From contig NZ_FTMZ01000023.1 of NCBI RefSeq assembly GCF_900156335.1, positions 1 to 64,000 of the forward strand: a stretch of 64,000 nucleotides of DNA, read 5' to 3'. The stretch's first letter is position 1. Every line of letters starts with the position of its first letter. A program made the translations under genes and the position numbers. This document shows positions 1 through 64,000 of the stretch, piece after piece. The notes beneath the pieces were generated by a model. It had not been told where the DNA came from and did not search any database. It saw nothing but the letters and a program-made list of their open reading frames with translations. The stretch comes from Sphaerotilus natans (GTDB lineage: Bacteria > Pseudomonadota > Gammaproteobacteria > Burkholderiales > Burkholderiaceae_C).

Positions 1-345
<345 letters not shown>

Positions 346-364
346 GCTCTTGTGTGACGGGAAG

Positions 365-386
365 GCCTCGCTGAGCGGGGCTTTCT
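365..386 (+). terminator. Probable intrinsic terminator or attenuator after tuf
   Basis: A 7-bp stem (one G-U pair) with loop TGA is followed by TTTCTCTTCC. It lies 20 bases after the tuf stop and 71 bases before rpsJ, so it may only partly stop transcription into rpsJ. Confidence 0.5.
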
Positions 387-456
387 CTTCCCTCTCCGCG
401 GCCAAGCAAGGCGGCATGATGCCGCCGGCCGCATCGCTCTTTACGAAGGAAAAGTC

Positions 457-768
457 ATGCAGAAGCAAAAGATCCGCATCCGCCTGAAGGCGTTCGACTA
501 CAAGCTGATCGACCAGTCGGCCCTGGAAATCGTCGATACCGCCAAGCGCACCGGCGCGATCGTCAAGGGCCCGGTGCCCCTGCCGACCCGCATGCAGCGT
601 TTCGACATCCTGCGTTCGCCGCACGTCAACAAGACCTCGCGCGACCAGTTCGAGATCCGCACGCACCAGCGCCTGATGGACATCATCGACCCGACCGACA
701 AGACCGTCGACGCGCTGATGAAGCTCGACCTGCCGGCTGGCGTGGACGTCGAGATCAAGCTGCAGTGA
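457..768 (+). CDS. rpsJ: 30S ribosomal protein S10
   Basis: S10 is a small-subunit protein that also acts as NusE in transcription antitermination. The product is 103 residues, the normal length, starting [19 protein letters not shown] and ending with the expected basic/acidic tail. A Shine-Dalgarno-like GAAGGAAAA precedes the ATG. In most bacteria rpsJ is the first gene of the S10 operon and is followed by rplC. Here it is followed within 60 bases by a strong terminator and then by unrelated genes, so it is transcribed as the last gene of the tuf unit. The remainder of the S10 operon is not in the window. Confidence 0.98.
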
Positions 769-828
769 TCGTGCCCGTCACCGGATCGTCCGCGCCGCAG
801 ATGACCCGCTGATGACACGCCCTGCCAG

Positions 829-853
829 AAAAGCGACCTTCGGGTCGCTTTTT
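829..853. terminator. Strong bidirectional terminator between rpsJ and a LysR gene
   Basis: A perfect 10-bp stem, AAAAGCGACC paired with GGTCGCTTTT around the stable tetraloop TTCG, is followed by TTTT on the plus strand and preceded by A-rich sequence that serves the minus strand. It closes the tuf-rpsJ unit and probably also the convergent lysR-type gene. Confidence 0.9.
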
Positions 854-1771
854 TCATGTCTGAGCAGCCAGCGCATCGACCAGCAGCTGCCGCAGCCAGC
901 GCAAGGCCGGATCGGCATGCTGACGGGGATGCCATGCCGCATGCAGCGAGAACAGCGGTGACGCAAACGGCAGCTCGAATGGCTCCAGCGTCGCGGCATG
1001 GCGCTCGGCCAGCCGGCTCGGCAAGGTCGCCACATGATCGGTCACCCGCACGATCTCCGGCAGCAGCGTGAAGTGCTGGACCGACAGCGCGATCTCGCGC
1101 CGACGCCCCAGCCCAGCCAGATGCGCATCCAGCAGCCCGATGTGACTGCCGCCGGTGGCGCTGACCACCACATGGGTCAGCCGGCAGTAGGTCTCGGGAT
1201 CCAGCGGCCCGCTGCCGCGCGGATGCCCGCGCCTCTGCACCAGCACGAAGCGCTCGGTCAGCAGCTGGCGTGAACGCATCGCGCCCGGAACCCGGTCGCC
1301 GGTGCCGATCAGCAGATCGATATCGCCCCGCTCGAGCTGCGCGATCGCCTCGGACGCATCCGGCGCACGCAGCGCCAGCCGCAGGCCCGGCCCGGCCTGC
1401 CGCGCCATCGCCTCGATCAGCGGCAGGCCGACGATCACCGAGGCATTGTCGGTCTCTGCCACCTGGAAGACGCGCTCGTCACGGTGCGGATCGAAATCCG
1501 GACGCTGGCGCACCAGCTGCTCCAGGCCGCGCAGCGCCTCATGGAGCGGCTCGATCAGCGCCTGCGCACGCGGGGTGGCGACCATACCGCGCCCGCCCGG
1601 CGCCGGCACCAGCAGGGGGTCATCGAACAGCCGTCTCAGCCGCGCCAGCTGCGCGGACAGCGCCGGCTGACCCACGTGCAGCCGCGCGGCCGCTCGGGTC
1701 ACATTGCCCTCGTCCAGCAGCACCGACAGCGAGACCAGCAGGTTCAGATCCACCCCTTTCAGATCGACCAT
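854..1771 (-). CDS. LysR-family transcriptional regulator
   Basis: A 305-residue DNA-binding regulator. Residues about 8-65 form the winged helix-turn-helix ([20 protein letters not shown], then [18 protein letters not shown]). The rest is the two-lobed effector-binding domain typical of the family. The ATG at 1771 is followed by the usual [11 protein letters not shown] start. It is divergent from an MFS transporter with only 67 bases between the two starts, the classic layout of a LysR protein controlling its neighbour. An 8-base palindrome, TATCGATA, overlaps its own start. The inducer is unknown. Confidence 0.93.
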
Positions 1772-1838
1772 ATCGATACCTCATAGACAAACAAACGATT
1801 TCCAATATAGGGCAGCGCGACGGAGACTCGGCGCCATC
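1772..1838. promoter_or_regulatory. Divergent promoter region for the LysR and MFS genes
   Basis: This 67-base AT-richer spacer must hold both divergent promoters and the LysR operator. It contains the palindrome TATCGATA (1771-1778) and a T/A-rich stretch around 1790-1810. No convincing -35/-10 pair could be fixed by eye. Confidence 0.4.
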
Positions 1839-3089
1839 ATGGGTCATACCGTTTCCGCTCGACATGCCCGCCTGCTGCTGCCGGCCCTGGGCGCCAGCTA
1901 CTTCCTGTTCGGCACCGCCTCGCTGGCGGTGATCGGTCTGCTGGAGGCGATGGCCAGCGCCTGGCAGGTCACGCCGGCACGCATCGCCGAGCTGGTCGCG
2001 GTGCATTCGCTGACCTTCGCGGTGGCGGCGCCGCTGCTTCAGATTCTTTTCGGTCACCGGCCGCGCCGTGAGCTGATCAGCGGCGGTCTGCTGCTGCTGG
2101 GCCTCGGTGCGCTGGCGACGGCCATGGCGCCGGACTGGAGCGCAGGCCTGGCCGCCCGCGTGCTGATGGCGCTGGGCGCGGCCGCCATCGGCCCGGCGGC
2201 ATCCGCCCAGGGCGCGGCCGTGGTGGAGCCGACGCGTCAGTCCGGAGCGCTGGCGACCATCTTCGCGGGCATGACGCTGGCCATCGTGCTGGGCACGCCG
2301 CTGGCGGCCTGGCTGGGCCATGTCGGCTCGTGGCGGACTGTCTTCGTGCTGCTGGCGATCAGCGCGCCGCTGCTGGGCATCACGCTGTGGCGCGCCATCG
2401 GCTGCGGCACGGCAGGCCCGCGCATCGCCGGCTCAGGCTTTCTGAGGGTGCTCGAGCGCCCGGCCACGGCCTGGGCGCTGCTGATGATGCTGCTGCTGAT
2501 GGCTGGCCAGTTCTGCGCCTACACCCTGCTGGTGCCCCTGATGACGAAGCGCTTCGGCCTGGCCGCCGGCGACATGACGGCCCTGCTGATGCTGTTCGGC
2601 TTGGGCGGCGTGATCGGCAATCTGCTGGCCGGACGCTTTGGCAGCCGCCTCGGCCCGGTTCGGCTGATCCGTCTCTCGGTGCTCGGACTGACGATCGCAT
2701 TCTCCGGCCTGATGCTGGCGCCCGCCCTGCCCATGCCCGGCGTGCTGCTGATGATGCTGTGGTCGGTCTGCGGCCTGCTGTTCGCCGCACCCCAGCAGCA
2801 GCGCCTGATCCAGCTGGCACCGCCGGCACTGCGCAGTCTGGCCCTGGCGGCCAATGCCTCGGCGATGTATCTCGGCATGTCGCTCGGCGCCTGGTCGGGC
2901 GCTCGGCTCTACGAACTGGCAGGCGTGGAAACATTGATTCCCGCCTCGCTGCTGCTGACGCTGCTGGGCACGCTGGCGCTGCAGCGCTCGCGCCAGGCTC
3001 AGCGCGAGGACGAGCGGCTCATGCGCTCAGGCATCGGCACGGGCACCGGCTCGGGCACCGGCAGCGTGCCGAAGGTCTGGGTCCAGTAG
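1839..3089 (+). CDS. Major facilitator superfamily transporter (DHA1-like)
   Basis: A 416-residue inner-membrane protein with about 12 hydrophobic segments and the MFS loop 2-3 basic motif region (FGHRPRRELI). It most resembles drug/metabolite efflux permeases of the DHA1 type that work as H+ antiporters. The substrate cannot be read from the sequence. The start at 1839 gives MGHTVSARHARLLLPALGAS directly before the first membrane helix. It is divergent from the LysR gene and probably regulated by it. Its 3' end overlaps the convergent CAP-domain gene by 91 bases. Confidence 0.9.
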   Translation: MGHTVSARHARLLLPALGASYFLFGTASLAVIGLLEAMASAWQVTPARIAELVAVHSLTFAVAAPLLQILFGHRPRRELISGGLLLLGLGALATAMAPDWSAGLAARVLMALGAAAIGPAASAQGAAVVEPTRQSGALATIFAGMTLAIVLGTPLAAWLGHVGSWRTVFVLLAISAPLLGITLWRAIGCGTAGPRIAGSGFLRVLERPATAWALLMMLLLMAGQFCAYTLLVPLMTKRFGLAAGDMTALLMLFGLGGVIGNLLAGRFGSRLGPVRLIRLSVLGLTIAFSGLMLAPALPMPGVLLMMLWSVCGLLFAAPQQQRLIQLAPPALRSLALAANASAMYLGMSLGAWSGARLYELAGVETLIPASLLLTLLGTLALQRSRQAQREDERLMRSGIGTGTGSGTGSVPKVWVQ

Positions 3090-3562
3090 TGCCCGTAGGG
3101 GCTGCCCGGCAGGCTGACCAGGCTGATGCCGGTGCCCTGCCATTCCGGCCGCAGGATGTTGGCGCGATGCACCTCGCTGCGCATCCAGCCCTCGACCACC
3201 GTGACGGCGCTGTCCTGCCCTGCCGCGATGTTCTCGGCGATGCGCTGCGCATGCGGGTAATGGGCCTGGATGCGCTCGGACCAGCGGCCGCCGTCGCAGT
3301 CGTCATGCTGGAAGCAGCGCGAAACGGCCATGTCGGTCGAATGATGGGCGGCCGCCTGCTGCAGGCGGGGATCGATCTCCAGCACCGACAGGCCATGATG
3401 CAGCCGAATCTGATTGATCTGCGCCAGCACCTCCCGCTCGAGACGCGACACGGAGGTCGCCGTGCGCTCGCTGCCGCACCAGCCCGGAGCAGCCAGCAGC
3501 AGCGCCGAGCAGACAAGCGCCGCCCCCCGAAAACCGCGCAGCACCCCATGCACATTGAACAT
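2999..3562 (-). CDS. Secreted CAP-domain protein (YkwD/SCP-like)
   Basis: A 187-residue exported protein. A signal peptide (about residues 1-30, hydrophobic core AALVCSALLLAAPG) precedes a CAP domain with the family's conserved elements: a His in HHSTDM, FQHDD, AENIAAG, and the WM-x-S-x-x-HRANIL block. Bacterial CAP proteins are extracellular and of mostly unknown function. The C terminus carries a Pro-Val-Glu/Met repeat (PVPEPVPVPMPE). The ATG at 3562 was chosen because GGGGTGGG lies just upstream. An in-frame ATG at 3574 is possible. The coding 3' end overlaps the convergent MFS gene, so the Pro-rich tail is encoded antisense to that gene's end. Confidence 0.85.
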   Translation of the reverse strand: MFNVHGVLRGFRGAALVCSALLLAAPGWCGSERTATSVSRLEREVLAQINQIRLHHGLSVLEIDPRLQQAAAHHSTDMAVSRCFQHDDCDGGRWSERIQAHYPHAQRIAENIAAGQDSAVTVVEGWMRSEVHRANILRPEWQGTGISLVSLPGSPYGHYWTQTFGTLPVPEPVPVPMPERMSRSSSR

Positions 3563-3654
3563 GACCCACCCCATGACGATCGACAATCACGATCGTGGAG
3601 GGGTACTGGCGGGTCACCACTCCCGCATCCGCGGGGAGCAGCCACCACAGGCCG

Positions 3655-3945
3655 TCAGTGCGTGATGGGTCTGGCGGTGCGCCAGCGACCCATGACCTCG
3701 TCACGCCAGAACATCACTTCGCCATAGAAATAGAGCCAGACGCAGTTGCTGCAGCCCCGGCCGCAGCAGCTCACCGGGCTCTGCGGCGCCGGCGGCAGCG
3801 CCTCGGCCACCGCGTGCCGCCGCGCGCGGCTCATCACCTCTGCGATCAGCGCCTCGGCTTCGAGCTTCAGGGCAGGCTGAAGCCGCGCCAGAGCCTCGTC
3901 GTCCAGCCCGCTGTAGTCGGGCGGTGTCATCGCAGGCCAGAGCAT
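3655..3945 (-). CDS. Oxidoreductase-like (Oxidored-like, OXLD1-type) small protein, copy 1
   Basis: A 96-residue cytoplasmic protein. Residues about 57-70 carry the Oxidored-like signature CCGRGCSNCVW followed by an aromatic YFYGE stretch. The domain is named for its occurrence at the N terminus of some oxidoreductases. Its biochemical role is unknown, but the four clustered cysteines suggest metal or Fe-S binding. A GGGGG Shine-Dalgarno stretch precedes the ATG at 3945. It lies directly downstream of a second gene with the same motif (3961-4191) on the same strand, 15 bases away, so the two form an operon of paralogues. Confidence 0.8.
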   Translation of the reverse strand: MLWPAMTPPDYSGLDDEALARLQPALKLEAEALIAEVMSRARRHAVAEALPPAPQSPVSCCGRGCSNCVWLYFYGEVMFWRDEVMGRWRTARPITH

Positions 3946-3960
3946 GTGGACCCCCGCCTC

Positions 3961-4191
3961 TCAGGCCGCCCAGCGCAGCAGCGCTTCGTCCCGCCAGTAG
4001 CCGAGCTCGCTGTAGAACCCGTCCCAGACGCAGCCGATGCAGCCGTTGCCGCAGCAGTTGTCCGGCTCGGCCGGCGGATCGGACAGCTCGACACCTGCGG
4101 CCCGTGCGCGCGCGATGATGGCGCTGATCAGCGCCTTCGCCTCGCCGGGATCGGTCGGGTTCCAGGATTGGAGAACAAGGTCATTCATCAT
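3961..4191 (-). CDS. Oxidoreductase-like (Oxidored-like, OXLD1-type) small protein, copy 2
   Basis: A 76-residue protein with the motif CCGNGCIGCVW followed by GFYSELGYWRDE, the same fold signature as the next gene downstream (CCGRGCSNCVW, then YGEVMFWRDE). Both proteins also share an acidic helix before the motif (ALISAIIARARA here, ALIAEVMSRARR in the other). The start is uncertain: ATG codons at 4191 and 4188, or GTG at 4212, are all in frame and none has a clear ribosome-binding site. Function unknown; a small metal- or Fe-S-binding protein is the reasonable guess. Confidence 0.75.
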   Translation of the reverse strand: MMNDLVLQSWNPTDPGEAKALISAIIARARAAGVELSDPPAEPDNCCGNGCIGCVWDGFYSELGYWRDEALLRWAA

Positions 4192-4332
4192 GATGGGGTG
4201 GCTTTCTAGCACACGCGTCTCGTCGCGAGTCTGACCCGCTGGAGCCGCATTATTCGGAGCCTGTGGCTCCTTTCACATCGGATCCAATTCGTCCTGGACG
4301 ATTGCCTTCCCACGCCGCACGCACAATCCCGG

Positions 4333-4767
4333 ATGTTCACGACTTCCCGCACTTCCGACATGAGCCAGCCTGCGTCCGACACCACGCCGATCTTCCTTCA
4401 GACCATCCTGTTCACCGACGGCGACGGCCGTGCCCGCTTCCGCGAGCAGGCCATCGCACTGGACCAGGGCAAGCCCGCCTCACGGCTGTCCACCAGCCTG
4501 CCCGCGCGCGAGCTGCAGCTGCGCGAAAGTCCGCCGGGCTTCCGCAGCGAATTCCACTGCACCGGCGAGCCGCAGTGGGTCTTCATCCTCTCGGGTCAGA
4601 TGGAGATCGGGCTGCAGGATGGCAGCTCGCGCATCTTCAGCGCCGGGGAGCACTTCTACTCGGCCGACGTGCTGCCCGAAGGTGCGGTGTTCGATCCGGC
4701 CGTTCACGGCCACTGGAGCCGCCAGCTCGGCAGCGAGCCCCTGCGCACGCTCTTCGTGCGCGGCTGA
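4333..4767 (+). CDS. Cupin-domain protein
   Basis: A 144-residue protein with a single beta-barrel cupin domain. The first cupin motif region reads FHCTGEPQWVFILSGQMEI and the second FSAGEHFYSADVLPEG. Only one of the usual metal-binding histidines of motif 1 is plainly present, so enzymatic activity is doubtful and a ligand-binding role is possible. The start at 4333 has a weak upstream context. An in-frame ATG at 4360 (MSQPASDTTP) is an alternative. It is followed after 38 bases by a diguanylate cyclase on the same strand, so the two are probably co-transcribed. Confidence 0.75.
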   Translation: MFTTSRTSDMSQPASDTTPIFLQTILFTDGDGRARFREQAIALDQGKPASRLSTSLPARELQLRESPPGFRSEFHCTGEPQWVFILSGQMEIGLQDGSSRIFSAGEHFYSADVLPEGAVFDPAVHGHWSRQLGSEPLRTLFVRG

Positions 4768-4805
4768 TTCTCCTCTTTGTCCGCCACGGAGCCCTAGGTC
4801 TTCGC

Positions 4806-5825
4806 ATGTCACACCTTGTCGAGCACATGGCCCAACTGGCCGGGCAGCGCGACCCGGCCGCGCTCGACAGCTGTTTCGTCGACCTGTTCGCTGAACTCCT
4901 CGCCCCGCTGCGGCTGCGCGTGCTGCGCAGCCATGCTGCAGAACAGCGCAAGTGGTATGTGACCCGCCACCACGGCCAGTTCGATCAGCTGGCCCCTGAC
5001 GCGCCACTTGCCGCAGAAGAAGAGCCGCTGCTGCTGCGCTGCATCACCTTGGGCGAACCCATGCTGCTGCCTGTGCCTGCACAGCAGAGCGACATTCGCA
5101 CGCTGGTGCCGCTGACCGGCGACAGCGACGAGATCGCGGTGGTGGAGATCACCACCAGCACGGTCATCAGCAGGGAGCTTCTGCGCACCGTGAATGCGAT
5201 CCAGCGCTTCAGCATGCATCTGCACGCGCTGCTGGACGAGAACGAACGCGACTCGCTGACCCGACTGCTCAACCGCAAGTCCTTCGACGAGACCTTCGTT
5301 CGTGCTGCGCTGAATCTTGATGCCAGCAGCACCTCGGCCGCCGAAGGCCTGGAGCGACGCCGCCAAGGCACGGAAGGCAGCCACTGGCTCGGCGTCATCG
5401 ACATCGACCACTTCAAGCGGGTCAATGATGTTCACGGTCACCTGATCGGTGACGAGGTGCTGATCCTGGTGGCGCAACTGATGAAAAGCACCTTCCGCGC
5501 CAGCGACAGGCTCTACCGCTTCGGCGGCGAGGAGTTCGTGGTGCTGCTCCGCTGCAATGACGCCCATGGCGCGGAAACCGCGTTCGAGCGTTTCAGACAC
5601 ACGGTCGAAAAGACGCCTTTTCCTCGGGTGGAACACCTGACGGTCAGCATCGGATTCACCGCCATCGATGCCAGCGACACCCCCGGCAGCGCCTTCGAGC
5701 GGGCCGACCAGTCGGTCTATCACGCTAAGGAAAATGGCCGCAATCTGGCACTGTCGTACGAGACCCTGACCGCCTGCGGCCTGCTCGAGGCCAAGAACCA
5801 GGACGGCGGCGTCGAGTTCTTCTGA
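4806..5825 (+). CDS. Diguanylate cyclase (GGDEF domain)
   Basis: A 339-residue soluble protein that makes the second messenger c-di-GMP from two GTP. The N-terminal half (about 1-155) looks like a sensory domain of GAF type. The GGDEF domain begins near DSLTRLLNRKSF. It has the metal-binding aspartate in DIDHFKRVND, an intact GGEEF active-site loop, and the inhibitory RxxD site (RASD) five residues before it. The enzyme should therefore be active and product-inhibited. No membrane segment is seen. It ends at a strong terminator shared with the convergent tRNA genes. Confidence 0.93.
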   Translation: MSHLVEHMAQLAGQRDPAALDSCFVDLFAELLAPLRLRVLRSHAAEQRKWYVTRHHGQFDQLAPDAPLAAEEEPLLLRCITLGEPMLLPVPAQQSDIRTLVPLTGDSDEIAVVEITTSTVISRELLRTVNAIQRFSMHLHALLDENERDSLTRLLNRKSFDETFVRAALNLDASSTSAAEGLERRRQGTEGSHWLGVIDIDHFKRVNDVHGHLIGDEVLILVAQLMKSTFRASDRLYRFGGEEFVVLLRCNDAHGAETAFERFRHTVEKTPFPRVEHLTVSIGFTAIDASDTPGSAFERADQSVYHAKENGRNLALSYETLTACGLLEAKNQDGGVEFF

Positions 5826-5856
5826 CACCCGGCCGGAAAGCCGGCGCGCGGGAAAG

Positions 5857-5893
5857 AAAAAAGCCGATTCGCACAGAGTCGAATCGGCTTTTT
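5857..5893. terminator. Bidirectional terminator between the diguanylate cyclase and the tRNA-fMet pair
   Basis: A long stem, AAAAGCCGATTCG paired with CGAATCGGCTTTT around loop CACAGAG, has T-runs on both strands. It ends the plus-strand cyclase gene and the minus-strand ribosomal-tRNA transcript, whose last tRNA ends only 7 bases away. Confidence 0.93.
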
Positions 5894-5899
5894 CTGACT

Positions 5900-5976
<77 letters not shown>

Positions 5977-6048
5977 ACTGAAATCTGCTTGAGGATTTTC
6001 CTCACACTCACCAGAAAGAATCGCGCACTTTCTGATGATGACTGAAAC

Positions 6049-6125
<77 letters not shown>

Positions 6126-6207
6126 ACTGAAGAATCAGATTGTAGCCTTTTTGATGCCCATTCAGCAAGGATTTTCGAGAGGAAAATCGCTCAGGGCATC
6201 AGACCGA

Positions 6208-6603
6208 TCACTCGGCAGCTTGTTCGGCCGGGGCCGCGTCCACGTCCGGACGGTCGACCAGCTCGACGAAAGCCATCGGTGCGTTGTCGCCAACGCGGAA
6301 ACCCATCTTCAGGATGCGGGTGTAGCCGCCCGGACGGGTCTGGAAGCGCGGGCCCAGCACGTTGAACAGCTTGACGACGTTGTCGCGGTTGCGCAGACGG
6401 TCGAAAGCCAGGCGCTTGTTGGCCAGCGTCGGCTCCTTGGCCAGGGTGATCAGCGGCTCGACGACGCGGCGCAGTTCCTTGGCCTTGGGCACGGTGGTCT
6501 TGATGGCCTCGTGCTCGATCAGCGAGTTGGCCATGTTGCGCAGCATCGCCAGACGGTGCGACGAGGTGCGGTTGAGCTTGCGGAGGCCGTTGCCGTGACG
6601 CAT
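6208..6603 (-). CDS. rplQ: 50S ribosomal protein L17
   Basis: L17 is a large-subunit protein near the exit tunnel. The product is 131 residues with the standard start [17 protein letters not shown], plus a short Ala/Glu-rich C-terminal extension ([10 protein letters not shown]). AAAGGA precedes the ATG. It is the last protein gene of the alpha block, 107 bases after rpoA, and the two initiator tRNA genes follow it. Confidence 0.98.
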
Positions 6604-6710
6604 GGTGAAGTCCTTTCGTTGAATTAATGCCGATGGCCGGATCAGGTACCACCGGGGGACCGGGCGGCCGCCGCTGCGGCTCGCCCGAAAAAGTCTGGAT
6701 CAGCGCAAAA

Positions 6711-7697
6711 TCAGCGCTTGTCCAGGCCTTGCGGCGGCCAGTTTTCCAGACGCGCGCCGAGGGTCAGACCACGGGAAGCCAGGACTTCCTTGATCTCGTT
6801 GAGCGACTTGCGACCCAGGTTCGGGGTCTTCAGCAGCTCGGTCTCGGTGCGCTGGATCAGGTCGCCGATGTAATAGATGTTCTCGGCCTTCAGGCAGTTG
6901 GCAGAACGGACCGTCAGCTCCAGCTCGTCGACCGGACGCAGCAGGATCGGGTCGAAGTGCTGGGCACGCGGTGCCGGCTCGACGATGCCGGCCAGATCGT
7001 TGCCTTCCAGCTGCGCGAACACCGCCAGCTGCTCGACGAGGATCTTGGCCGAGGCACGCACGGCCTCTTCCGGGGAGATCGCACCGTTGGTCTCGATCTC
7101 CATCACCAGCTTGTCCAGGTCGGTGCGCTGCTCGACGCGGGCACTCTCGACCGTGTAGCTGACACGCTTGACCGGCGAGAACGAGGCGTCCAGCACGATG
7201 CGGCCGATCGACTTGGTCGGCTCGTCAGCGTAGCGACGCATCGTGCCCGGCACATAGCCGCGGCCCTTCTCGACCTTGATCTGCATGTCGAGCTTGCCAC
7301 CCTGGGCCAGGTGAGCGATCACCAGATCCGGGTTGATGATCTCGACGTCATGCGGCGTCTGGATATCGCGTGCGGTGACCGGACCTTCGCCTTCCTTGCG
7401 CAGGACCAGCGTGACCTCGTCGCGGTTGTGCAGACGGAACACCACGCCCTTCAGGTTGAGCATGATGTGGACCACGTCTTCCTGAACGCCATCCACCGTC
7501 GAGTACTCGTGCAGCACGCCGGCGATCGTCACTTCGGTGGGCGCGTAGCCGACCATCGACGACAGCAGCACGCGGCGCAGCGCATTGCCCAGGGTGTGAC
7601 CATAGCCACGCTCGAACGGCTCCAGCGTCACCTTCGCACGGTGGCCGCCCAGCGGTTCGACGTTGATGGCCTTGGGCTTCAGCAGATTGGTTTGCAT
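6711..7697 (-). CDS. rpoA: DNA-directed RNA polymerase subunit alpha
   Basis: A 328-residue subunit that nucleates assembly of RNA polymerase and contacts activators and UP elements. The N-terminal domain has the dimerisation region ([18 protein letters not shown]). The C-terminal domain (about 250-315) carries the helix-hairpin-helix DNA-binding part ([20 protein letters not shown]). Length and order are normal for the family. It is preceded, 139 bases upstream, by rpsD, with a terminator-like hairpin in that gap, which may lower its expression relative to the ribosomal proteins. Confidence 0.99.
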
Positions 7698-7762
7698 TCA
7701 AAGTTCCTGTCAATACCCTCGGCTCGTTACACCGATAAGGCTGATGGACCCACCGGGCATTG

Positions 7763-7795
7763 AAAAGCCTCCGTGCGCCCGGGACGCAAGGAGGC
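7763..7795 (-). terminator. Terminator-like hairpin inside the operon, between rpsD and rpoA
   Basis: On the minus strand GCCTCC and GGAGGC pair around a GC-rich loop that itself can pair (GCG with CGC), and TTTTC follows. It stands 42 bases after the rpsD stop. As rpoA has no obvious strong promoter of its own, it is more likely a partial terminator or processing site than a full stop. Confidence 0.55.
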
Positions 7796-7836
7796 CGATG
7801 ACGCCTGCGGCACGACCGCAAGCGCCCTCTCGCACA

Positions 7837-8460
7837 TCAGCGCGAGTACAGTTCGACGATCAGCGATTCGTTGATCTCGGCACCGAACTCGTCGCGGTCC
7901 GGCGACTTCTTGAAGGTGCCTTCCATCTTGGCGATGTCGACGGCAACCCAGCCCGGCAGGCCGATCGAGTCCGCCAGCTTCAGCGCGTCAGCGATGCGCA
8001 GCTGCTTCTTGGCCTTCTCGCGCACGGCGACGACATCACCGGCCTTGACCATGAACGACGGGATGTTGACGACCTGGCCGTTGACGGTGATCGACTTGTG
8101 CGAGACCAGCTGGCGGGCTTCCGCGCGGGTCGAGCCGAAGCCCATGCGGTAGACAACGTTGTCCAGACGCGACTCCAGCAGCGACAGCAGCGTGGCGCCG
8201 GTGTTGCCCTTGCGGCGCTCGGCCTCGGCGAAGTAGCGGCGGAACTGCTTCTCCAGCACGCCGTACATGCGCTTGACCTTCTGCTTCTCGCGCAGCTGCA
8301 GACCGTAGTCGGAGGTGCGGCTGCCCGAGGTGCGGCCGTGCTGACCCGGCTTGGTGTCGAACTTGGCCTTGTCGCTGATCGAGCGGCGAGCGCTCTTCAG
8401 GAACAGGTCGGTGCCTTCACGGCGGGAAAGTTTGGCCTTCGGGCCGAGATAACGTGCCAC
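7837..8460 (-). CDS. rpsD: 30S ribosomal protein S4
   Basis: S4 is a primary 16S rRNA-binding protein and, in E. coli, the translational repressor of the alpha operon. The product is 207 residues, starting [20 protein letters not shown], with the S4 RNA-binding domain around residues 95-160 ([20 protein letters not shown]). The start codon is GTG (8460) after AAGGACACC. A 223-base gap with a promoter-like element and two hairpins separates it from rpsK. Confidence 0.98.
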
Positions 8461-8554
8461 GGACGGTGTCCTTGTGAGAATGTCTGACGCACGCGAACCG
8501 TGCGCGAGTCATGTGCGCGCCAGGCGCCATGACGGTGGTCTTCAGGGATGAGAG

Positions 8555-8655
8555 GAGCCGCGCAAGGCGGCTCTTCAACGAGATTGCCGGCGAGCACGCT
8601 ATGGCGCTCGCCGGCGAACCTGCGATTATAAGGCAATCTGATGCCGTGACTGCAA
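8555..8655 (-). promoter_or_regulatory. Internal promoter and structured leader before rpsD
   Basis: On the minus strand a perfect -10 box TATAAT (8625-8630) has a weaker -35 candidate, TTGCAG (8650-8655), at 19-base spacing. Just downstream is a 10-bp perfect stem (GCCGGCGAGC with GCTCGCCGGC, 8586-8615) and then a 7-bp stem (8555-8573). Neither stem has a T-run, so they look like 5'-leader structures rather than terminators. The placement ahead of rpsD makes an S4 autoregulatory target a possible role; that is inference. Confidence 0.55.
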
Positions 8656-8683
8656 GAGTCACGCACACCTCATGCAGGCAGCC

Positions 8684-9088
8684 TCAGATGCGACGACGCT
8701 TCTGCGGACGGCAGCCGTTGTGCGGGACCGGCGTCACGTCGGAGATCGACGCGATGCGGATGCCCAGCGAGGCCAGCGCACGAACCGACGACTCGCGACC
8801 CGGGCCCGGGCCCTTGATCTTGACGTCCAGGTTCTTGATGCCCTGTTCCTGGGCAGCACGACCGGCGACTTCAGCTGCGACCTGGGCGGCGAACGGGGTC
8901 GACTTGCGCGAACCCTTGAAGCCCTGGCCACCGCTCGATGCCCACGACAGGGCATTGCCCTGGCGATCGGTGATCGTGATGATGGTGTTGTTGAACGATG
9001 CGTGAACGTGCGCGACGCCATCCGCAACGTTCTTGCGGACCTTCTTGCTCACGCGGCGAGCAGCGTTGTTGACGGGTGCTTTTGCCAT
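8684..9088 (-). CDS. rpsK: 30S ribosomal protein S11
   Basis: S11 sits on the 30S platform and helps shape the mRNA exit channel. The product is 134 residues with the conserved core [15 protein letters not shown] and the C terminus [13 protein letters not shown]. It lies 33 bases after rpsM on the same strand. Confidence 0.98.
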
Positions 9089-9121
9089 GACTCGAGTCTT
9101 TCCAGCGCGACGAAGTGGCGC

Positions 9122-9487
9122 TTACTTCTTCAGCGCAGCAGCGCCCTTCTTCGGACCCTTGCGGGTACGGGCGTTGGTGCGGGTGCGCTGACCGCGCATC
9201 GGCAGGCCGCGGCGGTGACGGAAGCCACGGTAGCAGCCCAGATCCATCAGGCGCTTGATGTTGATCGAGATCTCGCGACGCAGGTCGCCCTCGATCGTCA
9301 TGCGACCCACTTCTTCGCGGATCTTTTCAAGATCGCCGTCCGTCAGGTCCTTGACCTTCTTGTCGAACGGGATGCCGCAGGTCGTGCAGATCTGTTGCGC
9401 GGTGGTGCGGCCGATGCCGTAGATCGCGGTCAGACCGATCTCGGCGTGCTTGTGCGGCGGAATGTTGATACCAGCAATACGTGCCAT
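9122..9487 (-). CDS. rpsM: 30S ribosomal protein S13
   Basis: S13 bridges the 30S head to the 50S subunit and contacts P-site tRNA through its basic tail. The product is 121 residues, starting [19 protein letters not shown] and ending in the Lys-rich tail [12 protein letters not shown]. It lies 39 bases after rpmJ, as in most proteobacteria. Confidence 0.98.
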
Positions 9488-9526
9488 GTGCGTCCTCTAA
9501 ACGGTTGCAGCAGTCGAGCGAGAAAC

Positions 9527-9640
9527 TCAGCCCTGGCGCTGCTTGTGGCGCGGATCGGTGCAGATCACGCGGACCACACCCTTGCGACGGATGATCTTGC
9601 AATTGCGGCAGATCGTCTTGACGGATGCCGAGACTTTCAT
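9527..9640 (-). CDS. rpmJ: 50S ribosomal protein L36
   Basis: A 37-residue large-subunit protein starting [20 protein letters not shown]. It is the zinc-binding (C+) form, with CRNC, a third cysteine (VIC) and the histidine of DPRHKQ as ligands. An AAGGAGAAGACC ribosome-binding site precedes the ATG at 9640. It lies between infA and rpsM. Confidence 0.97.
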
Positions 9641-9698
9641 GGTCTTCTCCTTGATCGGCGGCTTGCGCTTCTCTTCCGGACTGTGTTGATGGATTCGC

Positions 9699-9917
9699 TC
9701 ACTTCGCCCGGAAAACGATGCGAGCACGACTCAGGTCGTAGGGGGTCAGTTCAACGGTCACCTTGTCACCGGGCAGGATGCGGATGTAGTGCATGCGCAT
9801 CTTCCCGGAGATGTGCCCCAGCACCACATGGCCGTTTTCCAGCTTGACCCGGAAGGTGGCGTTGGGGAGGTTTTCGAGGACCTCCCCCTGCATCTGGATA
9901 ACGTCGTCTTTGGCCAT
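9699..9917 (-). CDS. infA: Translation initiation factor IF-1
   Basis: IF-1 binds the 30S A site during initiation. The product is 72 residues with the S1/OB-fold sequence [19 protein letters not shown] and the conserved [17 protein letters not shown]. It sits between secY and rpmJ, a common position in betaproteobacteria. Other infA copies can exist elsewhere in such genomes. Confidence 0.97.
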
Positions 9918-9986
9918 CTCGTCGGCTCACCACGTTGACTCTGACGTTGCTCTCCGAATGGGTATCTTTCCTGGCCGGTGATGCCC

Positions 9987-11297
9987 TCAGCCTGCCTTGA
10001 AGCTCGACTTCTTCAGAAGAGCCTCGTACTGCTGCGACATCACGTACGACTGCACCTGCGCCCAGAAGTCCATCGTGACGACCACGATGATCAGCAGCGA
10101 AGTGCCACCGAAGTAGAACGGCACGTTGTACTTCAGGACCAGGAACTCGGGCAGCAGACACACCAGCGTGATGTAGACCGCGCCACCCAGCGTCAGACGA
10201 GCAAGGATCTTGTCGATGTAGCGTGCGGTCTGGTCACCCGGACGGATGCCCGGAATGAACGCGCCACTCTTCTTCAGGTTGTCAGCGGTCTCGCGGCTGT
10301 TGAACACGAGCGCCGTGTAGAAGAAGCAGAAGAACACGATCATCGCCGCATACAGCAGCACATAGATCGGCTGACCCGGCGACAGCGCCGCAGACACATC
10401 CTTCAGCCAGCTCATGCTTTCGCTGGTGGCGAACCAGCCGACGACCGTGGCGGGCAGAAGAATGATCGACGAGGCGAAGATCGGCGGGATCACGCCGGCC
10501 ATGTTGACCTTCAGCGGCAGATGCGACGACTGGCCACCATAGACCTTGTTGCCGACCTGGCGCTTGGCGTAGTTGACCAGGATCTTGCGCTGTGCCCGCT
10601 CGACGAAGACCACCACATAGGTGACGGCGATGACGATCGCGATGATCAGCAGCGAGACGATGATGCTCATCGCGCCGGTGTTGACCAAGTTGATCAGACC
10701 GCCGATCGCGCTGGGCAGGCCCGCCGCGATACCCGCAAAGATCAGGATCGAGATGCCATTGCCCAGACCCCGCTCGGTGATCTGCTCACCCAGCCACATC
10801 AGGAACATCGTGCCAGCCGTCAGGCTGACCACGGCCGTGATGCGGAACATCGGACCCGGGTCGATCACCAGGCCCGGAGAGCCTTCCAGCGCCACCGCGA
10901 TGCCGATCGACTGGAACAGAGCCAGCGCCAGGGCACCGTAGCGGGTGTACTGCGTGATCTTGCGACGACCTGCCTCGCCTTCCTTCTTCAGCGCCTCCAG
11001 CGTCGGCACCACATAGCCCATGAGCTGCATGATGATCGAGGCCGAGATGTAGGGCATGATGCCCAGCGCGAAGACGGTGAAGCGCGACAGTGCACCACCG
11101 GAGAACATGTTGAACAGGTTCAGTATCCCGCCCTCCTGGCTCTTGAACAGCTGTGCCAGCTGGTCAGGATTGATGCCTGGAACGGGAATATGGGCGCCGA
11201 TGCGATAGACCACCAGTGCAAGCAGCAGGAAGACAAGGCGACGACGCAGGTCGCCGAACTTTCCGCTCTTGGCCAGTTGTGTTGCGTTGGATGCCAC
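9987..11297 (-). CDS. secY: Preprotein translocase subunit SecY
   Basis: The 436-residue pore subunit of the SecYEG channel, with ten membrane segments. Conserved features are the plug region after TM1 ([12 protein letters not shown]), the cytosolic loop before TM7 around [18 protein letters not shown], and the C5 loop [18 protein letters not shown]. Length is normal. It follows rplO by 46 bases in the spc operon order. Confidence 0.98.
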
Positions 11298-11343
11298 TTG
11301 GAACCTGTTGCTCGAGTCGAGATGTAGCCGACGTCGTGGCCGA

Positions 11344-11778
11344 TCAGGCCGCGATCGATCCGCCTGCCGCCTCGATGGCTGCCTTGGCGCCGGCGGTGGC
11401 GCCGATGCCCTTCAGGACAACCTTCTTCGACAGCTCGCCAGACTTGACGACCTTGACGTTCAGTGCACGCACGCTCACCAGACCGGCGTTCTTCAGGACA
11501 GCCAGGTCGATTTCCTCGACCGACAGATCCTGCAGCTGGGCCAGGGTGACCTCGTCATTGAACTTCAGCAGGTGCGACTTGAAGCCACGCTTGGGCAGGC
11601 GACGCTGCAGCGGCATCTGGCCGCCTTCGAAGCCGACCTTGTGGTAGCCGCCTGCACGAGACTTCTGACCCTTGTGACCACGACCGGCGGTCTTGCCCAG
11701 ACCGGAACCGATGCCGCGACCGACACGGCGCTTGGCGTGCTTGGCGCCTTCTGCCGGCTTGATCGAATTGAGTTCCAT
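11344..11778 (-). CDS. rplO: 50S ribosomal protein L15
   Basis: A large-subunit assembly protein of 144 residues, starting [20 protein letters not shown] with the Gly/Arg/Lys-rich N-terminal extension that threads into 23S rRNA ([20 protein letters not shown]). Only two bases separate it from the rpmD stop, so translation is probably coupled. Confidence 0.98.
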
Positions 11779-11780
11779 GA

Positions 11781-11972
11781 TTAGAGCACCTTCACCAGGT
11801 ACGAAATCTTGTTGATCATGCCGCGCACCGCCGGGGTGTCTTCCAGCACGGACTCGCTGTTGAGCTTGCGCAGACCCAGGCCGCGGACCGTGGCACGGTG
11901 CGAAGCGCGGGTGCTGATCGGGCTCTTGACCAGCTTGACCTTGACGGTCTTCTTGTCGGTATTTTCAGACAT
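11781..11972 (-). CDS. rpmD: 50S ribosomal protein L30
   Basis: A 63-residue large-subunit protein. The core [20 protein letters not shown] and [20 protein letters not shown] match the family. Its N-terminal ten residues ([10 protein letters not shown]) are slightly longer than in E. coli. It lies between rpsE and rplO. Confidence 0.97.
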
Positions 11973-11998
11973 GGTGTCTTTCCTTGCCGATCGACGCT

Positions 11999-12517
11999 TC
12001 AGTTGAAGATCTCTTCGATCGTCTTGCCACGCTTGGCGGCCACCTCGGAGGCGGTCGTCATGCGCGACAGGGCGTCGAAGGTCGCACGAACCATGTTGTA
12101 CGGGTTCGACGAACCCAGGCTCTTGGCGACGACATCGGTGATGCCCATGACTTCGAAGACCGCGCGCATCGGACCGCCGGCGATGATACCGGTACCGGCA
12201 GGAGCCGGCGCCAGCAGCACCTTGGCAGCGCCATGCTCACCGGTCGCGTTGTGCGGCACGGTGCCATTGCGCAGCGGGACCTTGACCATGTTGCGACGAG
12301 CAGACTCCATCGCCTTCTGGACCGAGGCCGGCACTTCACGCGCCTTGCCCTTGCCCATGCCGACGCGACCGTCGCCATCGCCGACCACCGTCAGCGCAGC
12401 AAACGCCATGATCCGGCCGCCCTTGACCACCTTGGTCACGCGGTTCACCTGGATCATCTTCTCGCGCATGCCGTCGTCGCGACCCTCGTCCGCAACCTTC
12501 GGTTGAAACTTAGCCAT
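11999..12517 (-). CDS. rpsE: 30S ribosomal protein S5
   Basis: S5 is a fidelity-related 30S protein. The product is 172 residues, with the N-terminal double-stranded-RNA-like domain ([20 protein letters not shown]) and the C-terminal domain ([19 protein letters not shown]). It is 26 bases upstream of rpmD and 30 bases downstream of rplR. Confidence 0.98.
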
Positions 12518-12547
12518 TTCGTGTTCCTTCGTGTGCGAGCCGGGGCG

Positions 12548-12913
12548 TCAGAACTGCAGACCCGCTTCACGGGCCGCCTCGGCCAGCGCCTTGACGCGGC
12601 CGTGATAGGCGAAACCGGAACGGTCGAATGCAACCTTCTCGATGCCGGCGGCCTTGGCCTTCTCGGCGATGCGCTTGCCGATCAGCGTGGCTGCATCGAC
12701 ATTGCCACCCTTGCCGGCGGCGCCCAGCTGCTCGCGCACGTCCTTCTCGGCGGTCGAGGCGCTGACGAGCACCTTCGAGCCGTCTTCGGAGACGACGCTG
12801 GCGTAGATGTGCAGATTCGAGCGGAAGACGGTCAGACGGGCCACGCGCTGCAGGGCAATGCGGGCACGGGTCTGACGGGAGCGGCGCAGGCGCTGTTCTT
12901 TCTTGTTCAACAT
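12548..12913 (-). CDS. rplR: 50S ribosomal protein L18
   Basis: L18 binds 5S rRNA and brings it to the central protuberance. The product is 121 residues, starting [20 protein letters not shown] and ending [20 protein letters not shown], both typical. It is 11 bases after rplF. Confidence 0.98.
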
Positions 12914-12924
12914 GGTGCGGCTCC

Positions 12925-13458
12925 TTACTTCTTCTTCGTCTCTTTCAGGGTGACCTTCTCATCCGAATAACGGATGCCCTTGCCCTTGTAGGGCTCGGGG
13001 GGACGGAAGGCACGCACTTCAGCGGCGAGCTGGCCGACGACCTGGCGGTCTGCACCCTTGATCAGGATTTCGGTCGGCGTCGGGCACTCGACCTTGATGC
13101 CTTCCGGCATTTCCTTGACCACCGGATGCGAGAAACCGATCTGCAGGTTCAGCTTCTGGCCTTGAGCCTGGGCGCGGAAGCCCACGCCCACCAGGTTCAG
13201 CTTGCGCTCGAAGCCCTTGCTGACACCCTCGACCATGTTGTTGACCAGGGCGCGCACGGTGCCGGACATGGCGTTGGCTTCAGCGGATTCATCCGCCGGC
13301 GCAAACGACAGCTTGCCGGACTCGTTGCTCACCTTGACCAGGCGATGGGCCGGACGCACCAGCGCGCCCTTGGCACCCTTGACGCTGATCTGGTCCTCGG
13401 TGACCGCCACATCCACGCCTTGCGGGATGGCGATCGGCATTTTTCCAACGCGGGACAT
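12925..13458 (-). CDS. rplF: 50S ribosomal protein L6
   Basis: L6 lies near the factor-binding site and the sarcin-ricin loop. The product is 177 residues starting [19 protein letters not shown], with the C-terminal signature region [17 protein letters not shown]. It is 18 bases after rpsH. Confidence 0.98.
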
Positions 13459-13476
13459 TGTGTGTGTCTCCTGCGG

Positions 13477-13872
13477 TTAGGCGACGTAGCAGAGCACTTC
13501 GCCGCCGATGCCGGCAGCGCGCGCCTTGCGGTCGGTCATCACGCCCTTCGGCGTGGTGACGATGGCCACACCCAGACCATTCTGGACCTGGGGAATGTCG
13601 TGACGGCCCTTGTAGATGCGCAGACCGGGACGGCTCACGCGCTCGATGCGCTCGATGACCGGACGACCAGCGTAATACTTCAGCGAGATCTCGAGCTGCG
13701 ACTTGCCGCTCTCGGTCTTCACCTGGAAACCATCGATGTAACCCTCGTCCTTCAGGACCTGCGCAATCGCGGTCTTCAGCTTGGACGACGGCATCGCGAC
13801 GCTGGTCTTCTCGACCATCTGAGCGTTGCGGATGCGGGTCAGCATGTCGGCGATCGGATCACTCATGCTCAT
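13477..13872 (-). CDS. rpsH: 30S ribosomal protein S8
   Basis: S8 is a primary 16S rRNA-binding protein and, in E. coli, the repressor of the spc operon. The product is 131 residues, starting [20 protein letters not shown], with the C-terminal [20 protein letters not shown]. It follows rpsN by 32 bases. Confidence 0.98.
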
Positions 13873-13904
13873 GGAATAACTCCTGTTCGTGCCCTGGGGC
13901 CGGC

Positions 13905-14210
13905 TTACCAGCTCGCCTTGACGACACCGGGGATGTCGCCACGGAAGGCCAGTTCACGAATCTTGTTGCGCGCCAGACCGAACTTGCGGAAGGTGCCACG
14001 CGGACGACCGGTGATCTCGCAGCGGCTGCGCAGACGGGTCGGGTTGGCATTGCGCGGCAGCTTCTGCAGCGCCAGGCGAGCCATGTAACGCTCTTCTTCC
14101 GACTTGCTCTGGTCGTCGATGATCGCCTTCAGTTCAGCGAACTTCTTGGCGTACTTGGCGACCAGCTTCTCGCGCTTTTCTTCGCGCTGGATGAGGGCAA
14201 CTTTTGCCAT
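13905..14210 (-). CDS. rpsN: 30S ribosomal protein S14 (zinc-independent form)
   Basis: A 101-residue S14 of the longer C-minus type: the zinc CxxC pairs are absent and the conserved tail reads [20 protein letters not shown]. The start [20 protein letters not shown] at 14210 is preceded by GAGG. It lies 14 bases after rplE, the standard order. Confidence 0.98.
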
Positions 14211-14224
14211 GGTGAGCCTCGGCC

Positions 14225-14776
14225 TCAGTTCTTGAACGGGAAGCGGAAGGCAGCCAGCAGCGCCTTGCACTCGTCGTCGGTCGTCGCGGTCGTCGTGATG
14301 CTGATGTTCAGACCACGCAGAGCATCCACCTTGTCGTACTCGATTTCCGGGAAGATGATCTGTTCCTTGACGCCGATGTTGTAGTTGCCGCGACCGTCGA
14401 ACGAACGGCCCGAGATACCACGGAAGTCGCGAACGCGCGGCAGCGCGATCGTGACGAAGCGATCCAGGAATTCGTACATGCGCACGCCGCGCAGGGTCAC
14501 CATGCAGCCGATGGGCACGTTCTCGCGGATCTTGAAACCCGCGATCGCCTTGCGCGACTTGGTGACGACCGGCTTCTGGCCAGCGATCTTGGTCAGATCG
14601 CCGACGGCGTGGTCCATGACCTTCTTGTCCGACACGGCTTCCGAGACACCCATGTTCAGGGTGATCTTGGTCAGGCGCGGCACTTCCATGACCGACTTGT
14701 AGCCAAACTTGGCCATCAGATCGGCGACGACCTTCTCGCGATAGAAGGTCTGCAGACGAGCTTGCTGTTGAGACAT
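14225..14776 (-). CDS. rplE: 50S ribosomal protein L5
   Basis: L5 binds 5S rRNA and contacts P-site tRNA. The product is 183 residues, with a short extra N terminus (MSQQQ) before the usual [20 protein letters not shown]. Conserved parts include [19 protein letters not shown] and the C-terminal [19 protein letters not shown]. It follows rplX by 17 bases. Confidence 0.98.
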
Positions 14777-14793
14777 GTCTTCTCTACCCCGCC

Positions 14794-15111
14794 TCAGGCC
14801 TTGATCTCTTCGCCGCTGGACTTGAAGACGCGCACTTTCTTGCCGTCGTCAAGCAGCTTGATGCCCACGCGGTCGGCCTTGCCGGTCGCGGGGTTGAAGA
14901 TCGCCACATTGGATTGGTGGATCGGCATGGTCTTGTCGACGATGCCACCGGTCGTGCCCTTCAGCGGGTTCGGGCGCACATGCTTCTTGACGACGTTGAT
15001 GCCGTCGACCACCAGGTGGTCGGCATCGACGCGCAGAGAAACCGTACCGCGCTTGCCCTTGTCGCGACCGGTCAGCACGATGACCTCGTCGCCCTTGCGA
15101 ATCTTGTTCAT
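14794..15111 (-). CDS. rplX: 50S ribosomal protein L24
   Basis: L24 is an assembly initiator protein with a KOW motif ([20 protein letters not shown]) at the N terminus. The product has 105 residues. It is 21 bases after rplN. Confidence 0.98.
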
Positions 15112-15132
15112 GGCCAGTCCTTCGCGGTCGGC

Positions 15133-15501
15133 TTAGAGCACTTCCGGAGCCAGCGACACGATCTTCATGAAGCGCTCGGTACGCAGTTCACGCGTCACCG
15201 GGCCGAAGATGCGGGTGCCGATCGGCTCCAACTTGGCATTGAGCAGCACGGCTGCATTGCCATCGAACTTGACGAGCGAGCCGTCCTGACGACGCACGCC
15301 CTTGGCGGTGCGCACGACGACGGCGTTGTAGACCTCGCCCTTTTTGACACGACCACGCGGGGCAGCATCCTTGATGCTGACCTTGATCACGTCGCCGATG
15401 CCGGCATAACGACGCTTCGAGCCGCCGAGCACCTTGATGCACATGACGGACTTCGCACCGGTGTTGTCCGCGACGTCGAGTCGCGATTGCATTTGGATCA
15501 T
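15133..15501 (-). CDS. rplN: 50S ribosomal protein L14
   Basis: L14 forms inter-subunit bridges and is the first gene of the spc operon. The product is 122 residues, starting [20 protein letters not shown] and ending [24 protein letters not shown] precedes the ATG. Upstream there is no rpsQ. Instead there is a leader of about 160 bases, a consensus promoter and then gshA, so the operon starts independently here. Confidence 0.99.
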
Positions 15502-15669
15502 GTGGAATCCCCAACTTATCCCGCGCTAACAGCCCCACTCGGCCACCGCTCGCGGTCAGTCTTGGGCCCGTCACAGCCTCCCGACGTCTCCATCGAGGTT
15601 CTGCGTTTGGGGCGAAACCAGATTGCGCCACGTACGGCTAGGCACGCGCGCAAGCCAGAAGAATCACGG

Positions 15670-15698
15670 ATTATGCTGCCACTTCGGAAGCATGTCAA
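15670..15698 (-). promoter_or_regulatory. Sigma-70 promoter for the spc-alpha ribosomal block
   Basis: The minus strand reads TTGACA (15693-15698), a 17-base spacer, then CATAAT (15670-15675): a perfect -35, optimal spacing and a 5/6 -10. Predicted transcription starts near 15663, giving a leader of about 160 bases before rplN. The box lies 42 bases after the gshA stop. The strength of the match fits the expression needed for 18 ribosomal and related genes. Confidence 0.85.
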
Positions 15699-15739
15699 CA
15701 CCGCCAACCCAGCTGACGCCAGGGTGGCAATGCCGGCGC

Positions 15740-17035
15740 TCAGTTGTAGACCTCGGCATCCGGATCGGTGGCCTCGAGCTCGTAGCTGGCCGCCAGCATC
15801 GCCAGCCGGCCGACGACGCCGTACATGTAGAAGCGGTTCGGCGCGCTGGCACCCGGCTTGGCGCCGGCGCGTGCCATGTGACCCGACTCCGCGAAGGCCA
15901 GCGGCACGAACTGCGCACCCGGCGAATTCAGGTTCTCGTCGATGCCACGGTCGGCGTGCACCCGGTAGAAGCCGCCCACCACATAGCGGTCGAGCATGTA
16001 GACCACCGGCTCGGCCACCGCCTCGTTGATGCGCTCGCAGGTCGGCACGCCCTCCTGGATGATCACCTCGGTGACCTCCTGGCCGTCCTTGATGACGCTC
16101 ATCTTGTTGCGGGTGCGGCGGTTGATCTCCTCGAGCTGCTTGGCGTCGCGCACCGTCATGATGCCCATGCCGTAGGTGCCGTTGTCGGCCTTGACGATGA
16201 CGAAGGGCTTCTCGTTGATGCCGTACTCCTTGTACTTGCGACGGATCTTGCCCAGCAGCGCGTCGACGTTGGTCTGCACGCATTCGATGCCGCTGCCCTC
16301 GCCGAAGTTGACCTCGCCGCAGCGGGTGTACATCGGGTTGATCAGCCACGGGTCCATGCCCATCAGCTTGGAGAACTTCTTGGCCACCTCCTCGTAGGCC
16401 TGGAAGTGGTGCGTCTTGCGCCGCACCGCCCAGCCGGCATGCAGCGGCGGCAGCAGGTACTGCTCGTGCAGGCCCTCCAGGACCGGCGGGATGCCGGCCG
16501 ACAGGTCGTTGTTCAGCAAGATGGTGCAGGGATCGAAGTTCTTCAGCCCCAGGCGACGCTGCGTGCGGATCAGCGGCTCGATGGTCAGCGTGTCGCCGCC
16601 GGGCAGCGCCAGCTCGGTCGGCGCGGTCACCTCGGGGTCGAGCGTGCCCAGGCGCACGTTCAGGCCCGCCTGGGTGAAGATCTGCACCAGCCGCGCGACA
16701 TTGGTCAGATAGAAGGTGTTGCGGGTGTGCTTCTCGGGGATCAGCAGCAGGTTCTTGGCTTCCGGACAGATCTTCTCGATCGCCGCCATCGCCGCCTGCA
16801 CCGCCAGCGGCAGCATCTCGGGCGTCAGGTTGTTCCAGCCGCCGGGAAAGAGGTTGGTGTCGACCGGCGCGAGCTTGAAGCCGGCGTTGCGCACATCGAC
16901 CGAGGTGTACAGCGGCGGGGTGTGCTCCATCCACTCGAGGCGGAACCAGCGCTCGATCGCCGGCACCGAATCCAGCATGCGCGCTTCCAGTTCGTTGATC
17001 GGGCCGTTCAGGGCGGTGACGAGATGGGGAACCAT
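15740..17035 (-). CDS. gshA: Glutamate-cysteine ligase, proteobacterial type
   Basis: Catalyses ATP-dependent joining of glutamate and cysteine, the first step of glutathione synthesis. The 431-residue protein belongs to the separate GshA family found in betaproteobacteria and acidithiobacilli, unlike the E. coli enzyme. Conserved stretches include HTRNTFYLTNVARL, LLNNDLSAGIP, GIECVQTNVDALLGKIRRK and the ATP-grasp-like VIVKADNGTYGMGIMTV. The ATG at 17035 (MVPHLVTALNGPINELEARM) has only a weak ribosome-binding site. It lies downstream of amtB, separated by a terminator. The gshB gene that often follows in this order is absent; the spc operon starts there instead. Confidence 0.93.
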   Translation of the reverse strand: MVPHLVTALNGPINELEARMLDSVPAIERWFRLEWMEHTPPLYTSVDVRNAGFKLAPVDTNLFPGGWNNLTPEMLPLAVQAAMAAIEKICPEAKNLLLIPEKHTRNTFYLTNVARLVQIFTQAGLNVRLGTLDPEVTAPTELALPGGDTLTIEPLIRTQRRLGLKNFDPCTILLNNDLSAGIPPVLEGLHEQYLLPPLHAGWAVRRKTHHFQAYEEVAKKFSKLMGMDPWLINPMYTRCGEVNFGEGSGIECVQTNVDALLGKIRRKYKEYGINEKPFVIVKADNGTYGMGIMTVRDAKQLEEINRRTRNKMSVIKDGQEVTEVIIQEGVPTCERINEAVAEPVVYMLDRYVVGGFYRVHADRGIDENLNSPGAQFVPLAFAESGHMARAGAKPGASAPNRFYMYGVVGRLAMLAASYELEATDPDAEVYN

Positions 17036-17132
17036 GGTGGACGACCTGCTCAGGAAGAGGAAAAGGAAGGACGGATGAAGGGAATGTCGACGATTCTAGG
17101 AAGGTCTGCAGATGCGGGCAGGGATCCAAAGC

Positions 17133-17160
17133 AAAAGGGGCCGCCCTGAGGCGGCCCCTT
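17133..17160 (-). terminator. Terminator of glnK-amtB
   Basis: An 11-bp perfect stem (AAGGGGCCGCC with GGCGGCCCCTT) and a TCAG loop are followed by TTTTGC on the minus strand, 24 bases after the amtB stop. Confidence 0.9.
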
Positions 17161-17184
17161 GCGGGTGCGGTCAGCAGACCGGCA

Positions 17185-18699
17185 TCACTTCGAGTAGGCG
17201 GTCTCGCCGTGCGAGGTGATGTCCAGGCCCTCGCGCTCGTCGTCTTCCGGCACGCGCAGGCCGATGACCAGATCGACGATCTTGAAGGCGATCACCGAGA
17301 CCACCGCCGACCACACGATGGTGATCAGCACGCCCTTGGCCTGGATCCAGACCTGCGAGGCGATCGAGTAGGCGTCCGGAGCGACCATGCCGACGGTGAC
17401 CCAGTCGGCGACGATGCTCGGGCCGCCCAGGTTCGGCGAGTTGAACACGCCGGTCAGCAGCGCGCCCAGGATGCCGCCCACGCCGTGGACACCGAACACG
17501 TCGAGCGAGTCGTCAGCGCCCAGCATGCGCTTGAGACCATGCACGCCCCACAGGCAGACGAAGCCGGCGATCAGGCCGATGATCAGCGCACCGACGATGC
17601 CGACGTTGCCGGCGGCCGGGGTGATCGCGACCAGACCGGCGACCGCACCGGAGGCGGCGCCCAGCATCGAGGCCTTGCCCTTCATCAGGCCTTCGCCCAG
17701 GCACCAGGCCAGCACCGCGGCTGCGGTGGCCGCGAAGGTGTTGATGAAGGCCAGCGCGGCGAAGTTGTTGGCTTCCAGCGCCGAGCCGGCGTTGAAGCCG
17801 AACCAGCCCACCCACAGCAGCGAGGCGCCGACCATCGTCAGCGTCAGCGAGTGCGGCATGAAGGCTTCGCGACCGTAGCCGATGCGCTTGCCGACCATGT
17901 AGGAGCCCACCAGACCCGCCACCGCGGCGTTGATGTGCACAACGGTGCCGCCGGCGAAGTCCAGCGCGCCGTGCTGCCAGATCAGGCCGGCCTTGGCGTT
18001 CATCGCGTCGACCACGTCAGCCGAGGCATAGGCGTCCGGACCCATCCAGAACCAGACCATGTGCGCGATCGGCGCGTAGCTGAAGGTGAACCACAGCACC
18101 ATGAACATCAGCACGGCCGAGAACTTCGCGCGCTCGGCGAAGGCACCGACGATCAGCGCGCAGGTGATGCCCGCGAAAGTCGCCTGGAAAGCCGCGAAGA
18201 CGATCTCGGGAATGTAGACACCCTTGCTGAAGGTGGCCGCCGGCGCGAAGGTGCCCGCGACGTTGTCCCAGACGCCCTTCATGAACAGGCGATCGAAGCC
18301 GCCGATGAAGGCATTGCCCTCGGTGAAGGCCAGGCTGTAGCCGTAGACGAACCACAGCACCACGATCAGCGAGAAGGTCACCATCACCTGCATCAGCACC
18401 GACAGCATGTTCTTGGCGCGCACCAGGCCGCCGTAGAACAGTGCCAGGCCCGGCACGGCCATCATGATGACCAGCAGGGTCGACAGCATCATCCACGACA
18501 CGTCGCCCTTGTCGAAGGTCGGCGCCGGCGCAGCGGCGGCGGCCTGGGTGACGGCAGAAGCCGCCTCGGCCACCGCGGAGGCGGCCTCGGCCACGGCGGG
18601 TGCGGACGCCGCGGCGTCCTGAGCGAGAGCGAGATCGGTCAGACCCAGGGCAGCCAGCCCCAGCGGCAGACCGGCGAGCAGTTTCTTGTTCATTGACAT
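17185..18699 (-). CDS. amtB: Ammonium transporter AmtB
   Basis: A 504-residue inner-membrane ammonium channel, trimeric in the family, blocked by the PII protein GlnK. A signal peptide (about residues 1-26, ending LALAQ) is followed by an unusual Ala-rich stretch with a repeated AEAASAV element and then the 11-helix Amt domain from about residue 62. Conserved parts include the GLALFYGGLVRAKN region, the pore histidines in FGVHGVGGILGAL and in GTVVHINAAVAGLV, and the C-terminal GlnK-interacting tail LDITSHGETAYSK. It is 22 bases downstream of glnK in one operon. Confidence 0.97.
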   Translation of the reverse strand: MSMNKKLLAGLPLGLAALGLTDLALAQDAAASAPAVAEAASAVAEAASAVTQAAAAAPAPTFDKGDVSWMMLSTLLVIMMAVPGLALFYGGLVRAKNMLSVLMQVMVTFSLIVVLWFVYGYSLAFTEGNAFIGGFDRLFMKGVWDNVAGTFAPAATFSKGVYIPEIVFAAFQATFAGITCALIVGAFAERAKFSAVLMFMVLWFTFSYAPIAHMVWFWMGPDAYASADVVDAMNAKAGLIWQHGALDFAGGTVVHINAAVAGLVGSYMVGKRIGYGREAFMPHSLTLTMVGASLLWVGWFGFNAGSALEANNFAALAFINTFAATAAAVLAWCLGEGLMKGKASMLGAASGAVAGLVAITPAAGNVGIVGALIIGLIAGFVCLWGVHGLKRMLGADDSLDVFGVHGVGGILGALLTGVFNSPNLGGPSIVADWVTVGMVAPDAYSIASQVWIQAKGVLITIVWSAVVSVIAFKIVDLVIGLRVPEDDEREGLDITSHGETAYSK

Positions 18700-18721
18700 G
18701 GTTGTCTCGTCGGGCGGTTGA

Positions 18722-19153
<432 letters not shown>

Positions 19154-19239
19154 TCATCGATACGCATCAGGACCGCGCCCCGGATCGGGCCGTGATGCCA
19201 CACGAGCCGGCATGCCGACCCATTTCGGTGCCATGGGAA

Positions 19240-19273
19240 TGCACCAAGCTGGTTCTGCACCCCCATCGGGGTG
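19240..19273. promoter_or_regulatory. Candidate NtrC binding region upstream of glnK
   Basis: TGCACCA-AGC-TGGTTCT (19240-19256) fits an NtrC dyad (TGCACCA-N3-TGGTGCA) with two mismatches in the right half, about 110-125 bases upstream of the -24 box. It is followed at once by a second perfect inverted repeat, CACCCC-CATC-GGGGTG (19258-19273). The remaining bases of this 303-base gap (19061-19363) show no gene. Confidence 0.55.
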
Positions 19274-19363
19274 AGATGCAGCCCGTGATGCGCTTCGCAC
19301 AATCCGCCCAGGCCCGCGGCCGGTGCACCGTCCGCGCACAGACACCTGCTGCCGCGCACCACC

Positions 19364-20890
19364 ATGTCGCTTGCCATCGTCCACAGCCGCGCCCTGCTCG
19401 GGCTGCAGGCGCCCGAGGTGACCGTCGAGGTCCACCTCGCCAACGGCCTGCCTTCGTTCACGCTGGTCGGTCTGGCCGACACCGAGGTCAAGGAGGCGCG
19501 CGAGCGGGTGCGCGCGGCGATGCAGCACAGCGGGCTGGACTTCCCGCACAACCGGCGCATCACCGTCAACCTGGCACCGGCCGACCTGCCCAAGGAGGGC
19601 GGCCGCTTCGACCTGCCGATCGCGCTGGGCATCCTGGCTGCGGCCGGCCACATCGACGCGGCGGCGCTCGACGGGCTGGAGTTCGCCGGCGAGCTCTCGC
19701 TGGCGGGTGACCTGCGCCCGGTGCGCGGCGCGCTGCCGATGGCGCTGGCGCTGCAGCGCAGCGGGCGCGGCCGCACCCTGGTGCTGCCGCGGCGCAGCGC
19801 CGAGGAGGCTGCGCTGGTGCCCGGCCTGGCGCTGCGCTGCGCCGACCACCTCGACGAGATCGTCGAGGCGCTGCAGCCGGTCGAGCCCGGCGATCCGCCC
19901 ACCCCGGTGCTGCCGCGACCGCGCCCGGTCGAGGTGCGCGAGGGCGCCCTGCTGCCCGACCTGCAGGACGTGCGCGGCCAGGCCGCGGCCAAGCGTGCCC
20001 TCGAGATCGCGGCGGCAGGACGGCATTCGCTGCTGCTGGTCGGGCCGCCGGGCACCGGCAAGTCGATGCTGGCGCAGCGCCTGGCCGGGCTACTGCCGCC
20101 GCTGTCCGAGGAGGAGGCGCTGGAATCCGCCGCGGTCCTGAGCCTGGCCGGGCGCTTCGAGCCGGCCGACTGGGCGCGTCGGGTGCTGCGCTCGCCGCAC
20201 CACAGCGCCTCGTCGGTGGCGCTGGTGGGGGGCGGCTCGCCACCCAGGCCTGGCGAGATCTCTCTGGCCCATCACGGCATCCTGTTCCTGGACGAGCTGC
20301 CCGAATTCCCGCGCGGCGCGCTCGAGGCGCTGCGCGAGCCGCTCGAGAACGGCCGCATCACCATCTCGCGCGCGGCGCAGCAGGCCGAGTTCCCGGCGCG
20401 CTGCCAGCTCGTCGCCGCGATGAACCCCTGCCCCTGCGGCATGCTCGGCTCGACCGCCAAGCCCTGCCGCTGCACGCCCGAAGCGGTGCAGCGCTACCAG
20501 AACAAGCTGTCGGGGCCGCTGCTCGACCGCATCGACCTGCGCGTCGAGGTGCTGGCCATCCCGCCCGAGGAGCTGACCGGCGCGCCCGACGGCGAGCCCA
20601 GCCGGTTGGTGGCCGAGCGAGTGGCCGAGGCGCGCCGGCGCCAGCAGGCCCGCCAAGGTGGCAGCAACGCCGAGCTGGAAGCCGGCCAGCTCCACGATCA
20701 GGTGCGCGCCGAGCCTGAGGCGACACGCTTCCTCAACACCGCCGCCAGCCGGTTGGGCTGGTCGGGCCGCAGCCTGCACCGGGTGCTGCGGGTGGCGCGC
20801 ACCATCGCCGATCTGGCCGAGGCCGACACCCTCGGCGTGATCCATGTCGCCGAGGCGATCCAGCTGCGCCGCGCGCTGCCGGGCCGCTGA
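19364..20890 (+). CDS. comM: YifB/ComM-family Mg-chelatase-like AAA+ ATPase
   Basis: A 508-residue protein of the ComM (YifB) family, a hexameric helicase that promotes branch migration during natural transformation in species where it was studied. The N-terminal Lon-protease-like domain (about 1-170) is followed by the AAA+ module with Walker A VGPPGTGKSM, Walker B region ILFLDELPEF, the cysteine-rich MNPCPCGMLG segment, and a C-terminal helical domain. The ATG at 19364 (MSLAIVHSRALLGL) matches the usual start. It is divergent from glnK. It does not prove competence, as the gene is widespread. Confidence 0.93.
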   Translation: MSLAIVHSRALLGLQAPEVTVEVHLANGLPSFTLVGLADTEVKEARERVRAAMQHSGLDFPHNRRITVNLAPADLPKEGGRFDLPIALGILAAAGHIDAAALDGLEFAGELSLAGDLRPVRGALPMALALQRSGRGRTLVLPRRSAEEAALVPGLALRCADHLDEIVEALQPVEPGDPPTPVLPRPRPVEVREGALLPDLQDVRGQAAAKRALEIAAAGRHSLLLVGPPGTGKSMLAQRLAGLLPPLSEEEALESAAVLSLAGRFEPADWARRVLRSPHHSASSVALVGGGSPPRPGEISLAHHGILFLDELPEFPRGALEALREPLENGRITISRAAQQAEFPARCQLVAAMNPCPCGMLGSTAKPCRCTPEAVQRYQNKLSGPLLDRIDLRVEVLAIPPEELTGAPDGEPSRLVAERVAEARRRQQARQGGSNAELEAGQLHDQVRAEPEATRFLNTAASRLGWSGRSLHRVLRVARTIADLAEADTLGVIHVAEAIQLRRALPGR

Positions 20891-20933
20891 CCCGCACGCA
20901 CGTCGGGCGCCCGAGCGGCGACAATCGCGCCCC

Positions 20934-21413
20934 ATGACGCCGCCCGCCTTTCTCGACAAGCTCTGCCTGCGCCGCGACCTGCCGGCGCGGCTGGCCGCCC
21001 TGCCCCGCCCGATGGTCTTCACCAACGGGGTCTTCGACATCCTGCACCGCGGTCATGTGACCTATCTCGCGCAGGCGCGCGCGCAGGGCGCCAGCCTGGT
21101 GCTCGGGCTCAACAGCGACGCCTCGGCGCGGCTGCTCGGCAAGGGGCCGGACCGCCCGCTCAATGCCGAAGCCGACCGCGCCTGCGTGCTGGCCGCGCTC
21201 GAGAGCGTCTCGCTGGTGGTGCTGTTCGACGAGCAGACGCCGTGCGAGCTGCTGACCGAGATCCGCCCTGATCTCTATGTGAAGGGCGGCGACTACGACA
21301 TCGAGACGCTCGAGGAGACGCGGCTGGTACGCAGCTGGGGTGGCGACGCCCGCGCGATCTCCTTCGTCGACGGCTACTCGACCACCGCGCTGGTGAAACG
21401 CATCCGCGCCTGA
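20934..21413 (+). CDS. rfaE2: D-glycero-beta-D-manno-heptose 1-phosphate adenylyltransferase
   Basis: A 159-residue nucleotidyltransferase that makes ADP-heptose for the lipopolysaccharide inner core. It corresponds to the C-terminal half of E. coli HldE, here a free-standing protein. The catalytic motif LHRGH lies in FTNGVFDILHRGHVTYL, and the second nucleotide-binding part includes YVKGGDYDIETL. The ATG at 20934 is 43 bases after the comM-like gene, on the same strand. Confidence 0.94.
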   Translation: MTPPAFLDKLCLRRDLPARLAALPRPMVFTNGVFDILHRGHVTYLAQARAQGASLVLGLNSDASARLLGKGPDRPLNAEADRACVLAALESVSLVVLFDEQTPCELLTEIRPDLYVKGGDYDIETLEETRLVRSWGGDARAISFVDGYSTTALVKRIRA

Positions 21414-21451
21414 AGGCGCACGCCCGTTCCCTTCTCTTTTGCGCCTTGCCC

Positions 21452-22201
21452 ATGCCCGCACGCCTGCACATCGAGACCGACACCGCGCTGAGCACCGGCG
21501 CCGAGATCGCGCTGCCACCCGGCCCCGCCCGCCATGTCCAGGTGCTGCGCATGCAGCCCGGCGAGACGATCACGCTGTTCGACGGCAGCGGCGGCGAATG
21601 GTCGGCCGAGATCCTGGCGATGGGGCGGCAGTCGGTGGAGGTGCGCATCGGTGCGCACGATCCGGTGGACCGCGAGCTGCCGATCGACATCGTGCTGCTG
21701 GCGGGCATGCCGGCCAACGACCGCTTCGACTGGCTGGTCGAGAAGGCCACCGAGCTGGGCGTGGCGGCGATCGAGCCGCTGGTGTGCGAGCGCTCAGTGC
21801 TGCGGCTGTCGGGCGAGCGCGCCGAGCGCCGGCGCGAGCACTGGCAGGGCGTGGCGCGCGCCGCGGCCGAGCAGTGCGGCCGCACCCGCGTGCCGCGGAT
21901 CGCGCCGGTGCGCACGCTGGCCCAGGCCCTGGGCGAGGCCCGGGCCGACGCCGAAGCGCCGCTGTGGCTGCTCAGCCTGGGCGAGGCCCAGCCGCTGGCC
22001 GAGCGGGCCGCCGCGCTGCGCACGGGCGGCCGGGTCCGGGTGATCAGCGGGCCGGAGGGCGGGCTGTCGCCAGCCGAGGAGGCCGCAGCCCGCGCGGCCG
22101 GCGCGGTGGCGGTCAGCCTCGGCGCCCGGGTGCTGCGCTCGGAAACTGCGCCGCTGGCGGTGCTGGCCGCGCTGGGCCTGCAGGAACGCCTGGGGGACTG
22201 A
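21452..22201 (+). CDS. rsmE: 16S rRNA (uracil1498-N3)-methyltransferase
   Basis: A 249-residue SAM-dependent SPOUT-class enzyme that methylates U1498 of 16S rRNA. The N-terminal PUA-like part is followed by the knotted SAM-binding domain, with KATELGVAAIEPLVCERSV, ISGPEGGLSPAEEAAARAA and the C-terminal LGARVLRSETAPLAVLAALG. The ATG at 21452 gives MPARLHIETD. It is 38 bases after rfaE2 and likely in the same transcript. Confidence 0.95.
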   Translation: MPARLHIETDTALSTGAEIALPPGPARHVQVLRMQPGETITLFDGSGGEWSAEILAMGRQSVEVRIGAHDPVDRELPIDIVLLAGMPANDRFDWLVEKATELGVAAIEPLVCERSVLRLSGERAERRREHWQGVARAAAEQCGRTRVPRIAPVRTLAQALGEARADAEAPLWLLSLGEAQPLAERAAALRTGGRVRVISGPEGGLSPAEEAAARAAGAVAVSLGARVLRSETAPLAVLAALGLQERLGD

Positions 22202-22207
22202 GCCGGA

Positions 22208-22531
22208 TCAGGTCAGCCAGGTCGTCGTCGGCACGATCGGGGTGGCGGCGTGGATCGGCGCGGACAGCGCCGCCGTCGGCGGATCGCTCGGCAGCAGCGC
22301 GTCGCGCACGGTGTCGCGCTCGTCGAGACGCTCGAGAATCTCGCGCACGAAGGTCCAGATCACCGGATCGAGCTCGACATAGCCCGGCTCGCCCGGCGCA
22401 CGCAGCCAGTCGTCGAGCCGACGCCGCGACGCACCGAGACGACGCGCGAACTGGTCGGCGTCCATTCCCATGCGCTGCATGGCCTCCAGCAGGAAAGCCT
22501 GCTGGGTCTTCGGTTTCCTGTGCAAGGACAT
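22208..22531 (-). CDS. Small protein with N-terminal helix-turn-helix, function unknown
   Basis: A 107-residue protein. Residues about 10-50 resemble a Cro/XRE-like helix-turn-helix (AFLLEAMQRMGMDADQFARR followed by LGASRRRLDDWL). The C-terminal half is Pro/Ala/Thr-rich with no recognisable domain. The ATG at 22531 follows AGGGTGGAT; a GTG at 22540 is also in frame. It sits downstream of rdgC on the same strand and convergent with rsmE, only 6 bases between the stops. No target is known to me. Confidence 0.65.
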   Translation of the reverse strand: MSLHRKPKTQQAFLLEAMQRMGMDADQFARRLGASRRRLDDWLRAPGEPGYVELDPVIWTFVREILERLDERDTVRDALLPSDPPTAALSAPIHAATPIVPTTTWLT

Positions 22532-22540
22532 CGGATCCAC

Positions 22541-22702
22541 CCTGATCTGGCAAATCAGTCTAGCGCGGCCTGCGGACTCCGACCCCTTTTGTCGATTCCT
22601 GTTGCAACTGACCGCAACATTTGTGGGCCATTCCCCCCAAAACGCTGAAGTTCCAGAGGAATCCAGGTGTTTTGACGCGTATTCGCGCGTATCGCCGCGG
22701 GC
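22541..22702 (-). other. Gap between rdgC and the small helix-turn-helix gene
   Basis: This 162-base spacer has an AT-richer stretch with T/G runs and a weak -10-like TAGACT shortly before the small gene's start. No terminator or RNA gene was recognised. It probably holds a promoter for the small gene. Confidence 0.3.
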
Positions 22703-23605
22703 TCAGGATGCAGGCAGGTGCTCGCCACCCAGCGCCTCGACCAGGGCGGGCAGCAGCCGGCGCAGCTCGGCGGTGGCGATCGCGGCGTCGGCGTCGAAGC
22801 GCTCTTCCTTCGACACGCTGGCGTCGTCCTCGAACACGCCGTCGAGGAACTCGATGCGGCGAATCTGCAGCAGGTCGGTCAGCGTGAAGGAAATGCGCGC
22901 GTTCCAGGTCAGCGCCAGCCGGGTCGGCACCTTGCCCTGTCGGATGTGCTCGCGCACCTCCTCGATGTCGAGCGGGTGGCGGGCGTAGCGCACCACCGAC
23001 TTCATCTCGTCGGGCGTCTTGAGCTCGCACTCGCGGTCGACCGTGAAGTCGGCCGCCGGCTCGCCGCTGAGCAGCCAGTCCGACATCACGGCCGCTGGCG
23101 ACTCGTTCGTGTGCAGCGCCTGCACCGACAGGCCCGGCAGCGCCTTGACCAGCAGCGTGACCACCTCGTCGGCGCGGGTGGCGCTGCCGGTGTCGACGAT
23201 CAGCCAGCGGTCGGTCGGCGACAGCCAGACATCGATGCTGCCTCGCTTCGTGAAGGCCTGCGGCAGCAGCTCCAGCAGCGCCTGCTCCTTGAGCTCCTTG
23301 GTCTGCTTGCGGCCCGGGCGGCGGCCGGTGGACTGCTCGAGCTGGTCGGCGATCTCGTCGGTACGGCGCTTGACCACCGCGCCCGGCACCACCCGCTGCT
23401 CGACCATCAGCCGCATCAGCCACTGGCCGGCGATCGACTCCAGCAGCGGCGCCTCGGCCGGGCCGCGCGGCGCCACCCAGCCGGCCGACTGCTGCTGGGT
23501 CGCGCCGCACTCGACGAAGCGGTCCTTGTCCAGCGCCGCCTCGGCCTGAAGCAGATCGGCGGCCCAGTCCGGGCCGATGCGGAACACCGTCAGGTTCTTG
23601 AACAC
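22703..23605 (-). CDS. rdgC: Recombination-associated protein RdgC
   Basis: A 300-residue DNA-binding protein that forms a ring-shaped dimer in the family and limits RecA-dependent recombination. The sequence follows the E. coli protein along its length: VFKNLTVFRIG at the start, a middle LLPQAFTKRGSIDVWLSPTD and the C-terminal FDADAAIATAELRRLLPALV. The start is taken as GTG at 23605 because GGAAGG lies 9 bases upstream and the resulting N terminus matches the family. An upstream in-frame TTG (23626) would add seven unmatched residues. Confidence 0.92.
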   Translation of the reverse strand: MFKNLTVFRIGPDWAADLLQAEAALDKDRFVECGATQQQSAGWVAPRGPAEAPLLESIAGQWLMRLMVEQRVVPGAVVKRRTDEIADQLEQSTGRRPGRKQTKELKEQALLELLPQAFTKRGSIDVWLSPTDRWLIVDTGSATRADEVVTLLVKALPGLSVQALHTNESPAAVMSDWLLSGEPAADFTVDRECELKTPDEMKSVVRYARHPLDIEEVREHIRQGKVPTRLALTWNARISFTLTDLLQIRRIEFLDGVFEDDASVSKEERFDADAAIATAELRRLLPALVEALGGEHLPAS

Positions 23606-23777
23606 TCGCGTCTTCCTTCCATGCAAAAGCCGATTGAAAAGCCGTGATTGTCCTGCCCCCGCAGCTGCGGGTCGAAATTCACAAAGCAGGACATTTCACC
23701 CCCTTCTAGGTTCTGGACAGCACAAGGTCATGCAAAAAACGCATGTAACCCGACTGTAATGGCCAGACCCCCACCCC

Positions 23778-23853
23778 TACACTGCCCCGCGGGAGGCATC
23801 CCGAAAACCACGTAGGACAGCGCGTCCGCGATCGGCTTTCGAGATGCCTTTTT
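23778..23853 (+). promoter_or_regulatory. Leader with terminator-like hairpin upstream of pckG
   Basis: AGGCATCCCGAAAACC (23794-23809) can pair with GGCTTTCGAGATGCCT (23834-23849), 14 of 16 positions, and TTTTT follows at once. The loop can itself form GGAC/GTCC. The structure ends just before the pckG ribosome-binding site (AGGAG at 23860-23864). A -10-like TACACT lies at 23778-23783. It reads as an attenuator or a stabilising 5' structure. Confidence 0.5.
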
Positions 23854-23872
23854 CAACCTAGGAGCCCTTCCG

Positions 23873-25753
23873 ATGAACCAACCGCTGATGGCCGGCGTCA
23901 CTGTGAACGAACCCGCCTACGTCAAGAACGCCAAGCTGATCGCCTGGGTCGCCGAAGTGGCCGCCCTGACCCAGCCGGACGCCATCTACTGGTGCGACGG
24001 CTCGCAGGAAGAGTACGACCGCCTGTGCCAGCTGCTGGTCGACGCCGGTTCCTTCAAGAAACTCAACCCGGCCAAGCGCGCCAACAGCTACCTGGCCTGG
24101 ACCGATCCGTCGGACGTGGCGCGCGTCGAGGACCGCACCTACATCTGCTCGGCCACCAAGGAAGAAGCCGGCCCGACCAACAACTGGATGGCCCCGGCCG
24201 AGATGCGCAGCCTGCTGCAGACCGGCGAGAACGCGCTGTTCAAGGGCTGCATGAAGGGCCGCACGATGTATGTCGTGCCCTTCTCGATGGGTCCGCTGGG
24301 CTCGCCGATCGCCCACATCGGCATCGAGCTGTCCGACAGCGCCTATGTCGCGGTCAACATGAAGCTGATGACCCGCATGGGCAAGGCCGTCCATGACGTG
24401 CTGGGCACCGACGGCGATTTCGTGCCGTGCGTGCATACCGTGGGCGCCCCGCTGGCCGAAGGCCAGAAGGACACGACCACCTGGCCGTGCAACCCGAAGA
24501 CCAAGTACATCGTCCACTATCCCGAGACCCAGGAGATCTGGTCCTACGGCTCGGGCTACGGCGGCAACGCGCTGCTGGGCAAGAAGTGCTTCGCGCTGCG
24601 CATCGCCTCCACGATGGGTCGCGACCAGGGCTGGCTGGCCGAGCACATGCTGATCCTGGGCGTGACCTCGCCGGAAGGCAAGAAGAGCCATGTCGCCGCC
24701 GCCTTCCCGTCGGCCTGCGGCAAGACCAACTTCGCGATGCTGATCCCGCCGGCGGCGCTGGGCGACTGGAAGGTCACCACGATCGGCGACGACATCGCCT
24801 GGATCAAGCCGGTCGACGGCCGTCTGCGCGCGATCAACCCGGAAGCCGGCTACTTCGGCGTCGCCCCGGGCACGAACTTCAAGACCAACCCGAACTGCAT
24901 GGCGTCGCTGGACCGTGACGTCATCTTCACGAACGTCGCGCTGACCGATGACGGCGACGTCTGGTGGGAAGGCATGACCGACGAGCTGCCCTCGCACCTG
25001 GTCGACTGGCAGGGCAAGGACTGGACGCCCGAGACCGCCCGCCTGCCCGACGGCAAGCTGCGCCCGGCCGCTCACCCGAACGCCCGCTTCACCATCGCCG
25101 CGACCAACAACCCGGCGCTGGATCCGGCCTGGGACGATCCGGCCGGCGTGGCGATCGACGCCTTCATCTTCGGCGGCCGCCGCTCGACCACCGTGCCGCT
25201 GGCCACCGAGGCCCGCGACTGGACGGAAGGCGTCTACATGGCCGCGACGATGGGCTCGGAGACCACCGCCGCCGCCTTCGGCGCGCAGGGCGTGGTGCGC
25301 CGCGATCCGTTCGCGATGCTGCCCTTCGCCGGCTACAACATGAGCGACTACTTCCAGCACTGGCTGAACGTGGGCGCCAGGCTGCAGGCCGAAGGCGCCA
25401 AGCTGCCGGCGATCTTCTGCGTCAACTGGTTCCGCAAGGGCACCGACGGCAAGTTCGTCTGGCCGGGCTACGGCGACAACGCCCGCGTGCTGCAGTGGAT
25501 GCTGGGCCGCATCGACGGCACCGCCGGCGCCGGCAGCGAGCACATCTTCGGCGTCAGCCCGAACTACCGTGACCTGAACTGGTCGGGCCTGGACTTCAGC
25601 GAAGCCCAGTTCCAGAGCGTCATCAGCATCGACCGCGACGCCTGGGTGCAGGAAATGAAGCTGCACGGCGAGCTGTTCGAGCAGCTGGCCTACCACCTGC
25701 CGGCCGAGCTGAAGGCCACCCGCGAGAAGATCCTCGCCCAGCTCGAGGCCTGA
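23873..25753 (+). CDS. pckG: Phosphoenolpyruvate carboxykinase (GTP)
   Basis: Converts oxaloacetate and GTP to PEP, GDP and CO2, the entry step of gluconeogenesis. The 626-residue protein is of the GTP-dependent family. Key parts are the nucleotide-binding loop [12 protein letters not shown] with the reactive cysteine, the metal-binding region [11 protein letters not shown], and the family segment [25 protein letters not shown] precedes the ATG at 23873 ([19 protein letters not shown]). A possible attenuator hairpin lies in its leader, and a strong bidirectional terminator follows. Carbon-source control would be expected, but no specific operator was identified. Confidence 0.98.
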
Positions 25754-25813
25754 TCGCCGCCGCCGCCTCCGACGCACAAGAGAAGACAAAAGAGGCGGAG
25801 GAGACACGCCGCC

Positions 25814-25850
25814 AGGAAGGGCCTGCCAGGAATGGCAGGCCCTTCCTTCT
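25814..25850. terminator. Bidirectional terminator after pckG
   Basis: A 15-bp perfect stem (25814-25828 with 25833-25847) has loop GGAA and is followed by TCTTGG. It lies between the convergent pckG and the ABM-domain gene. Confidence 0.85.
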
Positions 25851-25868
25851 TGGTCGGTCGCTCCGGCC

Positions 25869-26171
25869 TCAGGCCGACTTGGCCAGCAGCTCGAAGTGCT
25901 CGACCTGCGGCGGCTGCGCGAAGAACGGGCCGACGATGCCGCGCCAGGCCTGGAAGGCCGGCGACTCGCGGAAGTCGACCGTATGGTTCTCCAGCGTCTC
26001 CCACCAGATCATCAGCAGGTAGCGCTCGGGCGACTCGATGCCCTTGTTGACCTTGAAGCCGGCGAAGCCCTTGGCCTGGCTGATGACGGTGTTCACGCCA
26101 TGCTGTATCGCGGCGTCGAACTCGGCCTGACGGCCCGGCTGGATGCGAATGTCGGCAACTTCGAGAATCAT
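25869..26171 (-). CDS. Antibiotic biosynthesis monooxygenase (ABM) domain protein
   Basis: A 100-residue protein with the ferredoxin-like ABM fold (MILEVADIRIQPGRQAEFDA at the start, then ERYLLMIWWETLENHTVDFR). Members include quinol monooxygenases and many proteins of unknown role. No partner gene narrows its function. A GGAG box stands before the ATG at 26171; the upstream open frame is not coding. It is divergent from yaeQ. Confidence 0.8.
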   Translation of the reverse strand: MILEVADIRIQPGRQAEFDAAIQHGVNTVISQAKGFAGFKVNKGIESPERYLLMIWWETLENHTVDFRESPAFQAWRGIVGPFFAQPPQVEHFELLAKSA

Positions 26172-26237
26172 CGGGAAACTCCATCGATAGGGAAGCCCGG
26201 ATCGTAGCGGCTGAGCCGCCCCACCTAGAATCGCCCG

Positions 26238-26789
26238 ATGGCCATTCGCTCCACCGTCCACAAAGCCGACCTGTCGATCGCCGACATGGATCGACACCAC
26301 TACGCCGACCACAGCCTGACACTGGCGCGGCACCCCTCCGAGACCGAGGAGCGCCTGATGGTGCGCCTGGTCGCGTTCTCGATGCACGCCGAGGAGCGCC
26401 TGACGCCCGCCGGCGGCATCTCCACCGAGGACGAGCCCGACTTCTGGCATCTTGACGACACCGGCTCGATCCGGCTGTGGCTGCAGGTCGGCCTGCCCGA
26501 CGAGCGCCTGCTGCGCAAGGCCAGCGGCCGCTCCGACGAGGTGATCCTCTACACCTACGGCGGCCGCAAGGCCGAGGCCTGGCGCCAGGACAATGCGGCA
26601 GCGCTGGCCAAGCTGTCGAAGCTCACCATCTGGTACCTGCCGGACGACGAGTGCGAGGCGCTGCTGCCGCTGGTCGAGCGCACGATGCGCCTGGGCGCGA
26701 CGATCCAGGACGGCCACCTGCTGCTCGCCGGCGACAAGGCCAGCGTCGAGATCACGCCGCAGCTCTGGCAGCGCGGGCAGGCGGGCTGA
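26238..26789 (+). CDS. yaeQ: YaeQ family protein
   Basis: A 183-residue cytoplasmic protein of the YaeQ family. It starts MAIRSTVHKADLSIADMDRH and carries the conserved SLTLARHPSETEERLMVRL, DEPDFWHLDD and WYLPDDE regions. The fold is related to PD-(D/E)xK nucleases, but activity is not established. An older report linked the E. coli protein to suppression of RfaH loss. It is divergent from the ABM gene and 102 bases upstream of prfC. Confidence 0.92.
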   Translation: MAIRSTVHKADLSIADMDRHHYADHSLTLARHPSETEERLMVRLVAFSMHAEERLTPAGGISTEDEPDFWHLDDTGSIRLWLQVGLPDERLLRKASGRSDEVILYTYGGRKAEAWRQDNAAALAKLSKLTIWYLPDDECEALLPLVERTMRLGATIQDGHLLLAGDKASVEITPQLWQRGQAG

Positions 26790-26891
26790 GGTCCGCCCCG
26801 GGCCATTGAGCGCCACACGGCGGCGCCACAGGCGACAATCACGGGTTCGCGCTTGCCGCGCCCCCGAACCGCGTCGTTCTTCCTCACCGCC

Positions 26892-28505
<1,614 letters not shown>

Positions 28506-28549
28506 GGCGCTGAGGCGCAACAGCGCTGGGCGCGCCGAGAGTGCGCGAC

Positions 28550-28704
28550 GCGTGGGTCCTCGCCTGCGTGGGTCCTCGCCTTCGCGAGGATGACGGAGGT
28601 GCCGGGGATGAGGTGGCAGGCTCACGCCGTCGTCACCCCCGCGCCGTCGTCATCCCCACGCTGTCGTCACCCCCGCGCAGTCGTCACCCCCGCGCAGGCG
28701 GGGG
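28550..28704. repeat. REP-like palindromes and 17-base tandem repeats
   Basis: Two 16-base identical tandem units (28550-28565 and 28566-28581) lead into a palindrome TCCTCGC-CTTC-GCGAGGA (28573-28590). At the other end is a related palindrome in opposite orientation, CCCCCGC-GCAG-GCGGGGG (28687-28704). Between them are four 17-base units of the type GCCGTCGTCACCCCCGC (28626-28693, units differing at few positions). Both palindromes share the flanks CGTGGG and TGACG, the form of short intergenic repeats common in GC-rich proteobacteria. Confidence 0.8.
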
Positions 28705-28748
28705 CCCACGATGGGCGGCCGTGTCAGCGCCGCCACCCTGCCCGCTCT

Positions 28749-29531
28749 TCAGCCCACCTCCGGCGCGGCGCTCTTCTTGCGCGTGCTCGTCGCCGTGCCC
28801 GAGGCGCTGGTCGCACGACCACGCGCCGGCGCGCCCAGCAGCGCCTTCGCCGCCTCGATGCGCAGCGCCATGTCCACCCGCTCGTCGTTCATCACCTGCA
28901 GCAGGAAGGCCTGCGGATCGGTGAAGGCGCTGGCGGGCGCGGCGACGGTGGGGGCGGATGCCGCCGAACCCTGCGCCGTCGGCGCTGCGGCGCGCTCGGC
29001 CACCTCGGGCAACAGCATGGCGCATTCGGCCGTGCCGATCGGGCGCAGGCGCGCGAGCAGCTCGGCCTGGCCCTCGGCACGCGGCGGGATGTCCAGCCAC
29101 GGCGTCTCGGCAAAGACCGGCGCAAGGTCCGGCGCGACATAGGCCGACCAGGCCTCCTCGCCGAGCGCGGCCGGAATGCGCGGCACCTGGCGCGCGCCGT
29201 CGGCCGAAGGCATCAGCTCGACCCGGTGCGCCGGCACCTCGGCCAGATAGCGCTGGCGCAGGCACTCGAGCAGCGCATGGGCCTGCGCCGGCGGCAGCGG
29301 ATCAGCCAGCGAGAACCAGAGCTGGCAGGCGTCGGTGCCCGAGACCGCGATGCCCGGTGCCGGCCAGCCCAGCTCGTCCTGCACGCCCTTCCAGACCCGG
29401 CCCAGCACGTCCCAGTCGGCCGGCCGGGCCAGCGCCAGCACCAGCGCTCGAACCTGGCCGTCCTCGCCGGGGCCGAAGAGGCGCTCGCGCTCGCTGCGCA
29501 GGCGCGGGCTGTCGATGTCGGCGGCGCTCAT
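28749..29531 (-). CDS. Hypothetical protein, possibly primase-related
   Basis: A 260-residue soluble protein that I do not recognise with certainty. The middle part (GIAVSGTDACQLWFSLADPL, then LECLRQRYLAEVPAHRVELM) recalls archaeo-eukaryotic primase-like domains, but no full catalytic motif is clear. The C-terminal DPQAFLLQVMNDERVDMALR followed by IEAAKALLG is a helix pair seen in some phage-type small proteins. The C terminus ends in a basic Ser/Thr/Lys tail. Its ATG overlaps the aldo/keto reductase stop (TGATG), so it is translationally coupled to that gene. Confidence 0.6.
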   Translation of the reverse strand: MSAADIDSPRLRSERERLFGPGEDGQVRALVLALARPADWDVLGRVWKGVQDELGWPAPGIAVSGTDACQLWFSLADPLPPAQAHALLECLRQRYLAEVPAHRVELMPSADGARQVPRIPAALGEEAWSAYVAPDLAPVFAETPWLDIPPRAEGQAELLARLRPIGTAECAMLLPEVAERAAAPTAQGSAASAPTVAAPASAFTDPQAFLLQVMNDERVDMALRIEAAKALLGAPARGRATSASGTATSTRKKSAAPEVG

Positions 29532-30433
29532 CAGGGCACCTCCACGCCGGCACCGGCGCTCCAGATCTCGTGCCAGGTCTCGGCGTCGAGCGTCAGCGTC
29601 TGCGCGGCCAGCGCCTCGTCGAGCGCCTCGAGGCGGCGGCTGCCGACGATCGGGCGGGGCCGGCTCGGATGGCGCAGCAGCCAGGCGTAGGCCACGGTGG
29701 CGGGCGCGACGCCGTGGCGCTCGGCGACCGCCTCCAGCACCGCACGCACCCGCAGCGCGTCGGGCTGCTGGCCCGAGAACAGCCGCCCGCCGGCCAGCGG
29801 CGACCAGATCATCGGCCGCAGGTCCAGCGCCAGCATCTGGTCGAGCGTGCCGTCATGCAGCGGCGCGCGGCGCAGCGGGCTCAGCTCGATCTGGTTGGTG
29901 GCCAGCGGCACCCACTGGTTGAGCATCGCGAACTGCGACATCGTGAAGTTCGAGACGCCGAAGTCGAGGATCTTGCCGGCCGCCTTCAGCTGCGCCACCG
30001 CGTCGGCCACCTCGGCCGGGCGCATCAGCGGGTCGGGACGGTGGATCAGCAGCAGGTCGAGGTGATCGGTCTGCAGCGCGCGCAGGCTGTTGTCGACGCT
30101 GGCGACGAGGTGCGCTGCCGAGGTGTCATACGACTTGACGCGGTGCCCCGGCCGCGCCGCGTCGACCAGACGGATGCCGCACTTGCTCACCAGCTGCAGA
30201 CGTGCGCGCAGGTGCGGCGCCCGCGCCAGCGCCTCGCCGAACAGCGCCTCGGCGGTGTAGCCGCCGTAAATGTCGGCGTGGTCGAAGGTGGTGACGCCGC
30301 GCTCGAGGCACTGCTCGATCCAGCGCAGCCGCTCGGGCGCGCTCCAGCCCCATTCGGCCAGACGCCAGCAGCCGGCCACCACCGGCGACAGGGCCGGGCG
30401 CGGGGAATGTTCGCTCATCGGAAGACTCGTCAT
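29531..30433 (-). CDS. Aldo/keto reductase
   Basis: A 300-residue NADPH-dependent oxidoreductase of the YdhF-like branch. The catalytic tetrad is visible: Asp in TTFDHADIYGGY, Tyr in the same segment, Lys in LVSKCGIR, and His in LLLIHRPDPLM. The cofactor end IVGSRRLEALDEAL is also present. The substrate is unknown. The start at 30433 gives MTSLPMSEHSPRPALSP; an in-frame ATG at 30418 is an alternative. It is followed by the coupled hypothetical gene and is divergent from the membrane diguanylate cyclase. Confidence 0.92.
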   Translation of the reverse strand: MTSLPMSEHSPRPALSPVVAGCWRLAEWGWSAPERLRWIEQCLERGVTTFDHADIYGGYTAEALFGEALARAPHLRARLQLVSKCGIRLVDAARPGHRVKSYDTSAAHLVASVDNSLRALQTDHLDLLLIHRPDPLMRPAEVADAVAQLKAAGKILDFGVSNFTMSQFAMLNQWVPLATNQIELSPLRRAPLHDGTLDQMLALDLRPMIWSPLAGGRLFSGQQPDALRVRAVLEAVAERHGVAPATVAYAWLLRHPSRPRPIVGSRRLEALDEALAAQTLTLDAETWHEIWSAGAGVEVP

Positions 30434-30540
30434 GTCGGGTTGGCGATGCGCCGGATTCTAGGCAGAGCCACACGACTTCAGTTTTTTCGATTTCTGGCCG
30501 ATAGCGCCGGGAGATTCCGTCCCGACCCGAGCCCCACGCG

Positions 30541-31722
30541 ATGAGCACGCCCTCGATCCTGACCCCCTCCGGCCGTGTCCTGACCCCGCAGGAAGCGGTG
30601 GTCGACACCGCCTTCTGGCAACTGCTGCGCCAGTTCAGCTGGGCCGGCGCGGCGCTGCATCTGCTCTACATCCCGCTGTTCCTGAGCTTCGGGGCGCGCA
30701 CGCTGGCCGCCGCCAGCGTCGGCAGCGTCGGCCTGCTGGCGGTGGCCACGGTGCTGCAGCGCATCGGCCGCACGCAGGGCTCGTTCTGGGTGCTGCTGGG
30801 GGGCGTGGCGGCGCATGCGCTCTTCGGCGTGTGGTCGCTGGGCTGGGACAGCGGGCTGTGGTGGCCGCTGGTCGGGCTGCTGCCGGCCATCATCCTGCAC
30901 ACCCGGCTGACCGAGGACATCCGCTGGCGTGCCGCGGTCTGCCTGATCGCCGGCTGCGTGACGCTGCGCCTGGGCAGCCAGCTCGCCGCGCCGCTGCACG
31001 AGCTGCCGCCGGTGGTGCTGGAGACGCTGATGCAGGCCAATCTGCTGATGGCGCTGGTCATGCTGATGACGCTGGCCAAGGTGAGCCGCCGGCTGACCGA
31101 CGAGACGACCACCCAGCTCGGCGAGCTGCTGCAGCGTGACAGCCTGACCCGGCTCGACAACCGCCGCCACTGGACGCTGCAGGCCCAGGCCCGGCTCGAC
31201 GCGCGCCCGGCCGCCGGCGAGGACGGCGAGCTGCCGCCCGAGGGCCTGCTGACCGTGGCGGTGGCCGATCTGGACGGCTTCCGGCTCATCAACGAGCGCT
31301 GCGGCCACGAGGCCGCCGACCGCTCGCTGTCGGGCATCGCCCGGGTGCTGCGCGACAACCTGCGCACCACCGACCTGGTCGGCCGCTGGGGCGACGAGGA
31401 GTTCATCGTGATGATGAGCGGGCTGGACATGCCCGAGGCCTTCGAGCGGATCGAGGCGCTGCGCAACCGCATCGCCCAGCTCGGCGTGCCGCAGGCCTAC
31501 GGCCAGCTGCCGGTGTCGGCGACGATCGGCCTGGCCGAGATCGTGCCGGGCGAGAGCCTGAGCGCGGCGATCCGCCGCGCCGAGCGCGCGCTGGTCGAGG
31601 GCAAGGGCGCTGGCGGCAACCGGGTCGTCAGCGCTCAGCCGCCGACGCCCGCCAGCAGCGGCCGGGCGGGCACGGCGCCCGAAGCCCCGGCCGTCGCGCT
31701 GACCGACGCGGCCGACGCCTGA
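30541..31722 (+). CDS. Membrane-bound diguanylate cyclase with altered GGDEF motif
   Basis: A 393-residue protein. About six hydrophobic segments (residues 30-185) are followed by a GGDEF domain from DSLTRLDNRRHW. The metal-binding DLDGFRLINE is present and an RTTD inhibitory site lies five residues before the active loop. The loop itself reads GDEEF where GGDEF or GGEEF is expected, so the second glycine is replaced by Asp. Activity is therefore uncertain. The last 88 bases overlap the convergent DUF2917 gene, and the Pro/Ala-rich tail there lies outside the domain. Confidence 0.88.
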   Translation: MSTPSILTPSGRVLTPQEAVVDTAFWQLLRQFSWAGAALHLLYIPLFLSFGARTLAAASVGSVGLLAVATVLQRIGRTQGSFWVLLGGVAAHALFGVWSLGWDSGLWWPLVGLLPAIILHTRLTEDIRWRAAVCLIAGCVTLRLGSQLAAPLHELPPVVLETLMQANLLMALVMLMTLAKVSRRLTDETTTQLGELLQRDSLTRLDNRRHWTLQAQARLDARPAAGEDGELPPEGLLTVAVADLDGFRLINERCGHEAADRSLSGIARVLRDNLRTTDLVGRWGDEEFIVMMSGLDMPEAFERIEALRNRIAQLGVPQAYGQLPVSATIGLAEIVPGESLSAAIRRAERALVEGKGAGGNRVVSAQPPTPASSGRAGTAPEAPAVALTDAADA

Positions 31723-31997
31723 GCGGGCACCGACACCGGCGCCGGACCGAAGCTCACCGAGAAGACCGCATCGGCCGCGCCGTCGGACTCGATCACCACC
31801 GTGCCGGGACCGCACAGCGCGATGTCCTCGCCAGCAGCAATGAAGTGATCGTCCGGATCGCCTTCCTGCGTCAGCCACAGCCGGCCGTGCTCGACCGCGA
31901 TGCGCAGGATGCCGTCATGCGGACGGCTCAGGCAGGTCACATGGCCGCGGGGCAGCACCCGGCGGGGCGAGAATGAGGGGCAAAGGTCGCTGTCCAT
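31635..31997 (-). CDS. DUF2917-domain protein
   Basis: A 120-residue protein. The DUF2917 core spans about residues 15-85 (RGHVTCLSRPHDGILRIAVE, then GRLWLTQEGDPDDHFIAAGE), followed by an Ala/Val/Ser-rich tail. The core looks like a small beta-rich, cupin-like domain; its function is unknown. It is divergent from a MocR-type regulator with three copies of a shared 12-base site between them, so it is the likely target gene of that regulator. Its 3' end overlaps the diguanylate cyclase end. Confidence 0.75.
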   Translation of the reverse strand: MDSDLCPSFSPRRVLPRGHVTCLSRPHDGILRIAVEHGRLWLTQEGDPDDHFIAAGEDIALCGPGTVVIESDGAADAVFSVSFGPAPVSVPAQASAASVSATAGASGAVPARPLLAGVGG

Positions 31998-32043
31998 GAC
32001 GGCACCTTAGGCGAGCGGGCGCGCACCGCACAGGCACACGCAC

Positions 32044-32119
32044 CGACCAGCACAGCCGCGACAACATCGTTTCCAGCACCAACTGTTCCGGTCGGGATGA
32101 CCCGAATCTGTACTGGTCG
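32044..32119. promoter_or_regulatory. Three-site operator between the DUF2917 gene and the MocR regulator
   Basis: Three 12-base copies of the pattern CTGT-N-CYGGTCG: CTGTGCTGGTCG on the minus strand (32044-32055), then CTGTTCCGGTCG (32083-32094) and CTGTACTGGTCG (32108-32119) on the plus strand, the last two 25 bases apart. One inverted and two direct copies is the layout known for MocR-type (PdxR-like) regulators. A short dyad, TCGGG-ATGA-CCCGA, lies between sites two and three. Confidence 0.7.
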
Positions 32120-32164
32120 ATGCGGCACACACCCCGACAGAATGGGGCTCGAACGGGATTCCTC

Positions 32165-33634
32165 ATGCCGCCGCAGCCTGCCCCTCTCCCCGCCCCCCTG
32201 CCCGCCAACGACACGCTCTATCTGCAGATCGCCGAAGGCATCGCGCAGCCGATCCGCGCCGGCACGCTGGCGCGCGGCGAGCGCATTCCGTCGGTGCGTG
32301 CGCTGGCACGCCAGCAGGGCGTGTCGCTGTCGACCGTGGTGCAGGCCTACCGCACGCTGGAGGACGCCCGGCTGATCGAGGCACGCCCGCGCTCGGGCTA
32401 CTTCGTCGCCGCGCGGGTGCCGCGCCTGCCCGAGCCCGAGCCCTCGCTGCCGCCGCCCGATTCGCGCCCGGTCGATGTCAGCTCGCTGGGCGAGCAGGTG
32501 ATGCGCCTGGCCACCGATCCGCGCTACATCTCCTTCGGCGCCGCCTGTCCGAGCGGCGAGCTGTTCGCGCAGGACCGGGTGCGCCGCGCGGTCAGCCGCG
32601 CCGCGCAGCGCCACCGCGCCTCGCTGTGCCGCTACCCGATCGGCCCGGGCCACGAGCTGCTGCGCCGCGCCATCGCCCGCCATGCGCTCGGTCTGGGCTG
32701 TCAGCTCGACGCCCGCGACATCCTGGTCACCAACGGCTGCCTGGAGGCGATCAGCCTGTGCCTGCGCGCAGTCACCCAGCCCGGCGACGTGGTGGCGCTG
32801 GAGTCGCCGACCTACTTCGGCTTCCTCGAGATCCTCGAGAGCATGCACCTGCGCGCGCTGGAGATCCCGACGCATCCGCGCACCGGCCTGTCGCTGGACG
32901 CGCTGCAGCTGGCCTTCGACACTCAGCCGGTCAAGGCGGTGCTGGCGGTGCCGACGCTGTCCAACCCGCTGGGCGCCTCGATGCCGCTGGCCGAGCGCCG
33001 CCGCCTGGCGCAGATGGTGGCCGAGTGCGGCATCCCGCTGATCGAGGACGTGCTCTACAACGACCTGGCCGAACAGGACGACCGCCGCCGCGCGGTCAAG
33101 GCCTTCGACACCGGTGGCCATGTGATGATCTGCGGCTCCTTCTCGAAGACGGTGGCGCCGGGCATCCGCCTGGGCTGGGTCGAGGCCGGGCGCTGGGGCG
33201 CGCAGGTGCGCCGGCTCAAGGCGGTGCATTCGGGCGGCCACACCGAGCTGCTCGAGCTGGCGATGGCCGATCTGCTGACCCAGCCCGGCCACGGCTCGGC
33301 CTACCGCCAGCTGCGCACCACCATCGCCGCGCGCGTGGACGAGGCGCGCGGCCTGATCGCCGAGAGCTTTCCGCGCGGCACCCGCGTGACCGATCCGGCC
33401 GGCGGCTTCATCCTGTGGATCGAGCTGCCCGGCGGGCTGGACTCGGGCGCGCTGTTCGAGGCCTGCCTGGCCGAGCACATCTGCATCGCGCCGGGCACGA
33501 TGTTCAGCGCCACCGGCCGCTACCGCCACTGCATCCGCCTGGGCGTGGGCGGGCGCTGGGACGAGACGCACCGCGCCGCGCTGCGCCGCATCGGCGAGAT
33601 CGCGCGAAAGATGGCCGAGCGCGGCGCCGGATGA
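32165..33634 (+). CDS. MocR-type GntR-family regulator with aminotransferase domain
   Basis: A 489-residue fusion. An N-terminal GntR winged helix (about 15-80: GERIPSVRALARQQGVSLST) is joined to a fold-type I aminotransferase domain. The PLP lysine is in CGSFSKTVAPGIRLGW, with the usual ILVTNGCLEAISLCLRA and VPTLSNPLGASMPLAER parts. Such proteins are regulators that sense PLP and an amino compound, not usually enzymes. It is divergent from a DUF2917 gene with a three-site operator between. Its stop overlaps the start of the next gene (ATGA). Confidence 0.94.
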   Translation: MPPQPAPLPAPLPANDTLYLQIAEGIAQPIRAGTLARGERIPSVRALARQQGVSLSTVVQAYRTLEDARLIEARPRSGYFVAARVPRLPEPEPSLPPPDSRPVDVSSLGEQVMRLATDPRYISFGAACPSGELFAQDRVRRAVSRAAQRHRASLCRYPIGPGHELLRRAIARHALGLGCQLDARDILVTNGCLEAISLCLRAVTQPGDVVALESPTYFGFLEILESMHLRALEIPTHPRTGLSLDALQLAFDTQPVKAVLAVPTLSNPLGASMPLAERRRLAQMVAECGIPLIEDVLYNDLAEQDDRRRAVKAFDTGGHVMICGSFSKTVAPGIRLGWVEAGRWGAQVRRLKAVHSGGHTELLELAMADLLTQPGHGSAYRQLRTTIAARVDEARGLIAESFPRGTRVTDPAGGFILWIELPGGLDSGALFEACLAEHICIAPGTMFSATGRYRHCIRLGVGGRWDETHRAALRRIGEIARKMAERGAG

Positions 33635-35924
33635 AGGTCGCCGTCCGAACGCTGTGCGCCTTCACCGCCAAGGCGGGCGATCTGGACGTGCGCTTCACGC
33701 CCGCGCCGACCGCGCTCGAGGGGCAGGAAGGCCATGCGGCCGTCGCCGCCCGGCGCGGCGCGAGCTACCAGCGCGAGATCAGCCTGTCGGGACAACACGG
33801 CGAGCTGCAGGTGCGCGGCCGCGCCGACGGCTTCGATCCCGATCGCGGCCGGCTCGAAGAGATCAAGACCCACCGCGGCGCCGGTGCGCTGGCCCGCCAG
33901 CCGGCCAACCACCGCGCGCTGCACTGGGCGCAGGCGATGATCTACGGCTGGCTCATGTGCGAGCGCGACGGGCGGGCGCAGCTCGAGCTGGCCCTCGTCT
34001 ACTTCGACATCGGCAGCCGCCGCGAGACGGTGTTCACCCGCACGCTCGACGCCGAGGCGCTGCGCCAGCACTTCGTCCAATGCTGCGAGGCCTATCTCGC
34101 CTGGGCGCGCAGCGAGCAGAGGCACCGCGGCGCGCGCGACGCCGCGCTGGCGGCGCTGCGCTTTCCGCACGGCGACTTCCGCACCGGCCAGCGCCCGCTG
34201 GCCGAGGCGGTCTTCCGGGTCGCGCGCGCTGGCCGCACGCTGATGGCGCAGGCGCCCACCGGCATCGGCAAGACCCTCGGCACTGTCTTCCCGCTGCTGC
34301 GCGCGATGCCCGGCCTGCAGGGCGAGCCCATCGACCGGCTGTTCTTCCTGACCGCCAAGACCTCCGGCCGCGCGCTGGCGCTCGACGCGGTGGCGACATT
34401 GCGCCGGGCCGAGCCGGCGCTGCCGCTGCGCGCGCTGGAGCTGGTCGCCCGCGAGAAGGCCTGCGAGCACCCGGACAAGGCCTGCCACGGCGAGTCCTGC
34501 CCGCTGGCGCAGGGCTCGACCGGTTGCCCGAGGCGCGCGCGGCGGCGCTGGCGGTGCCGGTCTGGGACCGCGCCGCGGTGCGCGAGCTGGCGCAGGCGCA
34601 TCGCGTCTGCCCCTACTACCTCGGCCAGGAGCTGGCGCACTGGGCCGATCTGGTCATCGGCGACTACAACCACTTTCTCGATCCGAGCGCGATGCTGCAC
34701 GCGCTGACCCAGCTGCACGGCTGGCGGGTGGCGCTGCTGCTCGACGAGGCGCACAACCTGGTGGACCGTGCCCGGCTGATGCACACCGGCGAGCTGGACC
34801 AGATCCGCGTACGCGGCCTGCGCCACACCGCGCCGAAGGCGCTGCGCAAGCCGCTCGACCGGCTCGAGCGCGCCTGGAAGGCGCTGAACGCCAGCGCGTC
34901 GAACGACGGTGCGGACAACGCCTACCGCGTGCTGCCCGCGCTGCCCGACGAGCTGATGGGCGCGCTGCAGCAGGCCGCCACCGCGGTGCTCGACCACCTC
35001 GCCGAGCATCCGACCACGGTGGACGCGAGCCTGCAGGGCTTCCTGTTCGACGCGCTGCACCTGACGAAGCTGGCCGAGGGCTTCGGACCGCATTCGCTGT
35101 GCGACCTGAGCCGCTCGCGCGACGGGCGCACCTCGGTGCTGTGCCTGCGCAATGTGGTGCCGGCGCCCTTCCTGGGCCCGCGCTGGGCGGCGGCGCACAC
35201 CGCGACGCTGTTCTCGGCGACGCTGCAGCCGCCGGCCTTCCACCGCGAGCTGCTCGGGCTGCCGGAGCGCACCGCCTGGATCGACGTGGACTCGCCCTTC
35301 GAGCGCACGCAGCTCGACATCCACATCGCCCGCGACATCTCGACGCGCTGGCAGCACCGCGACGCCTCGGTGGCGCCGATCGCGGCCCGCATCGGCGCGC
35401 AGCACGCCGCGCGGCCGGGCAACTACCTCGCCTTCTTCAGCAGCTTCGACTACCTCGACCGGGTGGCCGCCGCCTTCGAGGCCGCGCACCCCGAGGTGCC
35501 GGTCTGGCGCCAGGCCCGGCGCATGAGCGAGGCCGAGCAGGCCGACTTTCTGGCCCGCTTCGTCGCGGGCGGGCGCGGCGTGGGCTTCGCGGTGCTGGGC
35601 GGGGCCTTCTCGGAGGGCATCGATCTGCCCGGCGACCGGCTGATCGGCGCCTTCATCGCCACGCTGGGCCTGCCGCAGGTCAATCCGGTCAACGAGCAGA
35701 TCCGCCAGCGCCTGGACACGCTGGTCAGCCGCGACACCGGCAGCGGCTTCGACTGCACCTACCTCTACCCCGGCCTGCAGAAGGTGGTGCAGGCCGCCGG
35801 CCGGGTGATCCGCACGCCCGAGGACCGCGGCGTGGTGCACCTGATCGACGACCGCTTCGGACGGGCCGAGGTGCGCGCGCTGCTGCCGCGCTGGTGGGGG
35901 CTGGGGACGGGATCAGCCAGATGA
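33631..35924 (+). pseudogene. DinG/Rad3-like ATP-dependent helicase, frameshifted
   Basis: The reading frame starts at 33631 (ATGA overlap with the MocR gene) with an N-terminal PD-(D/E)xK-like nuclease region (REISLSGQHGELQVRGRADG, EEIKTHRG), then Walker A AQAPTGIGKTLG and three cysteines of an XPD-like Fe-S site (CEHPDKACHGESC). At about 34511-34520 the coding frame shifts by -1. The first frame then runs into a stop at 34705-34707. The second frame continues the homology with the fourth cysteine (HRVCPYYL), LLLDEAHNLVDRA and the C-terminal VVQAAGRVIRTPEDRG. A loss of about four bases is the simplest explanation. Codon use stays normal on both sides, so the lesion is recent or a sequencing error. 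Confidence 0.85.
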
Positions 35925-37235
35925 CAGCACAAGCACCGCCCGGAAATCGTTGACGTTGGTGAAGGTCGGCCCGGTAACCACCAAGTCTCCGAGCGCGGCG
36001 AAGTAGCCGTGCGCATCGTGGCGGTCCAGGTGATCGTCGATGCGCAGGCCGAGCGCTGTACCCCGCACCAGCGTGTCAGGCCCGACCCAGGCGCCGGCGT
36101 TGTCGTCAAGGCCGTCGATGCCATCGGTGTCCGCCGCCAGACCCCAGATGCCGGGCGCGCCACCCAGCGCCTGCGCCAGCCCGAGACAGAACTCGCCCGC
36201 CCGGCCTCCGCGCCCCAACACCTTCCCCGGGGCGGTCGCACGGACCGTCACCGTGGTTTCACCACCGGACAGCAGCACGCAGGGCGAGCGGAACGGCTGG
36301 CCCCGCTGCGCCACCGACCGCGCGATCGCAGCGTGCATCCGGCCAATGTCGCGCGATTCGCCCTCGATGCCGTCGCCCAGGATGTGGGCCTCCAGTCCCA
36401 TGGCGCGCGCCCGTTCAGCGGCGGCCTCCAGCGACTGCCACGGGGTGGCGATGATGCGCGTCTCGACCCGCGCCCAGTGCGCTGCGCCGGGCTTGGGCGT
36501 CTCCAGCGTGCCGGTCTCCAGCGCCCGCAGCACCTCAGGCGGCAGGTCGATGGCGTGACGCCGGATCACCCCCAGCGCCTCGGTGCAGCTCGACGGATCG
36601 GGCACGGTCGGCCCGCTGCCGATGACCGCCGGATCGTCGCCCGGCACGTCGCTGATCGCCAGCGTGAGCACGCGCGCGGGCGCACAGGCCATGGCCAGCC
36701 GACCGCCCTTGATGCGCGACAGGTGCTTGCGCACGACGTTCATCTCGTCGATGGGCGCCCCGCTGCGCAGGAGCTGGCGGTTGATGCGCTGCTTGTCCGC
36801 CAGGCTCAACCCCTCGGCCGGGAGCGTCAGCAGCGACGACGCCCCCCCGGACATCAGGCACAGTACCAGGTCATCGGCCGACAGCCCGCGCACCGCCGCA
36901 AGCAGTTCACCCGACGCCACCATGCCGGCTTCATCCGGCACGGGATGGGCGGCCTCCAGCACGCGGATGCGCGCCAGCAGGTCGGCTGGCCGGGGCGGCG
37001 TGTGGTCGTAGCGCGTGACGACCACGCCGGACAAGGGCGCCGCGCGGGGCCACGCCGCCTCCACCGCCTGGGCCATCGCCGCCGCCGCCTTGCCGGCGCC
37101 GATCACCACCGTCCGCCCGCGTGGTGGCTCGGGCAGGTGCGCCGCCAGCACCCGCTCGGGTTGCGCCCGAGCGACCGCGGCCTCGAACAAGGCCTGCAGC
37201 CACAGCGCGACCTGCTGGGGCTCAGGCCACGACAT
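35913..37235 (-). CDS. ttuD: Glycerate 2-kinase / MOFRL-family (TtuD-like)
   Basis: A 440-residue enzyme of the GckA/TtuD family, which phosphorylates D-glycerate to 2-phosphoglycerate and has also been annotated hydroxypyruvate reductase. The N-terminal DUF4147 domain (VVIGAGKAAAAMAQAVEAAW, LCLMSGGASSLLTLP) is followed by the MOFRL domain (CVLLSGGETTVTV, DTDGIDG). It is the last gene of the catabolic operon and overlaps the D-2-hydroxyacid dehydrogenase by 14 bases. Its stop overlaps the convergent helicase by 12 bases. It probably carries the glycerate made by the previous enzyme into glycolysis. Confidence 0.9.
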   Translation of the reverse strand: MSWPEPQQVALWLQALFEAAVARAQPERVLAAHLPEPPRGRTVVIGAGKAAAAMAQAVEAAWPRAAPLSGVVVTRYDHTPPRPADLLARIRVLEAAHPVPDEAGMVASGELLAAVRGLSADDLVLCLMSGGASSLLTLPAEGLSLADKQRINRQLLRSGAPIDEMNVVRKHLSRIKGGRLAMACAPARVLTLAISDVPGDDPAVIGSGPTVPDPSSCTEALGVIRRHAIDLPPEVLRALETGTLETPKPGAAHWARVETRIIATPWQSLEAAAERARAMGLEAHILGDGIEGESRDIGRMHAAIARSVAQRGQPFRSPCVLLSGGETTVTVRATAPGKVLGRGGRAGEFCLGLAQALGGAPGIWGLAADTDGIDGLDDNAGAWVGPDTLVRGTALGLRIDDHLDRHDAHGYFAALGDLVVTGPTFTNVNDFRAVLVLSSG

Positions 37236-38175
37236 GGACCGGGGCGCCGCGCTGGAAGGCGTCGATGTTGTCGATGAGCTGGTCGGCGAGCGCCTGCACC
37301 GCTTCGTCGCTGGCCCAGGCCACGTGCGGCGTCAGGATGAAGTCGGGGCGGTCCAGCAGCGCCATGAACGGGTGGTCCAGCGCCGGTGGCTCGCCCGCCA
37401 CCACGTCGAACGCCGCGCCGGAGAGCTGACCCGCCGCCAGCGCCGGGCCGACGGCGGCTTCGTCCACGAGTCCGCCGCGCGCCGTGTTGACCAGCAACGG
37501 TGCGCGGCGCATCGCGGCGAACTCGGCCGCGCCGATCATGTGGCGCGTCGACGGCAGCAGCGGGCAGTGCAGCGTGATCACGTCCGACACCGCCAGCACC
37601 TGCTCGAACGGCGTGTACAGCGTGCCCATGTCGGAACGCCCCTTGAACGCCGACATCAGCACCCGCATCCCCAGGGCGCGCCCGATGCTGGCCACCGCCT
37701 GACCGAGCACACCATCCCCGATGACCCCCAGCGTCGAGCCGGCCAGGTCGCGGATCGGGTGGTCGAAGAAGCAGAACTGCCCGGCGGCCTGCCAGCGCCC
37801 GGCCCGCACGGCGTCGCGGTAGGCGCAGATGCTCCGGCGCAGCGCGAAGATCAAGGCGAAGGTGTGCTCCGGCACCGTGTTCACGGCGTAGTTCCGGATG
37901 TTGCTGACCACGATGCCCCGGGCGCGGCAGGCGGCCAGGTCGATGTTGTCGGTGCCGGTGGCGGCCACGGCGATGAAGCGCAGGTTGGGCGCGGCGTCGA
38001 GCGCCTGCGCGTCGAGACGGACCTTGTTGACGATGACGACCTGCGCGTCGGCGATGCGTTCGGCCACGTCGGCGGGGGCGGTGCGGCCGTGACAGACGAG
38101 GGTGTGCGTGAATCCGGGTTCACGCAGCCGGGTCTGCGGCGACAGGGTGTCGCGGTCGAGGAAGACGATGTTCAT
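37222..38175 (-). CDS. D-2-hydroxyacid dehydrogenase (hydroxypyruvate/glyoxylate reductase-like)
   Basis: A 317-residue NAD(P)H-dependent enzyme of the glycerate dehydrogenase branch. Visible features are the Rossmann loop STLGVIGDGVLGQAV, catalytic Arg in LVNTARGGLVDE, Glu in VVAGEPPALDHP and His in LTPHVAWAS. The ATG at 38175 gives MNIVFLDRDTLSP. It overlaps the start of ttuD, so the two are coupled. The pair reduces hydroxypyruvate to glycerate and then phosphorylates it, if hydroxypyruvate is indeed the substrate; that is inferred from the neighbour. Confidence 0.9.
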   Translation of the reverse strand: MNIVFLDRDTLSPQTRLREPGFTHTLVCHGRTAPADVAERIADAQVVIVNKVRLDAQALDAAPNLRFIAVAATGTDNIDLAACRARGIVVSNIRNYAVNTVPEHTFALIFALRRSICAYRDAVRAGRWQAAGQFCFFDHPIRDLAGSTLGVIGDGVLGQAVASIGRALGMRVLMSAFKGRSDMGTLYTPFEQVLAVSDVITLHCPLLPSTRHMIGAAEFAAMRRAPLLVNTARGGLVDEAAVGPALAAGQLSGAAFDVVAGEPPALDHPFMALLDRPDFILTPHVAWASDEAVQALADQLIDNIDAFQRGAPVHVVA

Positions 38176-38185
38176 GGTGGGTGCG

Positions 38186-39148
38186 TCAGTCCGCCTGGAT
38201 GTTCTTGGCCTTGATGACACCGGCCCACAGGTCCAGCTCGCTCTGCACGAAGCTGCCCAGCGCTTTGGGATCCATGTAGGTGGCGAATGCGCCCTGGTCA
38301 TTCACCTTCTTGCGGTAGGTCTCGCTCTCGACGATGGTCTTGATCTCGGCCGACAGGCGCGCCACGACCGGCGCGGGCGTCCCGGCGGGTGCGAACACCG
38401 CGAACCACGAGTCCACCTCGTACCCGGGCAGCCCCGCCTCGGCGGAGGTCGGCACGTTGGCCAGCGACGGGTGGCGCTGCTTGCCGGTGTAGGCCAGGGC
38501 CTTCAACTTGCCGCTGGCGATGTGCCCGATGACCGAAGGGGGCGTCGTCACGAACATGTCCACCTGACCGCCCAGCAGGTCATTGACCGCCGGCCCCGCC
38601 CCCTTGTACGGGACATGCGTCAGCGGCACCTTGGCCTGCTGCTCGAACAGCTCGCCCGCGATGTGCTGGATCGAGCCGTTGCCGGACGAGGCGTAGAACA
38701 AGCCCTTGCCGTTCTTCTTGCCCAGCGCGATGAACTCCTGCAGGTTGCTCACCGGGATCGCGCCCGACACGGCGATGACATGCGGCGCGCGCATCACCAG
38801 TGCCACCGGAACGAAGTCCCTGGGACTCCACCGGATCTGCGGGAACAGGGCCGGGTTGCCGACGTGGTAGCCCGAGTACTGCATCAGCAGCGTGTAGCCA
38901 TCAGGCTTGGCGCGGGCGACGGCCTCGGTGCCGAGGTTGCCGGCCGCCCCCGCCTTGTTGTCGATGACGATGGGCTGGCCCAGCGCCTTGCTCAGCGGCT
39001 CGCCGATCAGGCGTGCGCTCAGGTCGGTCGAGCCACCGGGCGAACTCGGCACGACCAGGGTGATCGGGCGATCAGGCCAGGTCTGGGCCTGGGCAGCCAC
39101 GCAGGCCAGTGTCACGGCAGCCACCAGGGCGATTTTTTTGGAGGTCAT
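38186..39148 (-). CDS. Tripartite tricarboxylate transporter substrate-binding protein (Bug family)
   Basis: A 320-residue periplasmic protein. A signal peptide (MTSKKIALVAAVTLACVAAQ) precedes the Bug fold with the conserved WPDRPITLVVPSSPGGSTD, GQPIVIDNKAGAAGN and VTTPPSVIGHI parts. Bug proteins bind carboxylates such as organic and amino acids. The membrane subunits TctA/TctB are not adjacent, as is common for orphan Bug genes. Its place inside a CoA-transferase/lyase operon suggests it binds the pathway's substrate acid. Confidence 0.93.
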   Translation of the reverse strand: MTSKKIALVAAVTLACVAAQAQTWPDRPITLVVPSSPGGSTDLSARLIGEPLSKALGQPIVIDNKAGAAGNLGTEAVARAKPDGYTLLMQYSGYHVGNPALFPQIRWSPRDFVPVALVMRAPHVIAVSGAIPVSNLQEFIALGKKNGKGLFYASSGNGSIQHIAGELFEQQAKVPLTHVPYKGAGPAVNDLLGGQVDMFVTTPPSVIGHIASGKLKALAYTGKQRHPSLANVPTSAEAGLPGYEVDSWFAVFAPAGTPAPVVARLSAEIKTIVESETYRKKVNDQGAFATYMDPKALGSFVQSELDLWAGVIKAKNIQAD

Positions 39149-39199
39149 GGGGGTTGTCTCCTCGGAGGACTCGAGACCCGTACGGCGCGTCAGGCCCGA

Positions 39200-39592
39200 T
39201 CAGGCCGGCTCGGACAGCTCGATCAGGTTGAAATCCGGGTCGCGCACATAGACCGAGCGGATCTTCTGTGTCGCGCCAGTGCGCAGGACTGGACCTTCGA
39301 CAATCGGCCAGTTCGCTGCGGCCAGCCGCTCGATCACCTGTGCCAGCGGGATGGCCGCGATGAAGCACAGGTCCAGCGCACCGGGCACCGGCAGGTGGGC
39401 CTTGGGCTCGAACTCGCTGCCCTGCACATGCAGGTTGATCTTCTGGTGGCCGAACTTGAACGCCTGACGCTCCACCGGGGGCGTGCCACCGACGAAGGTT
39501 TCCAGTTGCATGCCGAGTACGCGGGTGTAGAAGTCCACGCAGGCCTCGCGGCGGGAGGTGGTCAGGACAAGGTGGTCGAGGTGGTCGATCAT
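39200..39592 (-). CDS. VOC-family (glyoxalase-like) protein
   Basis: A 130-residue metal-binding-fold protein resembling the GLOD5-like group: MIDHLDHLVLTTSRREACVD, the central FKFGHQKINLHVQGSEFEPK, and the C-terminal YVRDPDFNLIELSEP. Candidate metal ligands are His in HLDHLV, His in INLHVQ and Glu in LIELSE. VOC enzymes include epimerases, lyases and dioxygenases. Its ATG overlaps the lyase stop (ATGA), so it is translated with the lyase and may act on the same intermediate. Confidence 0.85.
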   Translation of the reverse strand: MIDHLDHLVLTTSRREACVDFYTRVLGMQLETFVGGTPPVERQAFKFGHQKINLHVQGSEFEPKAHLPVPGALDLCFIAAIPLAQVIERLAAANWPIVEGPVLRTGATQKIRSVYVRDPDFNLIELSEPA

Positions 39593-40536
39593 GAGAGGGA
39601 CGTGAATTGCTGCCGCAGTTCGGCGACGTAGGAGGGAGCGGGGTGCAGGTCGGTGATGCGACCGGCCTTGGCGATCTGGCCGGGCACGTCATGCCCGACG
39701 ATGTGGGGCAGCAGGCGTGCCGCGGCCAGCAGACGGGCCAGGTCGATGCCCGTCTCGTGGCCCATGGCGTGCAGCATGTGGACCGCGTCCTCGCTGCAGA
39801 TGTTGCCGGTCGCGCCCGGTGCATACGGACAGCCGCCCAGGCCGCCGAGCGAGCCGTCGAAGCGGTCGATGCCTTCCTGCACCGAGGCGAGCACGTTGGC
39901 CAGGCCCATGCCGCGCGTGTTGTGGAAGTGCAGGGTCAGTTGCAGCGCGCCGAAGCGCTCGCGCAGCACGCGGGCCATGCGGCGGACCTGGGCCGGGTGC
40001 GCCATGCCGGTGGTGTCGCAGATCGTCAGGCCGCGCACGCCCAGCTCGGCGAACCGGTCCGCCCAGCGCAGCACCTCGTCCTCGGGCACGTCACCCTCCA
40101 TCGGGCAGCCGAAGCAGGCCGACAGCGACACGTTCACCGGCACCTGGCCCTGCGCCATCGCGATCACCTCGCGCAGCCCGGCAAAACTCTTCTCGCGCGG
40201 CATGCGCAGGTTGGCCAGGTTGTGGGTCTCGGACGTGGACATCACGAGGTTGAACTCGTCGGCCCGCGACTCCAGCGCACGCTCGGCCCCGCGCACGTTG
40301 GGCACCAGCACCGTGTACTCGACACCGGGTACCCGGCGGATGCGGCCCATCACCTCTTCGGCGTCGCGCAGCATCGGGATCGCCTTGGCCGAGGTGAACG
40401 AGGTCACCTCGATCTTGGCGTAGCCGCAGGCACTGAGTTCGTCGATCAGCGCCACCTTGGCGTCGGTGGAGACGAACTCGGGTTCGTTCTGGAAGCCGTC
40501 GCGGGTGACGACCTCGTTGAAAAGGATGCGTTGCAT
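39589..40536 (-). CDS. Hydroxymethylglutaryl-CoA lyase-like enzyme
   Basis: A 315-residue TIM-barrel lyase of the HMG-CoA lyase family, which cleaves 3-hydroxy-3-acyl-CoA substrates to acetyl-CoA plus a 2-oxo or 3-oxo acid. Diagnostic parts are FNEVVTRDGFQNEP, HFHNTRGMGLANVLAS and the cysteine loop GGLGGCPYAPGATGNICSED. GAGG precedes the ATG at 40536. It lies 9 bases after the CoA-transferase gene. The exact substrate is unknown: HMG-CoA itself, or a citramalyl-CoA-like compound, are candidates. Confidence 0.9.
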   Translation of the reverse strand: MQRILFNEVVTRDGFQNEPEFVSTDAKVALIDELSACGYAKIEVTSFTSAKAIPMLRDAEEVMGRIRRVPGVEYTVLVPNVRGAERALESRADEFNLVMSTSETHNLANLRMPREKSFAGLREVIAMAQGQVPVNVSLSACFGCPMEGDVPEDEVLRWADRFAELGVRGLTICDTTGMAHPAQVRRMARVLRERFGALQLTLHFHNTRGMGLANVLASVQEGIDRFDGSLGGLGGCPYAPGATGNICSEDAVHMLHAMGHETGIDLARLLAAARLLPHIVGHDVPGQIAKAGRITDLHPAPSYVAELRQQFTSLS

Positions 40537-40545
40537 GGAGGCTCC

Positions 40546-41757
40546 TCAGTTCACGATGCCGCGCTCGCGCAGCGCGGCGATCTGCGCGTCGGTGAGGCCG
40601 ATGTCGCGCAGGACAGCGTTCGAGTCCTGGCCCAGCGTCGGGGCGTTGCGGCGGTGGCGGCCGGGTGTCTCGGACAGCTTGGGCACGATGCCCGGCACGG
40701 TGAGCGTGCTGCCGTCGTCGAGGTGGACCTGTTCGAGCATGCCGCGGGCCTGGTAGTGCGGGTCGGCGGCGATGTCGGCGACGCTGTAGATGCGCCCGGC
40801 CGGCACCGACGCCCCGTCCAGCGCCGCGAGCACCTCGTCCACCGTGCGCGTGGCGGTCCACGCCCCGATGACCTCGTCCAGTTCGGCCACGCGGGCTACG
40901 CGGCCAGCGTTGTCAGCCAGCGCCGGATCCTGCGCGAGGTCTGGGCGGCCGATCAGGGTCATCAGGCGGCGGAAGATCGAGTCGCCATTGCCAGCGATGA
41001 GCGCGTAGCCGCCGTCGCGGCAGCGGTAGGCGTTGGACGGCGCGATGCCGGGGAGCGCACTGCCCGCCGGTCCGCGCACGGCCCCGAAGGCACTGTGCTC
41101 GGGCAGCAGGCTTTCCATGCAGTTGAACACCGCCTCGTACAGCGCCACGTCGATCACCTGCCCACGCCCACTGGCCTGGCGGTGCTGCAGCGCCAGCAGG
41201 ATGCCGATCACGCCGTGCAGCGCCGCCAGCGTGTCCCCGATGCTCACGCCCACCCGCACCGGCACCCGCCCAGGCTCGGCCGTCAGGTGGCGCAGACCGC
41301 CCATGGCCTCCGCGACCACGCCGAAGCCAGGACGGTCGCGGTAAGGCCCGGTCTGGCCATAGCCGCTGATGCGCAGCACGATCAGCCGCGGGTTGGCCGC
41401 CATCAGCGCCTCAGGCGCCAGGCCCCAGCCCTCCATCGCGCCGGGGCGAAAGTTCTCGATCAGCACATCGGCCTCGGCGGCGAGGCTGCGCACCACGTCC
41501 TGCCCCTCCGGCGTGCGCAGGTCCAGCGCCAGCGAGCGCTTGTTGCGCGACTGCACCTGCCACCACACCGAAGTGCCGTCCTTCAGCAGACGCCATTTGC
41601 GCAGCGGGTCACCGGCATCCGGCGGCTCGATCTTGACCACGTCCGCCCCGAAATCGGCCAGCGTCTTGGCCGCGAAGGGCCCGGCGATCAGTTGCCCGAG
41701 TTCGAGGACCTTGAGTCCCGCCAGAGCAGCGGGGGAAGTGAAAGAAGCGGTGTCCAT
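40546..41757 (-). CDS. Class III CoA-transferase (CaiB/BaiF family)
   Basis: A 403-residue enzyme that moves CoA between acyl groups. Typical parts are KVLELGQLIAGPFAAKTLAD, VKIEPPDAGDPLR, RNKRSLALDLRTPEGQ and the catalytic Asp in VGVSIGDTLAAL. It is the first enzyme gene of the operon, 33 bases after the LysR gene on the same strand, and would activate the substrate acid for the downstream lyase. The ATG at 41757 gives MDTASFTSPAALAGLKVLEL. Confidence 0.93.
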   Translation of the reverse strand: MDTASFTSPAALAGLKVLELGQLIAGPFAAKTLADFGADVVKIEPPDAGDPLRKWRLLKDGTSVWWQVQSRNKRSLALDLRTPEGQDVVRSLAAEADVLIENFRPGAMEGWGLAPEALMAANPRLIVLRISGYGQTGPYRDRPGFGVVAEAMGGLRHLTAEPGRVPVRVGVSIGDTLAALHGVIGILLALQHRQASGRGQVIDVALYEAVFNCMESLLPEHSAFGAVRGPAGSALPGIAPSNAYRCRDGGYALIAGNGDSIFRRLMTLIGRPDLAQDPALADNAGRVARVAELDEVIGAWTATRTVDEVLAALDGASVPAGRIYSVADIAADPHYQARGMLEQVHLDDGSTLTVPGIVPKLSETPGRHRRNAPTLGQDSNAVLRDIGLTDAQIAALRERGIVN

Positions 41758-41790
41758 GGCGGCCAGTGTCTGGCCACCGCAGGGGATGGT

Positions 41791-42741
41791 CTATTCGAAT
41801 CTGGCTTGGCCAGCCTTAGCATTCTGCGAAGTCGTCACCAGGAAATCCCTGAACGCCCGCACGGCATCATCGGCATCCGGACGCACGCAGACCTGCAGCT
41901 GCCGCTTCGCCCAGGCGTCAGCCAGCGGTCGCCACTGCAGCTTCATGGCCCGCACGATGGGCTGCGCCGCCCCTCTAGGCAGAGCGGCGATGCCCAGCCC
42001 AGACGCGACCATGTGCCCCACGGCGTCGAAGCTGCGCACCTGCATGCGCAGCTTGAACGGCCTCCCTGCGGCCAAGGCAGCCAGCTGCTGGGCCTGCAGC
42101 ACCGCTGCCCCGGCGTTCAGACTGATCCAGTGCTCGTCGAGCGTGGCCTCGAAGGCAATCGGTGCGCGGCCAGCCAGCCGATGTCCGGCCGGCAGGATCA
42201 ACACCAGTTCGTCAGCCCGGAAATCACGCACAGCCAACCCCTGCACGTCCGGACCAGCCACGAACACGCCCAGGTCTGCGCGCCCTTCGCGCACAGCGGA
42301 AACAACACGCGCCGACACCTGCTCCTCCAGCTCCACCTGAACCTCGGGGCTCAGATCGGTGTACTGGGCCAGCAAGGGCGGCAAGAATTGGGTGATGGCG
42401 GCCGTGCAGGCGCACATGTGCAGATGCCTGACCACCCCCTGGCGGGCATCGGCGAGTTCGGTGACCAGATGGTCCAGCTCCTGAAGCACCGCCATGCCAC
42501 GCTTCATGAACGTCTGGCCCAGCACCGTGGGCGTCAACCCGCGCGAGTGGCGCTCGAACAACTGTGCGCCCAGCGCCTTCTCGAGGTCACGCAACCGCCG
42601 ACTGGCCGCAGGCAGCACCAGATGACACTCTCGGGCCGCCTCGGTCAGATTGCCTGTACGGGCACACTCCACTGCCAGACGAATGGACACAAAGTCGAAG
42701 CGAGCGAGGTTGTAGACAGGCAGGCTCATCGCACAGGACAT
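41791..42741 (-). CDS. LysR-family regulator of the catabolic operon
   Basis: A 316-residue regulator with an N-terminal helix-turn-helix (IRLAVECARTGNLTEAAREC then HLVLPAASRRLRDLEKALGA) and a LysR substrate domain. Unusually it is not divergent but lies just upstream of the CoA-transferase on the same strand. The start at 42741 shares one base with the stop of the preceding gene (TGATG), pointing to coupled translation. An in-frame ATG at 42729 (MSLPVYNLARFDFVS) is an alternative. It probably controls the CoA-transferase operon. Confidence 0.88.
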   Translation of the reverse strand: MSCAMSLPVYNLARFDFVSIRLAVECARTGNLTEAARECHLVLPAASRRLRDLEKALGAQLFERHSRGLTPTVLGQTFMKRGMAVLQELDHLVTELADARQGVVRHLHMCACTAAITQFLPPLLAQYTDLSPEVQVELEEQVSARVVSAVREGRADLGVFVAGPDVQGLAVRDFRADELVLILPAGHRLAGRAPIAFEATLDEHWISLNAGAAVLQAQQLAALAAGRPFKLRMQVRSFDAVGHMVASGLGIAALPRGAAQPIVRAMKLQWRPLADAWAKRQLQVCVRPDADDAVRAFRDFLVTTSQNAKAGQARFE

Positions 42742-43328
42742 CAGAGGAGAGGCGAGATGCCGCGCAGGGCCTTCGCGAGCTCGGCCGCCTGCCACAGCGT
42801 GATGCCGTGCTCGCGCACGAACGGGCGGGTGTTGTCGGTGACGCCGCCCAGCGCGATGTAGAGCGCCGCCTGCGCGCCTGCCGCCTCGCGGGCGGCCTGC
42901 AGCTCGCGCAGCGGCTCCAGCCCGGTGCGCGCGGCCTTCCAGCGGCGCGCGCCGACCAGCGTGGTGCGGCCCTGGCGCTCCAGCACGAAGTCCACGCCCG
43001 GCGCGGTGCCGCGCTGCACCTGGTAGCCGGCGCGCTGAAAGGCGGTCTCGAGCCGGTCGGCAAAGGCCGGCCAGGTCAGGGCGCCCAGCGCCTGGGCGGT
43101 CTCGGTCACCTGGGCCGCGCTGGGCTGGCCGCGCTGGCGCCGTGCGGCCATCACGGCGATGACGAAGAACGGAAATCCCGACAGGGCGCCAGCCGTCTGG
43201 AAATCCGCCGGCAGCGCGGCCGCGGCCACCAGCCCGATCAGCGCCCCGACGGCCACGCTGATCCACCACGGCGAGCGCAGCAGGATCGCGAACAGCGAGT
43301 TCTCGGACATCTTCCAGTTCAGTTTCAA
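42741..43328 (-). CDS. Membrane-anchored Mrr-like protein with degenerate nuclease motif
   Basis: A 195-residue protein. Two hydrophobic segments (about 12-30 and 40-60) are followed by an Mrr/PD-(D/E)xK-like domain (GVDFVLERQGRTTLVGARRW). The first acidic residue (Asp) is present, but the catalytic QxK position reads GAR, so nuclease activity is unlikely. The start is probably TTG at 43328, because GGAG lies 7 bases upstream; ATG at 43310 is the alternative. It is coupled to the LysR gene by TGATG. A polypurine tract (43350-43388) lies upstream. Confidence 0.75.
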   Translation of the reverse strand: MKLNWKMSENSLFAILLRSPWWISVAVGALIGLVAAAALPADFQTAGALSGFPFFVIAVMAARRQRGQPSAAQVTETAQALGALTWPAFADRLETAFQRAGYQVQRGTAPGVDFVLERQGRTTLVGARRWKAARTGLEPLRELQAAREAAGAQAALYIALGGVTDNTRPFVREHGITLWQAAELAKALRGISPLL

Positions 43329-43424
43329 GCTCGGTCTCCAGCACGACAGGGAAAGGACAAGGGCAAAGACAAGGGGAAGGAAAAAGGCCGGCCGCCATCC
43401 CCGCGACCAAGCCGGTGGCGCAGT

Positions 43425-44426
43425 CTACGGACTGCGCAGGCGCCGCCACAGCTCGCGCAGCGCGGGACCGAAGTCCGGACGCTCGCTGACCTGGGTGGCG
43501 GGCACGCTGCCGACCGCGTGCAACGGCCCGAGATCGAAGTTGAAGACGTACTCGGGCTCGCGCCCCATGCGCAGGTCGGTGATGCGCAACTGGCCGTCCG
43601 CGGTGACGGCCAGCTTCACGAAACCGTGCGAGAAGGCGGCCAGCCGGGCCACCGGCGGCGCCGACCCGTGGCGGACCATCAGCGCGGCGCCCCGGTCATG
43701 TGCGGCCCAGTCCACCGGGCGGCTGCCGTCGAGCACCGAGACAAAGGCCTCGCGGAAATGCGGATCGGCCGGATCCTCAGGCACGGCGACCACGCGCCAC
43801 AGCAGGGTCTGCAGCGGCATCGGCGTGACCAGCAGGCGCTGGGCCGCCAGGCCCTGGGCCTGCAGGGACGCTCGCGCCACCTGCTCGACGTGCGCCTGCG
43901 CCAGCACGCTCCAGCCCAGATAGGCCGTCGACAGCACCAGTCCTGCCAGATTCCAGCGCAGGCCAGGTCCGCCCTCGCGGCCCCACAGGGCGGCCATCAC
44001 GCCCACGAGCAGCGGCAAGGTGTAGGCCGGATCGATGATGAACACGCTGCCCACGCCAAAGGGATGGCGGGTGAAGGGCAGCAGCAGCTGCGTGCCGTAG
44101 ACCGTCATCGCGTCCAGCAGCGGGTGCGTCAGCAGCACCAGCCACAGCGCCAGCCACCAGCGCCGGAACAGGGCACGCTCGCGGTGCAGGCGGCAGACCA
44201 GCCCGGCCAGCAGGGGCGCCAGCAGCGTCAGATAGAACAGCGAATGGCTCTCGGCGCGGTGCAGCACCATGTCGAGCAGGGCATCGCCATGATCGACCAG
44301 CACATCCAGGTCGGGCAGCGTGCCGGCCACCGCGCCCCAGGCCGCCGAGCGACGCACCGACGTGCGCCGACCCATGACGGCCACAGCCACCGCCGAGCCC
44401 AGCGCGATCTGAGTGAGCGAATCCAT
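43425..44426 (-). CDS. YdjM-like membrane-bound metal-dependent hydrolase
   Basis: A 333-residue membrane protein of the YdjM/DUF457 family. It starts MDSLTQIALGSAVAVAVMGR, with several membrane helices and conserved acidic/His residues (LPDLDVLVDH, HRAESHSLFYLTL, LTHPLLDAMTVYGTQLL) that mark the putative metal site. The activity of this family is poorly known; the LexA-controlled E. coli YdjM is one member. The ATG at 44426 is 26 bases after the dioxygenase gene on the same strand. Confidence 0.82.
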   Translation of the reverse strand: MDSLTQIALGSAVAVAVMGRRTSVRRSAAWGAVAGTLPDLDVLVDHGDALLDMVLHRAESHSLFYLTLLAPLLAGLVCRLHRERALFRRWWLALWLVLLTHPLLDAMTVYGTQLLLPFTRHPFGVGSVFIIDPAYTLPLLVGVMAALWGREGGPGLRWNLAGLVLSTAYLGWSVLAQAHVEQVARASLQAQGLAAQRLLVTPMPLQTLLWRVVAVPEDPADPHFREAFVSVLDGSRPVDWAAHDRGAALMVRHGSAPPVARLAAFSHGFVKLAVTADGQLRITDLRMGREPEYVFNFDLGPLHAVGSVPATQVSERPDFGPALRELWRRLRSP

Positions 44427-44452
44427 GCGGTCAATCCGTGATCGGTGATCGT

Positions 44453-45094
44453 TCAGGTGCGAACGACGACGGCATAGTCGGCCGAGAAGCCGTCCGGCCC
44501 CGGCACGAACGGCCGGGTCAGCGCCGCCTGTGCCTCGGCGTCCAGCCGACGCCACAGGGCGTCGCGGGCGTTGCCCGGATCACCCTGCACATAGAACTGC
44601 GTCGTCAGCAGCTCGCGCCCGCCGAGCTTGACCTTGACATGGATGTGCGGCGTGCGGCCGGTGTAGGGCGCGGGCCTGAGCGTGCGGAAACGGAAGCGGC
44701 CGTCCCGGGCCAGCGTGACCTGGCCGAAGCCCTGGAAAGCGGCGTCCGCCCGGTCGCCATCGCCGGGGTGGTGGTAATGGCCGGCCTCGTCGCACTGCCA
44801 GATCTCCACGACGCCACCGGCCAGCGGGCGGCCCTGGGTGTCGGTCACCGTGCCGCCGACCCAGGCGACCTGGCGCGGGGTGTAGACGGCCCGGCCGTTG
44901 CGCAGCAGGTCGGCGTCGCGGTCGGCCGGCAGGGCGACCGGATAGAACGGCCCTTCGGTCTGCGACGGCGTCGGGCGCAGGGCGACGGCCTGCGCCCGGG
45001 CATCACGCCCTCCGAGCGGCAAGGACGAGGCGATCACCACGCCGGCGCCCTGCAGCAGCAGGGAGCGGCGGGAGGTGGGCAGGATCGGCGGCAT
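44453..45094 (-). CDS. Exported intradiol ring-cleavage dioxygenase
   Basis: A 213-residue protein with a twin-arginine-type signal (SRRSLLLQGAGVVIASSLPL) and an intradiol dioxygenase fold. Iron ligands expected in the family are visible as Tyr in AGHYHHPGD, Tyr in RPAPYTGRTP and two His in GRTPHIHVKV. Related proteins cleave catechol-type or polyphenol substrates, though many exported members are uncharacterised. The ATG at 45094 (MPPILPTSRRSLLLQ) places the arginine pair near the N terminus. It is upstream of the YdjM-like gene in one transcript. Confidence 0.87.
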   Translation of the reverse strand: MPPILPTSRRSLLLQGAGVVIASSLPLGGRDARAQAVALRPTPSQTEGPFYPVALPADRDADLLRNGRAVYTPRQVAWVGGTVTDTQGRPLAGGVVEIWQCDEAGHYHHPGDGDRADAAFQGFGQVTLARDGRFRFRTLRPAPYTGRTPHIHVKVKLGGRELLTTQFYVQGDPGNARDALWRRLDAEAQAALTRPFVPGPDGFSADYAVVVRT

Positions 45095-45113
45095 GAGTGG
45101 CTCCGGGGAGGAC

Positions 45114-45140
45114 AGAAAAGGAGGTCGAAAAAGGAGGTCG
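45114..45140. repeat. Duplicated AAAAGGAGGTCG element
   Basis: AAAAGGAGGTCG occurs twice in direct orientation, about 14 bases apart, in the spacer between the divergent dioxygenase and metallo-beta-lactamase genes. It contains a perfect Shine-Dalgarno core twice but precedes no start codon at proper distance. Its meaning is unknown. Confidence 0.4.
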
Positions 45141-45213
45141 GAAAACAACGAGGACTGCGGCTTGGAGGCCTCACGGACCGGATTCGGTTCCCGAGGCTGG
45201 CAAGATTCCAGCC

Positions 45214-45852
45214 ATGCTGCGCTACCACACCCACCCCGTCACCGCCTTCGCCCAGAACTGCTCCATCGTCTGGGACGACCAGACGAAGCAGGCCGCCGTC
45301 ATCGACCCCGGCGGCGACCTGCCCGAGCTGCTGGCCACGATCGACCGCCTGGGCCTGAAGCTCGAGCAGATCTGGCTCACCCACGCCCACATCGACCACG
45401 CCGGCGGCACCGGCGAGCTCGCGCGCACCCGCGGCCTGCCGATCATCGGCCCGCACCGCGGCGACCAGTTCTGGATCGACGGCCTGCCGCAGCAAAGCAA
45501 GATGTTCGGCTTCCCCACGGCCGAGCCCTTCACGCCGACGCGCTGGCTCGAGGACGGCGACACCGTGACGCTGGGCGCGCACACGCTGGACGTGCGCCAC
45601 TGCCCCGGCCACACGCCCGGCCATGTCGTCTTCCACAGCCCGGAGATGAAGCGCGCCTTCGTCGGCGACGTGCTGTTCGCCGGCAGCATCGGACGCACCG
45701 ACTTTCCCGGCGGCCACCACCAGACGTTGATCGACTCGATCACCCAGCGCCTGTGGCCGATGGGCGACGACACCGTCTTCATTCCCGGCCACGGCCCGGA
45801 GAGCAGCTTCGGCGAGGAACGCCTGGGCAACCCCTACGTGCGCGGCACCTGA
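45214..45852 (+). CDS. Metallo-beta-lactamase-fold hydrolase (YcbL/glyoxalase II-like)
   Basis: A 212-residue Zn-dependent hydrolase. The metal motif THAHIDHAGG (HxHxDH) is intact, with the second-half ligands His in CPGHTPGH and Asp in AFVGDVLF and the final His in IPGHGPES. The sequence is closest to the YcbL group, some of which show glyoxalase II activity; the natural substrate is not certain. The start at 45214 (MLRYHTHPVTAFAQNCSIV) matches family starts. Confidence 0.9.
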   Translation: MLRYHTHPVTAFAQNCSIVWDDQTKQAAVIDPGGDLPELLATIDRLGLKLEQIWLTHAHIDHAGGTGELARTRGLPIIGPHRGDQFWIDGLPQQSKMFGFPTAEPFTPTRWLEDGDTVTLGAHTLDVRHCPGHTPGHVVFHSPEMKRAFVGDVLFAGSIGRTDFPGGHHQTLIDSITQRLWPMGDDTVFIPGHGPESSFGEERLGNPYVRGT

Positions 45853-45964
45853 CTGGCGCTGCTGCCGCCGATCGTGTCGGTACTGAACCACACCCAGGCG
45901 CACTGAGGCGGTGCATCCGTCTCGTCCGTTGGGATGAAACCGGCTGCACACCGAGGCAGCCGCC

Positions 45965-45993
45965 TTGCACCAGGGTACCCGCTGGCCTATCTT
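45965..45993 (+). promoter_or_regulatory. Promoter of the Crp/Fnr gene
   Basis: TTGCAC (45965-45970), a 17-base spacer and TATCTT (45988-45993) form a good sigma-70 promoter. Transcription would start near 46000, within one or two bases of the ATG at 46002, so the message would be almost leaderless. Confidence 0.6.
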
Positions 45994-46001
45994 CGGCGGC
46001 G

Positions 46002-46691
46002 ATGCCGACACTCCCGCCTCGCCCGCCAGGACCACCGGACAGCCTGATCGACAGCCTGGCCCTGTCGCCCGCGCTGAAGGCACTGGCGCGGCAGTCCGTG
46101 CTGCGCCGCTACCGCAAGGGCGTGCTGCTGATCCAGGAGGGCGATGTCGGCGACACGATCTATCTGCTGCTGTCGGGCCGGGTGCGAGTCTACGCAAGCG
46201 AACAGAGCCCGGGCGGCAGCGGCACCGAACGCCAGATCACCTTCGGCCTGCACGGCCCCGGCGAGATGGTCGGCGAGATGAGCCTGGACGGCGGCCCGCG
46301 CGCCACCAGCGTGGTCACCACCGAGGCCACCTCCGCCGGCGTGTTCACCCGCAGCCTGCTGCTCGAGCAGATGGCGCAGCAGCCGGCGCTGGCGCAGGAA
46401 CTGCTGACGCGGGTCATCGGACGCACCCGCTCGGCCCTCCGGGACGCCCGCAACATGGCGCTGCTCGACAGCTACGGCCGGCTGTCGATGCTGCTCGACG
46501 AACTGGCCGAGCCGACCGCGGACGGCATCCGGCCGATCGACGGCCGGCTGACGCATTCCGAGATCGCCAGCCGCATCGGCTGCTCGCGCGAGATGGTCAG
46601 CCGGCTGCTGAAGGATCTGGAGCGCGGCGGCTACATCGATCAGGTCGGTCAGCGCCTGACGCTGCTGCGCCCGCTGCCGCTGCGCTGGTGA
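46002..46691 (+). CDS. Crp/Fnr-family transcriptional regulator
   Basis: A 229-residue regulator. The N-terminal cyclic-nucleotide-binding fold (about 30-140: YRKGVLLIQEGDVGDTIYLL, GPGEMVGEMSLDGG) is followed by a dimer helix and a winged helix-turn-helix (THSEIASRIGCSREMVSRLL). The recognition helix SREMVSR keeps the Glu, Ser and Arg of FNR-type DNA contact. There is no cysteine cluster, so it is not an Fe-S oxygen sensor of the FNR type. It has almost no leader, and convergent M48 peptidase ends 4 bases away. Confidence 0.92.
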   Translation: MPTLPPRPPGPPDSLIDSLALSPALKALARQSVLRRYRKGVLLIQEGDVGDTIYLLLSGRVRVYASEQSPGGSGTERQITFGLHGPGEMVGEMSLDGGPRATSVVTTEATSAGVFTRSLLLEQMAQQPALAQELLTRVIGRTRSALRDARNMALLDSYGRLSMLLDELAEPTADGIRPIDGRLTHSEIASRIGCSREMVSRLLKDLERGGYIDQVGQRLTLLRPLPLRW

Positions 46692-46695
46692 GCGC

Positions 46696-47634
46696 TCAAC
46701 CCGCCGAGCTGCGCAGCGGCGGCGGCCCGAACTGGCGCGCCGGTCGGGGCGCGCGCGCGTAGAGCGGCTCGACCTTGGGCAGGCTGGCCTCGATGTCGCG
46801 GATGCGGGTGTTGCCAGCCGGATGGGTGGACAGGAACTCGGGCGGCGCGCCCTTGTTGGCCTCCATCATCTTCTGCCACAGCGTCACGCCCGAGCGCGGT
46901 TCGTAGCCGGCACGCGCGGCCAGCTCCATGCCGACCAGATCGGCCTCGGACTCGTCCTCGCGGCCGAACTTCAACGTCAGCAGCTGGCCGCCCATGTTGG
47001 CGACCGTGCGGCCCACGTCGCCCAGCCCGAGCAGCGCCGCGCCGATGCCGATCACGCCCTGGGTCGCCATCTGCTTGCCCATGCGCTCGCGGGCATGCTC
47101 GCGCAGTGCATGCGCCATCTCGTGGCCCATGATCATCGCCACCTCGCTGTCGCTGAGCTGCAGCTGCTGCAGGATGCCGTAGTAGAAGGCGATCTTGCCG
47201 CCGGGCATGCAGAAGGCGTTGATCTCCTTCGAGCCGATCAGGCTGACCTCCCACCGCCAGTCGCGCGCGCGCCGGTTCCACTCGTGGGTGAACGGGATCA
47301 GCCGGTCGGCGATCGCCTGCAGGCGCTGCTGCTGCGGATGGTTGGCTGGCGCCAGCGCTTTCTTGCCGGAAGCCTCGGTGCGCATCTGCTGGTACTGGGT
47401 CGCGGCGGCAGCCTCGATCTCCTCGGCCGAGACCAGCTTGGTGAACTTGGAGTTGCCCCCCACCTCGACGCCCTCGCGGGCCAGCGCCGGCCAGGCGGCG
47501 GTGGCGGCCGCCCCCGCCAGCAGGCCGGTGAACAGGCGCCGGCCATGCAGCGGGCAGCGGCAGCCGCCGCGGTGCAGGTCGATCGGGGTGGTGATCGTGG
47601 CGTCGTGGACGAACTCCGGGATCGGGGTGCTCAT
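46696..47634 (-). CDS. M48-family metallopeptidase
   Basis: A 312-residue exported zinc protease. A twin-arginine-like signal (GRRLFTGLLAGAAATAAWPA) is followed by the peptidase domain with the HExxH zinc motif (IMGHEMAHAL) and the third ligand Glu in EDESEADLVG. Related to BepA/LoiP-type proteases that act on outer-membrane protein quality, judging by fold only. The N terminus has a Cys pair (GGCRCPLHG) before the signal. The gene is convergent with the Crp/Fnr gene and 36 bases after the AmpG-like gene. Confidence 0.88.
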   Translation of the reverse strand: MSTPIPEFVHDATITTPIDLHRGGCRCPLHGRRLFTGLLAGAAATAAWPALAREGVEVGGNSKFTKLVSAEEIEAAAATQYQQMRTEASGKKALAPANHPQQQRLQAIADRLIPFTHEWNRRARDWRWEVSLIGSKEINAFCMPGGKIAFYYGILQQLQLSDSEVAMIMGHEMAHALREHARERMGKQMATQGVIGIGAALLGLGDVGRTVANMGGQLLTLKFGREDESEADLVGMELAARAGYEPRSGVTLWQKMMEANKGAPPEFLSTHPAGNTRIRDIEASLPKVEPLYARAPRPARQFGPPPLRSSAG

Positions 47635-47670
47635 GACGGTCAGGACTCCTCTTCAGACTCGGACTCGGGC

Positions 47671-49293
47671 TCAATCGTCGGCGGCCGCGGTGCCGGGCGC
47701 GATCTCCAGCGCCTGCACGGTCGGGCGCAGCCGCATCAGCATCCACAACGCCGGCAGCGCCGCCAGCGTCGACACGAGAAAGAAGCTCGGCCAGCCGATC
47801 GACTCGGCCAGCACCCCGGCCAGCGGGCCAACCCAGACCCGGCCGATCGAGGCGAAGGCCGACAGCATCGCGTATTGTGTGGCGGTGAAGCGCTGGCTGG
47901 TCAGGCTCATCAGGAAGGCCACGAAGGCCGCGGTGCCCATGCCGCCGGAAATGTTCTCGAAGGCGATCACCATCAGCAGCCCGCCGTCGACCGGCGTGGC
48001 CTGCGCCAGCTTCAGGAAGCCCCAGTCGAAGGCCGGCACCGTCAGCCCGGGCAGCGCGCCCTGGCCATGCACCGCCAGCCACCAGAAGCCCAGATTGCTG
48101 GCCATCTGCAGCACGCCGAACAGCATCAGCGCGCGCCACAGCCCGAGGCGCAGCATCAGCGCCCCGCCCAGCAGCGCGCCACCGATCGTCAGCCACAGCC
48201 CGATCACCTTGTTGACCACGCCGACCTCGGCCGATCCGAAGGCCATCGCCTTCAGCAGGAAGGGCGTCATCAGGCTGCCGGCGAAGGCGTCGCCCAGCTT
48301 GTAGAGCACGATGAAGCCCAGGAAGGCCCAGGCGCCGGGCTGGGCGAAGTAGCTGGCCATGCCGCCCAGCAGCGTCTCGAAGCGTGCCACCCGCGCCGCC
48401 CAGGCCCCCAGCGGCAGCGTGATGGCGATGCCCAGCAGCAGCGCCAGCAGGTCGGCCCAGCGCTGGCGCAGCGTCGGGGCCAGTGCGGTCTGCTCCAGCA
48501 GCGGCCCGAGCAGCGCGCCGGACAAGGGCCCCAGCACCCGGTCGGTCAGCAGGTAGCCGGCGGCCGCCGCCGCCAGCACCGCGGCGAAGCCGATCAGGTC
48601 ATGACGTGCGACGCTCTCGGGCCGAGCCAGCCGGGGCAGTCGCGGCAGCAGCAGCGCCGAGACCCCTGCCGCGGCCACCATCAGCCCCGCCATCAGCCGG
48701 TAGACCTCCGGCCAGGTCCAGCCGGCCGGCCCGCCCGCGTTGACCGGATCGGTCCAGATCAGCGCGATGCCGCCCGACAGGATCATCGCCAGCCGGTAGC
48801 CCAGCACCGACAGCGAGGCGCCCAGCCCACGCTCGGGCGCGGGCAGCAGGTCGGTGCGATAGGCATCGATCACCACATCCTGCGAGGCCGACAGGAAGGC
48901 GATCGCCACCGCCAGCAGCGCATACAGCCGCATCGAGTCCTTCGGCGAGGTGCCCGCCATCAGCAGCAGCGCGCCGGCCAGCAGCAGCTGCGTCAGCACC
49001 AGCCAGCCGCGCCGCCGGCCCAGCCACGGCGGATCGAAGCGGTCCATCAGCGGCGCCCACAGGAACTTGAAGGTATAGGGCAGACCGACCAGGCTCAGGA
49101 AGCCGATGGTCGCGACATCGATGCCCTCCAGGCTCAGCCAGGCCTGCATCGCCTGCCCGGTCAGCGCCAGCGGCAGCCCGGAGGCGAAGCCCAACACCAG
49201 CACCGCCGCCAGCCGCCACAGCCGCCAGCCCGGACCGGCAGGCGCCAAGGCAGGCAGGACAGGCGGATTCGGGGCAGGGGCAGACGCGGTCAT
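47671..49293 (-). CDS. ampG: AmpG-like muropeptide MFS transporter
   Basis: A 540-residue inner-membrane protein with 12-14 helices. The N-terminal GFASGLPLALTGQAMQAWLS and the SQDVVIDAYRTDLLPAPERG motif are diagnostic of the AmpG family, which imports anhydromuropeptides from cell-wall turnover and feeds AmpC induction in other species. No ampC is nearby. The ATG at 49293 is divergent from the flavin reductase gene. Confidence 0.92.
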   Translation of the reverse strand: MTASAPAPNPPVLPALAPAGPGWRLWRLAAVLVLGFASGLPLALTGQAMQAWLSLEGIDVATIGFLSLVGLPYTFKFLWAPLMDRFDPPWLGRRRGWLVLTQLLLAGALLLMAGTSPKDSMRLYALLAVAIAFLSASQDVVIDAYRTDLLPAPERGLGASLSVLGYRLAMILSGGIALIWTDPVNAGGPAGWTWPEVYRLMAGLMVAAAGVSALLLPRLPRLARPESVARHDLIGFAAVLAAAAAGYLLTDRVLGPLSGALLGPLLEQTALAPTLRQRWADLLALLLGIAITLPLGAWAARVARFETLLGGMASYFAQPGAWAFLGFIVLYKLGDAFAGSLMTPFLLKAMAFGSAEVGVVNKVIGLWLTIGGALLGGALMLRLGLWRALMLFGVLQMASNLGFWWLAVHGQGALPGLTVPAFDWGFLKLAQATPVDGGLLMVIAFENISGGMGTAAFVAFLMSLTSQRFTATQYAMLSAFASIGRVWVGPLAGVLAESIGWPSFFLVSTLAALPALWMLMRLRPTVQALEIAPGTAAADD

Positions 49294-49371
49294 GCGCCGA
49301 TTCTAGGAGGCGTCACGAGCCCGGCACCGGGCGGACGCACGATGCACGGCGATCGCTCACAATGCCCTCCC

Positions 49372-49872
49372 ATGCAAGCTGCACCGTTCACCCGACAGGA
49401 TTTCCGAGCCGCGCTCGGCCTGTTCGCCACCGGCGTCACCATCGTCACTGCCCGCGCACAAGACGGCACGCCGGTCGGCCTGACCGCCAATTCCTTCAAC
49501 TCGGTGTCGATGACGCCGCCGCTGGTGCTGTGGAGCCTGGCGCTGCAGGCCGGCTCGATGCCGGTCTTCCAGACCTGTTCGCACTACGCCATCCACATTC
49601 TCGAAGCCGGTCAGCGCGAGCTGGCCGAACGCTTCGCCACCCGCGGCGTCGACCGCTTCGCCGACCTGACCTGGACCGCCGGCGCCGGCGGCGCGCCGCT
49701 GCTCGATGGGGCCGCAGCGGTGCTGGAGTGCCGCAACCGCAGCCGTCACGAGGAAGGCGACCATGTGATCCTGGTCGGCGAGGTCGAGCAGTGCCGCTAC
49801 CGCGGCGAGGCCGCGCCGCTCATCTTCCACGGCGGGCGCTTCCACACCGCCCTGCCCTCGTCCGGCGGTTGA
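49372..49872 (+). CDS. Flavin reductase family protein
   Basis: A 166-residue FMN-binding split-barrel protein with FRAALGLFATGVTIVTARAQ, then GLTANSFNSVSMTPPLVLWS, and the C-terminal HVILVGEVEQCRYRG. Such proteins supply reduced FMN to monooxygenases or act as stand-alone reductases. No monooxygenase is adjacent to identify the partner. The ATG at 49372 is followed downstream, after 64 bases, by a thioredoxin gene. Confidence 0.9.
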   Translation: MQAAPFTRQDFRAALGLFATGVTIVTARAQDGTPVGLTANSFNSVSMTPPLVLWSLALQAGSMPVFQTCSHYAIHILEAGQRELAERFATRGVDRFADLTWTAGAGGAPLLDGAAAVLECRNRSRHEEGDHVILVGEVEQCRYRGEAAPLIFHGGRFHTALPSSGG

Positions 49873-49936
49873 AGCCCGGGGCTCCGCCCCCAGTTGAAGG
49901 GCATCGATGCACCCCTCCGTATCTGGAGCCCGACCC

Positions 49937-50395
49937 ATGAGCACCGCCGCCGCGTCCCCGTCCGTCCTGGTCAGCTGCCCGCACTGCCAGGCGACCAACC
50001 GCATTCCCGAAGCGCGCCTGGGCGAGCAGCCTGGCTGCGGTCGCTGCCACCAGCCGCTGCTCGACGGCCGGCCGGTCGCGCTCGACGACCTCAACCTCGA
50101 TGCGGTGCTGCAGCACAGCGACCGGCCGGTCATCGTCGACTTCTGGGCCGCCTGGTGCGGCCCGTGCCGGCAGATGGCGCCGCAGTTCCAGGCCGCGGCG
50201 GCCCAGCTGCAGGGCCGCGCGCTGTTCGCCAAGGTCGACAGCGATGCCTGCCCCGAAGCCAGCGCCCGCCACGCGATCCGCAGCATCCCCACACTCGTGG
50301 CCTTTCACGGCGGCCGAGAGATCGGCCGCCTCAGCGGCGCGATGCCGGCCGCGCAGATCGTGCGCTGGGTCGAGGGTCTGAGCGGACAGGCCTGA
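49937..50395 (+). CDS. trxC: Thioredoxin 2 (TrxC-type)
   Basis: A 152-residue thioredoxin with an N-terminal zinc-binding region (CPHC and CGRC) before the thioredoxin fold with active site WCGPC. This architecture is that of Thioredoxin 2, which reduces disulfides and contributes to oxidative stress defence. The ATG at 49937 gives [19 protein letters not shown]. Confidence 0.94.
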
Positions 50396-50560
50396 GCCGG
50401 TCGTGACGAAATCGGCTTGATTCACAGCCTGCAGCGTACCGATCGCATCTGAGTGCTGACAGTTATTTCAATTTCGGCAATTTGAGCCGACCCGGTTGCG
50501 GACGCCGGACAGGCCGGGGTCTACGATGACCTCACCTCGACAACCACTGGCAACCCGGCC

Positions 50561-50860
50561 ATGAACACCCAGTTCGGCGATCTCCCCGACTTCCGCAATC
50601 CGACCATCATCGACGCGGTGCTGCGCGAGCTCGACCATCCGCCGCGCAGCGCCCGCAGCGCGCCGGTGCAGCAAGGCAGCCTCGGCTCGGCGCGCATGCG
50701 CCCGGTCTGCTGCAGCGTCTGCCAGCGCCGGGTGCTGCCGGCCCAGCTGCTCGATCACATGCAGACCGAGCACGGCGGCCAGGTCTTCAACCGCACCTCC
50801 AGCGGCCTGCCGCGAGGCATCTGGTTCAGTGCCCCGACGCCGGCACGGCGCCAGCGCTGA
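50561..50860 (+). CDS. Small protein with C2H2-like zinc-finger motif
   Basis: A 99-residue protein with no assigned function. Residues 50-71 show CCSVCQRRVLPAQLLDHM followed by QTEH, the spacing of a classical two-Cys two-His zinc finger. The N terminus has a conserved-looking FGDLPDFRNPTIIDAVLREL helix. The ATG at 50561 has no strong ribosome-binding site. An inverted repeat (GCCCGC-GGTAC-GCGGGC, 50871-50887) follows and may act as a weak terminator. It may be a DNA- or RNA-binding protein, but that is only a guess. Confidence 0.6.
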   Translation: MNTQFGDLPDFRNPTIIDAVLRELDHPPRSARSAPVQQGSLGSARMRPVCCSVCQRRVLPAQLLDHMQTEHGGQVFNRTSSGLPRGIWFSAPTPARRQR

Positions 50861-51046
50861 GACACGAAACGCCCGCGGTACGCGGGCTAGCCGCGACTTT
50901 CTTGTTCATTTGACATGGACAGGAGCTAGACAAGACTTCTTTGTCATGCCGGAGCGTCAAGACGGCATCGCCTTCGTCGATCAGTGACCGATGCGGCCGG
51001 AGCAGCCCCGCTCCAGCCTGACACTCGGCGACAACTAGGATTCGCG

Positions 51047-51409
51047 ATGAAGAGCGTGCTGCTGGTGGACGACTCGGCGACGATGCTGATGAGCCTGAAA
51101 GGATCGCTGGAGATCAGCGGCTTCCGGGTGGAGACCGCGCCTGACGGCGCCGCCGCGCTGCGCAGGCTGAGCTCCGGTCTGCGCCCGGACCTGATCATCA
51201 CCGACATCAACATGCCGCACATGGACGGCCTGTCGCTGATCCGCGAGGCCCGCAAGCTGCTGCGCTTCACGCCGATCCTGGCACTGACCACCGAGAGCCA
51301 GCGCGACAAGCGCGACGAGGCCAAGCGGCATGGCGCCACCGGCTGGCTGGTCAAGCCGGTGGGCGGCAGCGACCTGCTGAAGGTGGTCAACCAGGTCCTG
51401 ACACGCTGA
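51047..51409 (+). CDS. CheY-like single-domain response regulator
   Basis: A 120-residue receiver protein. Acidic pocket DDSAT, phospho-acceptor Asp in [11 protein letters not shown], Thr in LALTTES and Lys in LVKPVGG are all present. No output domain. The start ATG at 51047 gives [19 protein letters not shown]. Its stop shares one base with the next gene's ATG (TGATG), so the two are coupled. No histidine kinase is in the neighbourhood. Confidence 0.93.
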
Positions 51410-52413
51410 TGCGCCGCCTCTGGGATCGCCTGCGACCGCAGCGCCGGCCCGATGCGGGCAGCCTGGCCGAACTCGACACGCTGCGCCAGGGCCTCGACAT
51501 CCTGCGCGGCCAGCTCGCGGCGGCCGAGCGCGCCTCGGCCGAAGCGGTGCTGGACATGACCGACCGCCTGGTGCGGGTACAGCAGCGCTGCGACGCGCTG
51601 CAGCGCGAGATGGACCGGCTGCTGCAGACCTCGCGCACGCTGTCGAGCGAGGCGCTCGAGCAGGCCGGCCGGCAGACGCTGGCGCTGGAGGCGATCGGCC
51701 GTCATCGCGAGACGGGCCGCTCGGCCGACGAGCGCCACCAGAACGAGATCCGCTCGCTGCTGCAGCAGGTCGAGGCGCTCGCCCCATGGGCGGACCGGAT
51801 CGCCGAGATCGCCCGCCACACCAATCTGCTGGCGCTGAATGCCGCGATCGAGGCCGCACGCGCCGGCGAGGCCGGCAGCGGCTTCAAGATCGTCGCCGGC
51901 GAGGTGCGCAATCTCTCGGGCATGACGGCCGAGGCAGCCGGCGAGATCAGCAGCGGCATTCGGCTGGCGATAGAGACGCGCAGCCGGGTCCGGCTCGGCG
52001 AACCGGCCCGCGATCACGGCGCCGACGAGCTGGGCCTGCTCAGCGAGGAGATCGACCTGCTCGCGCGCACGCCCGGCACGGTGGCGCGGCAGGTCGACGA
52101 GCTGTCGCGCGAGATGGAACAGACCACTCGCGAGGTCCGCGACGACATTCTCGAGGCGCTGGGGCGCATGCAGTTCCAGGACATCAACCGGCAGCTGCTC
52201 GAGCAGGTGCAGAAAGGGCTGGAACATCTGGCGCGCCACTGCGAGGCCGCCGGCCAGGGCCCCGACCTGCAGCGCCAGCAGGCGCTGAGCCGCACGATCG
52301 GCACCTGGCGCGAAGGCTACGTGATGCACAGCCAGCGCAAGGCCCACGCCGCAGCCACCGGCGATGCATCGGCAGCCCGGGCGCCGGACGAGCCGCCGAT
52401 CGAGCTGTTCTGA
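51409..52413 (+). CDS. Soluble methyl-accepting chemotaxis-like protein with CheZ-like motif
   Basis: A 334-residue cytoplasmic coiled-coil protein. It has an N-terminal helical region (about 20-90), then a short MCP signalling tip ([20 protein letters not shown] then [15 protein letters not shown], about 138-175). Beyond the tip it lacks the normal long return helix of an MCP. Near residue 255 it carries [14 protein letters not shown], in which Asp258 and Gln262 match the DxxxQ catalytic pair of the CheZ phosphatase. It is coupled to the CheY-like gene just upstream. A role in receiving or dephosphorylating that protein is possible. Confidence 0.75.
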
Positions 52414-52423
52414 ACTGGTCTGA

Positions 52424-55400
52424 TCAGCCGCAGGCGCCGACGAAGCCGCAGGCGGTGCAGAACTCGCAGCCGTCCTTGTGGATCATCGCGGCGTTGCCGC
52501 ATTCCGGGCACGGCTTGCCGGCCATCACCCGCTCGGCGACCGGCGGCGTGGCGGCCGCCTCGCCCTCGGTCACGCTGCCCGGCGCGGCCAGCACGCCCAT
52601 CTCGCTGACCGGATAGCCTTCCTCGTCAAGGATGCCCAGCATCGCGTAGCGGTGGATGACCAGCCGCGCCACATAGGCCACCGTGCTCGGCCAGACCTGC
52701 TGGCGCCGCTGGCCCGGCGGCAGGCCCGGCACCGGCGCCATGAAGTGGCCCAGCGGCTCACCGATGCTCAGCATCTTGCGCAGCTTCATGCCAATCCAGC
52801 CCGGATCGATGACGCGCATGTCCAGCGACAGCAGCCGCGCCAGCCCGTCGAAGGCGCGCGGATAGTTGCCGGCAAAACCGATCGCGCAGGGCCGCGTGAC
52901 ATGGCCGCCCTCGGGCGTCGGCAGCGAGACCTCCTTGAGCGTCAGCGTGAAGGCCTCGCCGCTGGCCGGGTTGTCGATGTCGACCGCCCAGGCCAGCGTG
53001 CCATCGACGCCAGTGCGCGGCTCCTCGCGGCTGAACATCGCGTCGAGCACCGGCGTCGGGCCGCCCTCCTGCAGCGCGCCGAGCTGCTCGCAGCGCCAGC
53101 GGATCACCGCGGCGGTGGCGGCGACCACGCCGGGAAAGCGCCGACGCTCGCCGGTCGGCGGGAAGGGCATGTCGAAGGCGCGCTCCTCGGCCACCGTCGC
53201 CAGCGCGTCGAGCTTGAGCCGGAGCCAGCTCGGATCGTTGGCGCGCATGTCCATCGACAGCGTCTTGGCCAGCGCCGCCAGCCCGCGCGGCTGCTCGGCG
53301 CCGTTGAACCAGACCTCGAAAGGCAGCGTCTGTCCGAACAGGCCCGCGTCCGGCCCGGCTTCGGCCGGCAACTCGCCGATGAACAGCGCGAAGTCGCCGT
53401 GCGGATGCTGGATCAGGTAGCTCCACGCCGGATTGCCGGCGGCCAGCTCCGGGCGGCCCGGCCAGCGCAGGCTGGCGAGCACCGGCTGGGGCAGGCGGTC
53501 CAGGCGCAGGCGGCGGTTGGTGCCGTCGTCGCCCGCCTCGGCCACCGTCAGCGGCTGGGGCTGGGGCGCCGCCGGCAAGGCCGGCGTCGGCGCGGCAGCC
53601 GGGGCCTCGGCCACCGGCGCGGGCGCGGCCGGAGCCGCCGGCGGATCGACGCTCAGCACCGCACCCAGCACGCTGTTGGGGCGGTAGGTCGCCAGCCCCT
53701 TCAGCCCGGACTTCCAGGCGATGAAGTACAGATCCTGGAAGTCCTCGTACGGATAGTCGGCCGGCACGTTGACCGTCTTGCTGATCGAGGTGTCGATGAA
53801 GGGCGCCACCGCCGCGACCATCGCCTCGTGCGCCTCGGCGCTCATCTCCAGCGCGGTGACGAAGGCCTCGGTCAGCGGCGCGTTGTGGCCCTTCAGGTGG
53901 CGGTAGAGCCGCCAGGCGTGGTCCTCGACCGCGTACTCGCGGAAGCTGCCGTCGGCCTCGCGCTTGCGCCGGGTGTAGGTCCAGCTGAACGGCGGCTCGA
54001 TGCCATTGCTGGCGTTGTCGGCGAAGGCCAGGCTGATCGTGCCGGTCGGCGCGATCGACAACAGGTGCGAGTTGCGCAGGCCGTGGGCGCGGATGCGCTC
54101 CTTCAGGTCGGCCGGCAGCCGCGACGCGAAGCTGCCGCGGCTCAGGTACAGGTCGGCGTTGAACAGCGGGAAGGCGCCGCGCTCCTTCGCCAGCTCGACC
54201 GAAGCCCCGTAGGAGGCGTCGCGCATCACCTCGGAAATGCGCCGCGCCATCGCGCGCGCCGCCGGCGTGTCGTAGCGCAGGCCCAGCATGATCAGCGCGT
54301 CGCCCAGACCGGTGAATCCCAGGCCGATGCGGCGCTTGTTCGCGGCCTCCTCCTGCTGCTGCTGCAGCGGCCAGACCGTCTCGTCGAGCACGTTGTCGAG
54401 CATGCGCACCGCCACCGCGCAGACCTCGGAGAACGCCGTCTCGTCGAAGGAAGCGGTCGCGGCGAACGGATCGCGCACGAAGCGCGTCAGGTCCACCGAG
54501 CCCAGGCAGCAGCAGCCGTAGGACGGAAGAGGCTGCTCGGCGCACTGTCCAGTCACCAGCCCATTGAAGATGACGGTGTTGCGATCGACCTGCGTGGTGT
54601 CGTAGACCGGCGCGCTGCCCGCCGGCTCGATCGCGCTGATCCGGGCGGTGAAGCGCTGCGACTTGCGCAGCACCTTGTCGGCGGCCCAGGCCTGGTATTT
54701 GTCGTTCTTCAGCGGCAGCAGGAAGCCGATCTCGCGCATGAAGACATCGCGCGACTCGCCATCGATGATCAGCTCGTGCGAGGCCTGGCAGGCATAGGCG
54801 CGATGGCCGCCGCGACCATCCGGCAGCAGGCGCTCGCCCGCCGGGCGCCGCGCGTGGATGCGCGAGAGCACGCCGAAGTTGGCCAGCAGTTGCTGGACCT
54901 CGCGCAGCAGGGGCCGATGGACTGAGCTCAGCCGCACCGAGCAGGTGTCGGCCCCCGGCTGGGTGTTGACCGTGCCATCGGTCTGGAACAGGCCGCGCAG
55001 ATAGCCGCGCACGCAGTCCTCGCTGCCCTGCCACACGACCTCAGGCACCTGCAGCTTGGTCTCCCGGGTGAAGCCCAGCGTGCGCAGCCAGCGCGCCAGC
55101 AGCGTCGAGCGGATCGACACGCTCTGGCGCTGCGGCACCGCGACCGGTGCGACCTGATAAAGCCGACCGCCCTCCTGCATGGCACCGAGCACCCGGTTGA
55201 CGAAGGCGGTCACCGTATCGGCCAGCGCCCGCTCCTCGTTCCAGAGCGTGATGACCGCCGCCTCCTGACCGTGGCCGCGGTTCGTGAAATGCCCGTCTCC
55301 AGCCATCAGGCCGAGCAGGCAGCCCAGCTCCTCCGAGCCCTGCTGGCCAAACTGACCCTTGCCGGACTGGACCAGCAGCTCGTCGCCCACCTGCAGCTCG

Positions 55401-56563
55401 GAGAGCTTCAGACGCCCGCGGGAGGTGTGGAAGTCATGCCAGGCGGTGGCGGTGATCTCGTAGCCCTCGCGGGTGACGACCCGGAACACTTGCGCCTGCG
55501 GTGCCGTCATGAAGGCTGGAACGGCCGGACGGACCTCGGTGCCACGCGTCTGCTCGTCGAACACCCGACGATCGACCGTCACCTGCAGAGCGACGCCGCT
55601 CTGATGCAGCTGACGGATCGGGATCAGCCCGTACTGGGTCGCCAGCCGGGTTTCGCCGACGACACACGGGTTGGTCGCGGTGATCGACTCGCAATAGCCG
55701 AGGTTGTTGTCCTCGTTGATACGATCGATGAACAGGATGCCCGGCTCGGCATGGTCGTAGGTCGAGCGCATGATCTGGTCCCACAGCTCGCGCGCGCGAA
55801 TGCGGCGGTAGACCCACTGGCCGTCGTCGCGCCGCCAGGCGCCGGCGGCCTTGATCTTGCGGCCCGGCTCGGCCTTGTGGATCAGCTCGATGTCGTCGTC
55901 GGCCTCGACCGCGCGCATGAACTCGTTCGTGACGCCGACCGAGATGTTGAAGTTGCGCAGGTCGCCCTGGTCCTTGGCGTGGATGAACTCCTCGATGTCG
56001 GGATGGTCGCAGCGCAGCACGCCCATCTGCGCGCCGCGCCGGCTGCCCGCCGACTCGACCGTCTCGCAGCTGCGGTCGAACACGCGCATGTAGCTCACCG
56101 GGCCGGAGGCGTGGCTGTCGGTCGAGCCGACCCAGGCCCCCTTGGGCCGGATGCGCGAGAAGTCGTAGCCGACGCCGCCGCCGCGGCGCATGGTCTCGGC
56201 CGCCTCGGTCAGCGCGGTGTAGATGCCGGGAAAACCCTCTTCCGGCTCGGCGATCGAGTCGCCCACCGGCTGCACGAAGCAGTTGATCAGCGTCGCGCCC
56301 AGCGGCGTGCCCGCCGCCGAGGCAATGCGCCCGGCCGGCACGAAGCCGCGCTCCTGGGCCTCGACGAAGCGCGCCTCCCAGTGGGCGCGCGATTCGGGCG
56401 CCTCGCCGGCCGCCAGCGCACGCGCCACGCGTCGGCGCACCTCGGCGGCGCTGCGCTCGCCCCCCTTGGCGTACTTCTCGACCAGCACCTCGGCGCTGAT
56501 CGGCTGCGCGGGCAGCGGGGTCTCGTCCCGGGTCCGCTCGTCCCGGCTCACATCCGTCGTCAT
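52424..56563 (-). CDS. nrdJ: B12-dependent ribonucleotide reductase (class II) with an intein
   Basis: A 1379-residue precursor encoding a class II, adenosylcobalamin-dependent ribonucleotide reductase, which makes deoxynucleotides without oxygen requirement. An intein of 374 residues (300-673) interrupts it, leaving a mature 1005-residue enzyme. The extein joint reads ATNP / [10 protein letters not shown], so the +1 cysteine is the expected thiyl-radical cysteine. The C terminus carries a zinc-ribbon (CPECG, then CEFC and CGFVGACG). AGGAG precedes the ATG at 56563; longer frames upstream are not homologous. The gene is divergent from a DUF59-like gene and convergent with the MCP-like gene, 10 bases apart. 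Confidence 0.95.
54545..55666 (-). mobile_element. Intein with LAGLIDADG homing endonuclease inside nrdJ
   Basis: A 374-residue in-frame element. It begins with Cys ([17 protein letters not shown], splicing block A), has block [11 protein letters not shown], and carries two LAGLIDADG-type dodecapeptides ([11 protein letters not shown] and [11 protein letters not shown]) with their catalytic acids. It ends [21 protein letters not shown] just before the extein Cys. The last residue is Gln rather than Asn and the usual penultimate His is Gly, both atypical. The endonuclease looks intact, so the element may still be mobile. Confidence 0.92.
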
Positions 56564-56816
56564 TGCGCGTTCTCCTGGCCGCACCGGCCGCTCTCTCCTC
56601 GGAGCCACGGACTCTGCGCCGGCCGGGCGGCGCGCGCAAGGGCAATCCCATGTGCGCCGCATCAGCTTCCAGTGAACAACTTGACGAACCTGAAGTGAGA
56701 AATCGATCGGCGTTGACCCGACGCAAGGGCACGTCACGCCGGGCTGGGGATAGTGGGCTCACCCCGGCATCACGCGCGGGTCATGCGCTGGTTGCGCTGG
56801 AACGAAAGGTGCTGCC

Positions 56817-57230
56817 ATGAACCCATCCCAAGCTTCCGCCCCGCCGGAGCTGCTGCTGGCCGGCCCGGCCGATGCGCTGCTGCGCAGCCTCGACGCGCTG
56901 CGCGGCGTGCGTGATCCCGGCGTCGGCGCCAGCATTCTCGAGCTCGGCCTGGTCGAATCGCTGCGGCTGCGCGACGGCGAGGCCGAGCTCTGCCTGGTCA
57001 CGCCCGGGGCCAGCTGCCCGTGCAGCGACCTGACCGCCGACGCGGCCTTCCGCGCCATCCAGCTGGCCCTGCCCGACACCGACATCTACCTGACCCAGGA
57101 TCACGCGGTCGAATGGAGCCCGCGGCGCGCCAGCACCGCGCTGCGGCACCGCCTCGGCGGGCTGCCGGACTTCCATCCGGAAACCGAGCGGGGCCTGCCC
57201 TTGCAGCGACCTGACAACCCTGAAGATTGA
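56817..57230 (+). CDS. MIP18/DUF59-family (PaaD-like) protein
   Basis: A 137-residue protein of the DUF59 (FeS assembly, PaaD/SufT-like) family: LRGVRDPGVGASILELGLVE, then a DGEAELCLV strand and TPGASCPCSDLTADAAFRA. Family members help iron-sulfur cluster assembly or oxygenase maturation. It is divergent from nrdJ, with about 250 bases between starts, and is followed by a probable distant relative. AAAGG precedes the ATG at 56817. No sulfur-assembly operon is nearby. Confidence 0.82.
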   Translation: MNPSQASAPPELLLAGPADALLRSLDALRGVRDPGVGASILELGLVESLRLRDGEAELCLVTPGASCPCSDLTADAAFRAIQLALPDTDIYLTQDHAVEWSPRRASTALRHRLGGLPDFHPETERGLPLQRPDNPED

Positions 57231-57275
57231 GTCGGATCAAGACCGGTACCGGAATGCGACTGGCATGATGAATCC

Positions 57276-57632
57276 ATGGCAGTCACTCGTCGTCCCATCT
57301 GGATGCGCACCGCGCCGGCGGATCTCGCGCCGCCGCCCCCCGAGCCACCGCGGCTGGGCGGCAACGCGGCGATCGCCGCCCAGGTGCTCGAGGCGCTGCG
57401 CACGGTGCGCGAGCGGGGCGACGGCCCGGACATCGTCAGCAGCGGCCGGGTGCACGCGATCGAGGTCGGGCCGGACGAGGCGGTGCTGATCCTCAGGCTC
57501 GGCGGCGGGCGCTGCGGCAGCGCGCAGGTGCTGGCCGAGCTGGCCTTCGACGTGATGCGCCAGCAGCTGGCGCCGCTCGACCTCGATCTCTATCTGCGCC
57601 ACGAGCACTCGGGCGGCTGCCCGAACCACTGA
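57276..57632 (+). CDS. DUF59-like protein, possible diverged paralogue
   Basis: A 118-residue protein with an N-terminal Pro-rich segment, then SSGRVHAIEVGPDEAVLILR, a Cys in GGGRCGSAQVLAELAFDVM and LDLDLYLRHEH. The order of strands and helix resembles the previous gene (VESLRLRDGEAEL, PCSDLTADAAFRAI, TDIYLTQDH). They are 45 bases apart on one strand, so a tandem duplication is plausible. Function unknown; an Fe-S-related role follows only from the neighbour. Confidence 0.6.
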   Translation: MAVTRRPIWMRTAPADLAPPPPEPPRLGGNAAIAAQVLEALRTVRERGDGPDIVSSGRVHAIEVGPDEAVLILRLGGGRCGSAQVLAELAFDVMRQQLAPLDLDLYLRHEHSGGCPNH

Positions 57633-57651
57633 CGCGCCGGCCGCGCTCGCC

Positions 57652-58467
57652 TCAGCCGCGGCCGACAAAGGGCATCGCGCTGGCCATCACCGTCATCTGC
57701 AGCACATTGGCCGACAGCGGCAGCGCGGCCATCTGCAGCACCGCGTCGGCGGCATGCTGCACGTCCATCACCGGCTCGACCTTCAGCGAGCCGTCGGCCT
57801 GGCGAATGCCGGCGCTCATCGCCGTGGTCATGTCGGAGGCGGCGTTGCCGATGTCGATCTGGCCGACGGCGATGTTCCAGGCGCGGCCGTCGAGCGCCGC
57901 TGTCTTCGTCAGGCCGGTGATCGCATGCTTGGTCGCGGCGTAGGCCACCGAGCCGGGGCGCGGCACCTGCGCCGAGATCGAACCGTTGTGGATGATGCGC
58001 CCGCCCTGCGGCGCTTGCGCCTTCATCGTGCGGAAAGCCTCGCGGGTGCACAGGAACATGCCCGTCAGGTTGGTGTCGACCGAGCGCTGCCAGTCGGCCA
58101 GCGTCACGTCCTCGATCGAGACGCCCTGCGTGAAGATGCCGGCGTTGTTGAACAGCACGTCGACGCGACCGAAGCGCGCGGACGCGGCGGCGAACAGCGC
58201 TGCGACCGCGACCTCGTCGGTCACGTCGGTGGGCACGGCGAGCGTGCGCTCGCGCACGCCGGCCTCAGGCTGCGCGGCCTCGGCCTCGTCGATCACCGCC
58301 TGCAGCCGCTCCAGACGGCGGCCGGCCAGCACGACGGACCAGCCCGCACGCAGGAAGGTCAGCGTGCACGCGCGACCAATGCCGCTGCCCGCACCGGTGA
58401 TCAGCACAGTGCGCGAGACACGGGGCGAGCCGCAGGACGAGGGGGAAGAGGACAGGACGTCGGACAT
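57652..58467 (-). CDS. Short-chain dehydrogenase/reductase
   Basis: A 271-residue NAD(P)-dependent oxidoreductase with the cofactor motif [11 protein letters not shown] (TGxxxGxG), the NNAG motif in LFNNAGIF, catalytic Ser in [10 protein letters not shown] and the YxxxK pair in YAATKHA. The substrate is unknown. The ATG at 58467 gives [20 protein letters not shown]. Upstream is a 318-base gap with a terminator-like hairpin 71 bases before the start. Confidence 0.92.
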
Positions 58468-58528
58468 GGGCGGGGACTCTCGGCCGTTCGGGTTTCTGGG
58501 GTCCCGATGATGCGCGATCCGCTCGCCA

Positions 58529-58558
58529 CAAATAAGAACCCCGCCACGTGTGGCGGGG
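58529..58558 (-). terminator. Intrinsic terminator in the gap before the SDR gene
   Basis: On the minus strand CCCCGCCA pairs with TGGCGGGG around CACG, followed by TTCTTATTTG (58529-58538). It is 71 bases upstream of the short-chain dehydrogenase start, and could end the transcript of the bestrophin gene or an RNA gene in the gap. Confidence 0.75.
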
Positions 58559-58785
58559 CCTCCCTGGATGCATATTCGACCTGTCGCCAGACCGAGTCCA
58601 TGGTGCAGAAGAGCGGGGACTGCAACCCCGCATACACGAATGGAATGGAGCCGATAAGTGGAAAAACGATATGGATCCAACCATATCCGGACTTTCCCGC
58701 CCCGAAAACCCCTCGTTCCGGGGCAGCGGAAAATTGCCGTGACGAAAGTCGGAGGCAGACAGGATCCAGCACGGATCCGACGGAT
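58559..58785 (-). ncRNA. Candidate structured RNA in an AT-richer gap
   Basis: Read on the minus strand, this 227-base non-coding stretch holds several separate hairpins: GGATCC-GTGCT-GGATCC, GCCCCG...CGGGGC, GATATGG-TTGGAT-CCATATC and GCGGGG-TTGCAGT-CCCCGC. It ends in the terminator just downstream. It is visibly less GC-rich than the genes around it and has no convincing protein frame. It may be a small RNA, a riboswitch-type leader of the SDR gene or a decayed element. No known RNA family was recognised. Confidence 0.3.
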
Positions 58786-59694
58786 TCAGGTCAGCACGCA
58801 GTCGACCGGCCGCAGCGGCGCCGGCAGATCGCGGTCCCCGAGCAGTTCGCGCACCGAGGCCTCGATGTTGACGCTCATCGCATCCAGCGCCAGATCGTTG
58901 GGCGAGGTGCCGAAGGGCTCCTCGATCTCGTCGCCCAGCGCCTCGATCGCGAAGAAGGTGTAGGCGACGAAGGTCACCATCAGCGGTGTCATCACCCCGA
59001 TCGAGTCCAGCAGCCCGAAGGGCAGCATCAGGCAGTAGAGGTAGACGGTCCGGTGCAGGATCACCGAGTAGGTGAAGGGCAGCGGCGTGTAGGCGATGCG
59101 CTCGCAGCCGCCGTAGGCATCGTTCAGGCCGGTCAGGCTCTGGTCGATCTGCATCGCCAGCACCGAGTCGAGCCGGCCGGCATCGCGCTGCTCGCGCACC
59201 CAGCGCGACAGCCACAGCAGCACCGCCATCGCCGCAAAGCGCCGCGACAGCACCTCATCGGCCACCTCGGCGGGCAGCAGCCGGCGCAGATCGTCCTCGC
59301 CGCTGCGGCCGCGGAACTGGTGGCGCGCCGCATGCACGAAGGCCGCCAGACCCAGCACGAAGGGCCGCGCGGTGGCGACATCGGTCATCGTCACCGCCAG
59401 GCGCGCGGCGCTGCGGGCATCGGTCAGCAAACGCCCCCAGAGCTTGCGCGCCTCCCAGTAGCGGTCATAGCTGGCGCTGTTGCGGAACCCCAGGAAGATC
59501 GCCAGCGCGACCCCGACCAGCGAGAACGGCACCGCCGTCAGCGTGATCTTGTGATGCAGCAGCTGGCCATGAAAGGCCACCACCAGCACCGACAGCAGCA
59601 GGATGCACAGCAGCTGCGGCGTGATGCGATGAAGGATCGAGCCGCGCACGACGAACAGCATGCGCAGCCAATGGGGACGGGGGCGGACAATCAC
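58786..59694 (-). CDS. Bestrophin-family anion channel-like protein
   Basis: A 302-residue inner-membrane protein of the bestrophin/UPF0187 family (YneE-like), with conserved FLGFRNSASYDRYWEARKLW, PLPFTYSVILHRTVYLYCL and the acidic EALGDEIEEPFGTSPNDLAL. Bacterial bestrophins form pentameric channels. The start is GTG at 59694, giving MIVRPRPHWLRMLFVVRGSI, which agrees with related proteins. It is 76 bases downstream of the universal stress protein gene, same strand, and may share its transcript. Confidence 0.9.
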   Translation of the reverse strand: MIVRPRPHWLRMLFVVRGSILHRITPQLLCILLLSVLVVAFHGQLLHHKITLTAVPFSLVGVALAIFLGFRNSASYDRYWEARKLWGRLLTDARSAARLAVTMTDVATARPFVLGLAAFVHAARHQFRGRSGEDDLRRLLPAEVADEVLSRRFAAMAVLLWLSRWVREQRDAGRLDSVLAMQIDQSLTGLNDAYGGCERIAYTPLPFTYSVILHRTVYLYCLMLPFGLLDSIGVMTPLMVTFVAYTFFAIEALGDEIEEPFGTSPNDLALDAMSVNIEASVRELLGDRDLPAPLRPVDCVLT

Positions 59695-59770
59695 GGCGAT
59701 TCAGGCCTGCGACGGCAAAGGCCGCAGTCTCGCCGAAATCGCCGCCTCGACCCCACGAGGCTCTGCAGGC

Positions 59771-60214
59771 TCAGTGCAGGACCAGCATCGCCACCTTGGT
59801 GCGCGACATCACGTTCTTGGTGTGCGAGCCGAACAGCATCTCGCCGAACAGGCCGCGACCATGGGTGACCATCAGGATCAGATCGGCCTGGACCAGATCG
59901 GCCACCTCGGCGATGGTCGCGTCGGTCTGGTCGCTGCGACGGTACTCGCTCTCGAAGGGCACGCCGCATTCGCGGGCGCGCTGCGCAAAGCTGTCGAGCA
60001 CCGCATGGGCGTGGGCTTCGGTGCGGGCCTCATGCGCCTCGATCTTGCGGGCGAAGGTGGTCGGGCTGGCGTTGACCGCCGCCAGCGGAATGTCGGGCTC
60101 GCAGACGAAGCCGGTCACGCGCGCGCCCAGCTTCAGCGCCAGCTCCAGGCTGGCATCCATCGCACGCACCGAGAGTTCGGAGCCGTCGACCGGGACAAAG
60201 ATGTGCTTGAACAT
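59771..60214 (-). CDS. Universal stress protein (UspA family)
   Basis: A 147-residue cytoplasmic protein with the Usp fold: MFKHIFVPVDGSELSVRAMD at the start and the nucleotide-binding MVTHGRGLFGEMLFGSHT at the end. Such proteins are induced by growth arrest or low oxygen in many bacteria. A perfect FNR/ANR box lies 60 bases upstream of the start, so it is likely switched on under oxygen limitation. Confidence 0.93.
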   Translation of the reverse strand: MFKHIFVPVDGSELSVRAMDASLELALKLGARVTGFVCEPDIPLAAVNASPTTFARKIEAHEARTEAHAHAVLDSFAQRARECGVPFESEYRRSDQTDATIAEVADLVQADLILMVTHGRGLFGEMLFGSHTKNVMSRTKVAMLVLH

Positions 60215-60273
60215 GGTGAATCTGCGGATCGGGTTGTAACGGTTCCACTCTAGGGTTTGCCCGCCATCCGGTC

Positions 60274-60287
60274 TTGATGGACATCAA
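60274..60287. promoter_or_regulatory. FNR/ANR/Crp-Fnr-type box upstream of the usp gene
   Basis: TTGATGGACATCAA is a perfect match to TTGAT-N4-ATCAA. Its centre is 66 bases upstream of the usp start codon. A -10-like TAGAGT (minus strand, 60247-60252) lies about 21 bases downstream of the box, the distance of a class II activated promoter. Confidence 0.8.
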
Positions 60288-60353
60288 GAAAAACCGCTCG
60301 CCAGGCCGAATTCGCACGGAATCCGGCGAAGTGCCGCAACACCATTCCGGTAC

Positions 60354-60369
60354 CTTTTGGCACCAAAAG
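60354..60369. promoter_or_regulatory. Palindrome upstream of the hybrid kinase
   Basis: CTTTTGGCACCAAAAG has perfect 7-base arms around CA. It lies 92 bases before the kinase start and could be an operator. No known regulator is assigned to this site. Confidence 0.35.
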
Positions 60370-60460
60370 TCCGTCAATCACGGCATGGCAGCCGAGATTG
60401 TTGCGATTTCATGGCAGGCCTGCGGGTTTGCGCTAGGCTTCATCTCTTTCACATTTGCCA

Positions 60461-63171
<2,711 letters not shown>

Positions 63172-63175
<4 letters not shown>

Positions 63176-64000
63176 CCACTGCACCCGACCGCGCCATGCC
63201 GAAGATCCTCCTGGTCGACGACACGCCGCAGAACATCGCGCTGCTCGAGGACACGCTGTCCGCCTTCGAGGCCGACCTGCTGGCCGCCACCAGCGGCGAG
63301 CGCGCGATCGAGCTGGCCGGCCGCCTGCACCCGGACCTGATCCTGCTCGACGTGATGATGCCGCCCGGCATCGACGGCTTCGAGACCTGCCGCCGGCTCA
63401 AGGCCGATCCGGCCACCGCGGACATTCCGGTCATCTTCGTGACCGCCCGCAGCGACGATGTGGCCACCGGCTTCGCCGCGGGCGGCGCCGACTACATCAC
63501 CAAGCCGATCGTGGCCGGCGAGGTGCGCGCCCGGGTGCACCACCAGCTCGAGCGCCGCAGCCTGCTGCAGTCGCTGCGCCGGCTCAACCGCGAGCTCGAG
63601 GACCGGGTGCGCGAGCGCACCGCGGAGCTGACCCGCACCAATCTGCAGCTGCGCCAGGAAGTGCGCGAGCGCCGCTACATGCAGGACCGGCTGAACTATC
63701 TGGCCAGCCATGACTTCGTCACCCGGCTGCACAACCGCCAGGCGCTGGACGCGCAGGTCTCGGAGCGGCTGGCGCGGCTGCAGCTCGAAGCCGCTCCGGC
63801 GAGCAGCCCGGTGCTGATGCTGATCGACATCGACCAGTTCCGCCGGGTCAACGACAGCTGCGGCTGCATCGCCGGCGACGAGCTGCTGCGCCAGTTCGCC
63901 GACCTGCTCGCCGGGCTGGTCGGGCGCGAGGACTTTCTGGCCCGGCTCGGCGCCGACCAGTTCGCGCTGCTGGCCGAGGACCGCAGCGGCGATGCCGGCG
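63172..64000 (+). CDS. Response regulator with degenerate GGDEF domain (cut by right edge)
   Basis: The first 276 residues of a longer protein. An N-terminal receiver domain (MPKILLVDDTPQNIALLEDT, phospho-Asp in LLDVMMPPGIDG, Lys in TKPIVAGEV) is followed by a coiled-coil linker and a GGDEF domain. The loop where GGDEF should be reads GADQF, so cyclase activity is probably lost; such domains often bind GTP and regulate an attached EAL domain, which may lie past the edge. It is coupled to the hybrid kinase by ATGA and is likely its partner. Confidence 0.88.

Follow-up and report, generated by a model that had tools for sequence, protein, structure and literature searches.

An Apparently Mobile Intein with a Conserved Gly-Gln Ending at the Predicted Radical-Cysteine Site of NrdJ in Sphaerotilus natans

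Structure of the Interrupted nrdJ Gene

The window (the whole stretch of 64,000 nucleotides of contig NZ_FTMZ01000023.1 that was analysed) harbors an nrdJ gene whose reading frame is open across its whole length, including an in-frame intein (Table 1). The host protein can be assigned to the class II ribonucleotide reductases (RNRs) on the basis of the B12-dependent profile NrdJ_Z TIGR02504 (NCBIfam, 574.5 bits vs. a cut-off of 399.95) and of the NPC radical-cysteine motif; the reductase barrel domain was also detected (Pfam, 420.7 bits). A second RNR, the class Ia NrdA, is encoded in the same genome. The intein is placed between TNP (the N-extein side reads ...ESITATNP) and CAEQ, and Cys+1 aligns with the NPC-motif cysteine of Thermotoga maritima NrdJ (1xje, residue 322, a number obtained by counting along the alignment), which we take to be the radical cysteine of that enzyme. 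The original prediction had placed an intein with both LAGLIDADG motifs and a Gly-Gln instead of a His-Asn ending directly before the predicted radical cysteine; its coordinates turned out to be exact and the residues are as described, and the Asn at block F:13 is a feature that had gone unmentioned.

Table 1. Features of the interrupted nrdJ gene, in positions of the window.
Feature	Position	Strand	Remarks
nrdJ precursor, class II (adenosylcobalamin-dependent) ribonucleotide reductase	52424..56563	minus	ATG 56563, stop 52424; stop codon included
N-extein of NrdJ	55667-56563	minus	
Intein, 374 aa, Cys1 ... Gly373-Gln374	54545..55666	minus	boundaries homologous in relatives
Cys1, first splicing nucleophile	55664..55666	minus	invariant, 25/25 in TGQ clade
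Block B Thr74-x-x-His77, canonical step-1 assisting residues	55436..55447	minus	each 25/25 in TGQ clade
First LAGLIDADG motif (block C), LLGLMAGDG with Asp124	55292..55318	minus	
Second LAGLIDADG motif (block E), LRGLFQTDG with Asp230	54974..55000	minus	
Asp356, block F position 4, canonical	54599..54601	minus	25/25 in TGQ clade
Asn363 at block F:13, where His is usual	54578..54580	minus	Asn 25/25 in TGQ clade
Gly373, penultimate residue (G:6), usually His	54548..54550	minus	Gly 24/25 in TGQ clade; Ala in L093
Gln374, last residue (G:7), usually Asn	54545..54547	minus	Gln 25/25 in TGQ clade
Cys+1, splicing nucleophile, then predicted radical cysteine of NrdJ (NPC motif)	54542..54544	minus	alignment to 1xje
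C-extein of NrdJ	52427-54544	minus	

The in-frame insertion, Cys1, Cys+1, the uninterrupted alleles existing in relatives, the block B Thr-x-x-His (T74, H77) and the Asp at F:4 (D356) are those of a class 1 intein, and the two motifs with their acidic residues (D124 and D230, both intact) are those of a LAGLIDADG homing endonuclease (LAGLIDADG_3, Pfam, 85.4 bits). Regarding the splicing domains, the intein_Nterm profile of NCBIfam was matched with 31.9 bits (cut-off 24.5), and Intein_splicing of Pfam with 20.7 bits, below its cut-off of 35.8. A search against PHROGs gave a single weak match, to a terminase family (residues 1-109, E 3.1e-5).

In the usual release of an intein (step 3), the terminal Asn is aided by two histidines. 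In the window intein, which ends with ...FNGLVTGQ, the usual F:13 His, penultimate His and terminal Asn are all absent, with Asn363, Gly373 and Gln374 in their stead; since the block-F His is missing besides the Gly-Gln ending, none of the three residues that usually serve step 3 is retained. According to a passage of PMC4031507, exceptions are known for each of these residues, and the intein can therefore be regarded as a variant that is not excluded from class 1.

Conservation of the Gly-Gln Ending

Related inteins were delimited in a boundary survey whose pattern required N-P, N-L or N-T ahead of Cys1 and an end in Asn, Gln or Asp ahead of Cys-x-Glu, so that the insertion site and the type of ending were partly preset. 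Thirteen duplicate or overlapping loci were skipped; 91 loci had boundaries, leaving 90 after the removal of one identical sequence. Boundaries were not obtained with this pattern for ten loci (L008-L010, L015, L016, L066, L088, L097, L111 and L115). L008-L010 and L115 are NrdA inteins; L097 has a TGQ end ahead of CGEQ, and masked bases; L111 is of the His-Asn type; in L066 and L088, the start of the intein is visible and its end is not within the DNA examined, and in L015 and L016 neither end is visible.

In the phylogenetic tree, the window intein belongs to a clade (SH-aLRT 96), here referred to as the TGQ clade, composed of 25 rows at the same NrdJ site and carrying at least 13 family labels. 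In terms of sequence, the Gly-Gln ending is a conserved mark of a widespread intein family and not a sign of defect or decay, since Gln, the F:13 Asn and the near-invariant Gly are kept throughout the clade (Table 1); this corrects the reading of such an ending as that of a crippled or regulated intein. The Gln is still present in three mini-inteins of 252-276 aa, in which most of the endonuclease has been lost, and in three copies whose endonuclease motif is damaged, from which it follows that the splicing residues are maintained separately from homing. That the Gln is a recent mutation of one lineage can be discarded, the ending being clade-wide. It can also be discarded that the loss of the block-F His is tied to Gln: in the His-Asn clade, which retains the penultimate His, F:13 is His in 27 and Asn in 26 of the 53 rows, and of the four phage/plasmid rows with a Gly-Gln ending, three have the F:13 His.

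In the literature searched, whose scope lay outside most subscription journals and the intein databases, no description of a Gly-Gln NrdJ clade was recognised, nor was a splicing or cleavage assay found for any of its members.

Relationships with Other RNR Inteins

The His-Asn inteins of NrdJ from the same phylum (53 rows) share with the window intein the gene, the insertion point, Cys1 and Cys+1; however, they are only 26-33% identical to it, end in His-Asn in 52 of 53 cases (Ser-Asn in the remaining one) and form a separate branch (SH-aLRT 100). A closer likeness is seen with the SP-beta BnrdE intein and its kin, found in Staphylococcus SPbeta-like, Brochothrix A9 and Corynebacterium P1201 phages and in the nrdE of a Miltoncostaea plasmid. 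These inteins are located at the same site, directly ahead of the RNR radical-motif cysteine, and have a penultimate Gly in 5/5 cases; over the full length, the window intein is 36% identical to that of SP-beta and 41% to that of Miltoncostaea, and the block-F string DTTQ is common to the window, SP-beta and Staphylococcus inteins. Unlike the window intein, they end in Asn, keep the block-F His (5/5) and reside in NrdE-type class I RNRs. The P1201 relative, of just 159 aa and with a TGN end, is located at the same site within nrdE, and its host gene is reported as experimentally active in a portion of PMC3653736.

The Gly-Gln ending at the same RNR site is also found in inteins of Rheinheimera, Pectobacterium and Pseudoalteromonas phages and of a Nostoc plasmid, which are, however, only 25-30% identical to the window intein, have Cys instead of Asp at F:4 and lie on a separate branch. 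A single Gln clade joining the two groups was rejected (AU p about 1e-91, in a two-tree test with long branches present). It is conceivable, even if we would not yet lean towards it, that the TGQ clade performs the last splicing cleavage in a different way and that the phage/plasmid inteins at the same RNR site acquired a comparable Gly-Gln ending independently; if true, the separate origins would point to the radical-cysteine site as favoring such chemistry.

Mobility and Selection

The 13 genomes of the genus Sphaerotilus disclosed a patchy presence of the intein: three contain full copies, one a mini-intein and eight an empty nrdJ allele (nrdJ was not found in the last one), so that the intein-free alleles that the original prediction proposed to look for do exist. 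Full, endonuclease-poor and empty alleles thus occur together in one genus, which makes it useful for the biology of mobile elements. In two of the other genomes, copies 98% identical to the window intein occupy the same nrdJ site, and the intein is therefore not a chance feature. Between the window and two congeners, dN/dS is 0.05-0.06 for the endonuclease, 0.05-0.07 for the N-terminal splicing part and 0 for the C-terminal part, that is, all of them are under purifying selection; the endonuclease value is 0.32 between the window and L019, and 0.90 between G006 and G007, the latter on very few changes (dS 0.011). As for the exteins, dN is 0.003-0.020 vs. a dS of 0.087-0.141 in the comparisons of the window with G006, G007 and G001.

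These values weigh on the possibility that the window intein is dead or dying, with no active NrdJ and a cell depending on NrdA. The three unusual step-3 residues and the availability of NrdA would be in line with it; nevertheless, the open frame, the dN/dS far below 1 in splicing and endonuclease parts and the constraint on the exteins make it highly improbable.

The divergence of the intein is discordant with that of its flanks. Between G006 and G007, the intein dS is 0.017 vs. 0.083 and 0.109 in the flanks (11/1122 vs. 50/1620 differing bases, Fisher p 1.8e-4); between the window and G006 the direction is reversed (dS 0.193 vs. 0.087 and 0.115; 57/1122 vs. 44/1620 bases, p 0.0018), and between the window and G007 no significant difference was found (58/1122 vs. 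63/1620, p 0.13). Other pairs of the TGQ clade have inteins 64-66% identical within NrdJ flanks only 34-35% identical. The spread need not all be horizontal, since the identities of inteins and flanks are correlated (Spearman 0.39, 22 full-length members) and since the inteins of certain pairs are less alike than the flanks (e.g., 0.52 vs. 0.76). The mobility of the intein is well supported by the patchy presence, the low endonuclease dN/dS and the discordant divergences taken together, and the endonuclease, intact as originally predicted, has probably been mobile recently; the recent movement between G006 and G007 is an indirect hint that it may cut the empty nrdJ site.

A protein scan of viral_contigs gave no confirmed relative. 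For the AT-rich stretch present at the empty site, a phage source was considered, and discarded after an exact 20-base pattern gave 0 matches in viral_contigs. The low third-position GC at the empty G001 site was likewise set aside as strong proof of intein loss; it is merely suggestive, because background scans contain such low-GC windows, too (2.2% of windows in G001 and 0.4% in G009). In G004 and G009, whose NrdA frames are longer, an intein at the radical site was ruled out by the uninterrupted SNLCTEI existing there.

Proposed Splicing Mechanism and Its Alternatives

On the whole, the element is quite likely a class 1, endonuclease-bearing, mobile intein of the TGQ lineage, released by cyclisation of its Gln, whose endonuclease is under selection and which has recently moved. 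The homing target of the TGQ lineage would be the stretch of nrdJ that codes for the radical-cysteine loop. The first two splicing steps look canonical (Cys1 with the block B Thr-x-x-His, then the attack by Cys+1); in step 3, Gln374 would most likely cyclise to an aminoglutarimide, freeing the intein without the two usual helper histidines, for which the conserved polar residues Gln359, Asp361 and Asn363 are candidate substitutes. Cys+1 would act first as splicing nucleophile and later as thiyl-radical cysteine; since it serves both roles in turn, NrdJ would be active only after splicing. The endonuclease, kept by selection, would recently have moved the intein between close species.

The C-terminal bond might instead be broken by a group other than Gln, for instance a water molecule or Asn368 or Asn363 through its side chain. 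None of the 25 members has either of the assisting histidines, all of them carry Asn363 and Asn368, and a review (PMC4031507) allows, in one of its passages, other release mechanisms where the terminal residue is Glu, Gln or Asp. This alternative is unlikely: Gln374 is invariant, and the five SP-beta-type inteins have an amide residue (Asn) at the same position, so that both groups show there what is predicted for a cyclising residue; moreover, Asn368 is not special, because 52/53 His-Asn-type inteins carry it, too. An evidently maintained mobile clade with none of the three usual step-3 residues offers natural material on the requirements of this step.

According to the original prediction, the atypical ending can slow splicing, and slow splicing could act as a control point. 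In a fuller form of this idea, the Gly-Gln ending would slow step 3, and the cell would use this slowness, or a condition such as the redox state, to control active NrdJ. The intein splits the radical loop, and the precursor should therefore be inactive. The literature on Gly and Gln inteins is mixed, since some splice better with Gln or Gly and others slowly. The Pol II Gln inteins of Pyrococcus abyssi and Methanoculleus are described as slow in PMC4031507, where Pol II Gln inteins are said to splice faster once Gln becomes Asn. The Pyrococcus inteins (Pab and Pho) resemble the window intein in the C-terminal Gln, but they are mini-inteins of an archaeal polymerase that keep the block-F His and are slow with Gln, as stated in parts of PMC4031507, PMC8229266 and PMC8175363; in Pho, the penultimate His is also present (His154 and His165, as given in PMC8229266). 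On the other hand, the RNR intein of Chilo iridescent virus (CIV), likened to the window intein by description and not by sequence, natively ends in Gln and splices better with it than with Asn (as reported within PMC4031507), and the Bethlehem gp51 RDF intein, likened in the same manner and hosted by a phage directionality factor, has a penultimate Gly whose replacement by His slows splicing (from a section of PMC5050341).

The invariance of Gln in a clade with so many family labels, the second RNR (NrdA) and the patchy presence, which suits a selfish element, also argue against such a control, as does the finding that an uninterrupted NrdJ match occurs in at least 145/299 family genomes vs. 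about 38 with weaker, apparently split ones. This part of the original prediction was not supported: a slow-splicing control point is not favored and appears improbable, the evidence from NrdA and the commoner intein-free NrdJs being circumstantial, and the window intein is presumably spliced efficiently.

The nrdJ Intein and Its Host Gene

The three residues normally associated with the third splicing step are all replaced in the nrdJ intein: Gly373 stands for the penultimate His and Gln374 for the terminal Asn, as originally predicted, and Asn363, a change absent from that prediction, takes the place of the block-F His (F:13, assigned by our own alignment). The remaining splicing positions hold the canonical residues (Cys1, Thr74 and His77 of block B, and Asp356 at F:4), the roles of the block B, F and G positions being those described in PMC4031507. 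Both expected LAGLIDADG motifs are present (LLGLMAGDG, residues 117–125, and LRGLFQTDG, residues 223–231), each with an acidic residue.

Features of the nrdJ locus
Feature	Position	Strand	Basis
Intein, 374 residues, Cys1 to Gln374	54545..55666	minus	translation of open frame
nrdJ precursor frame	ATG 56563, stop 52424	minus	single open frame including the intein

The minus-strand translation agreed to the base with the predicted intein boundaries; the adjoining extein sequences read [12 protein letters not shown] and [15 protein letters not shown]. TIGR02504 (574.5 bits, cut-off 399.95) and the Pfam reductase barrel domain (420.7 bits) identify the host protein as NrdJ. The intein itself matched Pfam LAGLIDADG_3 (85.4 bits) and intein_Nterm (31.9 bits, above the cut-off of 24.5), and scored 20.7 bits against Pfam Intein_splicing, under the cut-off of 35.8; no other match to this Pfam family was found in the genome. 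Its third-position GC is 0.88 versus 0.95 in both exteins, and the intein of Sphaerotilus sulfidivorans D-501 is 98% identical to it. In an alignment of the spliced query with Thermotoga maritima NrdJ (1xje), TATNPCAE falls opposite NSTNPCGE, whose Cys is residue 322, counted along the alignment. We take this residue, and the Cys+1 aligned with it, to be the radical Cys; the intein thus lies directly before the predicted radical Cys, as had been proposed.

Distribution and Phylogeny of RNR-Site Inteins

At E ≤ 0.001, the window intein retrieved matches, also taking in other intein and endonuclease kinds, from 15 of 100 genomes of relatives, and from 41/299, 52/369 and 20/398 genomes at the levels of family, class and phylum; 181 phage and 4 plasmid records matched at E ≤ 1e-5. 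Boundaries were read at 91 loci (90 distinct), a part of the scan matches, and every intein lies directly before the RNR Cys-x-Glu motif; which boundaries could be read and this position were both partly fixed in advance by the search pattern. The 90 endings (His-Asn 52, Gly-Gln 28, Gly-Asn 7, and Met-Asn, Ser-Asn and Ala-Gln 1 each) depend on the window-intein query and are no census of inteins.

The last two residues were taken out of the tree alignment and F:13 was masked. In the resulting tree, 25 NrdJ inteins, including the window copy, form one branch (SH-aLRT 96; hereafter the TGQ clade), and 53 His-Asn-type rows form a separate one (SH-aLRT 100). In the TGQ clade, whose labelled rows bear 13 different family labels, Gln374 and Asn363 are conserved in 25/25 members and Gly373 in 24/25 (TGQ 20, SGQ 4, TAQ 1), the sole penultimate change being that of L093, which ends in Thr-Ala-Gln versus Thr-Gly-Gln or Ser-Gly-Gln. 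Phages and a plasmid supply four more Gly-Gln rows, which are placed elsewhere. A single clade of all Gln rows was rejected on a reduced 44-row tree (AU p about 1e-91), in a test that compared two trees only, with long branches present. On this evidence, Gly-Gln endings at the RNR site would have arisen at least twice.

A very divergent intein of Thermus phage G20c, at a similar site of a phage ribonucleoside-triphosphate reductase, ends in Ser-Gly-Asn and has Asn at F:13. In related bacteria, class I NrdA genes (L008, L009, L010 and L115) contain a related intein as well, 28–33% identical over window-intein residues 1–301; its insertion point is shifted by one residue, so that it immediately follows the radical-motif Cys (SNLC/C...KN/TEI), with Thr at +1 and a Lys-Asn end.

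Probable Mobility of the Intein

Among 13 Sphaerotilus genomes, three carry the full intein (the window's genome, G006 and G007) and eight have an empty nrdJ site, i.e., the intein-free alleles whose search in relatives had been suggested. G004 harbors a reduced intein of 265 aa, which groups with other mini-inteins, and no nrdJ was found in G005, an 83% complete genome. Between G006 and G007, the intein differs at 11/1122 bases versus 50/1620 in the compared flanks (Fisher p 1.8e-4; dS 0.017 versus 0.083 and 0.109; nrdA 0.061). The window–G006 comparison goes in the opposite direction (57/1122 versus 44/1620, p 0.0018; dS 0.193 versus 0.087 and 0.115; nrdA 0.086), and the window–G007 one is not significant (58/1122 versus 63/1620, p 0.13). 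Over the 22 full-length TGQ-clade members, intein identity correlates loosely with that of 300 flanking residues (Spearman 0.39). Discordance is greatest where inteins are 64–66% and flanks 34–35% identical; in other pairs, all involving the motif-damaged L098 or L099, the intein is less alike than the flanks. The dN/dS of the endonuclease part, not computable for one pair, is 0.05–0.06 between the window and its congeners, 0.06–0.08 in three other pairs and 0.32 for window–L019; the value of 0.90 for G006–G007 stems from too few changes to carry weight. Taken together, patchy presence, discordant divergence and endonuclease dN/dS speak for the intein being a mobile element with a maintained endonuclease.

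In the empty alleles of G001 (L025) and G009 (L028/L133), belonging to a subclade whose sister species bear the intein, AT-ending codons are packed around the site: over 8 codons, third-position GC is 0.50 on either side, versus 0.95–0.96 further out. Means in 31 other distinct empty alleles are 0.94 and 0.86 on the two sides, values ≤0.5 occurring in none on the N side and in one (G010) on the C side; L161 shows 0.62 on both. Comparable windows elsewhere amount to 2.2% in G001 and 0.4% in G009, and high-GC hosts with the intein show a milder dip at the site. The tract could have been left behind when an intein was lost, result from conversion, or provide silent resistance to the endonuclease.

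The Gly-Gln Ending and Its Possible Role

According to the original prediction, the Gly-Gln end may slow splicing, and slow splicing could serve as a control point for NrdJ. We consider such control improbable. An intein at this site splits the radical loop, so that the precursor should indeed be inactive; this predicted inactivity is a property of the insertion site. If the intein were needed for control, relatives should keep it; however, at least 145 of the 299 family genomes contain an uninterrupted NrdJ match. A further 38 genomes, whose best E values fall in the range 1e-56 to 1e-20, were read as having a split NrdJ (36 of them are also among the family genomes matching the window intein), and the remaining ones have a weak NrdJ match at most or lie outside the matches listed. 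Moreover, the window's genome also encodes a class Ia-type NrdA (G000:C23); the class III RNR family NRDD gave no match.

The published record on Gln or Gly endings and splicing speed is mixed. Against a defect, Asn in place of the native Gln makes splicing of the CIV RNR intein less good (PMC4031507), replacing the penultimate Gly by His greatly impairs splicing of the Bethlehem RDF intein (PMC5050341), and P1201 nrdE, whose intein was read here as ending in TGN, is reported to be active (PMC3653736). On the other side, splicing is slow in the Gln-ending Pol II inteins of Pab and Methanoculleus (PMC4031507). The Pyrococcus Gln inteins retain the block-F His, thought to aid Gln cyclisation (PMC8229266, PMC8175363), and this His can substitute for an absent penultimate one (PMC5050341). 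Unlike the Pyrococcus inteins, the TGQ clade possesses neither histidine, and these precedents therefore leave its third step unexplained.

All three mini-inteins of the TGQ clade (252–276 aa) end in Gln, and so do the three copies with a damaged endonuclease motif (L096, L098 and L099); hence, the splicing end has been kept where homing was lost. Both acidic endonuclease residues persist in 19 of the 22 full-length copies. The mini-inteins L007, L067 and L068, each from a different genome, form a group of their own (SH-aLRT 97) and contain endonuclease remnants, which suggests a lineage without homing but with splicing ends.

RNR-site inteins, Gln-ending inteins and inteins without a penultimate His are each already known singly, and a search of open-licence literature turned up no clade in which all three step-3 residues are replaced, which is weak evidence of novelty; the TGQ clade may thus be a new variant on known inteins. 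As to its splicing, Cys1 would form a thioester, transfer to Cys+1 would follow, Gln374 would cyclise, and an acyl shift would then restore NPCAEQ, the same Cys+1 becoming the radical residue. Gln359 might be a candidate helper of Gln374, as a lead only: it is invariant in the TGQ clade, the His-Asn clade having Val (45/53) or Ile (8/53). This position is Val in three and Gln in two of five SP-beta-type inteins, and Glu in a phage group of six, two of them Asn-ending.
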